Shown here one piece after another: positions 1 through 62,288 of a DNA stretch of 62,288 nucleotides (position 1 is its first letter; each line of letters starts with the position of its first letter). Both the position numbers and the translations under genes were made by a program. Source of the DNA: Gemmatimonadota bacterium (lineage in GTDB: Bacteria > Gemmatimonadota > Gemmatimonadetes > Longimicrobiales > Gaopeijiaceae); assembly GCA_022822425.1 (NCBI GenBank), contig JAJEBS010000189.1, positions 1-62,288 of the forward strand. The letters are read 5' to 3'. The notes under the pieces are model-generated. The model made no database searches. It was not told where the DNA came from and saw nothing but the letters and a program-made list of their open reading frames with translations.

Positions 1-288
1 ATACGCTGGCCCCACACTGTCATTGAGCGGAATGACCTGGGCGGGTTTACGATCCTCTATGACGCCGGTCCCAAGCAGGGTCTTCCGGTCCACTTCTATT
101 CGCGCGCCGAACTGCTTGACCTGACACGCGATGATTTCACCGTCGTGGCCGGACCTCGTGAGGACGTTACGGTGCGCACCCCTCCCGGCACGGGACATTG
201 GGTGCAGTGGGAAGCGACCTGGAAGCGGCTCGACAACCAAGACCGTGACACCGGGACTACTGGATCGACAAGTTCACCAGGCGGGTAG
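1..288 (+). pseudogene. C-terminal piece of a probable methyltransferase, apparently frameshifted
   Basis: The window opens inside a reading frame (frame 1) that runs to a TAG at 286-288. The translation contains GLPVHFYSRAELLDL, PREDVTVRTPPGTGHW and VQWEATW, which reads like the C-terminal part of a class I SAM-dependent methyltransferase; the SAM-binding part lies outside the window, so this is a tentative call. Coding character seems to leave frame 1 near position 245-255: the next frame encodes RDYWIDKFTRRVGPYG from about 252, while frame 1 turns into a low-complexity tail (TGTTGSTSSPGG). No stop follows in that other frame until the end of the next gene. The simplest reading is a single-base change that broke the gene near its 3' end. 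A sequencing error is equally possible. Confidence 0.4.
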
Positions 289-380
289 GGCCGTACGGCA
301 GCCAGACCGTCACCTTCGAGGAGATTTCGGGCAGCCCACGAAAGGCTCGTGACCAAGGAGTTCTCATGGAAGAAGAGTTG

Positions 381-1403
381 ATGAAACGAAACCACGTGGC
401 GGTGTGGCCGAGACACGGGTCGGCGCTCCGGGCGTTCGCGGCAACCTGGCTCGCGCTCGTGGCTCTCGGGTGCGCAGCTCCCGGAGATGAAGCCGGGGGA
501 GACGCCTCGGCCGAACTCGTCCGCACCGCCGACCCGTTCGCGCGCGGCTACACCGAGGAGGATTTCCCGCGTCTGCGCGAACTGGCCGACGGCGTCTACT
601 CCTACGAGGCGCTACGCTCGGCGGGCAATCAGCGCTTCACCACGGTCAGCATGTTCGTGGTGACCGACGAGGGCGTGCTGGTGGCGGACGGCCAGGGCAA
701 CGTGGCCGAGACGCAGCGCCTCATCGACCACATCGCCTCGGTTACCGATTACCCCATCACGCACGTGGTGATCTGCTCCGACCACGGCGACCATACCGCC
801 GGCAACTCCGCCTTCCCCGCGGACGCGGAGTTCATCGCCCACCCCACTTCGGCGAGCGTGCTGGAGGCCACGGCGGCCAATCCCTTTCGGCCCGAGGACG
901 CGCCCCCGGTGATGGTGCCCACCCGCCTGGTCGACGAGCGCGAGGTGCTGGAGTTGGGCGGCCGGACCATCGAGATCCTCTTCCTGGGCCGCGCGCACAC
1001 GGGCGGCGACCTGGTCGTCCACCTTCCCGAAGAGGACATCCTCTTCATGAGCGAGGCCTACCTGCACCGCGTCTTCCCCGCCATGCGCACGGCCTATCCC
1101 AGCGAATGGGTGGCGATGATCGAGCGGGCGCAGGCGATGGGCGCCGGGACGTACGTTCCCGGACACGGCTTCGTCGATTCCCCCGAGGTCCTGCGGGAGG
1201 AGCTGGAGGTGTTCCGTCAGGCCGTGGTGCAGGTGATCGAGGAGAGTCGTCGTCTCCACGGACAGGGACTCGGCCTGGAGGAGGCGCAGGCCCGCGCCGA
1301 CTTCGGAGAACTCGGGGACTGGTGGCTGTCGGAGAGCCAGGCGGCCCGCGCCATCCAGCAGGTGTACGCGGAACTCGACGGCATGCTGCCGCCGATGGAC
1401 TGA
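381..1403 (+). CDS. MBL-fold metallo-hydrolase lipoprotein with an altered metal site
   Basis: This 340-residue protein has a lipoprotein signal (LVALGC, Cys31) and a metallo-beta-lactamase fold, so it is probably an exported, membrane-anchored hydrolase. The ATG at 381 is preferred over one at 366 because GGAAGAAG at 368-375 forms its ribosome binding site. The metal motif is unusual: where the family has HxHxDH this protein has SDHGDH (Ser133, His135, Asp137, His138), so the first histidine is replaced by serine. Later ligands are His206 (GRAHTGGD) and His262 (VPGHGF), but the bridging Asp of the usual TGD turn appears as Ser224-Glu225. Substrate cannot be predicted. A second MBL protein at 30712 has the complete motif. 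The gene converges with the lipoprotein gene that follows, with 19 bp between them. Confidence 0.85.
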   Translation: MKRNHVAVWPRHGSALRAFAATWLALVALGCAAPGDEAGGDASAELVRTADPFARGYTEEDFPRLRELADGVYSYEALRSAGNQRFTTVSMFVVTDEGVLVADGQGNVAETQRLIDHIASVTDYPITHVVICSDHGDHTAGNSAFPADAEFIAHPTSASVLEATAANPFRPEDAPPVMVPTRLVDEREVLELGGRTIEILFLGRAHTGGDLVVHLPEEDILFMSEAYLHRVFPAMRTAYPSEWVAMIERAQAMGAGTYVPGHGFVDSPEVLREELEVFRQAVVQVIEESRRLHGQGLGLEEAQARADFGELGDWWLSESQAARAIQQVYAELDGMLPPMD

Positions 1404-1422
1404 TCGCTGTCGGCGGGCCCCC

Positions 1423-2148
1423 TCAGCCCTCCCGGTCACGCATGTCGGCCAGCGCGTCCGTGTCGATCGCGGCCTGCAGGTCGTAGAGTTCGTCCATCGT
1501 CACGCCCCGTCCCTCCATGGAGACCACGAAGCGGCCCTCTACCAGCCAGGTGAGCTGCCCGCGGCCGCGGTCCCCGCGCGTGCGCCGAAACTCCGCCAGG
1601 GCCGGATACCCCTCATACTCCAGCGTGCGCTTCCAGCCGCGCTCGCTTTCTTCATCGATCTCGACATCCAGCCAGTCGAGGAAATCCTCCGATCCGACAA
1701 GCGGGAGAGCCCCGATATCGGCGATGGCGACGTCCACGTCCGCTCCGTCGCGATTCCGATACTCGGCTTCGACCGTCGAGACGCGAAATCCGAGCGCGCC
1801 AACCGTCGACCCTTCACGGGACGAGCGTGCGAAACCGCCGGCATCGTCCGGCAGGACATCGCGCAATGCGCGGAAGGACACCGGCCTTTCGACCAGCGTC
1901 TCGCTCGACAGCTCCAGGTCGATGTGGTGCAGCGCTTCGCTCAACTGCCCCACCGCGTCGGAAAGACCATCGGCGAGGTCATCCGCAACCTCGTGCATGC
2001 CCTCCCTCACTTCCTCTATTTCGACATCCGTTCGCGACTCGTCTTCGCCGATGAAGACGCAGCCCGTTGACATCAGACCGACGGACAGGGTGCCCGCGAG
2101 GGCGAAGGGCCTTGACAGGCTACCATGAACTCGACGCTTCCAGGACAT
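1423..2148 (-). CDS. hypothetical lipoprotein
   Basis: I do not recognise a function. The start at 2148 (MSWKRRVHGS) is chosen because a strong GGAGGAAGAG site lies directly upstream; an upstream in-frame start at 2190 would add 14 residues that do not look like a signal peptide. The N-terminus is a lipoprotein signal ending LMSTGC, followed by an acidic, helical stretch (VREGMHEVADDLADGLSDAV) and then a globular region of about 150 residues with a charged, beta-rich composition, including VSFRALRDVLPDD and WLVEGRFVVSMEGRG. The predicted location is the periplasmic face of a membrane. The gene is transcribed away from the glycoside-hydrolase operon, and a TACAAT box sits upstream at 2175-2180. 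Confidence 0.7.
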   Translation of the reverse strand: MSWKRRVHGSLSRPFALAGTLSVGLMSTGCVFIGEDESRTDVEIEEVREGMHEVADDLADGLSDAVGQLSEALHHIDLELSSETLVERPVSFRALRDVLPDDAGGFARSSREGSTVGALGFRVSTVEAEYRNRDGADVDVAIADIGALPLVGSEDFLDWLDVEIDEESERGWKRTLEYEGYPALAEFRRTRGDRGRGQLTWLVEGRFVVSMEGRGVTMDELYDLQAAIDTDALADMRDREG

Positions 2149-2174
2149 CTCTTCCTCCAGACTCTGAACGCAGG

Positions 2175-2180
2175 ATTGTA
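2175..2180 (-). promoter_or_regulatory. probable -10 box for the hypothetical lipoprotein gene
   Basis: On the minus strand TACAAT (5 of 6 consensus bases) lies 26 bp upstream of the ATG at 2148. A G+TG run precedes it (CTGTACAAT). The -35 region at the right distance (GCGATA) is weak. Expected transcription start is about 2168, giving a short leader that contains the GGAGGAAGAG site. Confidence 0.4.
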
Positions 2181-2362
2181 CAGTCAGCACGGCCGCGTAT
2201 CGCCGCGCCGCGGGCCACTCACGTGATTGGCGCGGGGGCGTGTGCGCGTCTACGCGCGCTCGGCCGCGGAGGTGTCAGGCGCCGCTGGCCGGAGTCGGTT
2301 CGCGTCGCCTGCGGACCGGCCGGCCGTTGACCGGCGACCCGTCACGGATCGATGGTGTGTTG

Positions 2363-4618
2363 ATGAACCACCCCCGGCCTCATCCCGCCGTTTCCCCCAG
2401 GGCGCGCATCGCGGCGCTGGCGCGCGAGGACAAGTGGTTCCTGGGGGGGCTGGACGGCGTGGTTTGGGCGCCGCCGTTGCCGCGCTGGCTTCACCGTCCG
2501 GGGTTCTGGGATCCCGTGCACGTGCTGCAGCACGAGATCGGCCCCGGATTCTCGGTGGCACTGGTGCGCTCCGATGGGCTGGAAAACCCCCTCCACGGAG
2601 CGACATCGGGCCCAATCGGTCGCGAGTCGACGCCGCGCAGGTGGCGGCCCGGGCGGCTGGATGCTACGTGGTCGGACGAGCGAGGGGGCCTCGTCGAGGA
2701 GCGCCGCCAGGTGTTGCCGGGAGGAATCCTGGAATCATCGTGGCAGGTGCCCCGGGAGTTGGAGGGCTACCTGGTCGGCTTCACCGCGCAGCCGGCCGAC
2801 GCGACCGGCGAAGCGGCACGCACGGAAGGCGGTGTGAGCTGGACGCGGACCGTCTCGGACCGGCGCGGACAGAAGTTGACCCTGCGCATGGAGCTCGCGG
2901 GCTCTGTTTCGCCCGCCTGGCGGAGCATCGTGCCGTCCGAGGGGAGCGACCCACCCGAGTGGCGGCATTCGCCCTTTGCGGAAGAGTGGGGCGGCGCCTC
3001 GGGGACCGCCGATCACGCGTCCGCCGCCGTGCCCGACCCGGACTCCGACGCCGAAGCGCTCAACTCCGGGTGGATCTGGATCGCGGTCGCGCTTCCGCTG
3101 GCGGGGCTCGACGACGACGAGCCGGCGGCCATCCGGCTTACCCTTCGCCCTCGCCGCGCCGAGGCTCGGCACCGGACTCGCACGCGCTCGAGCTCCTGGG
3201 AGTCGTTCTTCGACGGTTTTCCCCACTTCCGGTGCGGCGATCCACATCTGGACCGCTATTTCGACTACCGCATCTACGGCCTTGGCCTGAACCGCATCGA
3301 GGGTCGATGGGGCCCGATCCGGCATCCGGCCATCGCCGAGGGCCCGGAGTATTTCCACGTGCCCATCGCCTACAGCGCGCAGTGCCACATGATGGAGATG
3401 CGCTGGCGGAGGGGCGGACGCGAGGCGTGGGGCTCGCTGTTGAACTTCGTCGACAACCAGAAGCCCGACGGCTCATTCCACGGGCGGCTATACCCCGAGC
3501 GCCTCGAGAGCACCGACTTCTACCACGCCAACTGGGGCGACGCGCTGCTCGCGGTCGATGACATGCAGCCCGACGCGGAGGCGCTGGCCCGCTGCTACGA
3601 GGGACTGACGCGATACGCCCGCTGGCTGACGGCCGCGCGCGATCCGGAGCGGTCCGGGATGTTCACCGTCACGAACCACTTCGAGACGGGACAGGAGTAC
3701 ATGTCGCGCTACATGGCCGTGGACGACGAGGCCGACGTGGCGGGGTGGCGTCCGCGGCTTCGCCTCAAGGGGATCGACGTCACGGTGTACGCGCACCAGC
3801 TGTTCCGCGCGCTCGGCTCGGTTGCGCGCCGGCTGGAGCGGCCGGGTGACGAGGCCAGGTGGCGGGAGCTCGCGGCCCGCTGCTGGAGGGCGATCGACGA
3901 GCGCATGTGGTCGGCCGAGGCCCGGCTCTTCACCGACGTGGACGGGCGCACCGGCGAGCGCACGGGCGTGAAGGCGGCGGTGGGGTTCTATCCGATGCTC
4001 ACCGGACGGGTGGGGGGCGCCCGCCTCGACGCCCTGCTCGACCACCTCGAAGATGCCCGGACATTCGGCACGCCCTTCCCCCTGCCTTCGTCCAGCGTGG
4101 ACGATCCGCGCTTCTCCGCGGAGGGCATCTGGCGGGGCAAGCGACGCAACTGCCCGTGGAACGGACGGGCATGGCCGATGACGACGAGCCACGTGATCGA
4201 AGGCCTGCTCCGCTGCTGGCGCGGCGGAAGCGAGCGGGCCGGCAGGCTCGCGGCCGACATGCTCAACCGCTTTGCGCGCATGATGTTCACGGATGGCGAT
4301 CCCGCCCGGCCCAACTGCTTCGAACACTACAACCCGTACACGGGTCGCGCCTGCCACTTCCGGGGCATCGACGACTATCAGCACTCCTGGATCATCGATC
4401 TCATGGCGCGCGGATTCGCCGGCCTCCACGTGGACGCGTCGGGCATCGAGGTGCGGCCGCTGCCGGATGGTCCCGCCCGCGTGTCGCTGGGGCCGGTGAT
4501 CGCGCGGGGCCGGGCGCTGCACGTCGAGGTGGAGCCCGGACAGGTGAGCGTAGCCGTGGACGGCGAGCGGTTCGAGGGACCGCGCGGCGAGCTCTTGCGA
4601 GTTCCGTGGGTTCCGTGA
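2363..4618 (+). CDS. trehalase-like (alpha/alpha)6-barrel glycoside hydrolase
   Basis: This 751-residue protein has an N-terminal beta-rich region (about residues 20-280) and a C-terminal helical barrel typical of GH37/GH63/GH15-like enzymes that cleave alpha-glucosides or mannosylglycerate. Visible markers are NFVDNQKPDGSFHG, NHFETGQEYMSRY, NCPWNGRAWPMTTSH and DDYQHSWIIDL. There is no signal peptide, so it should act in the cytoplasm on imported sugar. The ATG at 2363 is chosen because upstream in-frame sequence is Arg-rich and not protein-like; no strong ribosome binding site is seen. It is the first gene of an operon with a complete ABC sugar importer and a second glycosidase; its stop overlaps the GTG of the next gene (GTGA). 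The exact substrate is unknown. Confidence 0.8.
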   Translation: MNHPRPHPAVSPRARIAALAREDKWFLGGLDGVVWAPPLPRWLHRPGFWDPVHVLQHEIGPGFSVALVRSDGLENPLHGATSGPIGRESTPRRWRPGRLDATWSDERGGLVEERRQVLPGGILESSWQVPRELEGYLVGFTAQPADATGEAARTEGGVSWTRTVSDRRGQKLTLRMELAGSVSPAWRSIVPSEGSDPPEWRHSPFAEEWGGASGTADHASAAVPDPDSDAEALNSGWIWIAVALPLAGLDDDEPAAIRLTLRPRRAEARHRTRTRSSSWESFFDGFPHFRCGDPHLDRYFDYRIYGLGLNRIEGRWGPIRHPAIAEGPEYFHVPIAYSAQCHMMEMRWRRGGREAWGSLLNFVDNQKPDGSFHGRLYPERLESTDFYHANWGDALLAVDDMQPDAEALARCYEGLTRYARWLTAARDPERSGMFTVTNHFETGQEYMSRYMAVDDEADVAGWRPRLRLKGIDVTVYAHQLFRALGSVARRLERPGDEARWRELAARCWRAIDERMWSAEARLFTDVDGRTGERTGVKAAVGFYPMLTGRVGGARLDALLDHLEDARTFGTPFPLPSSSVDDPRFSAEGIWRGKRRNCPWNGRAWPMTTSHVIEGLLRCWRGGSERAGRLAADMLNRFARMMFTDGDPARPNCFEHYNPYTGRACHFRGIDDYQHSWIIDLMARGFAGLHVDASGIEVRPLPDGPARVSLGPVIARGRALHVEVEPGQVSVAVDGERFEGPRGELLRVPWVP

Positions 4619-5814
4619 GTCCGGAGGGAGTCGGCCCGCGGGCTGCCGGGCAGGGCGTAGTGCTGCGCGGCGTGGGGAAGCGGTTCGGCGATGTCGTGGC
4701 CCTGCAGCCGATGGACCTCGAGGTCCGGCCCGGCGAGCTGATGGTGCTGGTGGGCCCCTCGGGATGCGGCAAGAGCACCCTGTTGCGCCTCATCGCCGGG
4801 CTTGAGGCACCCACCTCGGGCGAGGTGTGGATCGGGGGACGGCGGGTGGACGAGGTCGAGCCGGGCGCGCGCGACGTGGCCATGGTGTTCCAGAGCTACG
4901 CGCTCTATCCGCACATGACCGTCGCGGGGAATCTCGGCTTCGGCCTGCGCGTGCGCGGGACGCCACGCCCGGAGCTCGAACGGCGCGTCGCGGAGACTGC
5001 CGCCGCGCTCGGGCTCGCCGAACTGCTGGAGCGGAAGCCCGGCCAGCTGTCGGGGGGTCAGCGGCAGCGGGTGGCCCTGGGACGCGCCATGGTGCGCGAT
5101 CCGGGCGTGTTCCTGTTCGACGAGCCGCTCTCGAACCTGGACGCGGAACTGCGCCTGCGGACGCGCGACGAGATCGCCGCCCTGCACCGGCGCCTGGGCA
5201 CGACGATGATCTTCGTGACCCACGACCAGGTGGAAGCGCTGTCGCTGGGCCAGCGGGTCGCGGTGATGGATCGCGGACGGCTGCAGCAGGTGGGCACGCC
5301 GGACGAGGTCTACCGCCGGCCGGACAACCTGTTCGTGGCAGGCTTCGTGGGATCGCCGCCCATCAATCGCATCCCGCTGTCCCGCGATGGCCCGGGACAC
5401 CTCGCGGGAGGTCCGTTCGCGCTCGAGGAGCCGTCGGGTCCGGATCAGGCCACGCTGGCGGTGCGGCCCGAGGATCTCGCGGTGGCGGGACCGGGGGAGG
5501 CAGAGGACGACGCGTCCGGCGGAGAGGCCGATTCGAGCACGGTCAGCGGCTCGCGCGAGGCCGGCAGCTCGACCCGGGCGGGCGGCTTTCGTGCCACCGT
5601 GCTCCGCGTGGAGGCGCTGGGCAGCGAGCAGCGCGTGCACCTGGACGGTCCGGGCGACGCCGCGTGGGTGGCGCGCGCACCGCCTGCCCTGCGCGTTGGC
5701 CCCGGCGACCGGGTGAGCGTTTCCGTGGCCTGGGAGCGCAGCCACCTGTTCGGCCCGGATGGCCGCCGCAGGGAGGGCGTGCCGCAACCGGCGGAGCAGC
5801 GGGTATCGCGATGA
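4615..5814 (+). CDS. sugar ABC transporter ATP-binding protein (MalK/UgpC type)
   Basis: This 399-residue protein is the ATPase that energises the sugar importer encoded by the next three genes. Walker A is GPSGCGKS (about residues 47-54), the signature is LSGGQRQR, Walker B is VFLFDEPLSNLD, and the switch histidine lies in VTHDQVEA. The C-terminal third is a TOBE-like domain of MalK/UgpC-type proteins, interrupted by an acidic Ser/Gly-rich insert (EAEDDASGGEADSS). The GTG at 4615 overlaps the TGA of the upstream glycosidase by 4 bp, which indicates translational coupling. The reading frame stays open far upstream, but that part is the shadow of the glycosidase. Confidence 0.93.
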   Translation: MSPEGVGPRAAGQGVVLRGVGKRFGDVVALQPMDLEVRPGELMVLVGPSGCGKSTLLRLIAGLEAPTSGEVWIGGRRVDEVEPGARDVAMVFQSYALYPHMTVAGNLGFGLRVRGTPRPELERRVAETAAALGLAELLERKPGQLSGGQRQRVALGRAMVRDPGVFLFDEPLSNLDAELRLRTRDEIAALHRRLGTTMIFVTHDQVEALSLGQRVAVMDRGRLQQVGTPDEVYRRPDNLFVAGFVGSPPINRIPLSRDGPGHLAGGPFALEEPSGPDQATLAVRPEDLAVAGPGEAEDDASGGEADSSTVSGSREAGSSTRAGGFRATVLRVEALGSEQRVHLDGPGDAAWVARAPPALRVGPGDRVSVSVAWERSHLFGPDGRRREGVPQPAEQRVSR

Positions 5815-7121
5815 GGAGCAGCCGGTGGAAGGACTTCGTGCTCGCCGTTCTCGTCCTCGCGGCGGCGGCCTGCTCCCGCGGCGAGGCCGGGATCACGTTG
5901 CGCGTAGCGCTCTGGGCCGGAGGCCACGAACTCGAGATCGAGCGGCAGGTGGCCGACCGCTACGAGGCCCTGCACCCCGGCGTGCGGGTCGTGCTCGAGT
6001 CGGCCCCCAACGGATACGAGGAGCGCCTGTTGACCTCGATCGCCGCGGGCCGCCCGCCCGACGTCTACCTCATGGACTCGCCCGACGTCCCCACCTTCGT
6101 GGAGCGGGGGTTGGCGCTGGATCTCGCGCCCTACCGGGAGGCGCTCGGTTTCCGGCCGGACAGCGTGTTCGGACAGGTGGCGGACGCATTTCGGCGGGGC
6201 GAATCCATGTTCGCGCTGCCGAAGGACTTCACGCCGATGGTCCTGTACGCGAATCGGGACGTGCTCACGGCCGCGGGGGTTGAGGGCCTTCTGCCCGCCA
6301 TGTCTCCGGGCGCCGGGCCGCCACCCGGCTGGACGTGGGAGGATTTCCGGCGGGCCGCCGAGGCAGTGGTGGCCGACACCGACGGTGATGGCCGGGACGA
6401 CGTGTTCGGGTTCGACTTTCCGCGCAACCTGTACCAGTGGATCCCGTTCGTGTGGTCGGCGGGCGGCGACATCCTCGCGCCCGGCGGCAGCGGAGCGGCG
6501 GGCTATCTGGACGGGCTCGAAGCGCTGGAGGCCTACCGCTTCCTCACGGCCCTGGCGGAGGACGGTCTCACCCCGGGTGCGCAGTTCGTCCAGCAGGGAG
6601 ACCCCGCCCGCGAGGCGCGCTTCGCATCCGGTGGACAGGCGTTTCTGCTTTCCGGCCACTGGACGCTCCCGGTGTTCCGCGATCTCCTGGGAGCGGGCGC
6701 GCTCGACCTGGCCATCCTCCCCATTCCCCACCACCCTTCCCAGGCGGCGGCGACCAGCGTGCTCTACGCATCGGGGTGGGCCGTGCCGCCCAACGCCCGT
6801 GAGCTGCGCCGCGCCATCGACCTGGCGGGCTTCCTCGCCTCACCCGAAGCGCAGCGCATCCGGGCACGCTCGGGGCTGGCCATTCCATCACGGATGGATG
6901 TGGCGGCGGAGATCGCCGCTGCGGACGGCACCGGGGTGGAGGCCGCGTTCATCGCGCTGGTGGAGGGCGCGCGCATGACGTGGGGCGCCCGGGTGCGCGA
7001 TTTCTCCCGCATCGAGGCGCTGGCGGTGGAGATCATGGACCGCCGGCTGGTTCGGGGAGAATCGCTCACGGCGAGCTCCGCAGACGTGGCCCGCCGCATC
7101 GACGCGCAGTTCGGTTGGTGA
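5811..7121 (+). CDS. sugar ABC transporter solute-binding lipoprotein
   Basis: This 436-residue protein is an extracellular solute-binding protein of the MalE/UgpB class (cluster 1). A lipoprotein signal ends in LAAAACS (Cys21). The mature part begins TLRVALWAGGHELEIERQ and contains PPDVYLMDSPDVPTF, ALPKDFTPMVLYANRD and GWTWEDF, all typical of this family. It would capture a sugar or glycoside in the periplasm and deliver it to the two permeases downstream. The ATG at 5811 overlaps the stop of the ATPase gene (ATGA), as for its neighbours. An Asp-rich segment (DTDGDGRDDVFGFD) resembles calcium-binding loops found in many of these proteins. Confidence 0.93.
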   Translation: MRSSRWKDFVLAVLVLAAAACSRGEAGITLRVALWAGGHELEIERQVADRYEALHPGVRVVLESAPNGYEERLLTSIAAGRPPDVYLMDSPDVPTFVERGLALDLAPYREALGFRPDSVFGQVADAFRRGESMFALPKDFTPMVLYANRDVLTAAGVEGLLPAMSPGAGPPPGWTWEDFRRAAEAVVADTDGDGRDDVFGFDFPRNLYQWIPFVWSAGGDILAPGGSGAAGYLDGLEALEAYRFLTALAEDGLTPGAQFVQQGDPAREARFASGGQAFLLSGHWTLPVFRDLLGAGALDLAILPIPHHPSQAAATSVLYASGWAVPPNARELRRAIDLAGFLASPEAQRIRARSGLAIPSRMDVAAEIAAADGTGVEAAFIALVEGARMTWGARVRDFSRIEALAVEIMDRRLVRGESLTASSADVARRIDAQFGW

Positions 7122-8710
7122 GCAGCGTGCGTCAGCCGGTTCTGGACTCCCTCGCCGCCGCCGTGCTGGCGACCGGGCTTGCGCTCGTGCTGGTCGTGGC
7201 CGCGGAACGGGTGGAGAGGGCGCGGGTCGGCGCTGCGGAATCCGAGGCGCGCATGGCCGCCGCGTTGTGGGAGGAGGAGGGAGGCAGCGCCGATGCCGTG
7301 ACCGGGCTGCTCGGCGACCGGGCGACGATTCTCGGCGCGGACGCCGGTGGCGCCGGACCGGGGGCGTACGCCTACGAGGCGGGCGCGCTGGATCCTGCCG
7401 CCTGGATCGCGGTCACGCCCGGCCCCGCGGACGGTCCCTACGGCGCCCTTCCGGTCACCGCCGGCGCCATCGCGCTCGCGGGCGTGGCCCTCATCACGGG
7501 GTGGGCCCTGGCGCGGCGCCGCGGGCCCACGCGCTCGCGCTATCCGGCGGGAATCGCGCTCCTCTCCGTGGGCTGCATCGCCCTGACCGCGGTCGCCGCC
7601 GGACGGTGGGCGGACGGCGAACTCGGGTCGCTGAGCGCCGCCACCGTCGCCCAGGGCGCGCGCGCCGCCGAACTGGCGCTGTCGTCCGGTGCGGATCCGG
7701 CCCGCACCGCCAACATCCACCTGGCCTTCCTCGGGCACGAGCGCACCGCCTCGCCGGCCCTGGCGCTGGCCGCCGCGGGCGCACTGGCCGCCCTGCTGGT
7801 GGCGCTGGCCCTCCACCTCGCGCAACTCGCCTCCCGCCCCCGCACCCTGCGGCGAACCCTGGCGGCGTGGGGCCTCCTCGCTCCGGCCGCGGCCCTCATC
7901 CTCGCGTTCACGCTCGGGCCGCTCCTCTTCTCGCTGTGGATCTCGCTGCACGAATGGCGTCTCATCGATCCCGCGCCCATCTTCCTCGGCCTCGACAACT
8001 ATGCGGCGCTGCTCGCAAACCCGGAGTGGTGGTCGGCGATCGGGAACACGGCGCTGTTTACGCTGCACGTGCCCGCCGCGATGGCCGTCGCCCTCGCCCT
8101 GGCGCTCCTCACCCGGGGGTCGCGCCGCGCTCTGCGCTGGGCGCGGCTCGCCCTCTTCCTGCCCGCCATCACCAGCGTTGCGGCGATCGCGGTCGTGTGG
8201 AAGTGGCTGCTGAGCGACCAGTACGGGCTGCTGAACCAGGTCCTCGAACGCGCGGGGCTCGGGTCCGTCCCGTGGCTCACCTCGCCCGACACCGCGCTCG
8301 CGAGCCTGATGATGATCGGCATCTGGATGGTCGTGGGCTATCAGATGGTGGTCTTCCAGGCGGGCCTCGCCGCCATCCCGCGCGACTGGTACGACGCGGC
8401 CCGGGTCGACGGCGCGGGACCGTGGCAACGCTTTCGCCACATCACGCTGCCCGGCCTGCGCCACACCCTGTTCTTCGTGCTGGTTACGTCGATCATCGGG
8501 TCCTTCCAGGTCTTCGGGCTCGTCTACGTGATGACCGAGGGCGGCCCGCTGGGCGCCACCGATGTCGCCGTGTACCACATCTACCGGGAGGCGTGGGAGT
8601 TCCTGCAGTTCGGCAACGCGGCGGCGATGAGCTGGCTGCTGTTCGCCCTCGTGTTCGCCGCCACCTGGCTGCACTTCCGCTTCCTCGATGCGCGCCGGGC
8701 CCATGGCTGA
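7118..8710 (+). CDS. sugar ABC transporter permease (MalF type) with extra N-terminal membrane domain
   Basis: The C-terminal 290 residues form a normal MalF-type permease: core helices start at LRRTLAAWGLLAPAAAL (about residue 244), and the cytoplasmic EAA loop AAIPRDWYDAARVDGAG contacts the ATPase. The N-terminal 240 residues are unusual: hydrophobic helices at about 11-29, 110-131, 143-161 and 211-237 enclose two soluble loops of about 80 and 50 residues, an arrangement more like a membrane sensor than a transporter. The GTG at 7118 overlaps the upstream TGA (GTGA); GTG at 7127 is an alternative. Total length is 530 residues, against about 290-320 for minimal permeases of this class (E. 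coli MalF is itself longer, with a periplasmic loop). Function of the extension is unknown. Confidence 0.9.
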   Translation: MSSVRQPVLDSLAAAVLATGLALVLVVAAERVERARVGAAESEARMAAALWEEEGGSADAVTGLLGDRATILGADAGGAGPGAYAYEAGALDPAAWIAVTPGPADGPYGALPVTAGAIALAGVALITGWALARRRGPTRSRYPAGIALLSVGCIALTAVAAGRWADGELGSLSAATVAQGARAAELALSSGADPARTANIHLAFLGHERTASPALALAAAGALAALLVALALHLAQLASRPRTLRRTLAAWGLLAPAAALILAFTLGPLLFSLWISLHEWRLIDPAPIFLGLDNYAALLANPEWWSAIGNTALFTLHVPAAMAVALALALLTRGSRRALRWARLALFLPAITSVAAIAVVWKWLLSDQYGLLNQVLERAGLGSVPWLTSPDTALASLMMIGIWMVVGYQMVVFQAGLAAIPRDWYDAARVDGAGPWQRFRHITLPGLRHTLFFVLVTSIIGSFQVFGLVYVMTEGGPLGATDVAVYHIYREAWEFLQFGNAAAMSWLLFALVFAATWLHFRFLDARRAHG

Positions 8711-9524
8711 GCGCGCTCCCGCGTCCCGGATGGCGCGCGGGCTGCTGCTCGCCACGGCATGCCTCGTCATGGCGTCGCCCTTCCTGTGGATGGGCCTCAC
8801 GAGCCTCATGGGGCAGCTCGAGGTGTTCTCCGGCGGGGGCATTCTGCCGCAGGCACCCCGCTGGTCGAATTATCCCGAAGCCCTGACGGTGCAGCCCTTC
8901 GGGCGCTACTTCCTCAACTCGCTGGTGTTCGCGACCGCGGTGGCGGCGGGCCAGGTCGCGACCTCGGCCACCGCGGGGTATGCCTTCGCCCGCCTCGACT
9001 TTCCGGGGCGGGACGGGCTCTTCATGCTCTTCCTGTCGACGATGATGGTTCCGGCGGTCGTCGTCCTCATCCCCCGCTTCCTCGTGATCGACGCCCTCGA
9101 CTGGATCGACACCTACCAGGGGCTCATCTCCACCGAGCTGGTATCGGTGTGGGGCATCTTCCTCATGCGACAGTATTTTCGGACCGTGCCCCGGGAACTG
9201 GAGGACGCCGCGCGCGTGGACGGCGCCGGGCACCTGCGCATCTTCTGGAGCGTCGCCCTCCCGCTCGCGAAACCCGCCGTGGCCACGCTCGCGCTGTTCG
9301 CCTTCGTCGATGCGTGGAAGAACCTGCTGTGGCCGCTCCTGGTCACCCGGTCCATGGAGATGCGGGTGGTCGAGGTGGGAATCGCCGCCTTCCATTCGAC
9401 CTACGAAATCAACTGGCCCTACCAGATGGCGGCCGGCGTCGCCGCGGTCCTTCCCATCGCGCTCCTCTTCCTGTTCACCCAGCGGTATTTCGTGCGGGGG
9501 ATACAACTGGAGGGGATTCGCTAG
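8703..9524 (+). CDS. sugar ABC transporter permease (MalG type)
   Basis: This is the second permease, 273 residues with about six membrane helices. The cytoplasmic EAA loop reads RTVPRELEDAARVDGAG, and the C-terminus QRYFVRGIQLEGIR (YFVRGxxxGxxK-like) is typical of MalG-type subunits. The ATG at 8703 overlaps the end of the first permease by 8 bp; an ATG at 8688 would overlap by 23 bp. The short overlap matches the coupling elsewhere in the operon. It pairs with the extended MalF-like protein to form the channel of the importer. Confidence 0.92.
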   Translation: MAERAPASRMARGLLLATACLVMASPFLWMGLTSLMGQLEVFSGGGILPQAPRWSNYPEALTVQPFGRYFLNSLVFATAVAAGQVATSATAGYAFARLDFPGRDGLFMLFLSTMMVPAVVVLIPRFLVIDALDWIDTYQGLISTELVSVWGIFLMRQYFRTVPRELEDAARVDGAGHLRIFWSVALPLAKPAVATLALFAFVDAWKNLLWPLLVTRSMEMRVVEVGIAAFHSTYEINWPYQMAAGVAAVLPIALLFLFTQRYFVRGIQLEGIR

Positions 9525-9525
9525 C

Positions 9526-11580
9526 GTGCGCGTCGGGGCTCTCGAGGCGCGCCGCTGGGCCGGTCTCGTGTTTGCGGCCGGACCCGACGACGGCATCGGT
9601 CTCCGCCTGGTCTTCACGACTCCCGACGGCCAGCGCCGCGAGTTGGAGGACTGGTACTGGATGGTCTCCCGCGTGGGTCCGCACGCGCCGGACGGCAGCT
9701 ACGCCCGCATGGAGTTCGACCTCGCCGCCGAGCCGTCGTCCGCCTCACGCCCCCGGGAGGGCACGCTGATCCTGGAGTGGTCGCGCCGCGAAGACGCGGT
9801 TGCGCTGCGGGCGGTGGCGCGTGCAGGGGGCCGGGTGGACCCGGCGGGGCGCGTGGAGCGGGCGGGCCGAGTGGAGTTGGTGGGTGACGCTCCGTGGGGA
9901 TGGACGGCGCGGTGGCAGGAGAGGCCCGACGGTTGGCGCGCGTCGCTCGGAAGCGTGGAGATCGCCGCCGTCTTCGGGCCGCAGGCGGGAGATCGCGCGG
10001 CCACGGTGGTCGCCTGGGAGCCGAGAGAGGCGCCGCTCCGATCCGCCGGGGCGGCCAGTGGCAACCGGCCCGCACCGGCCGCACCGGCTCGCGCGAAACG
10101 CCTTCTCCCCGGGCTGGACCGCTGGATCGACGACGCGCGAGCCGACTGGGACCGCCGACGGCCGCGTTCGTCGGGAGCCGCGGAAGGACTGGTCGAAGCG
10201 GTCACGAACAACCTGATGTGGACCGTCCTCCTGCAACCGGAAACCGGACGCCCATATGCGCCGGCCGGCCGCCGCTGGATCTTCCCGAAGCCAGGGGATG
10301 GCGCATCCGCTCCCGACGACTGGACGGTCTTCGGGTGGGACTCCTTCTTCAACGCCCTCGCGCTCGCCACCGCGTCGGGACACCTGGCCTGGGAAGTCCT
10401 CCTCGCCGGACTCGCGTCGCGCTACCCGAACGGGAACGTGCCCAACTGGAGAAGCCGGCGCGCCGGCACCCCCGACCGCTCGCAGCCCCCGGTCGGCTCC
10501 TTCGCTGCGTTGAAGCTCCACCTCCTGTGCCCCGATGAGGACGCGCTGGCCGCCGCCTGGCCCGGTCTGCGCGCGTGGAGCGACTGGTGGGTGGCCGACA
10601 AGCGCGGACGCCCGCGCCGCGAGGGGCTCACGCCGGGCCTGCTCGCCTGGGGCTCGGATACTTCGCTGGTTCCGGGGCGCGAACAGTTGCCGGAGTGGGA
10701 AGTGGGCGCGAGCGGCCACCAGCGTGCATCCTGGGAATCGGGCCAGGACGACCTGCCGCTGTGGGAGGAGGCAGAGTGGGATCCGGAGCGGGAGGTCCTC
10801 GCCATGTCCGCCGTCGACCTGTGCAGCTACCGCGCCCTCGACCTCGAGTGCCTGTCCCGGATCGCCCGCATTCTGGGCGACGCGGCGTCCGCGCGACCGC
10901 TGGAGGCCGAGCGGCGGCGCCTGATCGCAACGATGAACGAGGTGCTGTGGTGCGACGCCGCCGGCCTCTACCTGGACGAACTGCCCGCGGGTCGGTCTTC
11001 GCGCGTGGCGGCGTCGAACTTCCTTCCCCTGATCGCCGGCGTGCCATCGGCCCGCCAGGCCGGGCGCATGGTCGGCGTGCTGCGCGATCCCGCGCGCTTC
11101 GGAGGAGAATGGGTCCTGCCCACGATCTCGCGCGACGACCCCGCGTTCGACGACCAGCAGTATTGGCGCGGCTCCATCTGGCCGCCCATGAACTACCTCG
11201 TGCTGCAGGGACTGCGCCGTTACCGGTTCGACGGGCTCGCCGGCGAACTCGCCTGGAGAGGGGCGCTCATGTTCCTGGCCGACCGGCGGCGCACCGGGTT
11301 CTGCCGCGAGAACTTCGACGCGCGCAGCGGTCGAGGGCGGGGCCGCCGCTTCCAGAGCTGGGGGCCGCTGTTCGCACTGGGCGCCATCGAGGAATTCGTC
11401 GACGCCAGTCCATGGCGCGGACTCCGCATCGGCTCCGGGCTGCCCGCCTTCGTCGCCCACGACAGGGGAGGAGACACCGTCGCCGAAGGGGGAGGCGCTG
11501 GCGACCGGGCTCCCGTCCAGGCCCGCATCGAGGGGCTCCGGGTAGCGGGTGGGGTGCGGGCGGTCGCGTTGTCGCGATGA
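9526..11580 (+). CDS. second trehalase-like glycoside hydrolase
   Basis: This 684-residue protein closes the sugar operon. It has an N-terminal beta-rich region (about 1-200) and an (alpha/alpha)6 barrel with markers of GH37/GH63-type enzymes: FGWDSFFNALALATASG (about 265-282), YPNGNVPNW, QYWRGSIWPPMNYLVLQG (about 545-562) and RRFQSWGPLFALG. No signal peptide is present, so it acts in the cytoplasm. The GTG at 9526 begins one base after the stop of the permease gene. It differs clearly from the first glycosidase of the operon, so the two probably act on different bonds or successive products of one imported compound. Candidates include trehalose-, glucosylglycerate- or mannosylglycerate-like compounds, but none is proven. 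Confidence 0.82.
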   Translation: MRVGALEARRWAGLVFAAGPDDGIGLRLVFTTPDGQRRELEDWYWMVSRVGPHAPDGSYARMEFDLAAEPSSASRPREGTLILEWSRREDAVALRAVARAGGRVDPAGRVERAGRVELVGDAPWGWTARWQERPDGWRASLGSVEIAAVFGPQAGDRAATVVAWEPREAPLRSAGAASGNRPAPAAPARAKRLLPGLDRWIDDARADWDRRRPRSSGAAEGLVEAVTNNLMWTVLLQPETGRPYAPAGRRWIFPKPGDGASAPDDWTVFGWDSFFNALALATASGHLAWEVLLAGLASRYPNGNVPNWRSRRAGTPDRSQPPVGSFAALKLHLLCPDEDALAAAWPGLRAWSDWWVADKRGRPRREGLTPGLLAWGSDTSLVPGREQLPEWEVGASGHQRASWESGQDDLPLWEEAEWDPEREVLAMSAVDLCSYRALDLECLSRIARILGDAASARPLEAERRRLIATMNEVLWCDAAGLYLDELPAGRSSRVAASNFLPLIAGVPSARQAGRMVGVLRDPARFGGEWVLPTISRDDPAFDDQQYWRGSIWPPMNYLVLQGLRRYRFDGLAGELAWRGALMFLADRRRTGFCRENFDARSGRGRGRRFQSWGPLFALGAIEEFVDASPWRGLRIGSGLPAFVAHDRGGDTVAEGGGAGDRAPVQARIEGLRVAGGVRAVALSR

Positions 11581-11687
11581 AGACACACCGCTTCCAGAGC
11601 GGGGGGCCGCGAACGGGAAGGAGCACCGCAATCCGGTGCGTATCACTGCAATGCAGGGACAAAAAACATCTGGCGCACCGTTTTTCG

Positions 11688-11716
11688 TTGCACGTGCCGT
11701 GAGGCATCGCTACATT
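11688..11716 (+). promoter_or_regulatory. sigma70-type promoter of the Xre/RES operon, predicted leaderless
   Basis: TTGCAC (11688-11693) and TACATT (11711-11716) are separated by 17 bp. Only 5 bp (TCCCC) separate the -10 box from the ATG at 11722, so transcription should begin at or next to the start codon. No ribosome binding site is present. The same geometry is found upstream of the ATPase gene at 19452. Confidence 0.65.
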
Positions 11717-11721
11717 TCCCC

Positions 11722-12096
11722 ATGAGTCAACCCGCCGCCATCACAATACAGACCCCCGAGCGACGCACAGCCAGGGCCCAGAGTCATCTGAGGACGATCC
11801 GGGCGGGGGTGCGCTCCGACCGGTCGATCGCGGCTGTCCTCGGGGTGTCTCATTCCCAGGTGTCACGCTGGAAGCGGGGCCAGCGCCCCGACCGGGAGAA
11901 CGCCGATCGTCTGGCCGCGCTGGCCCTGGTGGTCGAGATGCTCCTCCGGTGGCTGGACGTGGACATTATCGAGGAGTGGCTCACCGGGGCGAACGCCCAC
12001 CTCGACGGGGCCACTCCGTCGTATTTCATCCAGCAAAGCCGGTTGGCGGAGGTCGTGGGAGCGGTCGAAGCGATGAAGACCGGTGTCTTTGCCTGA
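11722..12096 (+). CDS. Xre/MbcA/ParS-type antitoxin
   Basis: This 124-residue protein has a helix-turn-helix (DRSIAAVLGVSHSQVSRWK, about residues 34-52) and a C-terminal DUF2384-like region (MLLRWLDVDIIEEWLTG) that in this family wraps around and blocks a RES toxin. It is the antitoxin partner of the next gene, whose start follows after 2 bp. Such antitoxins usually repress their own operon by binding near the promoter. A sigma70-type promoter with its -10 box only 5 bp before the ATG suggests a leaderless message. GC content of the leader (11630-11700) is lower than its surroundings. Confidence 0.85.
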   Translation: MSQPAAITIQTPERRTARAQSHLRTIRAGVRSDRSIAAVLGVSHSQVSRWKRGQRPDRENADRLAALALVVEMLLRWLDVDIIEEWLTGANAHLDGATPSYFIQQSRLAEVVGAVEAMKTGVFA

Positions 12097-12098
12097 CC

Positions 12099-12677
12099 TT
12101 GGCTTCTTTCTGGCGCGTCTTTCCCTGGGATCCGGACGTGAACGAGGGGAACCTGTTCTCGCCGTCCTTCATCCCGCCGACCACGGGTCGAGGGCGCTTC
12201 GATCTGCCGCTGGCGTGTTCTCCCGTCCTTTACGTGGCCGAATCGCCGGAACACGCGATTGCGGAGGCCATTCAGCCCTGGCGTAACCGCCCCCTGCGCC
12301 ACCTCCACCTGGTGCGTGGCGGACGTCCCCTGGCGCTGGTCGGGGTGCATGTGGCGCCCGAGACGGCGTCGGAACTGGCCGACCTGTGTCAGGCGGACGT
12401 GCTCGGTCGACTTGGATTGAGCGCGGACCTGGTCGCCTCCCGCCATCGACGGCGGACCCGGACGATCGCGGCGTCGGTGTGGGACAGCGGCCACCCCGGC
12501 CTGCGGTGGTGGTCCAGCTTCTGGGGAGACTGGCACGGTATCGTCCTCTTCACGGCCCGCATGAAGGGGAGCGTGCGCTTCGGGAGCCCCGAGGTGCTGT
12601 CGGCCGGGAACTCCGCGCTTCAGGAGGCAGCCGCGGCGCTCGGTATGCCGGTGGCGATCCGAGGGCGTCCGCGTTGA
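12099..12677 (+). CDS. RES-domain toxin (NAD+-degrading)
   Basis: RES toxins of the Xre-RES/MbcTA families deplete cellular NAD+ by phosphorolysis or hydrolysis and arrest growth. This 192-residue protein shows the family's key residues: Arg6 (FWRVFP), Tyr45 (LYVAES) and Glu56 (EHAIAEAI), matching the Arg-Tyr-Glu active site. No ATG lies near the expected N-terminus; a TTG at 12099 gives LASFWRVFPW, which fits family starts, and begins 2 bp after the antitoxin stop. The frame is open further upstream, but that part is the shadow of the antitoxin gene. The use of TTG may keep toxin levels below antitoxin levels. Confidence 0.85.
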   Translation: MASFWRVFPWDPDVNEGNLFSPSFIPPTTGRGRFDLPLACSPVLYVAESPEHAIAEAIQPWRNRPLRHLHLVRGGRPLALVGVHVAPETASELADLCQADVLGRLGLSADLVASRHRRRTRTIAASVWDSGHPGLRWWSSFWGDWHGIVLFTARMKGSVRFGSPEVLSAGNSALQEAAAALGMPVAIRGRPR

Positions 12678-12728
12678 GCCACTAGTGGCGCGCCGAGGTG
12701 CCAGCTTTCCATTGGCTCAGCTGCCGCA

Positions 12729-13754
12729 TCAGTGCGGATCGAACGACTTCTGCCATCCCACCGTGAGCATCCAGTCCGTCTCCAGCTGCGGGCCGTGCAG
12801 CGACTGGAATACGGGCATGTGCCACTCGACCGCGAGCCGGTGACCCGCCAGCGCCCCGTCGGGGAAATAGAGATTCAGGCCGAGCGGAACGTCCAGGCGT
12901 CTGCCCCCGCGGAGGTCTTCCCTGACGGTCGGCGCCATCATCCGATTCATGTAGGCGGCATCGTGGCCCGAGTAGTCGCCCCACAGCCGCCCTTCCCCGC
13001 GGACGGACAGGCTGAGCATGGCCGACGGCTTCAGTGCGAACCACGCGGTGCCCATCGCGCTGTGGCCCTGCCGGTAGCCTCGGCTGTTCTCCCCCATGCG
13101 CAGGCGTCCCATGCCCTGAAAGCCCCAGGACCAGCTCTCGCTCATCCCCAGCACGGTGATGCCGGGCGTGACGTCCCAGGTGCCGGAGCCCAGCTGCATC
13201 GGATAGGGCAGCTGCACCGCGTTGCCGTCGCTCATGGGGGTCACGCCCGTCCGTTCGATCGAGCCGACGGGAAGCGACAGCCCTCCGTTCAGGTGAACCC
13301 GCGTGGATCCCTCGCTCTTGAGGCCGATGAGCGCGCCCAGACTTGCATCTCCCAGCCCGGAGGATGAGGCGGCGAAACCCATTCCCATGCGCGTCTGGTG
13401 GTTCATCGCGTTGTCCACCCAGTTGGCCATGGCCATGAGAGTGACCGCGTCGCTGGGCGCATACATGATGCCCGCCATGTGCATCGTCATGGTCATGTCG
13501 AGGGGCGCCACCATGAAGTGATCCAGGACGCTTGCCGTGGTCTGCTCGCTCGTGCCGTCGCGGTTCCCCGCCATCGACATCCGCATGTAGCGGTACGCGA
13601 GCATGTACTCGCCCTGCTCGTGGGTGTGGTCCCCCATCACCGCGATGGGCGCGTGTCCGTCCGGTCGCGAAGATGTCCATTCGTACTGGGCCTGGGCGGG
13701 CATGGCGGTGGCGGCGATCACCGCCAGGAGACGGAAACAGCTTCTGATATGCAT
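12729..13754 (-). CDS. Met-rich outer-membrane protein (putative transporter, copper-associated type)
   Basis: This 341-residue protein has a Sec signal peptide (to about residue 22, AQAQ) and a beta-strand-rich body ending in an aromatic C-terminal segment (TVGWQKSFDPH), consistent with an outer-membrane barrel. It resembles the family often annotated as transporter or MetA-pathway-like protein, which carries DGHAPIAVMGDH near its N-terminus. Methionine clusters are striking: RYMRMSMAG (about 55-63) and MTMTMHMAGIM (about 87-97). Such clusters bind Cu(I) in known copper proteins, so copper handling is a reasonable inference. A His/Cys-rich exported protein is encoded 200 bp upstream in the same direction. 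AAAGAGGA precedes the ATG. Confidence 0.7.
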   Translation of the reverse strand: MHIRSCFRLLAVIAATAMPAQAQYEWTSSRPDGHAPIAVMGDHTHEQGEYMLAYRYMRMSMAGNRDGTSEQTTASVLDHFMVAPLDMTMTMHMAGIMYAPSDAVTLMAMANWVDNAMNHQTRMGMGFAASSSGLGDASLGALIGLKSEGSTRVHLNGGLSLPVGSIERTGVTPMSDGNAVQLPYPMQLGSGTWDVTPGITVLGMSESWSWGFQGMGRLRMGENSRGYRQGHSAMGTAWFALKPSAMLSLSVRGEGRLWGDYSGHDAAYMNRMMAPTVREDLRGGRRLDVPLGLNLYFPDGALAGHRLAVEWHMPVFQSLHGPQLETDWMLTVGWQKSFDPH

Positions 13755-13954
13755 GATTTGTCCTCTTTCCTTGAGATCCGTTGTGTGATCCGGCGGACGC
13801 AGACGCGGTCGGTCGAGAATCGCGACCGCTCCGGGTACGCCGAGGGGCAGGGCACGGTCGTCGGTTCGTCCGGTTTCGTGCGCCGGCGATCAGCAGAAGC
13901 ACGAACACCCGGCCTTCATCGCGCTGCGATGGGCCGTGGCATGTACCGACGGGA

Positions 13955-14452
13955 TCAGGAAAGAGGAGGGGCGTTGGCGAAGGGGAGGAGGTACGGCGCG
14001 CGCTCCACCGGAGGAGCGCTGGAAGCCTGGGAAACCCGAACCGCTTCGGGCCAGGCGGGAGGCAGCCCGCAGACCGTCGTCCTGGTCGGAACCGGCGGGC
14101 CGGCCGAGGTCGCACACTCTCCGGCACAGGTGCACGGCGGAGCCTGCGGATCGTGGTGGCCGGCGCCGTGATCGGAGGCTTCGGCCAGATGTGTGGAAGG
14201 CGTGCCCCGGTCGGGGTCGTGCGCCCCCGGGGAGTCGGCTGCTCCGGCCGCGTAGTGCCCGGGTTCATGCCCCGGTGCGGCCGCTTGATGCTCGCTCGGC
14301 GGGGCCGGCTCGTGCTCGTCCGCCGCGTCGTGGGACGCGTGGTGAAGGCAGGACAGCCCCCAGGTGTCGGGGGCGAACGACGGCAACAGCGCAAGCAGCA
14401 CCAGGGCGCCTGCGCATCTGAATCCCGTCGAATGCCTGCGTGCGCGGATCAT
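13955..14452 (-). CDS. His/Cys-rich exported protein, possibly metal-binding
   Basis: This 165-residue protein starts with a signal peptide or membrane anchor (ALVLLALLPSFAP). Its middle part carries twelve histidines between residues 37 and 100 plus a CTCAGEC cluster (107-113) and Cys35 and Cys128, so a metal-binding role is plausible. It ends YLLPFANAPPLS. The ATG at 14452 is chosen; a TTG at 14494 is possible but adds residues unlike a signal peptide. I do not recognise a named family. It lies upstream of the Met-rich outer-membrane protein in the same orientation, which supports a joint role in copper or other metal handling. Confidence 0.6.
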   Translation of the reverse strand: MIRARRHSTGFRCAGALVLLALLPSFAPDTWGLSCLHHASHDAADEHEPAPPSEHQAAAPGHEPGHYAAGAADSPGAHDPDRGTPSTHLAEASDHGAGHHDPQAPPCTCAGECATSAGPPVPTRTTVCGLPPAWPEAVRVSQASSAPPVERAPYLLPFANAPPLS

Positions 14453-14564
14453 CAGCTGCGAATACTGGTTGTGTTCAACCCGGTCCGGCGACAAACGATA
14501 GCGAGACCGGGCATGCCCGGTCCACCTCTCCGGGCCCTGCCGGCGATCGTTGCGCCGTTGTCGC

Positions 14565-15239
14565 CTACTCCCTGCGTCCCACCAGAACAGCCATGGGCCC
14601 CTCGTGCCACGCGATTTCGGCCTCGAAACCCGCGGTCGCCATCGCCGCCAGCTCCAGCTCGATGGGCTGGTAGGTGTCCTCTTCCGCCCACTCCGCGAAG
14701 TGCTGCCAGGCTCGTTCCTCGGGGATGCCCCGGGAGACCATGTGCGCGGCCCAGAATGCGTACCCGGCGTTCCGCCCCGGAGGATCCGACGGCATCACGG
14801 CATCCGCGTTTACGAAGACGCCCCCGGAGCGGAGAGATGCGTGGATGCGCCGGTAGAGCATGCCCTTGTCGGCCATCTCGGGAATGTGATGGAGCGCCAG
14901 CGAAGCCGCGACCGCGTCGCACGCCGGCAACGGATCCAGGAACGACTGCTCGCGGAAGCGTGCCCGATTCCCGAAGCTCTCCAGCCGGGCCCGCGCCTGG
15001 TCGAGCATCTCCGCATCCACGTCGACAAGCATGATGGCGCCGACGGCCTCGTGCCGGAGGATCGCCTCGGAGAGCGCTCCGGTGCCGGCTCCGAGGTCGA
15101 GCACCAATCCCGGCCCGTCGGCCGCGACCGCGCGTGCCGCGGTAACGAGCAGCGTCTCGTAGCCGGGGATAAAACGGCGGATGATCTCGTCGTAGGCATC
15201 CACCTCGACGCGCAGATGACGGCGAACGGAGTGCGACAT
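14565..15239 (-). CDS. class I SAM-dependent methyltransferase
   Basis: This 224-residue protein has the Rossmann-fold SAM site of type 11/12 methyltransferases: motif I VLDLGAGTGALSEAI (about residues 46-60), acidic MLVDVDAEML ending strand 2, and LALHHIPEM in motif IV. The methyl acceptor cannot be told. The ATG at 15239 (MSHSVRRHLR) is chosen over an upstream in-frame ATG that adds a proline-rich tail. The gene diverges from another methyltransferase at 15395 across a 155-bp gap. The C-terminus ends MAVLVGRRE. Confidence 0.88.
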   Translation of the reverse strand: MSHSVRRHLRVEVDAYDEIIRRFIPGYETLLVTAARAVAADGPGLVLDLGAGTGALSEAILRHEAVGAIMLVDVDAEMLDQARARLESFGNRARFREQSFLDPLPACDAVAASLALHHIPEMADKGMLYRRIHASLRSGGVFVNADAVMPSDPPGRNAGYAFWAAHMVSRGIPEERAWQHFAEWAEEDTYQPIELELAAMATAGFEAEIAWHEGPMAVLVGRRE

Positions 15240-15394
15240 GAGTCCCATTCTTCGCGGGTGCGTGCCCGGCGTCAATCACGACTCATCCTGTCCCGGTGTC
15301 GGCATCTGGCTCGACCATCATCAGGAAACTAGACTTCGGCGCGCGTGCGATGAGTCAATTCCGCACACCAATACGACAATTCGAGGAGTCAGCC

Positions 15395-16231
15395 ATGACC
15401 GTCGACATCAACGAAGTCGGCACCACCGCGTTCGTGATCGCCTGCTTTCGGGCGATGGAGAGGGAGCACCCGCAGCCCCTCTTCGAGGACCCCTACGCGG
15501 AGTGGTTCGTCACGGACCAGGCGATGGGGATGGCCCGCCAGCTGGCCACGGCCGTTCCGGAGTCCACCAGCATGCTCCGGTTCCGCACCCGCTACTTCAA
15601 CCGCTTCGTCCAGCGCGAGATCGCCGAGGGCGCGCGCCAGGTTGTGTCGCTGGGGGCGGGTCTGGACATGCGGGCGCACATTTTCGCCGCTCCGGGCGTG
15701 ACCCACTACGAGGTCGACCAGGGGCCCGTGGTGGAGTACAAGCACGGAGTCCTGCGCGAACACGGCGTGACCCCGAGCTCGTCGGTGCCCCACAACTACC
15801 TGGAGGTCGACCTTCCCGAGAAGCTCGCGGAAGCCGGATTCGACCGGAACGCCCGCACCGCGATCGTCTGGGAGGGGAACACCATGTACCTCCCCACGCA
15901 CACCATCTTCCCGTTCCTCAACAGCCTCTGCGGCGGGATTTCATCGTTCCGGATTGCGTTCGACTACTTCGCCGAGGACCTGGAGGAGCGCAATTTCGAG
16001 AGGCAGGAGGACCTGGAACGCATCGAGGCGGTGGAGCGCGCGATGGGGGCTTCGTTCCCGACCGGTTTCCAGGACCTGTCGGTTTTCGAGGCCGAAACCC
16101 CGCTGAAGGTGTTGGAGTCGGGGCCCATCGGTGACCTGGGCGAGGCGTACGGCACCGACGACATCGCGGAGAACATGGCGGAGGATGAGGGGCTGAGGAT
16201 CTATCAGTACTGCGTGCTGGGTACGCGGTAG
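15395..16231 (+). CDS. LCMT-like SAM-dependent methyltransferase (PF04072 type)
   Basis: This 278-residue protein matches the leucine carboxyl methyltransferase-like family of bacteria (related to TIGR00027). Motifs include ARQVVSLGAGLDMRAH for SAM binding, YEVDQGPVVEYK and AIVWEGNTMYLP. Bacterial members methylate small molecules or polyketide-like acids; the substrate here is unknown. The ATG at 15395 has GAGGAG at a proper distance; the frame is open upstream but has no comparable site. The next gene follows after 80 bp in the same direction and may be cotranscribed. Confidence 0.88.
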   Translation: MTVDINEVGTTAFVIACFRAMEREHPQPLFEDPYAEWFVTDQAMGMARQLATAVPESTSMLRFRTRYFNRFVQREIAEGARQVVSLGAGLDMRAHIFAAPGVTHYEVDQGPVVEYKHGVLREHGVTPSSSVPHNYLEVDLPEKLAEAGFDRNARTAIVWEGNTMYLPTHTIFPFLNSLCGGISSFRIAFDYFAEDLEERNFERQEDLERIEAVERAMGASFPTGFQDLSVFEAETPLKVLESGPIGDLGEAYGTDDIAENMAEDEGLRIYQYCVLGTR

Positions 16232-16311
16232 CGCCGCCATCGGCCCACCGGCCGCCGGCCGCCGACAGTCCCGACCGTTTTCGCCTGCTGCATACCGAGG
16301 AAAGGAACCCG

Positions 16312-16857
16312 ATGACACCCACCAATTCCGCCACGCCCGACCTTCGCTATCCCATCGGCAGATACGCCCCTCCCGAAGCGATCACCGAGCAGCAGGTCGA
16401 TGCCTGGATCGACGAGATCGCGGCTCTGCCCGCGGATCTGCGGGCGACGGTCGCGCCCCTCACGGACGACCAGCTGGACACGCCGTACCGTCCGGGCGGC
16501 TGGACCGTGCGCCAGGTCGTGCACCACCTGTTCGACAGCCACCTGAACAGCTACGTGCGCTTCAAGTGGACCCTGACCGAGGATCGTCCCCTCATCAAGG
16601 CCTACGACGAGAAGGCCTGGGCGGAACTGCCGGACGCCCGGGGCCCGGTCGGCCCGTCGCTCGACGCCCTGGAGGCCCTGCACACCCGCTGGGAGGAGTT
16701 GCTGCGCGCCCTGGACTGGCCCCGGTTCCAGCTTGAGTTCGTGCATCCGGCCGCCGGCCCGGTGCCGCTGTCCAGGAACGTAGGCCTGTACGCCTGGCAC
16801 GGCCGGCATCATCTGGCGCACATCGAGCGGCTCGTGGAGCGGAAAGGCTGGATGTAG
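16312..16857 (+). CDS. DinB-superfamily metal-dependent protein, YfiT/BstA-like
   Basis: This 181-residue protein matches the YfiT branch of the DinB fold, which includes putative metal-dependent hydrolases and bacillithiol S-transferases. The family opening DLRYPIGRY is present, and metal ligands appear in VVHHLFDSH and in HGRHHLAHI near the C-terminus. It ends RLVERKGWM, typical for the group. Whether this organism makes bacillithiol is not shown by the window, so the thiol-transferase function is an inference from family. GAGGAAAGGAA precedes the ATG. It converges with the large ATPase gene with 6 bp between them. Confidence 0.87.
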   Translation: MTPTNSATPDLRYPIGRYAPPEAITEQQVDAWIDEIAALPADLRATVAPLTDDQLDTPYRPGGWTVRQVVHHLFDSHLNSYVRFKWTLTEDRPLIKAYDEKAWAELPDARGPVGPSLDALEALHTRWEELLRALDWPRFQLEFVHPAAGPVPLSRNVGLYAWHGRHHLAHIERLVERKGWM

Positions 16858-16863
16858 TCCCGG

Positions 16864-19452
16864 TCAGACCGTATGGCGGGCCCTGATCGCCCTTGCCCGG
16901 CGCCGGGCCTTCGCTTCCTCGATCACATCATGCCAGGTCTCCAGCGCCGGGTCGCCGGCCAGTGAATCCAGCACCTGACCGGCCCCGCGATCCGCGCGTT
17001 CCGCGAGGATCACCAGCCAGCGCTTGATGAGGCCGTCGGTGCGCAGGCTGAAGGTTGAAGAGCCGAGCCTGGACCTGTGGCCGCCGAGGCCGCCCCACCA
17101 GGGGTCGAACCAGCAGCCCAGCGCCCGGACCAGCGCCGCGATATCCGCCGTATGCCATTCGACCCAGGGCTCCGGGATGGCGGGCTCCCTGAGCCAGCCG
17201 GGCACGAGAAACCTGAGAATGTGGCGCGCCCTCGGCTCCCGGCCTTCTTCGACAAAGCTCACAGCCTCCGGCGTGAATTCCCGGGCGGACGCAATCAATC
17301 CGGCGCCCAGCCAGACCGCGCGCTGAGCCACGTCCATGCCCCGGACGGCAACTCGGCGACGAAGCCGGTCCGCGAACTCCTCCCGCGGCACATGCACCAG
17401 CGCCGCCCACAGGAGCGCGTGCAGGGCCGACACCTGGGTTCGCGAACACCGCGTGGGGAAGACACCGAGCAGCCGGGGCACGCCCCGCCGGGCCACCTCG
17501 GCGTAGATGGAGTCGCCGGCGAGCGCGAAGAGATGGTTGTTGTGGTCCTTCCCACGGCGGATGAGTGACTTGTGTACCGCCACCAGCGCCTGCGCGCAGG
17601 GAAGCGGGTGCGCCCGGACGGCCCTCCGATACCACGCCGGCTCCTCCACGTAGGGCGTGATGTAGTAGCAGCCAATGGCGCGGGCGATGCCACCCGCATC
17701 GAGCCCCTCCAGCGCATCCCCGCCGAGCCGCCCGATTTCGCCCATTCCGGCCAGGATCTGGTACGCGAAGCGCGGCACCGTGTCGTCGAAGGGCGGCGCT
17801 TTCGCGTATTCCTCCTCCAGCCGGACGATCTCGTCGAGGGAACGGAGATCGTCTCTCCCCACGAGGCGGGGAAGACCGGCGAGCACCGAAGTCAGGAGAC
17901 CCTCGTCGTCCTGCAATCGAACCCGCAGGCGCTCGATCGGGTCGTCCTCGAAGTGTTCCGGCATCGCGCCCATGTACGCGCGCCCAATCATGTGCCAGAG
18001 CCATGGCGACCCCCGGCCCCGCGCCAGCGCGTCCTCGTGCTCGCGGACGCCCGCCATGAGCTTGATTCGTTGGTCGCGCAGGATGGGGTCCTCGGCTTCT
18101 TCCAGCCCGGGCACCATCGGGTCTCCATACCCCGGGAACACTCCTGAGGGTGCTCTGTATCCCGGAGACGGCTCGCGGACCGAACGGCTCTGTCCCGTTC
18201 CATCGGTCGCGGCGGGCCCCGGGTTGTCGGCCCAGTAGCGTGCCGGGTGGGAGAGAAACTCGGCCAGCGGCACGCCCCGGTCGCCCACCACGAGCGTACG
18301 GGCGCCGGGGAACCGCTTCCTGAATTCCGCCAGTCCGCTGAGGCGTCCCAGTCGCGGTCCGCTCTTGACTTCGATGCCAACCAGGTTCGGACCGCGGGAG
18401 AGCACGAAGTCGACCTCGTGCGCCCCGTCCCACCAACTGGACAACTCCACCTCGTGCCCGGCCGTGTTGTGAAGGTGTGCGCCCACTCCGCTCTCGACGA
18501 GCCGCCCCCAGAAGGTGCGGTCGGCGCGAGCTTCCTCGAAGGTGTAGGTGAGCGGCGCCGTCATCAGCGCCGTATTGAGCACGTTCAGCTTCGGGCTCGA
18601 GGCCCTGCCCAGGTACGGCTTGGCGGAGTACCTGGGAAGCCCGGTGACGAGTCCCGCGTCCGAGAGCAGATCGAGATAGGTGGCCAGCGTGGTCGTGTTT
18701 CCGGCCTCCTGCAACTGGCCCAGCATCTTGTTGTACGACAGCATCTGGCCGGAATACCGCGCGGCCAGTTCCATCAGGCGACGCATGAGCGACGGCTTGT
18801 CCACCCGGGTCAGGGCGACGATGTCTCGCTCGATGGCGGGCGCGATAATCGTATCGAGAACAGCCTTTCGCCAGACTTCCAGGTTGCCGGCCGAGGATGC
18901 CGTGCCTGGGTAGCCGCCGAAGAACAGGTATTCGTCGACGCTGAACCCAAACGCGGCCGACATCTCGGAGAAGGACCAGTGCTCGGCATGCACGGGCATG
19001 AAGCGCCCAGCAAGACTCTCATGGAGGCCGGTCAGCATGGACCAGGGCGCGGATCCGGAAACGATCACGCGGAGTGGGCAGCCGGTTCGGCGATCCCGGT
19101 CCCACTGGACCTTTACGATGGTCGACCAGCCCTTCACGTACTGGATTTCGTCCAGGGCCAGGACAAAGCCCCGCGCGTGTTGGTCGGCGTCCTGGCGAGC
19201 CTTCTTCCACGTGTCCAGGAGCCATGCGGTCCGTAACGAGTCGCCCTCTTCGTTCGGCTTGTGGGCATGTTCCGCGAGGCTCTCATCGACCGGGAAATAG
19301 CGGCTCGGGATGTCCACCCGCCGGAGCGCCTGCCGGATCATCGTGGTCTTGCCCGTTTGGCGGGGTCCGGTAAGCGCGACGATCCGCGGCGGACCCGGGC
19401 TGGTGAGGAAATGGACGAGCTCGTCCAGCCGGGGCCGTGCGAAGGAGTGCAT
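16864..19452 (-). CDS. DUF4143-type AAA ATPase fused to a long helical C-terminal region
   Basis: This protein has 862 residues; DUF4143 ATPases normally have about 400. The N-terminal part is standard: Walker A GPRQTGKT (29-36), Walker B FVLALDEIQ (96-104), sensor VSGSAP (131-136), and a C-terminal nuclease-like motif EVDFV...GIEVKSG (Asp348, Glu361, Lys363), a PD-(D/E)XK pattern. After a Pro/Gly-rich linker (about 410-450) follow some 410 further residues rich in helices, with WLWHMIGRAYMG, KDHNNHLFALAGDSIY and RGMDVAQRAVWLGAGL. I do not recognise this part; it looks like helical repeats. No signal peptide is present. The gene stands alone behind a leaderless-type promoter. Defence or conflict-related roles are possible but unproven. 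Confidence 0.85.
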   Translation of the reverse strand: MHSFARPRLDELVHFLTSPGPPRIVALTGPRQTGKTTMIRQALRRVDIPSRYFPVDESLAEHAHKPNEEGDSLRTAWLLDTWKKARQDADQHARGFVLALDEIQYVKGWSTIVKVQWDRDRRTGCPLRVIVSGSAPWSMLTGLHESLAGRFMPVHAEHWSFSEMSAAFGFSVDEYLFFGGYPGTASSAGNLEVWRKAVLDTIIAPAIERDIVALTRVDKPSLMRRLMELAARYSGQMLSYNKMLGQLQEAGNTTTLATYLDLLSDAGLVTGLPRYSAKPYLGRASSPKLNVLNTALMTAPLTYTFEEARADRTFWGRLVESGVGAHLHNTAGHEVELSSWWDGAHEVDFVLSRGPNLVGIEVKSGPRLGRLSGLAEFRKRFPGARTLVVGDRGVPLAEFLSHPARYWADNPGPAATDGTGQSRSVREPSPGYRAPSGVFPGYGDPMVPGLEEAEDPILRDQRIKLMAGVREHEDALARGRGSPWLWHMIGRAYMGAMPEHFEDDPIERLRVRLQDDEGLLTSVLAGLPRLVGRDDLRSLDEIVRLEEEYAKAPPFDDTVPRFAYQILAGMGEIGRLGGDALEGLDAGGIARAIGCYYITPYVEEPAWYRRAVRAHPLPCAQALVAVHKSLIRRGKDHNNHLFALAGDSIYAEVARRGVPRLLGVFPTRCSRTQVSALHALLWAALVHVPREEFADRLRRRVAVRGMDVAQRAVWLGAGLIASAREFTPEAVSFVEEGREPRARHILRFLVPGWLREPAIPEPWVEWHTADIAALVRALGCWFDPWWGGLGGHRSRLGSSTFSLRTDGLIKRWLVILAERADRGAGQVLDSLAGDPALETWHDVIEEAKARRRARAIRARHTV

Positions 19453-19457
19453 GGAGC

Positions 19458-19486
19458 AATGTAAGCCATCACGTATTTCTTATCAA
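19458..19486 (-). promoter_or_regulatory. sigma70-type promoter of the ATPase-fusion gene, predicted leaderless
   Basis: On the minus strand TTGATA (19486-19481) and TACATT (19463-19458) are separated by 17 bp. The -10 box ends 5 bp (GCTCC) before the ATG at 19452, so the message should begin at or next to its start codon. No ribosome binding site fits. The -10 sequence, spacer length and distance to ATG are the same as for the Xre/RES operon at 11722. Confidence 0.65.
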
Positions 19487-19601
19487 TGGATTACATGGCC
19501 CAGGATGCCCGACACCCACCCACCCCATGCCTGCCGGGACGAGCGGCTTTCCCTGGCCGCCAAACGGGAGAGCCTGAGGCTTCTGCCGTGATCACATGCA
19601 G

Positions 19602-19631
19602 AAAGGACCGGGGCGGCCACCCCGGTCCTTT
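19602..19631 (-). terminator. hairpin terminator after the BNR-repeat gene
   Basis: AAAGGACCGGGG (19602-19613) and CCCCGGTCCTTT (19620-19631) form a perfect 12-bp stem with a 6-base loop. It lies 64 bp past the stop of the minus-strand gene at 19695 and about 115 bp upstream of the promoter of the ATPase gene, so it separates the two units. The A/T ends of the stem give a short U run in the transcript; no long U tract follows. Confidence 0.6.
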
Positions 19632-19694
19632 CCCAACGGTGCAACTGACGCGGCCCGGCCCTGCCGAGCCGCGCTCAGATCGCGCCCGCGATCA

Positions 19695-22600
19695 CTACCC
19701 GTCCGTAATCAGCAACAACCCCCGAGTCCGCAGCATCTCGTTCAGTGCCGCCACGTCCTCCGCGATCAGCCTCTCCACGGCAGCGAGGTGCAGCTGCAGT
19801 TGTTCGTGCAGGATGCCCTTCACCTCCGTTTCCTGGTCGGTCGGCGGGAAGTCGGCGTTGGAGAGGGCGTTGGTCAGGTAGCCCAGCTTCGACAAGAGGC
19901 GTGCCTCGAAGCGGACCGCGTCCTGCCCCTGTCCGGTCTGGCGCAGGTCCACCAGGGTCCCCTGCACCTCGGCGAGCTTGTCCTCCAGGTCCGAGATGGC
20001 CTCGGAGAGGGTTTCGTCCTCGGCGAATCGGGCCATGGTCTCGAGCTGGACCCGGAGCGCCTCCACCCGGTGAACGGCCTCGCCCGCGGTCACCACGTCC
20101 GCGCGCACATCCCTGAGGAAGGCGATCTGCTCGGCGATGTCTGCCTCGCTTCCCGCCGAGTGCGGGTCCTTGATGACGGTGAGCGGCTGTTCGTGGGTCT
20201 CTCCGTCCACGTTGAGGCGCACCGTGTACTGGCCGGGGGCCATCAGGATGGAGATTTGGGACGCGCCGGGGGCCGGGCGACCCTCCTCGCCCACCTGAAT
20301 GTGCTCGGCGTACATCGGGCTGGTGTATAGCATGATGGGATCGTTCGGCTCGTCGCGGAGATCCCAGTAGATGCGGTTCACGCCCGCGTTGTTGGTGCCC
20401 TCGAGGGTGCGCACCACAGCGCCCATGCCGTTCACGATCTCGACCGTGGGGGTCTCGCCGGCGGGCTCGGCCAGCCAGTAGTTGAGGTAGGCCCCGTACT
20501 CGGGATCCACCCCGACGGTGGGATCGTCGTAGGGCACCGAGGGCGGCGTGATGGCCCTGAATCGGTAGGCGTCGCGGGGCGCGAACAGGTGTGAACCGGA
20601 CGCCATCACCTCCGGCGTCAGCTGCTGCAGGGGCGCGAGATCGTCGAGGATCCAGAAGCCGCGCCCGTAGGTGCCCACCACCAGGTCGTTGAAGTGCTCC
20701 TGGATGACGACGCCCGACACCGGGGCGGCGGGCAGGTTCTGCTGCAGCGGCTGCCAGTTGTCGCCATCGTCGAAGGAGACGTAGATGGCGTTTTCGGTGC
20801 CGACGTAGAGCAGGCCCTGACGCTTCGTGTCCTCGATGATGATCTTCGTGTAGCTCAGCATGCTGGGCGGAATGCCGTCCGTGATCTTCTCGAAGGACGC
20901 GCCGTAGTCGCGCGTCCGGTAGATGTAGGGATCGCGCACGTTCATCTGGTGCCCGTCGATGGCCACGTATGCGGTGCCCGGGTCGAAGCGGGACGCGGCG
21001 ATGCTGCGCACGGCCAGCCACTCGGGCAGATCGGGCATGTTCTCGGTCACGTTGGTCCAGTTGGCGCCGTTGTCGCGGGTGACGTGCAGGAGGCCGTCGT
21101 TGGTCCCCGCCCAGATCAGCCCCTGCTCGATGGGCGATTCGGCGATGCCGAAGACCACGCCCGCGTACTCGACGCCGATGTTGTCGCCGGTGAGGCCGCC
21201 GGAGAATCCCATGCGGCTCCGGTCGTTGAGGGAGAGGTCCGGGCTGATCACCTCCCAGCTCTGGCCCCCGTTCTGCGTGCGGTGCACGTGCTGGCTGCCG
21301 ACGTATACCGTGGTGTTGTCGTGCGGGGAGATGTGGATCGGGGCATCCCAGACGAAGCGGTAGCGGACGCCTTCCGCCGCGCCCCGGCTCTGCTCGGGCC
21401 ACACCTCGACGCCCCGCCACTGGCGCCGGTCCTCCTCATAGCGCACCACGATGCCGCCGACCATGCCGGACCCGGAGGCCGACGACCAGACGATGTTGGA
21501 GTCCACCGGGTCGGGGGTGGCGAATCCGCTCTCGCCGCCGCCCACGTGGTGCCACATGCCGCGCGGAATCCCGGTGATGCGGCGCTGGCCCTGGATGCGG
21601 CTGTTGCTGGGCCCGCGGTAGGTGGGCTCGTCCTGCTTGTTGCCGAGCACGTTGTAGGGGATCTCGTTGTCCACGGTCACGTGGTACATCTGCGCGTTGG
21701 TGAGGCGCTGGCGATACCAGGTCTTCCCGCGGTTGATCGAGATGGACAGCCCCTGGTCGTGCGCGACGATCATGCGGTCGGAGTTGCCGGGGTCGATCCA
21801 CATGTCGTGGTGGTCGCCGCCCGGGGCGTCCTCGCGCGCGATCACGTCGATGGTGCGGCCGCCGTCGGTCGAGACCGCGAAGGAGGCGGTCAGGAAGTAC
21901 GCCTCGTCCTCGTCGTCGGGCGAGACGACCACGCGCGAGTAGTAGTGCGGGCGGCCCATGGCGTTGCGGTTGCGCGTGATGCGCGTCCAGGTGCGGCCGC
22001 CGTCAGTGGAGCCCCAGACCTGGCCGTCCTCCGTCTCGCGCCCATCCCAGGGGATGCCGTCGCCGGTCTCGAGCATGGCGTAGACGCGCTGCGGGTTCGA
22101 GGGCGCGATGGCCACGGCGACCTTCCCCACCGGCAGGTTGGGCAGCCCGATGCCGTTGTCGGGACCATTCAGCTTCTCCCAGGTGTCGCCGCCGTCGCGC
22201 GAGACGTGCAGGCCGCCCCCCGGCCCGCCGCTGGTGCGCCCGTAGGTGTGGATCTCCAGTTGCCACGTCCCGGCGAACAGATTGCGCGGGTTCACCGGAT
22301 CGAGGGCGATGTCGGAGCACCCCGTGTCCTCGTCCACGAAGAGCACGCGCTCCCAGCTCTCGCCCCCATCCATGGTGCGATAGACGCCGCGCTCCTGCTG
22401 CGGCCCGTAGGCATGCCCCAGCGCGCACACGTAGACGATGTCGGGATCGGTCGGATGGATGGCGAGCCGGGGAATGCGCCCGGTCTGTTCGAGCCCCATG
22501 AGCGTCCAGGTCTGGCCCGCGTCGGTCGACTTGTAGACCCCTTGCCCGATGGAGATGTGGCTGCGGATCTTCCCCTCGCCGGTCCCGGCCCAGACGATGT

Positions 22601-22919
22601 TGGGATCGGTCAGGGAGACGCCCAGCGAGCCGATCGACTGCACCGGCTGGTCGTCGAAGATGGCGTCCCAGTTCACCCCGCCGTCGGTGGTCTTGTAGAT
22701 GCCCCCGGAGGCGGCGCCGACGTAGTAGGTGTAGGGGTCGCTCGGGAGCCCGGCGGCCGCCGAGAAGCGGTTGCCCTCGGGCCCGATGTAGCGCCACTCG
22801 AGGTCGGCGTAGGCTTCGGGGGAGGGAGCCTGCTGGGCGGTGGCGGGAGCCGAGGCGGCGGCCAGGGCCGACGCCAGGAGGAGGAAGAGGGCGGACGTGC
22901 GGAATGCCGTGACGTTCAT
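19695..22919 (-). CDS. exported BNR/VPS10-like beta-propeller protein
   Basis: This 1074-residue protein has a signal peptide ending near APATAQQ (about residue 30). The body is made of Asp-box (BNR) repeats of the S-x-D-x-G-x-x-W type, for example KTTDGGVNWD, KSTDAGQTW, SRDGGDTWE, GSTDGGRTW and VSTDGGRT, which form sialidase- or sortilin-like propellers. The C-terminal 250 residues carry a beta domain (VNRIYWDLRDEPNDP) and a helical tail. Proteins of this kind are abundant in Gemmatimonadota and Acidobacteriota and are often annotated as glycosyl hydrolases, though catalytic residues are not evident. A role in binding or processing extracellular polymers or proteins is the most one can say. 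Confidence 0.87.
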   Translation of the reverse strand: MNVTAFRTSALFLLLASALAAASAPATAQQAPSPEAYADLEWRYIGPEGNRFSAAAGLPSDPYTYYVGAASGGIYKTTDGGVNWDAIFDDQPVQSIGSLGVSLTDPNIVWAGTGEGKIRSHISIGQGVYKSTDAGQTWTLMGLEQTGRIPRLAIHPTDPDIVYVCALGHAYGPQQERGVYRTMDGGESWERVLFVDEDTGCSDIALDPVNPRNLFAGTWQLEIHTYGRTSGGPGGGLHVSRDGGDTWEKLNGPDNGIGLPNLPVGKVAVAIAPSNPQRVYAMLETGDGIPWDGRETEDGQVWGSTDGGRTWTRITRNRNAMGRPHYYSRVVVSPDDEDEAYFLTASFAVSTDGGRTIDVIAREDAPGGDHHDMWIDPGNSDRMIVAHDQGLSISINRGKTWYRQRLTNAQMYHVTVDNEIPYNVLGNKQDEPTYRGPSNSRIQGQRRITGIPRGMWHHVGGGESGFATPDPVDSNIVWSSASGSGMVGGIVVRYEEDRRQWRGVEVWPEQSRGAAEGVRYRFVWDAPIHISPHDNTTVYVGSQHVHRTQNGGQSWEVISPDLSLNDRSRMGFSGGLTGDNIGVEYAGVVFGIAESPIEQGLIWAGTNDGLLHVTRDNGANWTNVTENMPDLPEWLAVRSIAASRFDPGTAYVAIDGHQMNVRDPYIYRTRDYGASFEKITDGIPPSMLSYTKIIIEDTKRQGLLYVGTENAIYVSFDDGDNWQPLQQNLPAAPVSGVVIQEHFNDLVVGTYGRGFWILDDLAPLQQLTPEVMASGSHLFAPRDAYRFRAITPPSVPYDDPTVGVDPEYGAYLNYWLAEPAGETPTVEIVNGMGAVVRTLEGTNNAGVNRIYWDLRDEPNDPIMLYTSPMYAEHIQVGEEGRPAPGASQISILMAPGQYTVRLNVDGETHEQPLTVIKDPHSAGSEADIAEQIAFLRDVRADVVTAGEAVHRVEALRVQLETMARFAEDETLSEAISDLEDKLAEVQGTLVDLRQTGQGQDAVRFEARLLSKLGYLTNALSNADFPPTDQETEVKGILHEQLQLHLAAVERLIAEDVAALNEMLRTRGLLLITDG

Positions 22920-23185
22920 GGCTGAGCTCGCGGAAGCGGGTGGAGTAGCGCTGATGGTATCTGGGCCCGGGACCGGTGCCGATCATGGGGATATTCTTGT
23001 CGAGTATGCAAGGCATCGAACTGCGGCGAAATGCCGGCGCCCGCGGAACAGGCGCGCCGACACGCGCCTCGTAGGATGGCCGGGCGAAATAATGGCCGAC
23101 AGGCCGGACGGCATTCGCTGAAACGCCGGAGACCGAATCGGTCGTGCGCGAGTCGCGTGGCTCTTCGGCCGATGCCGCGGACCCG

Positions 23186-24682
23186 TCAGCGAGCTGGCGC
23201 GAGGCGGGACACGACCGCGACACGGGTGGCCCCGACCATCAGGTCGATCTCGGCGGAAGTGACCGCGAAGTGGGGCGTGTAGCGGACCGAGTTCGCGCCT
23301 CCGTGGATGACGCCCACGCCGTTGCGGCGCATCTCCTCTTCCACGCTTCCGGGTCCGTGGCTCCTGATTCCGCGCTCGAAGGCGCAGCTGACCAGCAGGC
23401 CGGTCCCCTGGACCCCGGTGATCGGGCCGTCCAGCTCGGACTCCACTCGCTCGAGCTTCGCCACGAACTCGGCGCCGCGGGCGCGGATGTTCTCCCGCAG
23501 CTCGTCCGTGAGGGAGGACAACACGGCCACCGCCACCTCCAGCGCGCGCGGGTTGGTGGTCATGGTGTTGCCGTAGACGCCCCGCTTGTACATGCCCGCG
23601 GCCCGACGCGTCATCGCCACCACCGAGAGCGGGTACTGGCCCGCGTTGAGCGCCTTGGAATACGTCTCGACATCGGGAGGATCGGCGCCCTCGAAGCCCG
23701 GATAGTCGACGATCGACAGGCAGCCGTGCGCCCGCAGCCCCGCCTGGATGGAGTCGACCACGAGCAGGCTGCCGTGGGCGCGGGAGAGGGCGCGGGCGGC
23801 GTCGTAGAACTCGCGGGTCACGGCCTTGCCGGGATTCCCCTCGCCCATCACCGGCTCCATGTAGAAGGCCTCGATGAACCAGCCCTGCTCCCCGGCGAGG
23901 GCGTAGAGATGGCGCAGCCGGCCGGTGTCGTTGGCGGGCACGGTCAGGGCGTTGTGGTCGCGGAAGCTGGCGAGATTCTCCTGGTAGTAGCGGCGGGTGG
24001 AGTCGGAGACTCGGGCGGGCCGGCTGGTGCGCCCGTGGAACCCACCCTCGAGTGCGAGCGTGCGGATGGCGGCGCCGTCGCGGGGCCCACCCGGGTCGGT
24101 GACCTCCTTCGCGTGGATGTCGGCGAGCCGGGAGGCGAAGGTCATCGCCTCCGAGCCGCTGTTCAGGCACACGAAGCGCTCGAACGGGCAGGCGCGGCCG
24201 GTGCGATGGCCGATCTCGGCCTCCAGGGCGCGCACCAGACGCGCCTGGCTGGGGCTGGCGGTCATGACGTTGGCCATGACCCGGGGCTCGCTCATGGCCT
24301 CGAGGATGGCCTGGGGCGCGTGCCCGAGGCCGAGCATGCCGTAGCCGCCCGAATCGTGGATGACGGCGCCCGCGGAGGTGACGATCCAGGGTCCGCGCGC
24401 GGCGAGCGCGACGTAGGGGTTGACGAGGTCGTCGGGGTAGAAGTTGAGGTAGCCGCGCTGCATCTCCCTGACCTGCCCGGCTTCTTCGAGGCGCGCGAGG
24501 CGCGGCAGCTCGTGCCGGAAGCGGCGATGACACTCTGCCGCGTCCGCGACCGCCTGGCGAAGAAGGGCGTCTCCCGCGGCGAAGCGCTCGATCACGGCGT
24601 CCGGAAGACCGGGAGAGGCGCACGTTCCGCTCCGGTCCCGGATTTCGCGAAGGATGTCGAGCGTGTCCTGGGACGTCGGCAT
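23186..24682 (-). CDS. class III PLP-dependent aminotransferase
   Basis: This 498-residue enzyme is a fold-type I aminotransferase. The PLP lysine is Lys343 in ETYSKALNAG; other markers are CLNSGSEAM (phosphate binding), LEGGFHGRT and LVVDSIQAGL, the DxxQ motif that contacts the pyridine ring. The N-terminal 90 residues extend beyond the minimal family core. The amino donor and acceptor are unknown; class III enzymes often use omega-amino groups such as those of ornithine, lysine or GABA. It is flanked by genes without obvious metabolic link. The ATG at 24682 is the only good start; GGAGC lies just upstream. Confidence 0.87.
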   Translation of the reverse strand: MPTSQDTLDILREIRDRSGTCASPGLPDAVIERFAAGDALLRQAVADAAECHRRFRHELPRLARLEEAGQVREMQRGYLNFYPDDLVNPYVALAARGPWIVTSAGAVIHDSGGYGMLGLGHAPQAILEAMSEPRVMANVMTASPSQARLVRALEAEIGHRTGRACPFERFVCLNSGSEAMTFASRLADIHAKEVTDPGGPRDGAAIRTLALEGGFHGRTSRPARVSDSTRRYYQENLASFRDHNALTVPANDTGRLRHLYALAGEQGWFIEAFYMEPVMGEGNPGKAVTREFYDAARALSRAHGSLLVVDSIQAGLRAHGCLSIVDYPGFEGADPPDVETYSKALNAGQYPLSVVAMTRRAAGMYKRGVYGNTMTTNPRALEVAVAVLSSLTDELRENIRARGAEFVAKLERVESELDGPITGVQGTGLLVSCAFERGIRSHGPGSVEEEMRRNGVGVIHGGANSVRYTPHFAVTSAEIDLMVGATRVAVVSRLAPAR

Positions 24683-24785
24683 TCGGCGGGCTCCGGGGTG
24701 ATGGTTGCGCTCGCGGGCGGAACGTGAAGCTAGAAAGGCGCGCGGCGATTGAAAACTCCCGCGCTCGGGAAGCGCCGGTCCGTTG

Positions 24786-25910
24786 CTACATCGTCGGATC
24801 GACGCGGGGAGTCGCCTGTCGCAGTCCCTCCCCCGACTCTTTCGGCGTCTTGTTTTCCTGCTCCCGCATGTGGACCGTGCGGATCGGGAAGGGGATCTCG
24901 ATCCCCTCGGCCCCGTATCGCCTGTGCATCCGCTTCACCAGCTCGTGCCGGATCAGGAACTGGTCTGTGAACTGGGAGACCGGCACCCGCAGGAGGAAGT
25001 TGATGCTGAAGTCGGAGAACTCCTCGTAGCGCACGAACGGTTCTTCGTCCGTCAGCCCGCCCTCGACCTCGCTCACGACCTCTCTGGCAACCTCGAGGGT
25101 GACGTTTTCCACTTGTTCGAGATCCGAATCGTAGGAGACGCCGATGGGCAGCGTGATGAGAAGCCGCCTGTGGGGCAGGCTGTAGTTGGTCACGACCGTG
25201 GACGCCAGGATCGAGTTGGGCACCAGGACCCGATTGCGCTCGGGGAACGTCCGGATGGTCGTGTTTCTCGCCTGAATGTCGGTGACCGCCCCTTCCTCGC
25301 CCGTGGACAGGGCCACATAGTCGCCGGTTCTGATCTGCCGGGACATGATGACCTGAATGCCCGCGAACAGGTTGCCCAGGGTGTCCTGCAGGGCCAGAGC
25401 GACGGCGAGCCCCGAGATCCCGAGCGCGGTGACCAGCGTCGTGATGTCGATCCCGAGATTCTGGAGAACGAGGGCGATCCCGAGGATCAGCAGCAGCATC
25501 CGGACCACGTTCTGAACCAGCGTCGTCGAAGCGTGGAGACCCTCGGCCCGCCTGGCGTACGCGGTGATTCCGGCAGTGGCCAGACGCATCGCGACGACGA
25601 TCAGCGTAACGATGACGGTCACGCTCACCGCCGTGCCCACCAGGTCGAGGACGGGGCCCGCGTATCCGGCGGCCGTGACGCCCAGGTAGGCGCCGGCCGC
25701 GGCGAACCAGACGATCGGCATGCGATGGACCGCACCCAGCAGCGCGTCGGCCCAGCCCGCGAAGGACAGTTGCCGCGCCCGGCCGGGCCAGCGGGCGAGC
25801 AGCCGTTCGCAGAGCCATCCGAGGCCGACCCCGACCACCATCAGCCCGAGGATCATCGACCAGCCCGGGAGGTTGGCCAGGAAATCCAGGGCGCGCGTCA
25901 ATCCGTTCAC
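24786..25910 (-). CDS. MscS-family mechanosensitive ion channel
   Basis: This 374-residue protein has about five hydrophobic segments in its first 180 residues and then the MscS signature: VTALGISGLAVALALQDTLG is the Gly/Ala-rich pore helix region, followed by NLFAGIQVIMSRQIRTGDYV and a beta domain containing RNTTIRTFPERNRVLVPNS. Such channels open on hypo-osmotic shock and release small solutes. The start is a GTG at 25910 with GGGAGA upstream. The gene lies 114 bp downstream of an SLC12-like transporter in the same direction; together they may serve ion and osmotic balance. The C-terminus is short and charged. Confidence 0.9.
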   Translation of the reverse strand: MNGLTRALDFLANLPGWSMILGLMVVGVGLGWLCERLLARWPGRARQLSFAGWADALLGAVHRMPIVWFAAAGAYLGVTAAGYAGPVLDLVGTAVSVTVIVTLIVVAMRLATAGITAYARRAEGLHASTTLVQNVVRMLLLILGIALVLQNLGIDITTLVTALGISGLAVALALQDTLGNLFAGIQVIMSRQIRTGDYVALSTGEEGAVTDIQARNTTIRTFPERNRVLVPNSILASTVVTNYSLPHRRLLITLPIGVSYDSDLEQVENVTLEVAREVVSEVEGGLTDEEPFVRYEEFSDFSINFLLRVPVSQFTDQFLIRHELVKRMHRRYGAEGIEIPFPIRTVHMREQENKTPKESGEGLRQATPRVDPTM

Positions 25911-26024
25911 TTCGGTTTCTCCCCGCGCGCCGACCCCGACCCGGCCACCCGGAAATCGGCCCCGAGGAACCCGGCATCGGCCGCGAGTTCCCGGTTGTCC
26001 CGGGCATCGGAACGTGGGGCGGCG

Positions 26025-28331
26025 TCAGTCAATCACGATCTCCTCCACGGCATGCACGAAGATGATGTCGTTCGCGGCTCTGTGGCTCTGCAGAACCTCG
26101 GTGAGGCGCCCTTCCTTCATATCATCCGCCGAGATGCCCGCGATCAACAGATCCGCGTCGGATGACCGGTACGCCACTTCCGCCTCGATCCTGGCCTGCG
26201 ATTCGATGGGCAGCGTCTCCACGTTCTTCCTCCCGATCGGTAGACGCCCTTGGTCGACGAGCGCCGACAGCCGATCGGCTTCGCTCGCGTCTCCGTCCGC
26301 GCCGATGCAGGCGAACACGCGGATCTCGGCGGTTCGCCATTCGGGGTGCCCGACGATGATGTAGGCCAGCATCAGCATCATGGCCGCGTTCGGCAGGGTC
26401 TCGTGGGTCAGCCACACGTGGATCGAGGAGCGGTACCCGAAGCGGAAGGCGCAGGAGCGCAGGACGACCGCGTTGAACCGCGACGAAGCCGCCAGCTTCA
26501 TGGCGCGCTCAAGCCTCGGGATTTCCTCCGGGTGGTCCTGGTCGAACTCCAGCAGGATACTGTTGTTGGGCAGGCCCGAGATGCCCGGGTACTGGAGCGC
26601 CTGGGTGAGCGCGTTTTCGAACGAGGGCGCGATCAGCGTATCCACGAAGGTCCCCGCACGGCTCAGGTCGGAGCGCTTTACCAGCTTGCCGAGTTGGGCG
26701 CGGGCCTGAAGCTCCGTGTCCAGGGAATAGTCACCCTTCATGTGCTGCACGAAGTGCCCGAACCCGTGGCGGTGGGAGATCCAGCGCAGCAGGTCGAACT
26801 GGGCCACGCGGCGGTCGCCGAACTGGGTGAGCGCCACGAACGACGGACGCCACCCGACGTCCTGCTGCCCGGTCCGGCTCTTCTGCAGCGTGATCTGCAG
26901 CCGGCGGACCAGCTGGAACATCGCCCCCTGGAGAATTGCGGCCAGATCGCGTTCCCCCCGCCGGGATCTCTTGAGCCCCAGGTAGATCGCGAGCATGATC
27001 GCCATGGCGAGGAGCGCGTAGACGGCGCTCATCTGGATCATCATGAGCGCGCACATGACCGCGCCGACCAGCGATATGTACCAGCGGGAGCGGAAGGTCG
27101 GGCGGTACGACGGGTTGCCCGCGAAGTACTCCAGGAAGGACACCGAACAGAGGGTGCCGTAGGTGACCATGAAGAACATGCTCAGGATCTGGGCGATGAA
27201 GTCGATGTCGCCGAGCGCCACGAACACGGCCGCGAGCGCGACCGACACATAGGTGGCGTTGATGGGTTCGCCGGCTTCGCCCCGCCCCGACGCCAACGCC
27301 GTGTTGACCGTCGAGACCGGGAAGACGCGGTCGCGCGCCAGCGCCTGCAGCGTGCGCGGGGCGACCATTACGGAGCCGAGCGCGGAGGAGAACGCCGCCG
27401 CGGCCAGTCCGATGTAGATGGACGGACCCCAGACCGCGATGCGCGCCATGATGAACTGGTCGCCCGCTAGCGCCTCCGGCGTCGCGCTCTGCGCCAGCTT
27501 GATCGCGACCAGCGCGTAGATGGCCATGCCGGCCAGCGTCGCGCTGATCGTCCCCAGAGGGATCGACCGCTTGGGATCCTTGAGGTCGCCAGACAGGCCC
27601 AGCCCCGCGATCATCCCGGTGAAGGCCGGGAAGCAGGTCGCGAAGACCACGCCGAAGCCATCGGGGTTGGCGATCGTCGACGTCAGGTTCAACCCGTCGG
27701 GCCGGATCTCTTCCGGTCCGGACCCGAGCAGGAACGCCGCGATGACGGCCGCCAGGATCCCGCACACGATCCACAGCACGCGCACCCCCTGGTCGGCGCC
27801 CTTGCCGAGCATCAGGGCGATCAGGATCGCCAGGCCGGGAACGCTCACCCAGTGAAGCGTGGGGACGCCGCCAACCCGGACACCGATCCATTCCAGGACC
27901 GGCTGGAACGCCTCCGCGAACGCCACCAGGTAGAACGCGATCGAAATCGCCTGTGACAGGTACAGCGCGATGCCGATGGAACCGCCGATCGTGGTGCCGA
28001 ACGAGCGGCTGATGATGAAGTAGGCGCCGCCGCCCGCAACGCGCCGGTTCGTCGCGATCTCGGAGACGGCCAGAACGGTGGGGATCGTGACCATGTGCCC
28101 GATCACGATGACCATCATCGTTCCCCACAGCCCGACGTGCCCCACGGCGTAGCCGAACCTGAGGAAGAGGATGGCCCCGAGAATCGTGCTGATGGAGGCC
28201 AGGAACACAGGCGCGGTGCCGAAGCCGTGCCCGGTCCTGGACGCAACGTCGGCTGCGCCGCGTTCGCCCGGAGGGGAAGCACCTCGCCGCGGGCCCTGTT
28301 CTCCCGAGGAACTCGCTTGCTGGTCGGACAT
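26025..28331 (-). CDS. SLC12-like (cation-chloride cotransporter family) permease
   Basis: This 768-residue protein is an APC-superfamily transporter. TM1 region STILGAILFLRFGYAVG resembles the SLC12 signature, followed by AGGGAYFIISRSFG and about twelve helices up to residue 450. The C-terminal 300 residues are cytoplasmic and contain an SLC12-type regulatory region (LRSCAFRFGYRSSIHVWL, DADLLIAGISADDM). The first 35 residues are Ser/Gly-rich and cytoplasmic. Eukaryotic relatives move Na+, K+ and Cl-; bacterial substrates are mostly unknown. GGAGGCGAACC precedes the ATG. An MscS channel gene follows downstream. The gene diverges from the LVIVD lipoprotein gene across 233 bp. Confidence 0.87.
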   Translation of the reverse strand: MSDQQASSSGEQGPRRGASPPGERGAADVASRTGHGFGTAPVFLASISTILGAILFLRFGYAVGHVGLWGTMMVIVIGHMVTIPTVLAVSEIATNRRVAGGGAYFIISRSFGTTIGGSIGIALYLSQAISIAFYLVAFAEAFQPVLEWIGVRVGGVPTLHWVSVPGLAILIALMLGKGADQGVRVLWIVCGILAAVIAAFLLGSGPEEIRPDGLNLTSTIANPDGFGVVFATCFPAFTGMIAGLGLSGDLKDPKRSIPLGTISATLAGMAIYALVAIKLAQSATPEALAGDQFIMARIAVWGPSIYIGLAAAAFSSALGSVMVAPRTLQALARDRVFPVSTVNTALASGRGEAGEPINATYVSVALAAVFVALGDIDFIAQILSMFFMVTYGTLCSVSFLEYFAGNPSYRPTFRSRWYISLVGAVMCALMMIQMSAVYALLAMAIMLAIYLGLKRSRRGERDLAAILQGAMFQLVRRLQITLQKSRTGQQDVGWRPSFVALTQFGDRRVAQFDLLRWISHRHGFGHFVQHMKGDYSLDTELQARAQLGKLVKRSDLSRAGTFVDTLIAPSFENALTQALQYPGISGLPNNSILLEFDQDHPEEIPRLERAMKLAASSRFNAVVLRSCAFRFGYRSSIHVWLTHETLPNAAMMLMLAYIIVGHPEWRTAEIRVFACIGADGDASEADRLSALVDQGRLPIGRKNVETLPIESQARIEAEVAYRSSDADLLIAGISADDMKEGRLTEVLQSHRAANDIIFVHAVEEIVID

Positions 28332-28564
28332 GGTTCGCCTCCATCCCGGTCGATCCAGGGGTTATGCCATGACACCCGATCTCCGGCCAATGTTGCGACC
28401 CACGACGCCCTGAGCCAGATCCTGGCATGGAGCGCGGGGCCTCTTCGCGCATGCCGGGGACTGGAAGTCGCGCGGCGAACCGGCTCGCGTAGGTTGTACG
28501 GGTGTACCAGCAGCAATGGCGATTCTCCGGCCCGGGCCGGACCCACCAACCTGGAGTTGGACTC

Positions 28565-30634
28565 ATGACGCGTTCCGCCCTCACACTCCCGATCGCCCTC
28601 GCAATTGCCGCCGGTTGTGGCGGGTACGCGGAACCGGCGCCGCCCGCGCCCGCGCTGGCTGAAGAGCCCCCGGCGGCCCCGGCGGAGGAGCCTCCGGCCG
28701 AGCCGCAGAGTTCGAGCGAACTGGCCGCCCGGGTGGCGACCGTCGAGATCGTGCCCGCTTCCATCGAGGTGCGGCGGGGCGACTCCATCACCTTCCGCGG
28801 CATCCTTCGCGACGAGGCCGGGAACGTGGTCGAGGGGGCCCTGTGGGGGGTCGGTACGGTGGGGCCGTTCGAGTTGCGCTCCATCAAGGACGAGGTTCCC
28901 GACACCTACGTCCTGCGAGGGACCGAGTACGGCGAGGCGGTGATCGGCGTGTTCCTCGGTCTGGCCGGGCCGTCCGAGGACCAACCCAACTGGACGCCGG
29001 CCGCCGAGATCCCGGTGAAGGTGAACGACTACCCGGTGGCGCGTATCGACATCGATCCGCCCGCCTACGCCAGCTACGCCGGGACGTCCTTCGCGCTGAC
29101 GGGCCGGGCGATCACCACGGCCGGGGAGGAGCACGCCGAGGAGGTCGTGGGCTGGTCCTCGCGGGACGAGACCATCGCCACGGTCACGGGGGAGGGGCGG
29201 GTGGAGCTGCGGCAACCGGGCACGGTCGCCGTCGTCGGGGAGGCGGGCGGGGTGCGGGGCGAGCTCACCCTGGAGGTGGTCGCCAACCCGGTCGAACAGG
29301 TAACGGTGGCCTCACCCGAGTCGCGTGTGCGAACCGGCGACGTGGTGCGCCTTTCCGCCGCCGCCATGGATGCCTCCGGTGCGCAGGTGGACGACATCGC
29401 CCTGGCTTACCGCGTCGAGGCGGAGAGCGGAATCGTCACCACGGCGGCCACCGCCTACACGGACGGCGCATTCGTGGCCGAGGAGCCCGGCCGCTACAGC
29501 GTCACCGTCGATGCAGGCACCGCCTCCGAGATGGTCGACATCGAGGTCTTCCCCCGCGAAGCCGCCCGCGAAGTCACGCTGGTGGGACAGGGTCCGCTCG
29601 GCACAACGAGTTCGGACCTGTGGGTCTTCGAGGGGCTCGACGGACGCGACTATGCCTACACGGGCACCATGTCGGCCGCGACCATGTACGCTTGGGACGT
29701 CACCGACCCCGCCGCGCCGGTCATCGTCGACTCCCTCCAGGTGGACGGCCGCCGCGTCAACGACGTCAAGATCAACGACGACCGCACCATCGCCATCGTC
29801 ACCAGCGAGAACGCCTCCAATCGCCGGAACGGCATCACCCTCATCGACATCACCGACCCCGCCGACCCCGAGACCATCACGCACTACACCGAGGGCCTCA
29901 CCGGCGGCATCCACAACGTCTGGTTCGTGGGCGACCTCGTCTACGCCATCAACGACGGCACCCTGGACGTCCACATCATCGACATCTCGGACCCCGCGAA
30001 CCCCTTCGAGGCCGGACGCTGGGGCCTCGACAAGCCGAACAAGTATCTGCACGACGTGAGCGTGGTCGACGGCATCGCGTATCTGTCGTACTGGAACGAC
30101 GGTTTGGTCATGCTCGATGTCGGCGACGGCCGCTGGGGCGGAACCCCGACCGAGCCGCAGCCGATCTCCTCCCACAGCTATCTCTACGACATCAACGGCG
30201 CGCTCTTCGGCAACACGCACCACGCCATCCGCTACGGCGACTACGTGTTCCTGGGGGATGAGATCTTCGGATGCCCGGGGTGCGACGGCCCGCGCGGCTA
30301 CATCCACGTCGTGGACGTGAGCGACATCGAGAATCCGCGCGAAGTCGCCGAGTACAGGCTGCCCGAGGCCGGCAGCCACAACCTCTGGGTCGAGGATGAT
30401 CTGCTCTACATCGCCTACTACCAGGGCGGACTCCGCATCGTCGACGTGTCGGGCGAACTGCGCGGGGACCTGCTGGCCCAGGGCCGCGAAGTGGCGTCCT
30501 TCATGACCACCCCCGAGGGCGAGAACACGACCATGGCGTGGGGCCCGCAGCCCTACAAGGGCAACATCTTCGTCTCCGACATGCGCACCGGGCTCTGGGT
30601 GATGAACCTGGCCCCGGCGAGGGTGATTCCCTAG
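28565..30634 (+). CDS. lipoprotein with Ig-like domains and LVIVD-repeat propeller
   Basis: This 689-residue protein is exported by a lipoprotein signal (AIAAGC, Cys18), followed by a Pro/Ala/Glu-rich linker. Residues about 55-340 form Ig-like BIG2-type modules (VEIVPASIEVRRGDSITF; VVGWSSRDETIATV). The C-terminal half contains LVIVD repeats, for example MYAWDVTDPAAPVIV, ITLIDITDPADPE, VHIIDISDPANPF and IHVVDVSDIENPR, which fold as a propeller. A GCPGCDGPRG loop has two cysteines. Such proteins are surface-exposed and probably bind other macromolecules; no enzymatic motif is seen. GGAG lies upstream of the ATG at 28565. An MBL-fold lipoprotein gene follows after 77 bp in the same direction. 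Confidence 0.85.
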   Translation: MTRSALTLPIALAIAAGCGGYAEPAPPAPALAEEPPAAPAEEPPAEPQSSSELAARVATVEIVPASIEVRRGDSITFRGILRDEAGNVVEGALWGVGTVGPFELRSIKDEVPDTYVLRGTEYGEAVIGVFLGLAGPSEDQPNWTPAAEIPVKVNDYPVARIDIDPPAYASYAGTSFALTGRAITTAGEEHAEEVVGWSSRDETIATVTGEGRVELRQPGTVAVVGEAGGVRGELTLEVVANPVEQVTVASPESRVRTGDVVRLSAAAMDASGAQVDDIALAYRVEAESGIVTTAATAYTDGAFVAEEPGRYSVTVDAGTASEMVDIEVFPREAAREVTLVGQGPLGTTSSDLWVFEGLDGRDYAYTGTMSAATMYAWDVTDPAAPVIVDSLQVDGRRVNDVKINDDRTIAIVTSENASNRRNGITLIDITDPADPETITHYTEGLTGGIHNVWFVGDLVYAINDGTLDVHIIDISDPANPFEAGRWGLDKPNKYLHDVSVVDGIAYLSYWNDGLVMLDVGDGRWGGTPTEPQPISSHSYLYDINGALFGNTHHAIRYGDYVFLGDEIFGCPGCDGPRGYIHVVDVSDIENPREVAEYRLPEAGSHNLWVEDDLLYIAYYQGGLRIVDVSGELRGDLLAQGREVASFMTTPEGENTTMAWGPQPYKGNIFVSDMRTGLWVMNLAPARVIP

Positions 30635-30711
30635 CGAGCCGAGTCAAGCGTGCCTGGGCAGTTCGCGCTCCGGCACGGGACAGGCACTCCCCCGAACCAC
30701 AGGAAGACCTC

Positions 30712-31788
30712 ATGCGTTATCTCGCCGCTTTTCTTCTCTGCCTCGTCACCTGGACCTGCGCCGAAGCGCCGGAGTCCGCCCAGGAACCGGACGCTTCAGC
30801 TGAAACGCCTCTGCCGCCGGGTTCTGTTTACGAGGGCCCCGCCTTCGAATTCGAGGAAGTCGTGCCGGGGATCTACCACGCCCGCGGGACGGGATCCCTG
30901 AACGTCGGCTCCCATGGGGCGGTGGTGGTGAACGACGACCACGTGCTGCTGGTCGAGTCGCACATCTCCCCCGCGGCGGCGCGGGCGGCCTCGGACGAAG
31001 TGATGGAGCTCACCGGCAAGCCCCTGCGCTACGTGGTCAACACCCACTTTCACTTCGACCACGCGCACGGCAACGGCGCCTACCCGGACGAAGTCCAGGT
31101 CATCGGCCACGAGTTCACGCGCGAGATGATCGAGAACGGCGGCTCCATGGGCCGTTCCTGGGAGAACTTCGTGGGCGGGATACCGCGCCAGATCACGGAG
31201 CTCCAGAACCGGGTCATGGGCACCGACATCGAGGAGGAGCGCCTCGAACTCGAGGACCAGCTCGCGTTTCTGGAGAACTACTACGCGAGCCAGGAGGGGC
31301 TGGACCCGGAGAGCCCCAACACGACCCTCTCGGAGCGCATGACCCTCTTCGCGGGCGGCCGCGAGATCCGCATCCTCTTCTTCGGGCGCGGGCACACGGG
31401 AGGTGACGTCGTCGTGCATCTGCCGGCCGAGCGCGTCCTCATCACTGGCGACCTGCTACTGCCGCGGCTGCCCTTCATGGGCGACGGCTACCCGGGCGAG
31501 TGGGCCGAGACGCTCGAGCACCTGAAGGGACTGGAGTTCGACTGGGTGCTGCCGGGTCACGGCGACCCCTTCCAGGACCGAGCGATCATCGACCATCTGC
31601 AGGCCTACCTGCGCGACTTCGAGGCGCGGGCCACGGCGCTGCACGCGCAGGGGCTCTCCTACCAGGAAGCCGCCGTACAGATCGACATGTCCGACCACGC
31701 CGACAACTATCCGCAGATCATAGGGCCGGGGGTCCCGGAGATCGCGATGCAGCGCATGTTCGAGCTGCTCGACGGCACGGCGGGATAG
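30712..31788 (+). CDS. exported MBL-fold metallo-hydrolase with intact metal site
   Basis: This 358-residue protein starts with a hydrophobic signal (LAAFLLCLVTWTC). The metal motif is complete: HFHFDH (His112, His114, Asp116, His117), then His in GRGHTGGD, Asp in LITGDLLLP and His in VLPGHGDP. It carries a helical insert (about 155-200, EEERLELEDQLAFLEN) between the first and second metal motifs. Related lipoproteins hydrolyse diverse esters, amides or thioesters; substrate is unknown. AGGAAG precedes the ATG at 30712, while the frame open upstream is noncoding. It is distinct from the MBL protein at 381, which lacks the first metal His. Confidence 0.88.
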   Translation: MRYLAAFLLCLVTWTCAEAPESAQEPDASAETPLPPGSVYEGPAFEFEEVVPGIYHARGTGSLNVGSHGAVVVNDDHVLLVESHISPAAARAASDEVMELTGKPLRYVVNTHFHFDHAHGNGAYPDEVQVIGHEFTREMIENGGSMGRSWENFVGGIPRQITELQNRVMGTDIEEERLELEDQLAFLENYYASQEGLDPESPNTTLSERMTLFAGGREIRILFFGRGHTGGDVVVHLPAERVLITGDLLLPRLPFMGDGYPGEWAETLEHLKGLEFDWVLPGHGDPFQDRAIIDHLQAYLRDFEARATALHAQGLSYQEAAVQIDMSDHADNYPQIIGPGVPEIAMQRMFELLDGTAG

Positions 31789-31894
31789 GCATCCGAAGAC
31801 GCGGCAGCCCCTCCGAAGGGCTCCAGAGCCCCGTGGAAGTCGGCACGCCGCCAGCCTCCGCGACGAGGAATCCGATTCTGTTCCAGTGGCTCGG

Positions 31895-34800
31895 ATGAGA
31901 GCGACGAGACCTCATCGACTTTTCTCGCTCGTCGCGGCGACGCTGTCCACCGCTCTGTGGGCGTACGCCTGCGGGGACGGGGCCACGGAACCCCCGCCCC
32001 GCGAACCGCCGCGGCCGACGGTGGTCACGGTCCTCCCCCAGAACGCCCGGCTTGCCGTCCAGGGCGCGACCGTGCAGCTCAGCGCGCGAGTCCGCGATCA
32101 GTGGGCCCAGGTGATGCCCGATGTCGCCGTTTCCTGGTCGACCAGCGACGAGTTGGTGGCGGCGGTGGACGGATCGGGGCTGGTGACGGCGGTCGCCAAC
32201 GGGACGGCCACGATCACGGCCGCGGCCGGCTCCGCGGCGGGCCGTGCAACGGTAATGGTCCTCGACAGCCCGGACCGGCTGGTGCTGGAGGCGCTCTACA
32301 ACGCGACGGACGGCCCGAACTGGGCCGATGCCGACAACTGGCTGACCGACGCGCCCCTGGGAGAGTGGTACGGCGTGGAGACCAACCAGGTCGGAAGGGT
32401 CGTGGATCTCGATCTGAGCGGCCAGTGGGACGGCGAACGCCAGGTGCCGATACCCCACGGCCTTTCGGGTTCGATTCCCCGCGAACTGGGAGACCTCCCC
32501 TATCTGGTTTCCCTGGATCTCGGACTCAACCATCTCACCGGCCCGATTCCGCCCACACTCGGCAACCTCGCGCAACTGGGGTACCTGGGCCTTACGAGAA
32601 ACAACCTGACCGGGGCCGTCCCGCCCGAACTTGGCAGTCTGACGCGCCTTACCGTTCTGGCACTCGGCGGCAACGCACTTGCCGGAGAGATCCCCGGAGA
32701 ACTCGGCAATCTCGCCAACCTCACGGGACTGTATCTCTGGGGGAACAACCTGGCGGGCGCGATTCCGCCGCAGCTCGGCGACCTCGTCAACCTCACGGAC
32801 CTCTACCTCAGCGACAACAGACTCGCGGGCCCGATCCCGACGGAACTCGGCAACCTCGCCAACATGGGCAGCCGCACCAACCTGAGAGAACTGTCTCTCT
32901 GGGGAAACGATCTGACGGGCCCCATCCCGCCCGGATTCGGCGACTTCGCCAGCCTGACGCACCTGTCCCTCAGCAACAACGATCTCACCGGCTCGATCCC
33001 CGCCGAGCTCGGCAACCTCGCCAACCTCACGTCACTGAGTCTCCGGGGGAACGATCTGACGGGCGAGATCCCGCCGGCGTTCGGCAACCTCACCAACCTC
33101 ACGTCGCTGAATCTCGGGAGCAACGAGCTCACGGGCACGATTCCGGCTGTGCTCGGAGATCTCGCCAGCCTGGAACAGCTCCAGCTCAGGAACAACAATC
33201 TGACGGGCCGGATCCCGGCTCGACTCGCCGGCATCGACAGCCTCCAGAGCCTGTCCCTGGGCGAAAACCGGCTCACCGGCCCCATACCGCCTGAACTCGG
33301 CAACCTTCCAGTCCTCGAATGGCTGAACCTGGCGACGAACGAGCTGTCGGGCGCGATCCCCGCCGAACTGGGCAACCTCTCCACCCTGGAAGCCCTGTTC
33401 CTGGACCACAACGACCTGGAGGGCCCGCTACCCCGCGAATTCGGAGGCATGTCGAGCCTGCAGGAACTTGGGCTGGCGTTCAACCGCGACCTGTCGGGAG
33501 CCCTTCCGGCCGAACTGACCGATCTGCGGCTCGACGCGCTGGTTGCCGAGGGAACAGGCCTGTGCGCTCCCGCGGACCCCGCGTTCCAGAACTGGCTGGC
33601 GGGGGTCTACAGGCGCCGCATCGCATCCTGCGTGGAAGAGGCCCCTTCGGCGGCGTACCTAGTCCAGGCGGTCCAGGCGCGTGAGTTTCCCGTGCCCCTG
33701 GTCGCGGGCAGGGAGGCGCTGCTGCGGGTGTTCGTGACGGCCCGGCAGGCCACCGGCGCGGGCATTCCGCGCGTCCGGGCCCGCTTTTTCCGCGACGGCC
33801 GGGAGACGCACGTGGCGGAGATCCCCGGCACCACCACGCCGATCCCGACCGAGGTGGACGAAGGCAGCCTTCCGGGGTCGGCCAACGCCGGGATCCCGGG
33901 CCATGTGGTGCAGCCGGGGCTCGAAATGGTGATCGAGGTGGATCCGGAGGGTACGCTCGAACCGGAGTTGGGCGTGGCGAGGCGGATCCCCGGGACGGGA
34001 CGTCTGGAAGTCGAGGTCCGGATGATGCCGCCCCTCGACCTGACGCTGATTCCGTTCGTGTGGAGCGCGACCCACGACTCGTCGATGGTGGACGTGACCC
34101 GGGCCATGGCCGAGGACCTGGAGGGCCACGAGATGCTCGGGAATCTGCATCTTCTTCCGTTCGGCGAGATTCGGGTGACTGCGCACGAACCCGTGCTGAG
34201 TTCGAGCAACAGCGCGTTCGTGCTGCTGCGGCAATCCGCGGCGATCCGGGCGATGGAGGGCGGCACGGGCCATTACATGGGCATGATGGGGAGGCCGGTC
34301 ACCGGTGCGGGCGGAGTGGCTTATCGCCCCGGCAGGACGAATTTCTCGTTCCCCAGGCCGGACATCATCGCCCACGAGCTCGGGCACAACCTGGATCTGC
34401 GCCATGCGCCCTGCGGCGGCGCCGGCGGACCGGATCCCTCGTTTCCGTACCCGGACGGCTCCATCGGGGCGTGGGGCTACGACGTGCGCGCGGGTGGCGA
34501 ACTGGTCGCTCCTTCAACCGCTGACCTCATGTCCTATTGCGGCCCCCCCGACTGGATCAGCGACTACCACTTCACCAACGCGCTGCGCTTCCGCCTGAGC
34601 GAGGCCGACAGTGCAACGCTGAACGCGCCGCCGCTGGCCTCCGCTGCGCCCCGATCCCTCCTCCTGTGGGGCGGAATCGGCTCGGACAGCGTGCCCTCCC
34701 TGGAACCCGCCTTCGTGGTCGACGCGCCGCCCACGCTGCCCCGGTCCGGCGGCGCCTACCGCCTCATCGGGCGCTCCGGCGCCGGAACCGAGCTCTTCTC

Positions 34801-35119
34801 CCTCGACTTCGCCATGCCCGAGGTGGCTGACGGGGACGGCAGCTCCAGCTTCGCCTTCGTGCTTCCGGTGCGGCCGGAATGGGAAGGCAGCCTCGCGACC
34901 ATCACGCTCACCGGACCGGGCGGTTCCGTCGCCCTGGACGGCGAGACCGACCTCCCGATGGCGATCCTGCGCGACCCCCGCAATGGACAGGTGCGGGGGA
35001 TTCTGCGCGACCCGCCGCCCGCCAACCAGGTGGCCGCGGACGCGGCCGGCGCCGCCGGATCGGGCTTGGAGGTGCTCTTCAGCCGGGGAATGCCGGGCGC
35101 GGAGGGCTGGCGGCGGTAG
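31895..35119 (+). CDS. exported leucine-rich-repeat protein with C-terminal metzincin-type protease domain
   Basis: This 1074-residue protein has a signal or lipoprotein-like N-terminus (LWAYACGDG), a BIG2-like Ig module (about 40-125; VAVSWSTSDELVAAVD), then about fourteen plant-type leucine-rich repeats (consensus LxLxxNxLTGxIPxxLGNL) to about residue 545. The following region contains a zinc-protease motif HELGHNLDLRH (827-837) and a later DLMSYC that could be the Met-turn of metzincins; position 834 is Asp where Gly is usual. A C-terminal beta domain of about 150 residues completes it. The LRR part would hold a target and the protease part cut it, outside the cell. The ATG at 31895 is preferred to a GTG at 31886. 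Confidence 0.87.
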   Translation: MRATRPHRLFSLVAATLSTALWAYACGDGATEPPPREPPRPTVVTVLPQNARLAVQGATVQLSARVRDQWAQVMPDVAVSWSTSDELVAAVDGSGLVTAVANGTATITAAAGSAAGRATVMVLDSPDRLVLEALYNATDGPNWADADNWLTDAPLGEWYGVETNQVGRVVDLDLSGQWDGERQVPIPHGLSGSIPRELGDLPYLVSLDLGLNHLTGPIPPTLGNLAQLGYLGLTRNNLTGAVPPELGSLTRLTVLALGGNALAGEIPGELGNLANLTGLYLWGNNLAGAIPPQLGDLVNLTDLYLSDNRLAGPIPTELGNLANMGSRTNLRELSLWGNDLTGPIPPGFGDFASLTHLSLSNNDLTGSIPAELGNLANLTSLSLRGNDLTGEIPPAFGNLTNLTSLNLGSNELTGTIPAVLGDLASLEQLQLRNNNLTGRIPARLAGIDSLQSLSLGENRLTGPIPPELGNLPVLEWLNLATNELSGAIPAELGNLSTLEALFLDHNDLEGPLPREFGGMSSLQELGLAFNRDLSGALPAELTDLRLDALVAEGTGLCAPADPAFQNWLAGVYRRRIASCVEEAPSAAYLVQAVQAREFPVPLVAGREALLRVFVTARQATGAGIPRVRARFFRDGRETHVAEIPGTTTPIPTEVDEGSLPGSANAGIPGHVVQPGLEMVIEVDPEGTLEPELGVARRIPGTGRLEVEVRMMPPLDLTLIPFVWSATHDSSMVDVTRAMAEDLEGHEMLGNLHLLPFGEIRVTAHEPVLSSSNSAFVLLRQSAAIRAMEGGTGHYMGMMGRPVTGAGGVAYRPGRTNFSFPRPDIIAHELGHNLDLRHAPCGGAGGPDPSFPYPDGSIGAWGYDVRAGGELVAPSTADLMSYCGPPDWISDYHFTNALRFRLSEADSATLNAPPLASAAPRSLLLWGGIGSDSVPSLEPAFVVDAPPTLPRSGGAYRLIGRSGAGTELFSLDFAMPEVADGDGSSSFAFVLPVRPEWEGSLATITLTGPGGSVALDGETDLPMAILRDPRNGQVRGILRDPPPANQVAADAAGAAGSGLEVLFSRGMPGAEGWRR

Positions 35120-35338
35120 CATTGAGGCCGCGTGGATGGGCGATGCGGCTGTCATTGTCGCCGCAACAGGTCGCTACAGCGGAGCTTGGCATCCAGTCGT
35201 CGACAAGGAGACCTCCAGCCGCACGACCGAGGTCCGCGAAAGCGGCATAGGGCCCGACTTCGGTTTAGATGAGGTGTCGGGTGAACGACGTAGCTGAACC
35301 GGTCCTACCACTCACCAAGCGATGAGTGTGATCGGTGG
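35120..35338 (+). other. intergenic stretch at the edge of the DarTG module
   Basis: This 219-bp gap separates two convergent genes. Base composition begins to drop here toward the less GC-rich DarTG module. A short open frame (about 35130-35297) reads MGDAAVIVAATGRYSGAWH but has no recognisable relatives and no good start, so I do not call it. CACTCA (35309-35314) and TGAGTG (35323-35328) can form a weak 6-bp hairpin. Confidence 0.35.
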
Positions 35339-36400
35339 TCATGCGAGCCATGGATCGTGGTCGATCCAAGACTTCTCGCCCAGGACTCTGGCGGCTAGCT
35401 GGATCTGCCGGACTGAGAATCGCTTCTTCCGATCATTCCAAGCGTAGAATCGAGAAATCGCATCGTCCGGAGAATCATCCGCCTCTCGCGTAATCACCCA
35501 GTGCAGCGTCGACAGGAGTTCCAAGCCGTAGGGTGTCTCGAAACCGGCAACCAAGTCCACCACCCGATCAAATCGCTTCCGCGTGGTCGCATGTTCCTCC
35601 AAGAATCGACTCGCGCCCGCTATCCCGGCCGGTATCAGTTCAAGCTGCTTATCCGGCGCATCGCCACCGTCTCGATATCCCGAGATGAAGTGGCCCTCAA
35701 CCTCGCGAAGTACGTGAGTGAGGTTTTCCGCATAGGGACCGTATGGCCCCTTTACTACACGCAATCGTTCCAGCGAGGGTTCACCAGTCGCCTTCATAAA
35801 GTACATGAGCTTATGTACTTCGAGCAGCGTCAAGAAAGGGTCCAGGAGTCCACCCAGATAACGATCCATCAAACCCACCAAAGCCGCTCTCCCCGGCGTC
35901 ATGTTGGGCGCAGATCGTTGTCGAGCCATCTTCAGATGCTCCGGTGCATCGTGCGGTTCGAAGATTACGATCCTCAGGTCGCTACAAGTCCTCAGCGATT
36001 TCTCGATGCGCGACCGCACATCGTACCAATCCAACCCTCCGAGCCCAGTCCCCAATGGAGGAATTGCAACCGATCGGATCCCCATCTTCCGGATCACTCT
36101 CCGAAGGGCAAGTAGCCCTGCGTCAATATCCTCCATCCGGCTCTTGCCGCGCCAATGCCGCTTGGTAGGGAAGTTTATGATGTAACGCGGGTTAGTCAGT
36201 TCATCGGTCTCGAACACGAACATGCTACCGGGCTGGACTTCCTTTCGCTTACAGGCCGCGGCGTAAGCCTTGAAGTTCTGCGGATAAGCGTTCTTGAATT
36301 GCAACGCGATCCCTCGTCCCATGACACCAACGCAGTTGACCGTGTTCACGAGGGCGTCGGCGTCTTCAGCGAGTATGTCACCGGTCTTGAACTCGAACAC
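35339..36400 (-). CDS. darG: DarG-type macro-domain antitoxin
   Basis: DarG removes ADP-ribose from DNA and neutralises DarT. This 353-residue protein has the N-terminal macrodomain (about 1-150): MFEFKTGDILAEDADALVN, NCVGVMGRGIALQFK and PPLGTGLGGLDW bind the ADP-ribose. The C-terminal part (about 165-353) is helical (LTLLEVHKLMYFMKATG) and matches the region that in known DarG proteins binds DarT. It starts with GTG at 36400 behind a strong GGGAGGAG site, 12 bp after the toxin gene. Toxin-first order is the usual DarTG arrangement. Codon use is less GC-biased than in neighbouring genes, which suggests acquisition. Confidence 0.93.
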   Translation of the reverse strand: MFEFKTGDILAEDADALVNTVNCVGVMGRGIALQFKNAYPQNFKAYAAACKRKEVQPGSMFVFETDELTNPRYIINFPTKRHWRGKSRMEDIDAGLLALRRVIRKMGIRSVAIPPLGTGLGGLDWYDVRSRIEKSLRTCSDLRIVIFEPHDAPEHLKMARQRSAPNMTPGRAALVGLMDRYLGGLLDPFLTLLEVHKLMYFMKATGEPSLERLRVVKGPYGPYAENLTHVLREVEGHFISGYRDGGDAPDKQLELIPAGIAGASRFLEEHATTRKRFDRVVDLVAGFETPYGLELLSTLHWVITREADDSPDDAISRFYAWNDRKKRFSVRQIQLAARVLGEKSWIDHDPWLA

Positions 36401-36412
36401 GCTACTCCTCCC

Positions 36413-37120
36413 TCACCCGTAGTACCACTCCGGCACTAGGCTTAGAGTGGGTCGATGGTCCGCCTCTTTCAGTACTGCCCTCACACGCCTACCGCAACTC
36501 TCCGTCCGAACACCAATCCGGGTAACCAGCTTCCATGGGAAGCACCGTTCTACGAGGAACTCAGCTTGTTTGCCCTCCTTCACCGAACGGGGAATGCCGA
36601 TACCGCTCCAGTGATTGGCGTTCACGGCGTCCCAATCGATCTCACCAAGCTGCGATAGATCAGAGCGGTCTTCGAAGTAACGTGATCCTGCGTTGGTAAG
36701 CGTGAAGGCCCATCGCAGTGGGGTGCTTTGGACCCAAGCGACGCTCTGACGCAGGTCGGCCTCCAAGTGAACAACGAGATCTTGCCCTCCCGTGTAGGAC
36801 AACTCGCGATGGTTCGCTCGGTAGAGCAAGTAGAGCATCACCGAACGAGGGCAAAAGTAGAAGGGCACACACTGACCGACGAACAGATCCGGGTGGCTGG
36901 TGAGCGTAAGCTCGTGCAGCCGTCGATCCTTGATGCTGTTCATACCAATCGTGGTCCCCATCCTGCTCCCCTGCTGCATCAGCTCTGCGACACGAGCATC
37001 GCACCACAGGTACCCGTCGGCGATGATTGAGGACAGGCGATCAACATGCACGATATGGTAGATCTTAGGGGCGGCTGGAGGGCCATCAACTCGCGCTTGG
37101 CTCAATGGAGTTGGCGACAT
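36413..37120 (-). CDS. darT: DarT-type DNA ADP-ribosyltransferase toxin
   Basis: DarT attaches ADP-ribose to thymidine or guanosine in single-stranded DNA and blocks replication; in phage infection it can act as a defence. This 235-residue protein opens with the family pattern KIYHIVHVDRLSSIIADG, has GSRMGTTIGMNSIKDRR (Arg54 region binding NAD+), and carries the catalytic Glu187 in KQAEFLVE. About 18 residues precede the conserved core. The downstream partner gene encodes DarG. The module sits between an LRR-protease gene and thiC and is clearly less GC-rich than both. No promoter could be assigned with confidence in the 107 bp between it and thiC. Confidence 0.93.
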   Translation of the reverse strand: MSPTPLSQARVDGPPAAPKIYHIVHVDRLSSIIADGYLWCDARVAELMQQGSRMGTTIGMNSIKDRRLHELTLTSHPDLFVGQCVPFYFCPRSVMLYLLYRANHRELSYTGGQDLVVHLEADLRQSVAWVQSTPLRWAFTLTNAGSRYFEDRSDLSQLGEIDWDAVNANHWSGIGIPRSVKEGKQAEFLVERCFPWKLVTRIGVRTESCGRRVRAVLKEADHRPTLSLVPEWYYG

Positions 37121-37227
37121 GGGCCGAGGCCAGCGACCAGCTTGACCCCCGTTGGCTCACCGTTCATTCGCATGAGATCGTCCCTCAGCTGCTTGGTTGG
37201 CTGCACGCGCTTAGTAGCGTTCCCCGA

Positions 37228-39147
<1,920 letters not shown>

Positions 39148-39203
39148 TCACGTCGATGGCTTCCTGATTCAGGGGGCATCGCCGCTCCATGAGGCAGGAT
39201 TCG

Positions 39204-40964
39204 ATGAACACGCGAATCGCGAAGACGATGGCTTCGGTCGTCCTGACGGCAACGCTTCTCGCCGGGGGGCTCGCGCTTCCCCGGGGGATGCAGGCCCAGG
39301 CGCCGACCGCCCAGGCCCCGATCAACACCTACAACGCCATCCACCACCCGGTGGTGGGGCGGAACGGGATGGTGGCCAGCCAGAACTTCCTGGCGACGGA
39401 GATCGGGGTGGACATCCTGCGGAAGGGCGGCAACGCCATCGACGCCGGGGTGGCCGTGGGCCTCGCGCTGGCGGTGACGCTGCCGCGGGCGGGGAACGTG
39501 GGCGGCGGCGGGTTCATCCTGATCCACCTGGCCGAGGAGAACCGCACGGTGGCGGTGGATTTCCGCGAAACCGCGCCGGCGGCCGCGCACTCCGACATGT
39601 TCTTCGGGACCGACGGCGAGGTCGACAACGAAGAGTACCGCTTCAGCCACAAGTCGTCGGCGATTCCGGCGTCGGTGGCCGGCTTCGACCACCTGCTGCG
39701 CAACTACGGCACCATGAGCTGGCGCGAGGTGGCCCAGCCCGCCATCGATTTGGCGCGCGACGGCATGGTGGTGTGGGAGGACCTGGCGGTGAACCTCGCC
39801 CGCTCGAAGCCGCGCCTCAGCGCCAACCCGGCGTCGCGGGCCAAGTTCTACAGGCCCGACGGCTCAAACTACGAGGTGGGCGACGTCTACCGGCAGCCCG
39901 ACCTGGCCTGGACGCTCGAGCAGATCGCCGAGGGCGGAGCCGACGCCTTCTACAAGGGAGAGATCGCCCGCCGCATCGCCGACGACATGGCCCGACACAA
40001 CGGCCTGATCACCATGGAGGACCTGGCCAACTACCGCGTCGTCGAGCGCGAGCCGGTGCGCGGCACCTTCCGGGGCTACGACATCGCGGCCATGTCCGCG
40101 CCCAGCTCCGGCGGGATGCACATCGTCCAGATGCTGAACATCTTCGAGAACTTCCCCCTGAAGGAGATGGGCTACGGCAGCGCGGACGCCATGCACGTCA
40201 TGGCCGAGTCGATGAAACTGGCCTACGCCGACCGCAGCAAGTATCTGGGCGACCCGGATTACCTCGACCTCCCCGTCGCCGCACTCACCAGCAAGGACTA
40301 CGCGGCGGAACTGGCCCGGGGCATCTCGCTCAGTCGCGCCCGGCCCTCATCCGACGTCGGGCCCGGCAACCTGGCCCCCTACGAGAGCCCGGAGACCACG
40401 CACTACTCGGTGCTCGACAGCGAGGGCAACGCGCTGGTCAACACCTACACGCTGATGTTCTCCTACGGGTCCGGCGTCGTGATCGAGGGCACCGGCATCC
40501 TCATGAACAACAACCTCGGCAACTTCACCCTGCGTCCCGACATCCCCGACGCCTTCGGGCTGATGGGGAGCGCCGACAACCAGATCGCCGCGGGCCGCCG
40601 GCCGGTGAGCTCGATGACGCCGATCATCGTGTTGCGCGAGGGCCGTCCCTTCCTGCTGACCGGCAGCCCGGGCGGGAGCCGCATCATCACCACCAACCTG
40701 CAGCTGCTGGTGAACGTGCTCGAGCACGGCATGAACATCGCCGACGCGACGGCACGGCCCAGGATGCACCATCAGTGGTACCCGGACCGGCTGGAGGTCG
40801 AGAGCGGCTTCAGCCCCGACGTGATCCGCGCGCTCAGGGCCCGGGGCCACGACGTGCAGTTCAGCGCCGGAATGGGCAGCCTGCAGACCGTGATGTTCTC
40901 CGACGGGCTTTTCTACGGCTACGGCGACCCGCGCCGGCCGGGGGCGATGGCGCTGGGGTACTGA
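39204..40964 (+). CDS. ggt: gamma-glutamyltransferase
   Basis: This exported enzyme cleaves glutathione and other gamma-glutamyl compounds. It is made as a precursor that cuts itself into two chains before the catalytic threonine. That residue is Thr398 in ETTHYSVLDSEGNA (numbered from the chosen start), followed by the small subunit of about 190 residues. GNVGGGGFILIH, SSGGMHIVQMLNI and LLTGSPGGSRIIT are other family motifs. A Sec signal peptide ends near MQAQAP. The ATG at 39204 has AGGA just upstream; ATG at 39189 would add five residues. It diverges from thiC across about 165 bp. Length of about 586 residues is normal. Confidence 0.95.
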   Translation: MNTRIAKTMASVVLTATLLAGGLALPRGMQAQAPTAQAPINTYNAIHHPVVGRNGMVASQNFLATEIGVDILRKGGNAIDAGVAVGLALAVTLPRAGNVGGGGFILIHLAEENRTVAVDFRETAPAAAHSDMFFGTDGEVDNEEYRFSHKSSAIPASVAGFDHLLRNYGTMSWREVAQPAIDLARDGMVVWEDLAVNLARSKPRLSANPASRAKFYRPDGSNYEVGDVYRQPDLAWTLEQIAEGGADAFYKGEIARRIADDMARHNGLITMEDLANYRVVEREPVRGTFRGYDIAAMSAPSSGGMHIVQMLNIFENFPLKEMGYGSADAMHVMAESMKLAYADRSKYLGDPDYLDLPVAALTSKDYAAELARGISLSRARPSSDVGPGNLAPYESPETTHYSVLDSEGNALVNTYTLMFSYGSGVVIEGTGILMNNNLGNFTLRPDIPDAFGLMGSADNQIAAGRRPVSSMTPIIVLREGRPFLLTGSPGGSRIITTNLQLLVNVLEHGMNIADATARPRMHHQWYPDRLEVESGFSPDVIRALRARGHDVQFSAGMGSLQTVMFSDGLFYGYGDPRRPGAMALGY

Positions 40965-40987
40965 TTCAGTCAGCGGCACCATCCGGG

Positions 40988-41033
40988 CTTGATCACCGGC
41001 GCCATGGGGGCTTGATCACCGGCGTCATGGGGG
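40988..41033. repeat. 23-bp tandem direct repeat, two copies
   Basis: CTTGATCACCGGCGCCATGG plus GGG occupies 40988-41010 and recurs at 41011-41033 with one C-to-T difference. The repeat lies between the end of the gamma-glutamyltransferase gene and the HNH remnant. The second copy contains the ATG used for the remnant. Confidence 0.85.
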
Positions 41034-41707
41034 CCTGCGCGACCAGGGTCCGACCGAAGCAGCGCCGGGCGGATGCGGTGGGTCTCCTGGCGGAGCGGGC
41101 GCTGGCGGCGGGTTGCGGGAGAGGCGAGTCGAGTGCGACGCCGGAGGATGGATCGACAGCTGGTTCAGACTCGGAGCGTCGAGTCGAGTCCGGCACCCGC
41201 GCCGAGCGCTACCAGGTCATGGTCCATTGCGATGCGGCGACGCTGGCGGAGGAAGGTGAGCCCGGACGATCGGATCTGGACGGGATCCGGGTTTCCGCGG
41301 AGACGTCGCGGCGCATGGCGTGCGATGCGGCGGTGGTCGCGATGGTCCACGCGAAGGACAGCTCGATGCTGAGCGTGGGGCGCCGGACGCGCACCATTCC
41401 GCCGCACATCCGGCGGGCGCTGGAGGAGCGTGATCGCGGATGTCGCTTCCCCGGGTGTGGCTGCCGGTTCACGGAGGCGCACCACGTGAAGCACTGGGCC
41501 GACGGCGGCGAAACGAGCCTCAGGAATACGGTCCTGCTCTGCCGGCGGCACCACCGTGCCGTTCACGAAGGGCGGGTGAAGGCCGGCGCCCCGCCGACGG
41601 GGGAACGGGCTGTCTTGTCCAACGGGGCCGCCCTCTATCGCGATTCCGATATCCCCTGGGAGATCGAGGCAGGGGCGCGAGAAACCGTGGAGGAATCCCT
41701 GGAATGA
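41027..41707 (+). pseudogene. HNH endonuclease remnant (13E12/DUF222-HNH type), N-terminus missing
   Basis: The encoded C-terminal part carries a full HNH nuclease motif: CRFPGCGCRFTEAHH, then HWADGGETSLRN and LLCRRHHRAVHEG. This is the C-terminal half of the widespread DUF222-HNH family, whose members have about 200-300 further residues in front. Here the frame from the first ATG (41027) has only about 100 residues before the HNH part, and the upstream sequence is short repeats and the end of ggt. DSSMLSVGRRTRTIPPHIRRAL just before the HNH motif is typical. It is probably a truncated copy of a multicopy gene. A shortened but expressed nuclease cannot be excluded. Confidence 0.75.
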
Positions 41708-41856
41708 TGCCATCGTCCGTTTACGTAGGGCGTGTCGCGCCGATCGGCGCACCTCTTCTCCCTGGATCGCGGGAGAGCCGCGCTCCGGAAGGGAGCAGAG
41801 TTTGATGAGAGCTGACTACGAGGAAGACGACCGCTTCGGCCCGCCGGCGAGCCGAG

Positions 41857-43167
41857 TCACGGACTGTACACGTACACGACCGGCAGCCGGGCAACGTCGG
41901 TGACGCTGTTGTCGGTGTGGTGGTAGATGTTCATCCGTCCCGTGCCACAGTCGCCAAACGCGTCGCAGGATATCGTCCCGACCAGGCCGTTCATGGCGGT
42001 CGCTCCCACCCGCTCACGCAGCGTCGCGCGGTCGATGTGCATCCTGTCACCGTCCTCCACGGCAACGGATTCGATGGCCGAGAGGAGGATGGTGGTCGCA
42101 TCATAGGTGTGCGCCCAGTAGGGTGATCCGGGGAAGCTGCCATGCCTGGCCTCGTACGCGGCGAGAACCTGCTCCCCGCTCCGTCCCGTCGCCCCGTTGA
42201 CGTTCGAGCCAAAGTCCGATTCCGGCCCGGCGAAGTAGATCCCCTCCGATTGCGGGGTTTCCAGGAACGCGGAGACCAGCAGCGCGCCCGCCGAAATCAG
42301 GGTCGTCCCTTCAAGCCCGTCGAAGGCACGCGCCTGCGCGGCGAAGGCCGATCCCTCCGTCACGAACAGGGGGAAGAAGATGGCGTCCGGGCCGATTGCC
42401 GCGAACTCGGTGAGAACCTCCGTCATGTCGGTGTCGCCCTTCTCGATCGCGGCCTGGGCCGGCACCGCGCCCCCGAGGCCCATGAACGCGTCCGCGAACG
42501 CCGCCACGAGGGCAGACGTGTAGGGGTCGCCGTCGTGAAGGGTGGCCACGCTCCGCAGCTCCAGCTGGTTGTAGACGAAGTCCGAGAGCGCGCGGGCCTG
42601 GTGGAGGTCGTTGGACGACACGCGAAAGTAGCCCGGGTGATGGTCGGGGTTCGCGTTTCCGGCCAGGTCGGAGGTGAGGCGCGGCGAGGTGTTGCTGGGC
42701 GAGATCATGACCAGGCCCGCGTCGCTGACGATGGGCGACGCCGCTACCGCCGCGGCCGAGCAGTTGGTTCCGATGATGCCCGCCACCTTGGGGTCCCCGA
42801 CGATTCCCGACGCACCCGCGCGCCCGCCCTCCGGCGAACAACTCGTGTCCACCGGATCGCCGAGCTCAACCTGGCGCCCGTGGACGCGACCGAAGTCCTC
42901 GACGGCGAACGCGGCCGCCTGCCGGGACACGCTGCCCAGCGTCGGCGCGACCGTCGCCGAGAGGAGCATGCGCATCCGCACGGCCTCGCCTGCCTCCAGC
43001 GTGACGGCACCCAGCCGCCCCGGCTCGAACTCAACCGGCGGCTCGACCGGGGGTTCAACAGGCGGTTCAACCGGCGGCTCAGCGGGCGCCTCCGTCGCAC
43101 TGCGGCATCCCGACAAGGCGAGAACCGCGGCCAACACCGAACCGGACAGCATGACTTCCCTGCGCAT
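41857..43167 (-). CDS. orphan amino-acid-type ABC substrate-binding lipoprotein
   Basis: This 436-residue protein belongs to the Leu/Ile/Val-binding (type I) periplasmic-binding family. A lipoprotein signal ends LALSGC (Cys21), followed by a Pro-Glu-Val linker of four EPPV repeats and the two-lobed binding domain: GIIGTNCSAAAVAASPI, GLVMISPSNTSPRLT, SVATLHDGDPYTSALV. No permease or ATPase gene is nearby, so it may serve a transporter elsewhere or act as a sensor. GGGGAAG precedes the ATG. The linker is encoded by 12-bp tandem repeats. Four cysteines in the mature part may form disulfides. Confidence 0.87.
   Translation of the reverse strand: MRREVMLSGSVLAAVLALSGCRSATEAPAEPPVEPPVEPPVEPPVEFEPGRLGAVTLEAGEAVRMRMLLSATVAPTLGSVSRQAAAFAVEDFGRVHGRQVELGDPVDTSCSPEGGRAGASGIVGDPKVAGIIGTNCSAAAVAASPIVSDAGLVMISPSNTSPRLTSDLAGNANPDHHPGYFRVSSNDLHQARALSDFVYNQLELRSVATLHDGDPYTSALVAAFADAFMGLGGAVPAQAAIEKGDTDMTEVLTEFAAIGPDAIFFPLFVTEGSAFAAQARAFDGLEGTTLISAGALLVSAFLETPQSEGIYFAGPESDFGSNVNGATGRSGEQVLAAYEARHGSFPGSPYWAHTYDATTILLSAIESVAVEDGDRMHIDRATLRERVGATAMNGLVGTISCDAFGDCGTGRMNIYHHTDNSVTDVARLPVVYVYSP
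43031..43078. repeat. four 12-bp tandem repeats encoding the EPPV linker
   Basis: Units TCAACCGGCGGC, TCGACCGGGGGT, TCAACAGGCGGT and TCAACCGGCGGC follow each other without gaps. On the coding (minus) strand each gives the Pro-Val/Glu-Pro linker after the lipoprotein cysteine. Copy number is likely to vary between strains. Confidence 0.85.
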
Positions 43168-43241
43168 GACACTTCCCCTCGGTCATCTGGGTTGAACTTG
43201 CCGTTGTCCACCGGAGCGGACGACCCGCGCTGTTACCTGCG

Positions 43242-43829
43242 TTACTCGGGGCCAGGTTCCCCCATGGCGCGGCTGACCACGGATGAGCCCCAGCGCCGCG
43301 CCCAACGTAGCGCCACGCTTGCAGTGACGGCCATCGCGGCGGCAAGCACGTTGAACAGGATGTCGACGGGATCAAAGACCCGGCCGGGAATAAGCCGCTG
43401 GATCCCCTCGTCGATCAGGCCCACCAGCGAAGCGGCCATGATCGCGAGCACCGCGGGCACGGGCACCCGGCGGCCCTGACTGGCGCGTTCCGCCAGCGCT
43501 TCGTGGATGAAGACCGCGACCACGCCGTATTCCACCAGGTGGGAGCGCTCCGTCGGGACCGACATGCGCACGACAATCAGCAGGTAGGCGGCCGCGACGC
43601 CCAGGGCGACCGCGATCTCGGCGCCTCCGGGGCGGACCCTGAGCCCCTGGGTGACGACGGTCAGCAGGACGAGAAGGCAGCCGGCCAGGAAGAGCCATAC
43701 GGAGAAGAAATCGTTGCCCAGATAGTCGACGAGCGTGCGTGCCAGGCCGAGGGTGGAGTAGATCGCCGCAACGACGACCGCCGTCCACATCCAGAGGCGG
43801 CGTTCCCGGTCGGAAGAGAAGAGGGACAT
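43242..43829 (-). CDS. VanZ-like membrane protein
   Basis: This 195-residue protein has about five membrane helices. The region ERSHLVEYGVVAVFIHEAL followed by GLIDEGIQRLIPGRVFDPVD and ILFNVLAAAM is typical of VanZ-like proteins (PF04892), where the conserved Glu/His and Asp residues line the membrane. The biochemical role of the family is not settled; VanZ gives low-level teicoplanin resistance. The ATG at 43829 (MSLFSSDRER) is chosen over one at 43862. It is in the same direction as the neighbouring binding protein, with 74 bp between them. Confidence 0.8.
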   Translation of the reverse strand: MSLFSSDRERRLWMWTAVVVAAIYSTLGLARTLVDYLGNDFFSVWLFLAGCLLVLLTVVTQGLRVRPGGAEIAVALGVAAAYLLIVVRMSVPTERSHLVEYGVVAVFIHEALAERASQGRRVPVPAVLAIMAASLVGLIDEGIQRLIPGRVFDPVDILFNVLAAAMAVTASVALRWARRWGSSVVSRAMGEPGPE

Positions 43830-43892
43830 GGGATCGATCCGGAGGCGCGTCGACCGTGGCACTCCCCACGGCTGCCGGCGGGGAGCCCCGCC

Positions 43893-45209
43893 CTACATCA
43901 CCGGCACCATCCCCGCCTGCGATACCAGGATCAGCAGGGCGCGCTGGATGCCGACGGGGCCGTTGTGGTTCATGAAGAACTCGGCGAGCGAGTGCGAGTT
44001 GCCGCCCGCGCCGCCGCCGCCGATGGTGATGGACGGGATGCCGAGCGAAATCGGCGTGTTGGAGTCGGTTGAGGAGCGCCGCAGCGAGGTGATGCCGCCC
44101 ATCAGCTCCGTCGCCGCCAGCGCACGCTGGATGAAGGGATGATCCTCGGCGATCTCGCCGCTGGGCCGGTTGCCGATCATGGTGATCTCGAGGGTCAGCT
44201 CCTCGCCCCCGGCGCGCACCGCGTTGGCTTCCTCGAGCCCGCGCCTCATCGCCGCCTGGAACACCGCGTCGATCTCGAGGAGCGCCTCGGGGCTCTCCGA
44301 GCGCATGTCGATCTCCATCCATGCCTCGAAGGGGATCGAGTTCACCGAGGTTCCGCCTCCCACGGTGCCGACGTTGTAGCTGGTGCGCTGGGCCGCGTTG
44401 TCGGTGTAGCGCTTTGCCTCGGCGTCGAAATGCGAGACGGCGCGCCCCAGGGCATGGATGGGGTTGCCCAGCCCGAACGCCCCCCAGGAGTGCCCGCCCG
44501 GACCCTTGAAGGCAACCCGGTAGCGGTGCGAACCCAGTCCGGCGTTGGTCACCCCGCTGTGCCCCAGCCCGTCGATGGAGATGAACGCGCTGAAGTCCGG
44601 CGAGCCCTCGCGGAACAGATGCTTGACCCCGCGCAGATCGCCGGTGCCTTCCTCGCCCACCGTGCCCACGAACCAGATGTCCTGATCGGTCTGGATATCG
44701 GCGGCGTTCATGGCGCGCAGCACCGCGAGCACGGCCACCAGGCCACGGGTGTCGTCGGCGATGCCGGGTGCGAACAGCGTATCCCCGTTCTCGCGGATGG
44801 TCACGTCGGTGCCCTCGGGGAAGACCGTGTCCAGGTGCCCGGAAAAGATCATCGTCCCGGCGCCGTTGCCGCGGCGCAGGCCGATGACGTTGCCCTCCTC
44901 GTCGACCCAGGTCGAGTCGACGCCCGACTCCAGGAGCAGCTCCAGGAACCGCTGTCCGCGCACCTCTTCCATGAACGGCGGCGCGGGGATCTGGGTGAGC
45001 TCGCGCAGGGTCGCGATGGTCCAGGGATCGTTCTCCTCGATGTGGCGGAACGCGGCCTGAACCGAGGGATGTTCCATGAGGGCGCGCACTTCCGCTTCCG
45101 CGTCGTCCTGAGCCGAGGCGAGCGATGTGACGCCGGCGAGGAGCGCAGCAACAAGGAGCAACGGGGCGGTGAGCGTGGATGTGAGCAGAGGGGCGACGAA
45201 ACGGCTCAT
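43893..45209 (-). CDS. exported M20-family metallopeptidase
   Basis: This 438-residue peptidase uses two zinc ions. Family ligands and catalytic residues can be seen: GHLDTVFP (His, with Asp two residues on), ADDTRG (bridging Asp), GEEGTGD (catalytic Glu and ligand Glu), SIDGLGHS and a final His in GGNSHSLAEF. The lid domain starts near KGPGGHSWGAFG. A signal peptide ends at SLASAQ. Peptidase T- or carboxypeptidase-like activity on small peptides in the periplasm is likely. The start is ATG 45209; the frame open upstream covers another gene's shadow. Confidence 0.9.
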   Translation of the reverse strand: MSRFVAPLLTSTLTAPLLLVAALLAGVTSLASAQDDAEAEVRALMEHPSVQAAFRHIEENDPWTIATLRELTQIPAPPFMEEVRGQRFLELLLESGVDSTWVDEEGNVIGLRRGNGAGTMIFSGHLDTVFPEGTDVTIRENGDTLFAPGIADDTRGLVAVLAVLRAMNAADIQTDQDIWFVGTVGEEGTGDLRGVKHLFREGSPDFSAFISIDGLGHSGVTNAGLGSHRYRVAFKGPGGHSWGAFGLGNPIHALGRAVSHFDAEAKRYTDNAAQRTSYNVGTVGGGTSVNSIPFEAWMEIDMRSESPEALLEIDAVFQAAMRRGLEEANAVRAGGEELTLEITMIGNRPSGEIAEDHPFIQRALAATELMGGITSLRRSSTDSNTPISLGIPSITIGGGGAGGNSHSLAEFFMNHNGPVGIQRALLILVSQAGMVPVM

Positions 45210-45289
45210 GGGTCTCTCTGAAGCATCAGGGTGGGGACGATCGAGGCGGCTTCGGCAATCGATTTGCGTAAAACGGGCGGCAGGTGGGC

Positions 45290-45757
45290 TCACCAGCGGG
45301 GGAAGAGCCATGAGAGCGCCTCTCCGATCTCGGGGTGCCGGATCGCGCCCCCGAGGTGGCCGGTCCAGGCCAGAACGTAGCTCAGGAGCAGGGTGCCAAC
45401 CACCACGATCCCGTTCAGCCACCCGGGCACGGGCTCCTCCTGCATTTCGCGGAGTGCCATCTGGAGTGCGGTGAGCGCCAGGAGTATCAATCCGAAGAAG
45501 GCCGCCCTGCCCAACACCGCGTGCAGCTCCACCAGGTCGCGCATCGGGGCCAGCTCGCTCTCCATCGACTCGAAGGCGGTCGGGCCGGAGAAGTACGCGG
45601 GCACGCCCACGACCGCGCAGGCCACCAGCAGCCAGCGGCCGATACGGGCAGCGGGCGTGTCGTGGCGCAGGCGGGCGCACACGAAGAGAACCAGCGCGAG
45701 GGGGCACAGAATGACCGGCAGGTGCACGGTGAGCAGGTGGAGGTGCGCCGCGCTCAC
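45290..45757 (-). CDS. small DUF2231-like membrane protein
   Basis: This 155-residue protein has four membrane helices. Histidines at the start (HLHLLTVHLPV), in the centre (LVELHAVLG) and near the end (LAWTGHLGG, RHPEIG) recall heme- or metal-binding membrane proteins of the DUF2231 kind. It starts with GTG at 45757, 13 bp after the preceding gene of the same strand, so it is the last of a cluster of three membrane proteins (47244 to 45290). I do not assign a function. Confidence 0.7.
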   Translation of the reverse strand: MSAAHLHLLTVHLPVILCPLALVLFVCARLRHDTPAARIGRWLLVACAVVGVPAYFSGPTAFESMESELAPMRDLVELHAVLGRAAFFGLILLALTALQMALREMQEEPVPGWLNGIVVVGTLLLSYVLAWTGHLGGAIRHPEIGEALSWLFPRW

Positions 45758-45770
45758 GATGGAATCCGGG

Positions 45771-46673
45771 CTAATTACGGCCGGTCCCGACGGCCTCCTC
45801 GGCGGGCACGCCCGCGTCTACCGCCGCGAAGTCCAGCTCGCTGCCGCGCATGCTGTGCGGGATGAGGTACACCACCGTCATAACGAGCGCGGCCACTCCC
45901 ACGGTCACCCGGCCCGGCCCCGCCTTCCGTTTCGGCTTCACCCCCAGAGCGAACGCCGCGAAGACCCACACCACCCACATGATGAGCAGCTTGTTGTCGG
46001 TCAGGTCGTAGCCCCAGGGGAAGCCGGTCCAGTACTCCCCGAAGGCGTAGTTCTGGACGAAGGGGCCGAGCACCAGGCCGCCCACCGTCATCCCGATGAG
46101 GGTCACCCAGACGAGCGTCCGCATGTTGCCCGGAGCGAAGAGCGCCCCCAGGCCTGTGCGCATGCCGATCAGCACGGTGAAGAACATCGCGATCACATGT
46201 GAGATCAGCAGCGGGGCGGGAACCGGATCCTTGTAGCGGAGGATGATGTTGGCGTCCTCGCCCTGCTCGGCCGGGATGCGCACCGCGCCGCCCGCCGTCT
46301 CCAGCTCCACGTAGTACTCCATCTTGCCCGCGGCCGGCTGGACCGGCAGGTACGCCGCCAGCTCCGGACCCTCCTCCCCTTCCTCCACCGCCATCGCCAC
46401 CGTGGTGAAGTCGTCGCTGGTGGGGTAGCGCCGGTAGGTCATCGTGCCGCTCGCGCTTGCCCCCGGCCGGGGCAATGCAACCCGGGCGCGCTCGATGGTC
46501 TCCTGGCTCCGCACCAGCTCGTAGCGGTACGCATCGGCACCCACGGCGACCTCGCCGCGCAGCGGATAGGTGGGGCCGGTGCGGCGCTGGTAGATCGCGG
46601 CCCCGGCCATGATCAGGACCGCGCCCACCCAGAGCAGGGCTCCGCGCCAGCGTGAATGTCGGACGTTGTCCAT
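45771..46673 (-). CDS. hypothetical membrane protein with an extracytoplasmic domain
   Basis: This 300-residue protein has one N-terminal membrane helix (LLWVGAVLIMAGAAIY), then about 130 residues of beta-rich, probably periplasmic sequence, then four helices. NYAFGEYWTGFPWGYDLTDN is an aromatic loop before a helix, resembling loops of cytochrome-assembly proteins. I do not recognise a named family. ATG 46673 with GAGG is chosen; a GTG at 46679 is also possible. It lies 7 bp after the 187-residue membrane protein gene and 13 bp before the DUF2231-like gene, so the three are almost surely one transcript. Confidence 0.7.
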   Translation of the reverse strand: MDNVRHSRWRGALLWVGAVLIMAGAAIYQRRTGPTYPLRGEVAVGADAYRYELVRSQETIERARVALPRPGASASGTMTYRRYPTSDDFTTVAMAVEEGEEGPELAAYLPVQPAAGKMEYYVELETAGGAVRIPAEQGEDANIILRYKDPVPAPLLISHVIAMFFTVLIGMRTGLGALFAPGNMRTLVWVTLIGMTVGGLVLGPFVQNYAFGEYWTGFPWGYDLTDNKLLIMWVVWVFAAFALGVKPKRKAGPGRVTVGVAALVMTVVYLIPHSMRGSELDFAAVDAGVPAEEAVGTGRN

Positions 46674-46680
46674 CAGCACC

Positions 46681-47244
46681 TCACTCCGGCCAAAGCCAGC
46701 CGAACGTGCCCGCGGTCACAACCCCGTAGACCAGCCCGTCGAACATCGACTTGAGCGTCGTCGACCACTTCCGATGGTACCAGATCGAATTGAGCGGCAG
46801 CGCGACCGCGTAGCAGCAGAACGCCACCGTGCCCGCGAGGCGGAAGACCGTCAGATACTCCGCCCCGGGCGCCAGCGTGCGTCCGGCGACGTAGGCCACG
46901 ATCACCCCCACCACGACGCAGTAGACGAACCACTGCGCCAGGTTCCTGTTCATGCTCGTGAACGCGGCGGGGTCCGCCACCGTGAAGAAGGCGACGGGCC
47001 CCTTTGCCAGCTTCGCCTGGAACGCCTCCGACCTCATGACCTCGGGGCTCTCCGCGTGGGGGAAGAAGTAGTCGCCCGGCGCGAGGTTGGCGGGCCTCAG
47101 CGCATCCATCACGTCGTCTTCGCCCTCGATCCCGCTGAAGTCGTTCTTGTGATAGCCCAGGACCATGTGCATGACCGAGCTGGCGACGAAGACGAGCACG
47201 GCGGCGAGCAGAACCGGTAGCCAGAGGGCGAGAATGGGAACCAT
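46681..47244 (-). CDS. hypothetical membrane protein
   Basis: This 187-residue protein has about four membrane helices: the first at about 5-27 (ALWLPVLLAAVLVFVAS), then a soluble loop of 75 residues (GYHKNDFSGIEGEDDVMDAL), then three helices. A conserved-looking VMHMVLGYHKNDF and a C-terminal WYHRKWSTTLKSMFDG are notable. The family is unknown to me, although similar proteins occur in Acidobacteriota-like genomes as far as I recall. GGGAGATGCA precedes the ATG. It is the first gene of the three-membrane-protein cluster. Confidence 0.7.
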   Translation of the reverse strand: MVPILALWLPVLLAAVLVFVASSVMHMVLGYHKNDFSGIEGEDDVMDALRPANLAPGDYFFPHAESPEVMRSEAFQAKLAKGPVAFFTVADPAAFTSMNRNLAQWFVYCVVVGVIVAYVAGRTLAPGAEYLTVFRLAGTVAFCCYAVALPLNSIWYHRKWSTTLKSMFDGLVYGVVTAGTFGWLWPE

Positions 47245-47337
47245 TGCATCTCCCGGGGAGCAACTGCGGGGGAACCGGAAGCAAAGCTAACCCTGCCGCG
47301 CGCGCCGATCAAAAGCGCGATGCGCGCCGGAACCGGC

Positions 47338-48723
47338 TCAGCCACTCTCTGCCTGAATCTCCGCCGCGACCCGCTGCACGTCGTCCAGCACGCGCAGGAG
47401 GTTGCCGCTCCAGAGCATGCCGATCTCCTCCTCGCTGTAGCCCCGCCGGACCAGCTCCAGGGTGACGTTGAAGGTCTCCGAGGCGTCGTCCCACCCGGTG
47501 ACGCCCCCGCCTCCGTCGAAGTCCGAGCTGATGCCGACGTGCTCGAGCCCGATCAGCCCGACCATGTAGTCGATGTGGTCCACGAAATCGGCCACGTCCA
47601 CCGGCGGGGTGACCGGCGCCACTTCCATCGCGATCCGCTCCGCCGCCGCGTCCTGGACCATGCGCAGCCCGGCCTGGTAGGCCTCGCGCTCATCGGGGCT
47701 CATCGCCTGCAGCGCCATGAAGAAGGCGCGCCCGCGGCCGCCTCCGATGATCTCGAAGTCCATCTCCTCGGCGACCTCGGCGAGGACCATCTGCGAAGCC
47801 TGCTGGTACGCCTGGTTCTTGGGCCCGTCGACGTAGCCGCGGAAGGCCACGGTCTGGACCACGCCGCCGTTGTCCCGGAGCGCCATCAGCTGCTCGTCGT
47901 CCAGGTTGCGGCTGTGGTCGTTGAGTGCCCGCGCCGAGGAATGCGAGGCCATCACCGGGGCCCGGCTCAGCTCGAACACCTCCATGTTGGCCCGCTTCGA
48001 GGGATGCGAGATGTCGATCATGATGCCGACCCGGTTCAGCTCGGCCACCGCCTGCCGGCCGAGATCGCTCAGCCCGTCGTGGAGCCAGTCGTCCAGCGCC
48101 TCCCCGGTGTTGGAGTCGGCGAGCTGGCTGTGGCCGTTGTGGGCAAGCGACAGGTAGCGCGCGCCCCTCTCCTGAAACTCCTGGATGCGGCCGATATCCT
48201 CCCCGACCGGATATCCGTTCTCGACCCCGATCATGGCCACGCTGCGCCCCTCCCCCGCGATGCGGCGGACGTCGTCGGAGGTGAGGGCCAGCCCGATGCG
48301 TTCGGGGGCGATCTCCTCGGTGAGGCGGTGAATGGCGTCGAACTTGGCAATCGCCTGGTCGTAGGCTTCGGCGTACCCCGCCGGCGTCAGATCGCCCTGG
48401 CCCACGTAGACGATGAACCACGCCACGTCCAGCCCGCCCGCCTCCATCCTGGGCAGGTTCACCTGGGTGGGCAGGTCCATGGTGTAGTTGAGTTCGGCGG
48501 TGAAGTTGGCCGGGTTGATGTCGGCGTGGGTGTCGAGCGTGATGACGCGCTCGTGGATGCCGCGGGCGCGTTCCATCAGCTCCGCGTCGGCCTCGCTGCC
48601 CGCGTCGGCCTGCGGGGCGTTGGTGCACGCGCTCAGGCTCAACAGCAGAACGGGCGGAATGGCGTAGCGCGCAGAGTGAATGACGCCCTTCGGTGTGTGC
48701 CCTGTGGTGTGCCCTTCATACAT
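47338..48723 (-). CDS. exported M19-family (renal) dipeptidase
   Basis: This 461-residue zinc dipeptidase belongs to the membrane dipeptidase family, which cleaves dipeptides including those with D-residues. The first metal motif is LDTHADIN (HxD), a further His/Asp pair lies in MIDISHPS, and SSHSSARAL and ISSDFDGGG are typical C-terminal family motifs. A lipoprotein signal ends LSLSAC (Cys33). GGGAGG precedes the ATG. Its place behind LdcA, Mpl and an M30-like protease suggests use of peptides released from murein or proteins. Confidence 0.92.
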   Translation of the reverse strand: MYEGHTTGHTPKGVIHSARYAIPPVLLLSLSACTNAPQADAGSEADAELMERARGIHERVITLDTHADINPANFTAELNYTMDLPTQVNLPRMEAGGLDVAWFIVYVGQGDLTPAGYAEAYDQAIAKFDAIHRLTEEIAPERIGLALTSDDVRRIAGEGRSVAMIGVENGYPVGEDIGRIQEFQERGARYLSLAHNGHSQLADSNTGEALDDWLHDGLSDLGRQAVAELNRVGIMIDISHPSKRANMEVFELSRAPVMASHSSARALNDHSRNLDDEQLMALRDNGGVVQTVAFRGYVDGPKNQAYQQASQMVLAEVAEEMDFEIIGGGRGRAFFMALQAMSPDEREAYQAGLRMVQDAAAERIAMEVAPVTPPVDVADFVDHIDYMVGLIGLEHVGISSDFDGGGGVTGWDDASETFNVTLELVRRGYSEEEIGMLWSGNLLRVLDDVQRVAAEIQAESG

Positions 48724-48818
48724 CGGTGCCTCCCTTGGCCGGCCGGATCACGGATGCCAGCCAAATTAGCACCCGAGGCGGCGACTCGCTCGCACGCGCC
48801 TCCGGGGCACGCGGGCTG

Positions 48819-51416
48819 TTACGGCTCCGGCTGGGAAATGCGCGCCACGATCACCCGGGCGGACGGCGGAATGTCGAAGTAGAACGCGGCTCCGTTTCCG
48901 GCGCCGCGCGCGCGGAAGTCGTGGATGCGGAAACCGCTGGCAGCCAGCCGGCCGTCGAAGGTGCGGGTTCCCGAGGTGGCCAGAGGCACGGCGATCGGCG
49001 CGAAGTCGTCGGCGGTGTCTTCCCCGACGGTGGTCACCGGCCAAGGGTAGAAGCCGGGCGGGTCGGGCTGACTGAAGACTTCCGTCGCGGTCGGGAAATC
49101 GTAGGTGGTGAAATGGGGCACACCGGCGCCCGCCGCGCTCTCGCTCCCGGCGAAGGTCATGGCGATGGCGTGGTCGATCAGCAACTCCTCCATCGGCCTG
49201 CCGGTGACGGCGGCGAGGCCCGCGACCCCGGCCGTGGTCAGCGAGTCGTTCAGTTCGCGCATGAAGCGCTCATCCGCCGCCGCAGTGCCGGTCCCAACCA
49301 CCCAGTCCCTCAGGAAGCGGTGGAAATGCCAGCCCGACCCGTACACGTCCCCGATCTCTCCACCTCCGTAATGGAAACTGAGCGCGCTCGAATCCGGGGA
49401 GATCGCAAAGACGGTGCGCGCCATCGCGGTAAAGGTCCCGTAGGCCTCGGCCCGGGCGTTGCCGCCGGTCGACCGGAACGCGTTGCGCAGATCCTCTCCC
49501 GTAACGCGATCCCTCATGGCGGGCCCGCCGGCGCGCTGCCACGCCAGGCGCGAGGACACTTCCTTGGCGATGTCGGCGGTCCCTTCTTCGATCCAGAAGG
49601 GATGGAATCGGCTGGCACTTCTTCTGCGATATCCCTTGTACAGCGAGCTCACGTGCTTCATCTCGTGCACCATCGTGCCCAGCGCCCAGAAGTCGTTGCC
49701 GCCGATGTCGTCGATGGACTCGGCGCCGAAGTGGATCAGCTCCATTTCGTTCGACGCCGGACAACTGGTCCGCGACAGCGTCATGTCGGCGGACCACACG
49801 TAGGCCAGGGTGGCGCCGGGCAGGTCGGGACGGATGAGAACGTTCACGATGCCGTCCCCGTTCACGTCGCTCACGCCGCCGAAATACCGCTCGATCACCT
49901 CTGCTCCGTAATCGGCATAGTAGTCGAGGATCCGCCGGACATTGTCGCGCGAAGAGGTTGTCTGGTATTCGTAGAAGGCCAGATGCTCGTTTTCGGCGAC
50001 CAGCCTGGCGGTGACCGTGGTGTCGACGGTGCAGCTGCTGGCGAACGCGTCGCCGAGACGGATGGTCAGTTCCTCGGGCGCCCGGCCTCTCCCGGCCCCG
50101 CCGCCGGTTGCCTGCGCCACCTGTTGCGAGAGATCCGGGAGAATCGGGAGAGGCCCCTCCGCCGACAGGCGTTCCACCAGCTCGGCCTCGCTCCGGCGCA
50201 GGCGCGCGTGGCTCCGGGCGTAGGCGCGTTCCCGTTCGATCAGTTCGTCCAGCCAGGGGCCTCCGATGGAAGCCGCCTCCTGGCGCGTGCCGCTGCGCGC
50301 CCGCTCCGAGCTCGCCACCATGGCCGCGGCGGACCCCGTGAAGCTCCCGGCGACGCTGAGTCCCACATCGTAGAGCCGGGGACTCTCCGGCGTCTCGGTT
50401 CCCACCATGGTGACGCGATAGTAGGCGCCCGCCCGCGGAGCCCGGACGAAGAAGCCGCACTCCCCGCGCTCGCCCGCGCGGAAGACCTGATAGTCTCCTT
50501 CATCGAGGCCCAGCGCGCCCTCGCACACGCGCAGCGAAAGCGCCGCGCTCGCCCGCCTTCCCTGCGCGTTCCTCACGCTGACGCGGAATTCCGTGAAGCC
50601 CACCGCACGCGGCGTGCCGGTGATCAGCCCGTTGCTCGTGAAGGCCAGTCCCTCGGGGAGGCGCGTCCCGCCTTCGAGGCTCCACACGAGACCCTCGGTC
50701 GTGCCGCCGCGCGCGACCAGCTGCTGAGCGTAGGGGATGGCGACGCGGCCGACGTCCAGTGAGTCGGAAGCGATGAACAGGTCCGCGGCGCCGACGAAGT
50801 CGTGCTGGAGGTTCTGTCCCGTCGAAATGGTCTGAGTGAAGGTGGTTGCGTCGAAGGCGAAACCGGCGGTAGTCAGCAGAGATACGGTGTACTCGCCCGG
50901 CCGCAGCGCCACGAACTCATAGCGGCCGCTGGCGTCGGTCGTGTCCGCCGCCTCCTGCAGGCCGGTCATGCCGAGCGCGATGCCCTCCACCGGTTCCGGC
51001 TGACTGCCCTGGGTCACCGCGAGCACCCTGCCTCTGATGGAGGAGGTGCGCAGATACTCGCCGGGAAAGTCCGCGCGCACTTGCTGCCCGGCGGACGTGA
51101 TGGTGATCGATGCGGTGGTCCGCGAGAAGGTCACGTCGTTGGGGATCCCGCTCGCGAGCGTCACGGTGTGCGATCCCGCAGGCACCGAGACGAACTGGAA
51201 GCCACCGTCGGCGCCCGTCGCGGTCGACTGGGCGGCGGCACCAGTCAGCGACACCAGCACGCCCGGGAGCGGCGCGCCCTCGACCGTCACCTGGCCGATG
51301 ACCGTGCCCGTAAGGGCGGGCGGCAGCGGGGCCGGATCGACCGTGCCGCCATCGCCGCCGCAGCTGGCGGCCAGGAGCCCGGAAAGCGCCCCCGCCAGCA
51401 GTCCTCGCCATCTCAT
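48819..51416 (-). CDS. exported M30-like metalloprotease with carboxypeptidase-regulatory-like domains
   Basis: This 865-residue protein has a lipoprotein signal (LLAASCGGDG), two CarboxypepD_reg-like beta domains (about 35-190; GVLVSLTGAAAQSTATGADG, GRYEFVALRPGEYTVSL), a putative Ig-type domain (LPEGLAFTSNGLITGTPRA), and a C-terminal protease part. The latter has the zinc motif HEMKH at about 585 and a following Glu in WIEEGTADI, as in hyicolysin-type (M30) peptidases. It should cut proteins outside the cytoplasm. ATG 51416 follows GGAGAT; an upstream start at 51473 lacks such a site. It lies between LdcA and the M19 dipeptidase. Confidence 0.82.
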   Translation of the reverse strand: MRWRGLLAGALSGLLAASCGGDGGTVDPAPLPPALTGTVIGQVTVEGAPLPGVLVSLTGAAAQSTATGADGGFQFVSVPAGSHTVTLASGIPNDVTFSRTTASITITSAGQQVRADFPGEYLRTSSIRGRVLAVTQGSQPEPVEGIALGMTGLQEAADTTDASGRYEFVALRPGEYTVSLLTTAGFAFDATTFTQTISTGQNLQHDFVGAADLFIASDSLDVGRVAIPYAQQLVARGGTTEGLVWSLEGGTRLPEGLAFTSNGLITGTPRAVGFTEFRVSVRNAQGRRASAALSLRVCEGALGLDEGDYQVFRAGERGECGFFVRAPRAGAYYRVTMVGTETPESPRLYDVGLSVAGSFTGSAAAMVASSERARSGTRQEAASIGGPWLDELIERERAYARSHARLRRSEAELVERLSAEGPLPILPDLSQQVAQATGGGAGRGRAPEELTIRLGDAFASSCTVDTTVTARLVAENEHLAFYEYQTTSSRDNVRRILDYYADYGAEVIERYFGGVSDVNGDGIVNVLIRPDLPGATLAYVWSADMTLSRTSCPASNEMELIHFGAESIDDIGGNDFWALGTMVHEMKHVSSLYKGYRRRSASRFHPFWIEEGTADIAKEVSSRLAWQRAGGPAMRDRVTGEDLRNAFRSTGGNARAEAYGTFTAMARTVFAISPDSSALSFHYGGGEIGDVYGSGWHFHRFLRDWVVGTGTAAADERFMRELNDSLTTAGVAGLAAVTGRPMEELLIDHAIAMTFAGSESAAGAGVPHFTTYDFPTATEVFSQPDPPGFYPWPVTTVGEDTADDFAPIAVPLATSGTRTFDGRLAASGFRIHDFRARGAGNGAAFYFDIPPSARVIVARISQPEP

Positions 51417-51552
51417 TGACAGATCTCCGATATCGGCTTGTTTCGCAGCGTTGAAGGATATGACGAAGGACAATCCGTCCCTCCGGCGTCTCCGAAGTTA
51501 CTCATTCGGGCCCCGGCGCGCGCGGCCAGGCAAGGATCGGTGCCAGCCGGAC

Positions 51553-52491
51553 TCACCTCGGCTGCGTGCCCGGCTCCGTCACCGTGAGGGTGGCCGCATC
51601 CGCGTCCAGGCGCGCCATGGCGAGCACGGGGATCGTGCAGTTGTGCTCCGTGTGACCGAAGGGCAGGTCGGTGACCGAGGGGGCGCCGAGCCGGCCGGCG
51701 AACTCCGCGAGCACGGCGGTGATGGCGTCGGAGCCATCGCGCACTCCGGTAAACCGTCCGAAGGCGAGTCCCGCGACGCCGTCCAGAACGCCGGCGCGCA
51801 GCAGTTGGTGCAGCATCCGGTCCACCCTGTAGGCGGGCTCCCCCACGTCCTCGAGGAACAGGATGCGGGCGCGGGCGGAGACGGCATCCCGCGACCCGCA
51901 AAGAGAGGCCAGGATCGCGAGATTCCCGCCGATGAGCCTCCCCTCCGCGCTCCCTCCCCGCAGCGCATGGGGCGCGGGATCTTCGGGGCGGGAAGACAGC
52001 CGTCCCGGAGCTTCTCCGGAGAAGAGCGCGGCACGGAACGACGCCTCGGTTTCCGGCGGGAAGTCGGCTCCGGGGTGGGGTCCGTGGAGGGAGACGACGC
52101 CTGCTCGCGCATGCATGGCGTGAATGTTGGTGTTGTCGCTGAAGCCCATGAAGGGGATGGGGTCGCGACGCTGACGGGAGAGATCCAGCCCGTCGAGGAT
52201 GCGCAGCGTCCCGTACCCGCCCCGGAGCGCCCACACCGCGCCGGTTGCCGGGTCATCGAAGGCGGCCTGCAGGTCCGCGAGCCGCTCCTCGTCGCTTCCG
52301 GCCAGGTAGCCCCGCCGGCGGGCGGCCGCCGGGTACACGACCGGTTCCAGCTCGAGCCTCCGGCAGCGGTCGATGGCCTTGTCGAGGATACCGGGCCCGA
52401 GCGGCCCCGCCGGGGCCACCAGCGCCACCCGGGCGCCGGGGCGGAGTGCTCGCGGCCGGAGCGGCGGGGCGTCGGGGTCCATCCCGGTCAT
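51553..52491 (-). CDS. ldcA: LD-carboxypeptidase (S66 family)
   Basis: LdcA removes the terminal D-alanine from murein tetrapeptides in the cytoplasm, yielding the tripeptide that Mpl reuses. This 312-residue enzyme has the S66 triad: Ser in GFSDNT, Glu in FLEDVGE and His in FGHTEHN. GGYGTLRILD is the conserved loop before the nucleophile. There is no signal peptide. Its ATG overlaps the stop of the mpl gene by 4 bp (ATGA), so the two successive steps are coupled at the level of translation. The nearest distant relatives include microcin-immunity MccF proteins, but the neighbourhood favours LdcA. Confidence 0.92.
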   Translation of the reverse strand: MTGMDPDAPPLRPRALRPGARVALVAPAGPLGPGILDKAIDRCRRLELEPVVYPAAARRRGYLAGSDEERLADLQAAFDDPATGAVWALRGGYGTLRILDGLDLSRQRRDPIPFMGFSDNTNIHAMHARAGVVSLHGPHPGADFPPETEASFRAALFSGEAPGRLSSRPEDPAPHALRGGSAEGRLIGGNLAILASLCGSRDAVSARARILFLEDVGEPAYRVDRMLHQLLRAGVLDGVAGLAFGRFTGVRDGSDAITAVLAEFAGRLGAPSVTDLPFGHTEHNCTIPVLAMARLDADAATLTVTEPGTQPR

Positions 52492-54002
52492 CCGCGCGCC
52501 CGTCTCCCGCTCGGTGCCGAGCCGCCGTAGCGGGGTGCGATCCCGGAGGCGCCTGGAGCACCTTCGACATCGCCCGCGGCCAGCCCGGCAAGCAGCCGCT
52601 CGTGGATGCCTCCGAACCCCCCGTTGGACATGATCAGCACCACGTCGCCGGCGCGCGCCCCGCGGATGATGCGGCTGACGATGCCGTCAACTGCCGGTTC
52701 GTAGTCGGCTTCGATGCCCCGGGCGCGCAGCGACGCGATCAGCTGCTCCGGGTCCAGCCGGGTGGCCTCGTCGTAGCGTTCGGGGCGGAAGAGCCCGGCC
52801 ACGATGGCGTGGTCGGCCTTCCCGAGCGCCGTCCCGTAGGCCTCCTGGAATTCCCGCCGCTGCGCGGTGTAGCTGCGGGGCTCGAAGACGGCGATCAGCC
52901 GCCGGCCGCGGAACCGCTGCCGCGCCGCCTCCAGGGTGGCCGCGACCGCGGTGGGGTGGTGCGCGAAGTCGTCGACCACGGTGACGCCCCCCGCCTCCCC
53001 CCGCACCTCCATGCGGCGGCGGACGCCCCGGAAGGTGCGCAGACCCTCGCGGATCGCGTCCCACGGCGCGCCCGCCGCGGCTGCCGCCGCCATCGCCGCC
53101 AGGCCGTTCAGGACGTTGAAATCCCCCGCGAGCCGCATCTCCACCTCCCCCAGCATCTCCCCGTCCCGCCGAACCGCGAAGCGGGTGCCCGCCTCCCCAC
53201 AGCATATTCGCTCGGCCCGCCAGCGCGGATGCGAAGGTGCGCCTTCCGCGGTCGGCATCCCGGTGTCCAACGGACCGATGCCGAACGACTGCACCGGCGC
53301 GCGCGACACCCCGCACATCGCGCGCAGCGCCGGAGAATCCCAGCCCGCCACCAGCGTTCCCGCCCGCGGCACCAGGTTGATGAAGCGTTCGAAGGCGAAG
53401 TGGTAGGCGATGTCGTCGCGGAAGATGTCGGCGTGGTCGAACTCGACGTTGCTCACTACCGCCGTCCAGGGCAGGTAGTGCCACATCTTGGGACCCTTGT
53501 CGAAGTACGCCGTATCGTACTCGTCGGCTTCGATGACGAAGACCTGGGAGTCCGTAAGCCGGAACGAGACGCCGAAGTCCTCCGGGATGCCTCCGATGAG
53601 AAACGAGGGCTCGAGCGCCGCGGCCTCCAGCAGCCATGCTACCAGGCTCGCGGTGGTGGTCTTGCCATGGGTGCCGGCCACCGCGACCACGTGGCGGCCC
53701 TCCAGAAACCGCTCCTTGATCACGGCAGCCGCCGACGTGTATCGGAGCCGCCGGTCCAGGACTTCCTCGAGCTCCGGGTTGCCCCGGCTGATCGCGTTGC
53801 CCACCACGACCACGTCCGGGTCGCCGGCCAGATTGGCCGGATCGTACCGGTCCGCGTACTCGATGCCCAGATCGTCGAGCATCAGCGACATGGGGGGATA
53901 GACGCCCTGGTCGGATCCGGTCACCCGGTCGCCCTTCGCGCGCAGGAGCCCGGCGAGCGAAGCCATCGCGGTGCCCGCGATCCCGATCAGATGATAGTGC
54001 AT
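52488..54002 (-). CDS. mpl: UDP-MurNAc:L-Ala-gamma-D-Glu-meso-DAP ligase (Mpl)
   Basis: Mpl attaches recycled tripeptide to UDP-MurNAc, using ATP. The 504-residue protein has the three Mur-ligase domains: an N-terminal Rossmann domain (HYHLIGIAGTAMASLAGLL), the ATP-binding centre with P-loop AGTHGKTTTAS (about 108-118) and the C-terminal domain. The pattern PEDFGVSFRL and VIEADEYDTAYFDKG (after the P-loop) are typical of Mpl rather than MurC. The start at 54002 (MHYHLIGIAG) fits family N-termini. It implies meso-DAP peptidoglycan. It overlaps ldcA by 4 bp and follows the CPBP protease gene after 37 bp. Confidence 0.95.
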   Translation of the reverse strand: MHYHLIGIAGTAMASLAGLLRAKGDRVTGSDQGVYPPMSLMLDDLGIEYADRYDPANLAGDPDVVVVGNAISRGNPELEEVLDRRLRYTSAAAVIKERFLEGRHVVAVAGTHGKTTTASLVAWLLEAAALEPSFLIGGIPEDFGVSFRLTDSQVFVIEADEYDTAYFDKGPKMWHYLPWTAVVSNVEFDHADIFRDDIAYHFAFERFINLVPRAGTLVAGWDSPALRAMCGVSRAPVQSFGIGPLDTGMPTAEGAPSHPRWRAERICCGEAGTRFAVRRDGEMLGEVEMRLAGDFNVLNGLAAMAAAAAAGAPWDAIREGLRTFRGVRRRMEVRGEAGGVTVVDDFAHHPTAVAATLEAARQRFRGRRLIAVFEPRSYTAQRREFQEAYGTALGKADHAIVAGLFRPERYDEATRLDPEQLIASLRARGIEADYEPAVDGIVSRIIRGARAGDVVLIMSNGGFGGIHERLLAGLAAGDVEGAPGASGIAPRYGGSAPSGRRARG

Positions 54003-54039
54003 GACGTCTCGGAGGGCCTCGCGGTGTCCGCCCCCGGCA

Positions 54040-57000
54040 TCACCCTGTTTGCCGTTGCGGCGATGCCCGTGGCGTGGTGTCCATCTCGCGCATCCATACG
54101 GCAACAAGCGTGCCCACTGCGATGACCGCCAGCACGCCGCCCAGCCTGGCCCCCGGGTACGGTCCGGTTGCTGCCTGCACGAGGAAGTCGGCGCAGGTCA
54201 GGGTCCCGACGATGCCGGGCATCAACGCCGGCGCCGCCGCACCGAGTCGCGCAAGCCCGAAGAAGGCTGCGCCACCCAGGAGAGCGGTGGGCACCCACGT
54301 GAGCACCGACTCCTCGAGCGGCCCGGGAACGAAGAAGATTCCGGCGGCCAGCATGCAGACCCACAGCGCGATGCGCCAGCGGAGTCCGGCGCCCGATCTC
54401 AGCGCGAGGCCACTCATCAGGAGCAGCCCGGTCGTGGCAAAGAGGAACCCGGTAGTCGCCCCAAGTGGGCCGGCCAGGGTCGGGATGAAGGAGTTGGCCC
54501 CCGTTACGTCGGGCCACGCGGGAAGCCCTCCGGCGACCCACCCCGCGAGCGTCATGAGACCCAGCAGGGCAGCGCCCAGCGCAAGGGCGAGCGAGCGCGA
54601 TGCCGGCACTCCGGCCTGCCCGCCCCGTCCCTCCCGGAGCCATCTGTGCGCGAGCGCGGTCCCCAGACCGACCGCCGCTGCCCCGAAGAGGACCCCGAGA
54701 ACGCCCGCGAAGACGGCAATCCCCGCCTGAAGGCCCCACGGCTGCGCCGGCGAGAAGATCGCCTCGGTGGCCGGCCAGGAGTTCGCCTGTCCGAGGCCCA
54801 GCGCCACCGCCGCGAGCAGCGCGGCCCCGACGAACAACCGCGTATCCAGTCCGCGCTTCGCCCACGTGACCACCGACAGGACGCATGCCCCGGCAAAACC
54901 GAGCACGAGCACCAGTGCGGCGCACAGGTTCACCAGGTTCCGGAGCGCTTCGCCGTCCCCCCGGGCGAGTTCCCACTCCTCGGGCACGTTCACGAAGCGA
55001 GTCACGTCCACGACTTCGTCACCGGCGAGCAACACCGTCAACCGCGCTTCTCCGGGTATCTCCGAGAGGACCGCCCGGTCCTCAAAGGTGAATCGCCAGT
55101 CGGTGCGCTCCGGCCGCGCCGTCTGGACGGCGCCGACTTCGTCGATGGACTCCCGGCCCATTCCGTACCTCGCCTGCACGGCACCGAGCGCGGCCGCTCG
55201 CGCGTCCTCCTCCTCCAGCCGCGCCCCCGGATGCGCCTCGGGGAGGATGTGCCGGAAACGCAGGGGTTGGCCTGCCCCGTCGAGGTGGACGTGCAATTCC
55301 TCCACGCGCTGCTCGGGGTCGGCACTGAAGTCCACGAAACGGACAATCCAGCGGAGTCCGGGCAGATAGGTCCCGAGGAGGTCCTCGTACACATCCGGGC
55401 CGGCTTCGTCGAAGACGTAGCGGTCGTCATCCCCTCCACCGGACACCACCTGGACCAGGGCTGTCCACGACCCCACGGCGTGCCCGCGGCGCTCCAGCGT
55501 GTCCAGGGCGACGGCGACCGCCTCGCTCCTGGGTGCGGTCAACCGCGCCGCACCGCCGCTATCCGTGAATCCTCGGGCACCCCAGGCGAGAGCGCCGATC
55601 GCACCCAGCGCATAAACCAGCTTGCGCCGCGACAGAAAGCCCCGGGCGGCCGAGGGTGCCTCCGAAGTGGGCAACTCGGCACCGGTCTCCGCGCCCGGCT
55701 CCGCGTCCGCGTCCGTTTCCTCCAGGGCGGGCGGTTTCCAGGCGCGGTTGTACGCCCATTCCGGCGCCCTCGCGCGCGCACCGACCTTCAGCCGCGCGCC
55801 TGCGACAATCAGGAGCGGAGCCAGTCCGGCCGCCACCACGACCACCCTGTCCAGGAGAATGCCGGGCGCGGATGACGCGAAGAGTGGAATCGAGAGCAGC
55901 GAGAGGTTGTAGGTGAAGTGGGAGATGATCGTTGGCACGAGGCCGAAGTAGAGGTAGATCACGCCCCAGAGAAGGGCGGGAACCGTGAGCTCCACCAGCC
56001 TGGCGTAGGCGGGCTGCTGAGGGTAGTTGGCGTGACCGGCGGCGAAGACGACGGCCTGCAGCACGACGGCGCCCCAGATCCAGAGGCTCTTTCGCCCGTA
56101 GCGCGCCCCCAGCAGCGCCGCGCACGCGATGGGGATGGCGCGGAACGCGCTCTCCTCCCAGAAGGCGGCGAAGAGCGAAGTCGAGACCGCCACAAGCCAG
56201 GGCTGCGCGGTCGCAAGCAGGTCCGGCTGGACGACTGCCTCGGCGGGAGACCACCAGCCCTCGAGCCGTGACGTGGCCAGGTAGAAGAGCACCACGTAGC
56301 CGAGTTGCGTGCCCAGGAGCAGGTACGCGCCGGCGGTGCGGCCGAGCGCGGGCATGGACGCCGCCACCCGGGGCGACCAGAAGCGCCATTGCTGCAGGTG
56401 GCCGGGAAACGCACGCCGGCCGAGCGACTCCCCCGCGAGGTAGATGAACGCGAGAAGCGGAGCGCCGAGCGCGGCGGTCGCGCCTGCCAGGACCAGTTGC
56501 TGGGCAAGGAAGGTCCGGACCGAGACGGCGGGGTCGTAGCTCATCCAGCTCAGCGGGAGGTTGTTGACGATCCCGAGGCCGAGCAGCACGGCGGTGATGG
56601 CGCCCCAGACGAGCGCCGGACGCCAGACGACCAGACGCTTCCTCATGAGGAAGGCCGTGCCGCCTGCGCCTCCCACAAGCAGGAAGAGGACGACGAAGAC
56701 CGACTGCGATGCGAACGCGATCGCATCGTTCCTCGAGCGCATGTCCCGGTAGCGCTGGGAGAAGCCCTCGGGCACGAAGACGAAGTGCGCAAGCTCGGAG
56801 GCGCGCTCCCCTGCTACCCGGACGCGCAGCCGAAAGCGGCCATCCTCCACCGCGGCGTCGGTCCGCTCGAACACGAACGTGTGATCCACGCGCCCGCCGG
56901 GCTGCGTTTCCTCGGATGATTCGAGGAGCTCGAACGAAGAGAGATCGACCCCCCACTCCGCCGCCGTCTCCTCGGCGACGGCTCGCGCCTGCGACTCGGC

Positions 57001-57429
57001 GAGGTTGCCGCTGCCCGGATCGTCCTCGGAGAGGCGAAGACGGAACCCGTACGGCTCACCCGCCGGCGTAAAGCGAACCTGGCTTTCCTCGACCGCCCCC
57101 TCCTGGAAGCGCCGCACCGTCCACACGTACGGATGATGGATGCCGCGCCCGGCCAGCCCTGCGAACGCGTCCCGTCCTCCCGCTTCCAGTTCGACGTACG
57201 ACTGTACCTCGGGGTCGGTCTGGCCGAAGGTGGCGGCCGTTCGAGCGTCTGCCGGGTCCCACCCGAGCTGCCTCGCCAGGGTGTCCGCCCGGGCAACGGC
57301 GGCCTCGCGGTCCATCGCGAGATCCAGCGTGACGATGGGGAAGGCGGCCGGAAAAAACCGGATTGCGACCGCAACGCCGGCGACGCCGAGGAGGCCGAAG
57401 AGGATCCACGGGCCCGGTCGACGCATCAT
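54040..57429 (-). CDS. giant CPBP-family intramembrane protease with duplicated architecture
   Basis: This 1129-residue protein contains a CPBP (CAAX/ABI) membrane protease: EESAFR (about 425-430), HANYPQQ (about 465) and SHFTYN (about 502) give the Glu-Glu/Arg, His and His/Asn motifs. It is several times the usual length of about 250-300. Each half seems to be a PepSY-like extracytoplasmic region followed by a helix bundle: AHFVFVPEGF precedes helices in the first half, and TRFVNVPEEW precedes helices in the second. The second bundle keeps an EES (PLEESVLTW) but lacks the Arg and His motifs, so it looks inactive. The start at 57429 follows GGGAGG. Neighbours mpl, ldcA and spmAB suggest a cell-envelope role. 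Confidence 0.85.
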   Translation of the reverse strand: MMRRPGPWILFGLLGVAGVAVAIRFFPAAFPIVTLDLAMDREAAVARADTLARQLGWDPADARTAATFGQTDPEVQSYVELEAGGRDAFAGLAGRGIHHPYVWTVRRFQEGAVEESQVRFTPAGEPYGFRLRLSEDDPGSGNLAESQARAVAEETAAEWGVDLSSFELLESSEETQPGGRVDHTFVFERTDAAVEDGRFRLRVRVAGERASELAHFVFVPEGFSQRYRDMRSRNDAIAFASQSVFVVLFLLVGGAGGTAFLMRKRLVVWRPALVWGAITAVLLGLGIVNNLPLSWMSYDPAVSVRTFLAQQLVLAGATAALGAPLLAFIYLAGESLGRRAFPGHLQQWRFWSPRVAASMPALGRTAGAYLLLGTQLGYVVLFYLATSRLEGWWSPAEAVVQPDLLATAQPWLVAVSTSLFAAFWEESAFRAIPIACAALLGARYGRKSLWIWGAVVLQAVVFAAGHANYPQQPAYARLVELTVPALLWGVIYLYFGLVPTIISHFTYNLSLLSIPLFASSAPGILLDRVVVVAAGLAPLLIVAGARLKVGARARAPEWAYNRAWKPPALEETDADAEPGAETGAELPTSEAPSAARGFLSRRKLVYALGAIGALAWGARGFTDSGGAARLTAPRSEAVAVALDTLERRGHAVGSWTALVQVVSGGGDDDRYVFDEAGPDVYEDLLGTYLPGLRWIVRFVDFSADPEQRVEELHVHLDGAGQPLRFRHILPEAHPGARLEEEDARAAALGAVQARYGMGRESIDEVGAVQTARPERTDWRFTFEDRAVLSEIPGEARLTVLLAGDEVVDVTRFVNVPEEWELARGDGEALRNLVNLCAALVLVLGFAGACVLSVVTWAKRGLDTRLFVGAALLAAVALGLGQANSWPATEAIFSPAQPWGLQAGIAVFAGVLGVLFGAAAVGLGTALAHRWLREGRGGQAGVPASRSLALALGAALLGLMTLAGWVAGGLPAWPDVTGANSFIPTLAGPLGATTGFLFATTGLLLMSGLALRSGAGLRWRIALWVCMLAAGIFFVPGPLEESVLTWVPTALLGGAAFFGLARLGAAAPALMPGIVGTLTCADFLVQAATGPYPGARLGGVLAVIAVGTLVAVWMREMDTTPRASPQRQTG

Positions 57430-57457
57430 GTCACCCTCCCGGCAAATGTGGCGACGT

Positions 57458-58000
57458 CTAACCGAACAGCAGCCGCACGACCCACACCGCAAACAGCATC
57501 GCCGCGATGTCGGCCGTGAGCCCGGCGGGAATGGCGTGTCGGGTGCGCTTGATGTTGACCGCGCCGAAGTACACGGCCACGACGTAGAAGGTCGTCTCCG
57601 TCGAGCCGAACATCACCGCGGCCATCTTGACGAAGAGGGAGTCCTCCCCGTACCGGGCGACCATGTCCGCGACCAGCCCCGCCGATCCCGAGCCGGTGAG
57701 CGGGCGGATGATCGCCATGGGCAGCACCTCGGCCGGGAAGCCGATCGGCTCCAGCACCGGGTTCAGCAGCGCGATGAGCGCGTCCATCGCTCCGCTGGCG
57801 CGGAACATGCCGATGGCGAACAGGATGGCCACGAGGTAGGGGATGATGCGCACCGCCACCCCGAAGCCTTCCTTCGCCCCCTCGACGAAGGTCTCGTAGA
57901 CCGGCACCCGCTTGTACAGCCCGTACAGGGGGAAGCCGACCAGGATGACGGGGATGACGAAGGCGGAAAGGAGCCCGATCAGCTCGCGCGCGAGTTCCAT
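57458..58000 (-). CDS. SpmB-like nucleoside-recognition (Gate) membrane protein
   Basis: This 180-residue protein has about five membrane segments and matches SpmB (spore maturation protein B) in length and layout: LSAFVIPVILVGFPLYGLYK, then VPVYETFVEGAKEGFGVAVR and GSGSAGLVADMVARYGEDS. Its partner gene ends two bases upstream. The pair occurs widely in non-sporulating bacteria, often near peptidase or cell-wall genes; the transported substrate is unknown. The name does not imply sporulation. The ATG at 58000 overlaps no gene. Confidence 0.88.
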   Translation of the reverse strand: MELARELIGLLSAFVIPVILVGFPLYGLYKRVPVYETFVEGAKEGFGVAVRIIPYLVAILFAIGMFRASGAMDALIALLNPVLEPIGFPAEVLPMAIIRPLTGSGSAGLVADMVARYGEDSLFVKMAAVMFGSTETTFYVVAVYFGAVNIKRTRHAIPAGLTADIAAMLFAVWVVRLLFG

Positions 58001-58001
58001 C

Positions 58002-59042
58002 TCAGCCCTCCCCGCCCCGGGAATCCCGGCCGCCCTCCCGAGGCGCTTCCCCCAACGCCGGCGTCCGGTTGGGATCCGACGCGCGCGAGCCCGGCAGCTT
58101 CCCGTAGAGCCGGGCGGCCACGATCGCCACGAGCAGCGACAGCCCGGTGGTGATGATGATGGCGAAGATGAGCCGGTTGATCTGAAGGCCGAGGAGCGCG
58201 AGCAGGAGGACCGGGGGCACGAGCTGCACGGAGGCGGTGTTCATGGCGAGCAGCATCACCATGGGGTTGGTGGCGGTGTCCTCGCTCGGGTTGAGCTTCT
58301 GCAGCTCCTCCATGGCCTTGATGCCGAAGGGCGTCGCCGCGTTGCCCAGCCCGAACACGTTGGCGGTGAGGTTGAGTGCGATCATGCCGAGGGCGGGATG
58401 GTCCTCGGGGACATCGGGGAAGAGTGGCCGCAGCACCGGACGCACCATGCGCACGATGGCGAAGATGATGCCCGCCTCCTCGGCGATCTTCATGACTCCC
58501 AGGAAGAGCGCCAGCACCCCGATCAGCCCGATCGCGATGCCGGCGGCGGTCTCCGCGAAATCGAGCGCCGCCGCGCCGATGGCGGTCATCTTCACGAAGC
58601 GGACCGGCTCGAACAACACGGATGCCTGAGCGGCCGGGGGGTCGTCGCCCACGCCCAGCACGGGCGACAGGAACCCCTCGACGGTCCCCTGAAGCTCGTC
58701 GTCGTTCGAGCGCGACACGCTCCGGATCGTCTCCAGCGGCTCGGGCAGCGCGGCTCCCGCATCGAAGCGCAGCACCATTCCCTCGCCGGTGCGCAGCAGG
58801 ACGCCGTCGTAGCTTGCCACGGGGCTCTCGTCCGTGGCGTAGAAGTCCTGGTAGACCCCGGCGTTGATCTGAATCCGCACCGGCGTGCGCCCACCGCTGG
58901 CGGCGGTGCCCTCGGGAAACTCCAATACCAGCGGGAGCGGCTGGCCGTTGCGGTAGGTGTCCCGGCCGAGATCGCCGATGTCGGAAACCCCCGCGAAGAC
59001 GAAGGCCGAAATCAGCAGAGCCGCCCAGATGTAGTTGAGCAA
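58002..59042 (-). CDS. SpmA-like nucleoside-recognition (Gate) membrane protein
   Basis: This 346-residue partner of SpmB is predicted to start at a TTG (59042), since LLNYIWAALLISAFVFAGV matches the N-terminus of SpmA proteins (usually MLNYIW or similar) and GGGGAAA lies upstream. An ATG at 59132 would add 30 unrelated residues. Between the first helix and the Gate domain it has an insert of about 120 residues, probably extracytoplasmic (GVYQDFYATDES). The C-terminal part has ALGMIALNLTANVFGLGNAA and NPMVMLLAMNTASVQLVPP. The typical B. subtilis protein is about 200 residues, so the insert is the main difference. The C-terminal tail is charged and low-complexity. Confidence 0.85.
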   Translation of the reverse strand: MLNYIWAALLISAFVFAGVSDIGDLGRDTYRNGQPLPLVLEFPEGTAASGGRTPVRIQINAGVYQDFYATDESPVASYDGVLLRTGEGMVLRFDAGAALPEPLETIRSVSRSNDDELQGTVEGFLSPVLGVGDDPPAAQASVLFEPVRFVKMTAIGAAALDFAETAAGIAIGLIGVLALFLGVMKIAEEAGIIFAIVRMVRPVLRPLFPDVPEDHPALGMIALNLTANVFGLGNAATPFGIKAMEELQKLNPSEDTATNPMVMLLAMNTASVQLVPPVLLLALLGLQINRLIFAIIITTGLSLLVAIVAARLYGKLPGSRASDPNRTPALGEAPREGGRDSRGGEG

Positions 59043-59188
59043 GCCGTCGTTTCCCCGGATCGATTTGGCTGGATGGAGGCTTGATGAGCCGGCGGACACC
59101 TTACCGACGCGCAGGGTTATGATAGCAGGCATCTTCCGGCCCGGCACGGTCCCTTTGCCCTCCCTCGCCGACAAGGCTGAACCACACC

Positions 59189-60286
59189 ATGCGCTCCACG
59201 CCCCTGCCGCTCGCCGCCGCCGGCGTGTCGCTGCTGCTCTCCTGTTCCGACGCTCCGACAGGCCCCGAACCCACGGCACCGGTCGACGTCGGCCCCAACT
59301 GCTCGATCAACACCGATCTGGTCTTTGACGGCGGCGTGGGCGTGGACGGCATCCCGGCCCTCACCAATCCACCCCTGGTGGGCATCTTCGACCAGCAGAC
59401 CGGCTTCCTCTGGGAAAGCGACCGCGTGATCAGCTTCGAGCTGGAAGGGCAGGCGTTCGCCGTGCCCCATCGCATCCTGTGGTGGCACGAGATCGTGAAT
59501 CTGACGCTGGGTCAGCGCCGGGTCGCCGTCACCTATTGTCCCCTCACCGGTTCGAGCATCGTGTTCGACCGCGGCGAGGTCGCGGGAGCCGAGTTCGGCG
59601 TTTCCGGGCTGCTCTTCCAGAACAACCTGATCATGTACGACCGCACGGACGGGGAGCGCTCGCTCTGGCCCCAGATGCTGCGCGAGGCCGGCTGCGGGTC
59701 GAAGCTGGGGCAGCCGCTGCCGCTGATCGCCTCCACGGAGGTCACCTGGGACCGCTGGCGCGGGCTCTATCAGGACGGCCTGGTGGTGGTGCGCCCCGAC
59801 GGCGGCCTGAGCACGACCTACGACCGCTATCCCTACGGCGACTACGAGAGCCTCGACAACACCCGGCTCTTCTATCCCCAGCCCGTGACCGACGCGCGCC
59901 GCCCGGTCAAGGAGCGCGTGCTCGGAGTTCTGGACGATGCGGAAGGCGGGAAGGCCTATCCGTTCGGTGAACTCGGGAAGGACGGGTCGCCGGTGACCGT
60001 GGTGAACGACATGGTGGGCGGGAAGCCGGTCCTGGTGGTGTGGGACAACGCCGGGGAGGCGGCGTTCGCGCTCAACCCCGTGGTGGACGGACAGACTCTC
60101 ACCTTCGAGTTCAAGGGAGGCGACATCGTGGACGCCGAGACGGGCTCGAGCTGGCGGGTGGACGGGGTCGCCATCGAGGGGCCCATGGATGGCACCCGTC
60201 TGGAGCCGGTCGAGGGTGCGTACATCGCCTTCTGGTTCGCGTGGAAGGCTTTCCAGCCCAGGACGGAGCTCTGGGAGGCGGGCTGA
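59189..60286 (+). CDS. DUF3179-domain lipoprotein
   Basis: This 365-residue protein carries the DUF3179 domain. A lipoprotein signal ends SLLLSC (Cys19). Conserved stretches are VAVTYCPLTGSSIVFDR, LYQDGLVVV-flanking residues, and the C-terminal AYIAFWFAWKAFQPRTELW; the cysteine and histidines (RILWWHEIVN) are family features. The function of DUF3179 is unknown; it is found in lipoproteins and membrane proteins of soil and marine bacteria. The gene diverges from SpmA (gap 146 bp) and converges with the TauE/SafE gene, with which it is almost in contact. Confidence 0.9.
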   Translation: MRSTPLPLAAAGVSLLLSCSDAPTGPEPTAPVDVGPNCSINTDLVFDGGVGVDGIPALTNPPLVGIFDQQTGFLWESDRVISFELEGQAFAVPHRILWWHEIVNLTLGQRRVAVTYCPLTGSSIVFDRGEVAGAEFGVSGLLFQNNLIMYDRTDGERSLWPQMLREAGCGSKLGQPLPLIASTEVTWDRWRGLYQDGLVVVRPDGGLSTTYDRYPYGDYESLDNTRLFYPQPVTDARRPVKERVLGVLDDAEGGKAYPFGELGKDGSPVTVVNDMVGGKPVLVVWDNAGEAAFALNPVVDGQTLTFEFKGGDIVDAETGSSWRVDGVAIEGPMDGTRLEPVEGAYIAFWFAWKAFQPRTELWEAG

Positions 60287-60287
60287 G

Positions 60288-61193
60288 TCAGCTCCCCTTG
60301 CGCAGTTCCTGAGCCGCCGACCGGAGCATGGCCACGGCGGCATACAGCACCACCACCACGACCAGCCAGCGCATCACGTCGAGCGGCAGCGACCGCACGA
60401 TGAACGCGGCGATGAGCACCGCCGGGATGCCCCCGATGGCCAGACCCAGGGCCGCCTTCAGTCCATAGCGGCCCGCCCGCGCGAAACGGATCCCCGCGAC
60501 CGCCATCAGGAAGGCCGCGGACCCCATCATGATGGGGAAGGCCACTGCGGGCGTCATGCCCATCAGGCTCACCACGATCATGGTGGGCGCGTACATGCCG
60601 ATGCCGATGGTCATGAGCGCGCCCAGCAGGCACAGGCAGACGGCGGCGATCGCCAGGTCGGTGCCGGCGAGGCCGGTCGCTACTCCGCCCACCGGGTCGG
60701 TGCCGAAGATGGACCGCAGGAACGTGCCCGCCGCGATCAGCAGCGCGATGCCCATTCCGATCTGGATGAAGTGGCGCGGCAGGCGGGTCACCACCCCCGC
60801 ACCCAGCCAGGCGCCCAGCACCGCCGCCGCGATCAGCGTGAAGAGCGTGACCGGGTCCACGATGATGATGGCCATGAAGATGAAGGCCTGGATGATGACG
60901 GGCGGGGTGTGGCCGGTCATCATGGTCCCCGGGATCTCGTCGTCGGGCACCGTCTTCGCCAGCTTGAAGAGCGAGGTGGTGGGCGCGAAGGAACCGATCC
61001 CCAGCGTGTCGAAGAAGTTGGTGCCGAAACCCACCGCCAGCTCGAACAGGCCGGGCTTCCCGCGGACCCCGCCCTTCCCCGAGCCGTCGCCGGCGCTCGC
61101 GCGCGCCGTGCTCACCCACTGGTAGAGGAACAGCAGGGCCACGATGGCCAGGGCCGCGAAGAGGTACAGGCGGGGGTCGCTGGTGTCGAACAC
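60288..61193 (-). CDS. TauE/SafE-family membrane transporter
   Basis: This 301-residue protein has about nine helices and matches the TauE/SafE family, thought to export sulfite, sulfoacetate or related anions. FELAVGFGTNFFDTLGIGSF is the conserved N-terminal repeat, and TGHTPPVIIQAFIF, GMTPAVAFPIMMGSAAFL and IGGIPAVLIAAFIV are typical of the family. A first helix with a Ser/Gly-rich loop precedes the core. Start is GTG 61193 with GGAGAAC upstream. It diverges from the acetamidase gene over 151 bp. Confidence 0.88.
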   Translation of the reverse strand: MFDTSDPRLYLFAALAIVALLFLYQWVSTARASAGDGSGKGGVRGKPGLFELAVGFGTNFFDTLGIGSFAPTTSLFKLAKTVPDDEIPGTMMTGHTPPVIIQAFIFMAIIIVDPVTLFTLIAAAVLGAWLGAGVVTRLPRHFIQIGMGIALLIAAGTFLRSIFGTDPVGGVATGLAGTDLAIAAVCLCLLGALMTIGIGMYAPTMIVVSLMGMTPAVAFPIMMGSAAFLMAVAGIRFARAGRYGLKAALGLAIGGIPAVLIAAFIVRSLPLDVMRWLVVVVVLYAAVAMLRSAAQELRKGS

Positions 61194-61344
61194 GTCAGTT
61201 CTCCGCTTGGGGGAAACGCGGGTTGTGCGCAGGCGGGATTGTGGCTGGTCCGCTCAATCCCGTGGCAGCTCGTTTGATTCGAGGCTGATTGGTCGCTAAG
61301 GGTACTTCAGCAGTTCGCAACGTGCCAGAAACAGGGAGTTGGAG

Positions 61345-62288
61345 ATGCACGACACACGAATCCACGGCGAGAATCGGAGAAGCCACCGAGGAGCCGTACC
61401 GTCCCCCGGCCGGTGGCCGGTAACTCGCCTGGGCCCGGCGCTGATGGTCGCCCTGGCATCCGCCTGCGGCGCCCCGGACGGTGAGGTGGGCGCCCCGGAA
61501 GGGAGCGCGGCCGCGCCCGAAATGCGCAGCGCGGATCCGGCGGGCGAGGCCGATCACTTCGTGCCCTCCACGCCCGAAAACGTGGCGTGGGGCTGGTTCC
61601 CGATCGACAAGGAGCCCGTGCTGCGGGTCCAGCCGGGCGAGACCGTGCGCATCAACACCGTCACCCACGCCGGTGCCACGCAGAGCGAGGAGCCGGTGGC
61701 CTACCTGACCGGCCTCGGCCTCCCGCGCGACGAGATCCTTCAGGACGTGATCGACTTCTGGGCCTCCCGCGAGGGACGCCCGCGCGAGGGGCGCAGCGGC
61801 CACGTCATCACCGGGCCCATCCATGTCGAGGGCGCGGAGCCGGGAGACGTGCTCGAGGTCGAGATCCTCTCCATCGAGACGCGGGTGTCCTGGGGCATCA
61901 ACAACACCTCCGCCAGGGGCGGCGTGTTCTCGATGAGCTATCCCGGCGCCCGTCCGGACGACCCGGCGCTCGACATTGCGCCCGGAACCCGCCACGTCAT
62001 CCGGACCGGGGACGTGGACGGGCGCGAGGTGGCCCTCATCTCCGACGACATCCATGTGCCGCTGGCGCCCTTCATGGGCATCCTGGCGGTGGCGCCCGAC
62101 CCGGTGGTGGGCCAGCCGGGCGTGACCGTGCCGGGGGTTCAGGGCTCCCGGCCCCCCGGCGCCTTCGGCGGCAACCTGGACGTCAAGGACCTCAAGGCCG
62201 GCACCACCCTGTACCTGCCCGTCTTCCACGAGGGCGCGCTCTTCTACACCGGCGATGGCCACGGCGCGCAGGGCGACGGTGAGGTGAG
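61345..62288 (+). CDS. exported acetamidase/formamidase family protein, cut by the window end
   Basis: The frame starts at ATG 61345 (GGAGTTGGAG upstream) and stays open to the last base, so at least 314 residues are encoded and the C-terminus is missing. The protein has family features of acetamidase/formamidase (FmdA/AmdA): DTHAG-like positions read TVTHAGATQSEEPV, then HVITGPIHVEGAEPGDVL, GGVFSMSYPG and PPGAFGGNLDVKDLKAGTTL, with a final HEGALFYTGDGHGAQGDGEV. It hydrolyses short amides in known members. Unlike cytoplasmic relatives, it has a signal after a basic stretch, LMVALASACG (lipobox), so it should be exported and lipid-anchored. The ligands are probably intact. Confidence 0.9.
   Translation, partial: MHDTRIHGENRRSHRGAVPSPGRWPVTRLGPALMVALASACGAPDGEVGAPEGSAAAPEMRSADPAGEADHFVPSTPENVAWGWFPIDKEPVLRVQPGETVRINTVTHAGATQSEEPVAYLTGLGLPRDEILQDVIDFWASREGRPREGRSGHVITGPIHVEGAEPGDVLEVEILSIETRVSWGINNTSARGGVFSMSYPGARPDDPALDIAPGTRHVIRTGDVDGREVALISDDIHVPLAPFMGILAVAPDPVVGQPGVTVPGVQGSRPPGAFGGNLDVKDLKAGTTLYLPVFHEGALFYTGDGHGAQGDGEV

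Follow-up and report, generated by a model that had tools for sequence, protein, structure and literature searches.

What could a membrane protease gain from carrying, in the same chain, a second copy of itself that has lost its active site? The question is raised by a gene in a 62,288-nucleotide stretch of Gemmatimonadota DNA (hereafter the window), which belongs to a draft genome of 4.4 Mb. On the minus strand, an uninterrupted open reading frame (57429..54040) runs from an ATG at 57429 to a stop at 54040 and encodes 1129 amino acids; the frame, its translation and its orthologues delimit the whole gene as 54040..57429, stop codon included. The three other PF02517 genes of the host genome, by comparison, have frames of 266-315 amino acids. 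The protein consists of two homologous halves, N (residues 1-570) and C (residues 601-1129), in each of which one transmembrane (TM) helix is followed by a PepSY/YpeB-like ectodomain in tandem form, then by a VPE junction and a bundle of nine helices. The N half begins with a signal-anchor helix, TM helix 1 (residues 5-29, 57343..57417; this and all features below lie on the minus strand), which AlphaFold2 (AF2) models as a helix and which has two Arg at its cytoplasmic N-terminus. It is followed by ectodomain 1 (residues 30-220, 56770..57342), the FVFVPEGF junction (residues 216-223, 56761..56784) and a CPBP/Rce1-like catalytic helix bundle (residues 221-549, 55783..56769). A cytoplasmic, acidic Pro/Ala linker (residues 551-600, 55630..55779), 80% identical within the genus, leads to TM helix 1 of the C half (residues 602-624, 55558..55626, an AF2 helix with RRK just before it), ectodomain 2 (residues 625-816, 54982..55557), the FVNVPEEW junction (residues 812-819, 54973..54996) and a dead, CPBP-derived helix bundle (residues 817-1118, 54076..54981), recognised by its HHalign match to the N bundle, its helix order and its lack of any catalytic motif.

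The sole Pfam match of the protein is to PF02517 (Rce1-like) at residues 409-509 of the N half, with 42.8 bits against a cut-off of 22.4. Even at E up to 1, PF02517 finds this one stretch in the N half and none in the C half, and no PepSY-family entry matches either ectodomain. Three motifs mark the N bundle: EESAFR, an EExxxR motif (E425, E426 and R430; 56140..56157), FAAGH, the His motif (H466; 56032..56046), and HFTYN, an HxxxN/D motif (H504 and N508; 55906..55920). All 43 N halves have E425, E426 and R430, all 42 that cover the remaining positions have H466, H504 and D/N508, and EExxxR, H and HxxxD/N are present in 12/12 single-half relatives. In the AF2 model these motifs lie inside TM helices of an all-helical bundle (EE in 410-444, H504 in 497-512), as they do in CPBP/Rce1 proteases (PF02517; MmRce1, MrtX). 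The layout agrees with that of the myxosortase MrtX, an active bacterial CPBP protease with known substrates (PMC11980579). The myxosortase model NF040914 itself scores 12.1 bits against an NCBIfam cut-off of 100, and the ABC permease/CPBP fusion model NF041647 10.9 against 435. No matches were obtained by phmmer among PDB sequences and PHROGs; in a plasmid collection the sole match, from Paenibacillus, was to the CPBP core. By its sequence, the N half is thus a member of the CPBP family and a predicted glutamic intramembrane protease. It might be argued that neither half is proteolytic in the cell and that the whole protein is a receptor whose N-half motifs bind a ligand, given that the targets of certain CPBP/Abi proteins are histidine kinases and not substrates (PMC5854430). 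This is very improbable in view of the complete catalytic set, which N halves and single halves retain without exception, and of an N bundle that is the most constrained part of the protein (dN/dS 0.11).

The two halves (residues 1-590 against 591-1129) are related by blastp (64 bits, E 4e-15) and by phmmer (E 3e-13). Their Smith-Waterman score of 171 exceeds the maximum of 115 reached in 500 composition-preserving shuffles, and the ectodomains score 126 against a shuffle maximum of 60, with local composition kept in the shuffle controls. The bundles alone, compared as single sequences, score 59 against a shuffle mean of 56, a score that 165/500 shuffles reach, so that the ectodomain repeat is evident in this one protein and a repeat of the bundles is not demonstrable there. 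Comparison of family profiles, built from 40-55 homologues each, is more sensitive to the latter: HHalign aligns the halves end to end (99.9%, E 3e-35), and the bundles alone at 97.5% (E 6e-12), with E 0.014 for a reversed-profile control of the bundles and 0.2-0.9 for column-shuffled ones. The last ~200 residues alone, the catalytic-core segment, are not significant by HHalign, and it is collinearity and predicted structure that suggest the equivalence of this segment in the two halves. The original prediction of two repeated halves is thus sustained across the family, as the halves are significantly similar, and its claim of repeated helix bundles stands at the level of profiles, while not being visible in this sequence alone. 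Taken together, these comparisons indicate that the C half is descended from the same unit as the N half.

A full-length AF2 model, computed from an alignment of 47 sequences, has a pLDDT of 89.6 and a pTM of 0.87, with pLDDT below 50 only in the linker (571-596) and the tail. Its helices correspond one to one and in the same order in the N and C halves: 5-29/602-624, 221-263/817-857, 269-289/863-883, 304-340/898-934, 359-390/945-966, 410-444/983-1011, 447-465/1016-1033, 476-495/1042-1065, 497-512/1069-1088 and 522-549/1094-1118. Helix lengths are similar in the two bundles. Together, these values and the paired helices give a confident predicted placement of the halves relative to one another. 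Modelled alone, the C bundle has a pLDDT of 88.7, and in a VIA comparison MmRce1 (4CAD) ranks top of 997 chains, with an rmsd of 6.0 over 182 residues; its Z of 5.1 is weak, lies within the tool's stated noise range and is tied with unrelated chains, so the match is consistent with a CPBP origin and does not prove it. Foldseek returned nothing at E 0.001 or below for the full model or the C bundle. Might the duplicated ectodomain then carry a second bundle of unrelated fold? The shuffle-level similarity of the single bundles, the non-significant final 200 residues and the tied Z of 5.1 could all be read in that way, but the bundle profile match at E 6e-12 with clean controls, the identical order and similar lengths of the helices, the presence of P983 at the position of P410 in 44/45 C halves and the top rank of Rce1 make this already disfavoured reading extremely improbable, and the unrelated fold that would have refuted the original prediction can be set aside.

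Both predicted extracytoplasmic regions are PepSY-like, as had been proposed. Ectodomain 1 (model residues 36-219) resembles the tandem PepSY region of the YpeB C-terminal domain (5BOI; VIA Z 11.3, 140 aligned residues, rmsd 3.8), whereas the PepSY-type matches of ectodomain 2 are weaker (Z 5.8-6.7), namely 4EXR (6.7) and the fungalysin propeptide 4K90_B (5.8), and are complemented by its conserved residues. PepSY/FTP propeptides, which share this fold, are removed on activation. YpeB, which holds SleB and multimerises (PMC6660665), regulates a spore lytic enzyme; here, in contrast, the PepSY-like domain is part of a predicted membrane protease. The VPE-type junctions beneath the ectodomains, FVFVPEGF and FVNVPEEW, are likewise real features of the family: the Pro (P220 in the N half, P816 in the C half) is invariant in 43/43 N, 12 single and 45/45 C halves. 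The two halves show the same alternation of Lys and Arg between loops, as expected for one shared topology with external ectodomains and an internal linker, and these loop charges suggest that the predicted active site faces the periplasmic leaflet, under the PepSY domain.

Against this shared architecture, the losses of the C half are selective. None of the 45 C halves keeps any catalytic motif residue (EExxxR 0/45, H466 0/45, H504 and N508 0/45), with the proviso that the alignment of C-half residues to individual catalytic columns is uncertain, and no EExxxR motif occurs anywhere in the C bundles. The sequence EES at 1039-1041 was considered as an EExxxR remnant and rejected, as it falls in a predicted periplasmic loop, lacks the Arg and is not conserved. 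Conversely, W694, R697, R775, D777 and P816 of the C-half ectodomain, homologous to N-half residues, are kept in 45/45, and P983 is kept in 44/45. Loss of catalytic residues with retention of other signature residues implies that the catalytic loss is specific, complete and old. The C half descends from the CPBP family and falls outside that family's catalytic definition, and the predicted contrast between a live first and a dead second half extends to the whole family. That the C half might instead have its own new activity (acyl transfer, or lipid or peptide handling), as has been proposed for other diverged CPBP proteins, draws on the reuse of the CPBP fold elsewhere, as in LnsB, which functions in lipoprotein N-acylation (PMC7387801). 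It is improbable here, as there is no invariant polar residue within the C bundle, and alignment A4 contains only the junction P and E together with near-invariant N, W and P.

Full-length orthologues (85-94% identity) are present in 10/10 sister genomes searched, and a C-half profile finds the two-half protein in about 52/394 genomes of the class (E below 1e-100), clearly separated from the single-half proteins, which score about 1e-50. The related records belong to MAGs of Gemmatimonadetes and of the BD2-11 clade, and a scan of genome contigs gave close relatives only. Four contigs labelled 'Gammaproteobacteria bacterium' (L036, L037, L038, L041) carry the gene at 87-90% identity in the same gene order; these public names look wrong. 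Other families of the phylum have single-half PepSY-CPBP proteins (558-590 aa) whose motifs are intact, and G215 and G296 each carry a single-half protein as an additional gene. A further single-half clade, a divergent one (L087, L089 and L099, from G215, G296 and G266), has the motifs EELGYR, HTxL and HLTxD; these genomes belong to the family in which the tandem protein occurs as well. When all halves are placed in one tree, the N halves form one clade (97) and the C halves another (100), with the singles between them in a grouping that lacks support (5). The simplest history, judged from this tree, is a single duplication-fusion of a live unit, a single loss of the second active site and vertical spread with losses. 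The fused frame is intact in about 50 genomes, and the C half was found nowhere as a separate gene: C halves without an N half (L021, L028, L033, L034/L097, L092) sit at contig edges. Apparently separate N and C genes in G051 were rejected as contig ends of a broken assembly.

The most plausible answer to the opening question, and one considered moderately probable, is that the protein is a covalent active/inactive pair, in which a live glutamic intramembrane protease is joined to a pseudoprotease half that serves as its built-in regulatory or sensory partner. The N half would cleave by means of E425/E426, H466, H504 and N508, its active site opening to the periplasmic leaflet beneath the tandem PepSY-like ectodomain. 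The C half, a diverged copy in which all catalytic residues are lost while fold, PepSY-like ectodomain and topology are kept, may lie packed onto the N half in a pseudo-dimer within the one molecule, a packing to which the pTM of the model points. Its ectodomain might then sense a periplasmic ligand or substrate and thereby gate, position or restrain the protease half. Proteolysis by the N half, as well as sensing and gating by the C half, are here put forward as likely roles, and the parts of regulator, adaptor and substrate clamp would all be conceivable for the C half. The C half has been kept for very long since it lost its active site, probably as a sensor of conditions beyond the inner membrane or as a control on the live copy.

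Selection offers a more ambiguous picture. Median dN/dS within the genus is 0.105 for the bundle and 0.145 for the ectodomain of the N half, and 0.31 for the ectodomain and 0.30 for the bundle of the C half, with 0.325 for the linker; as estimated from these codon comparisons, C halves are under purifying selection that is clearly weaker than that on N halves. Against the regulatory reading, C-half dN/dS is no lower than that of the disordered linker (0.30 versus 0.33), such that a weakly constrained scaffold would fit too. A single-half ancestor working as a homodimer could have been replaced by a fused pair in which the C half does no more than supply the second dimer subunit or stabilise the protein, neither sensing nor regulating. 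The high pTM of the model that contains both halves, the near-linker dN/dS and a C bundle that diverges rapidly (median pairwise identity 22%) agree with this explanation, which is nonetheless unlikely, as five C-ectodomain residues kept in 45/45 exceed the needs of a mere membrane scaffold and dead halves fused to kinases suggest signal input.

Only two such kinase fusions, both from the class of the window, were found among 179 genomes of the family concerned. In G279, a 933-aa frame (L098:2764-5562, minus strand), first seen as a weak single-type match, contains a zinc ribbon, a Ser/Thr kinase (PF00069, E 7e-44), a TM helix, a PepSY-like ectodomain and a bundle that has no EExxxR and no catalytic His. 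The second Ser/Thr kinase fusion, in G215 (L102:1501-4296, minus strand; 932 aa, kinase E 2.5e-36), likewise carries a PepSY-like ectodomain and a CPBP-type bundle, and neither bundle has any catalytic motif. With motif-less PepSY-CPBP halves as the membrane part of two receptor-like kinases, dead halves have become a membrane input module at least twice. Profile scores group the kinase-fused halves with the single type, not with the C halves. By analogy they lean towards a sensory or regulatory role for the C half, a hint and not a test. A bolder proposal, possible if rather doubtful, is that of a self-contained regulated intramembrane protease, in which a single chain couples a live, PepSY-gated CPBP protease to a receptor half, itself a pseudoprotease, by which a periplasmic signal is read; dead receptor modules of this kind would also have been put to use on Ser/Thr kinases of the same phylum. 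If this holds, PepSY-pseudoCPBP would define a new class among transmembrane signal-input domains.

CPBP proteins are found widely in bacteria, most of them with no function assigned, and the regulation of those that are active is an open question. Dead CPBP proteins are themselves already known: SpdC (SpdC/LyrA) binds and inhibits WalK (PMC5854430), and LnsB and APH-1 have been discussed as non-catalytic partners (PMC7387801). These three resemble the C half in having a CPBP-derived bundle without catalytic residues and a partner or adaptor role (PMC7387801, PMC5854430), but they are separate proteins, whereas the dead copy in the two-half protein is joined to its live paralogue in one chain and brings an ectodomain of its own. 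Neither a tandem PepSY ectodomain nor a second unit that is dead occurs in any of the CPBP/Rce1 proteases compared. The single-half PepSY-CPBP proteins of Gemmatimonadota (A2) share the TM-PepSY-PepSY-bundle order and all catalytic residues, and are homologous to both halves, yet consist of one unit with no dead partner in the chain. A dead relative of an intramembrane protease also acts as a regulator in iRhom/rhomboid pairs (PMC6451368), which have another fold and separate genes. The open-access literature yielded no account of a CPBP tandem with one active and one dead copy, nor of a CPBP protease bearing PepSY, and reports of tandem or dead CPBP proteins concern only the known separate ones. 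Within one phylum there is a homologous series of single live units, live-dead tandems and kinase-fused dead units, and the fused live and dead copies have been kept together across several families. With both copies in one gene, the role of a dead CPBP protein becomes testable in that gene.

The genomic setting is less informative. Between 51553 and 59279, the minus-strand gene order comprises spmA-like, spmB-like (Gate domain), the two-half gene, an mpl-like Mur ligase and an LD-carboxypeptidase (S66). A spmA-spmB-gene-mpl-ldcA operon was rejected as a functional clue: this neighbourhood is conserved within the genus only, and no pathway can thus be drawn from context. Peptidoglycan-recycling genes do lie downstream of the two-half gene. 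Beside the spmA-like gene, and divergent from it, a DUF3179 protein (E 7.5e-79) is encoded at 59189-60286 on the plus strand, an arrangement shared by those sister genomes in which this flank is present.
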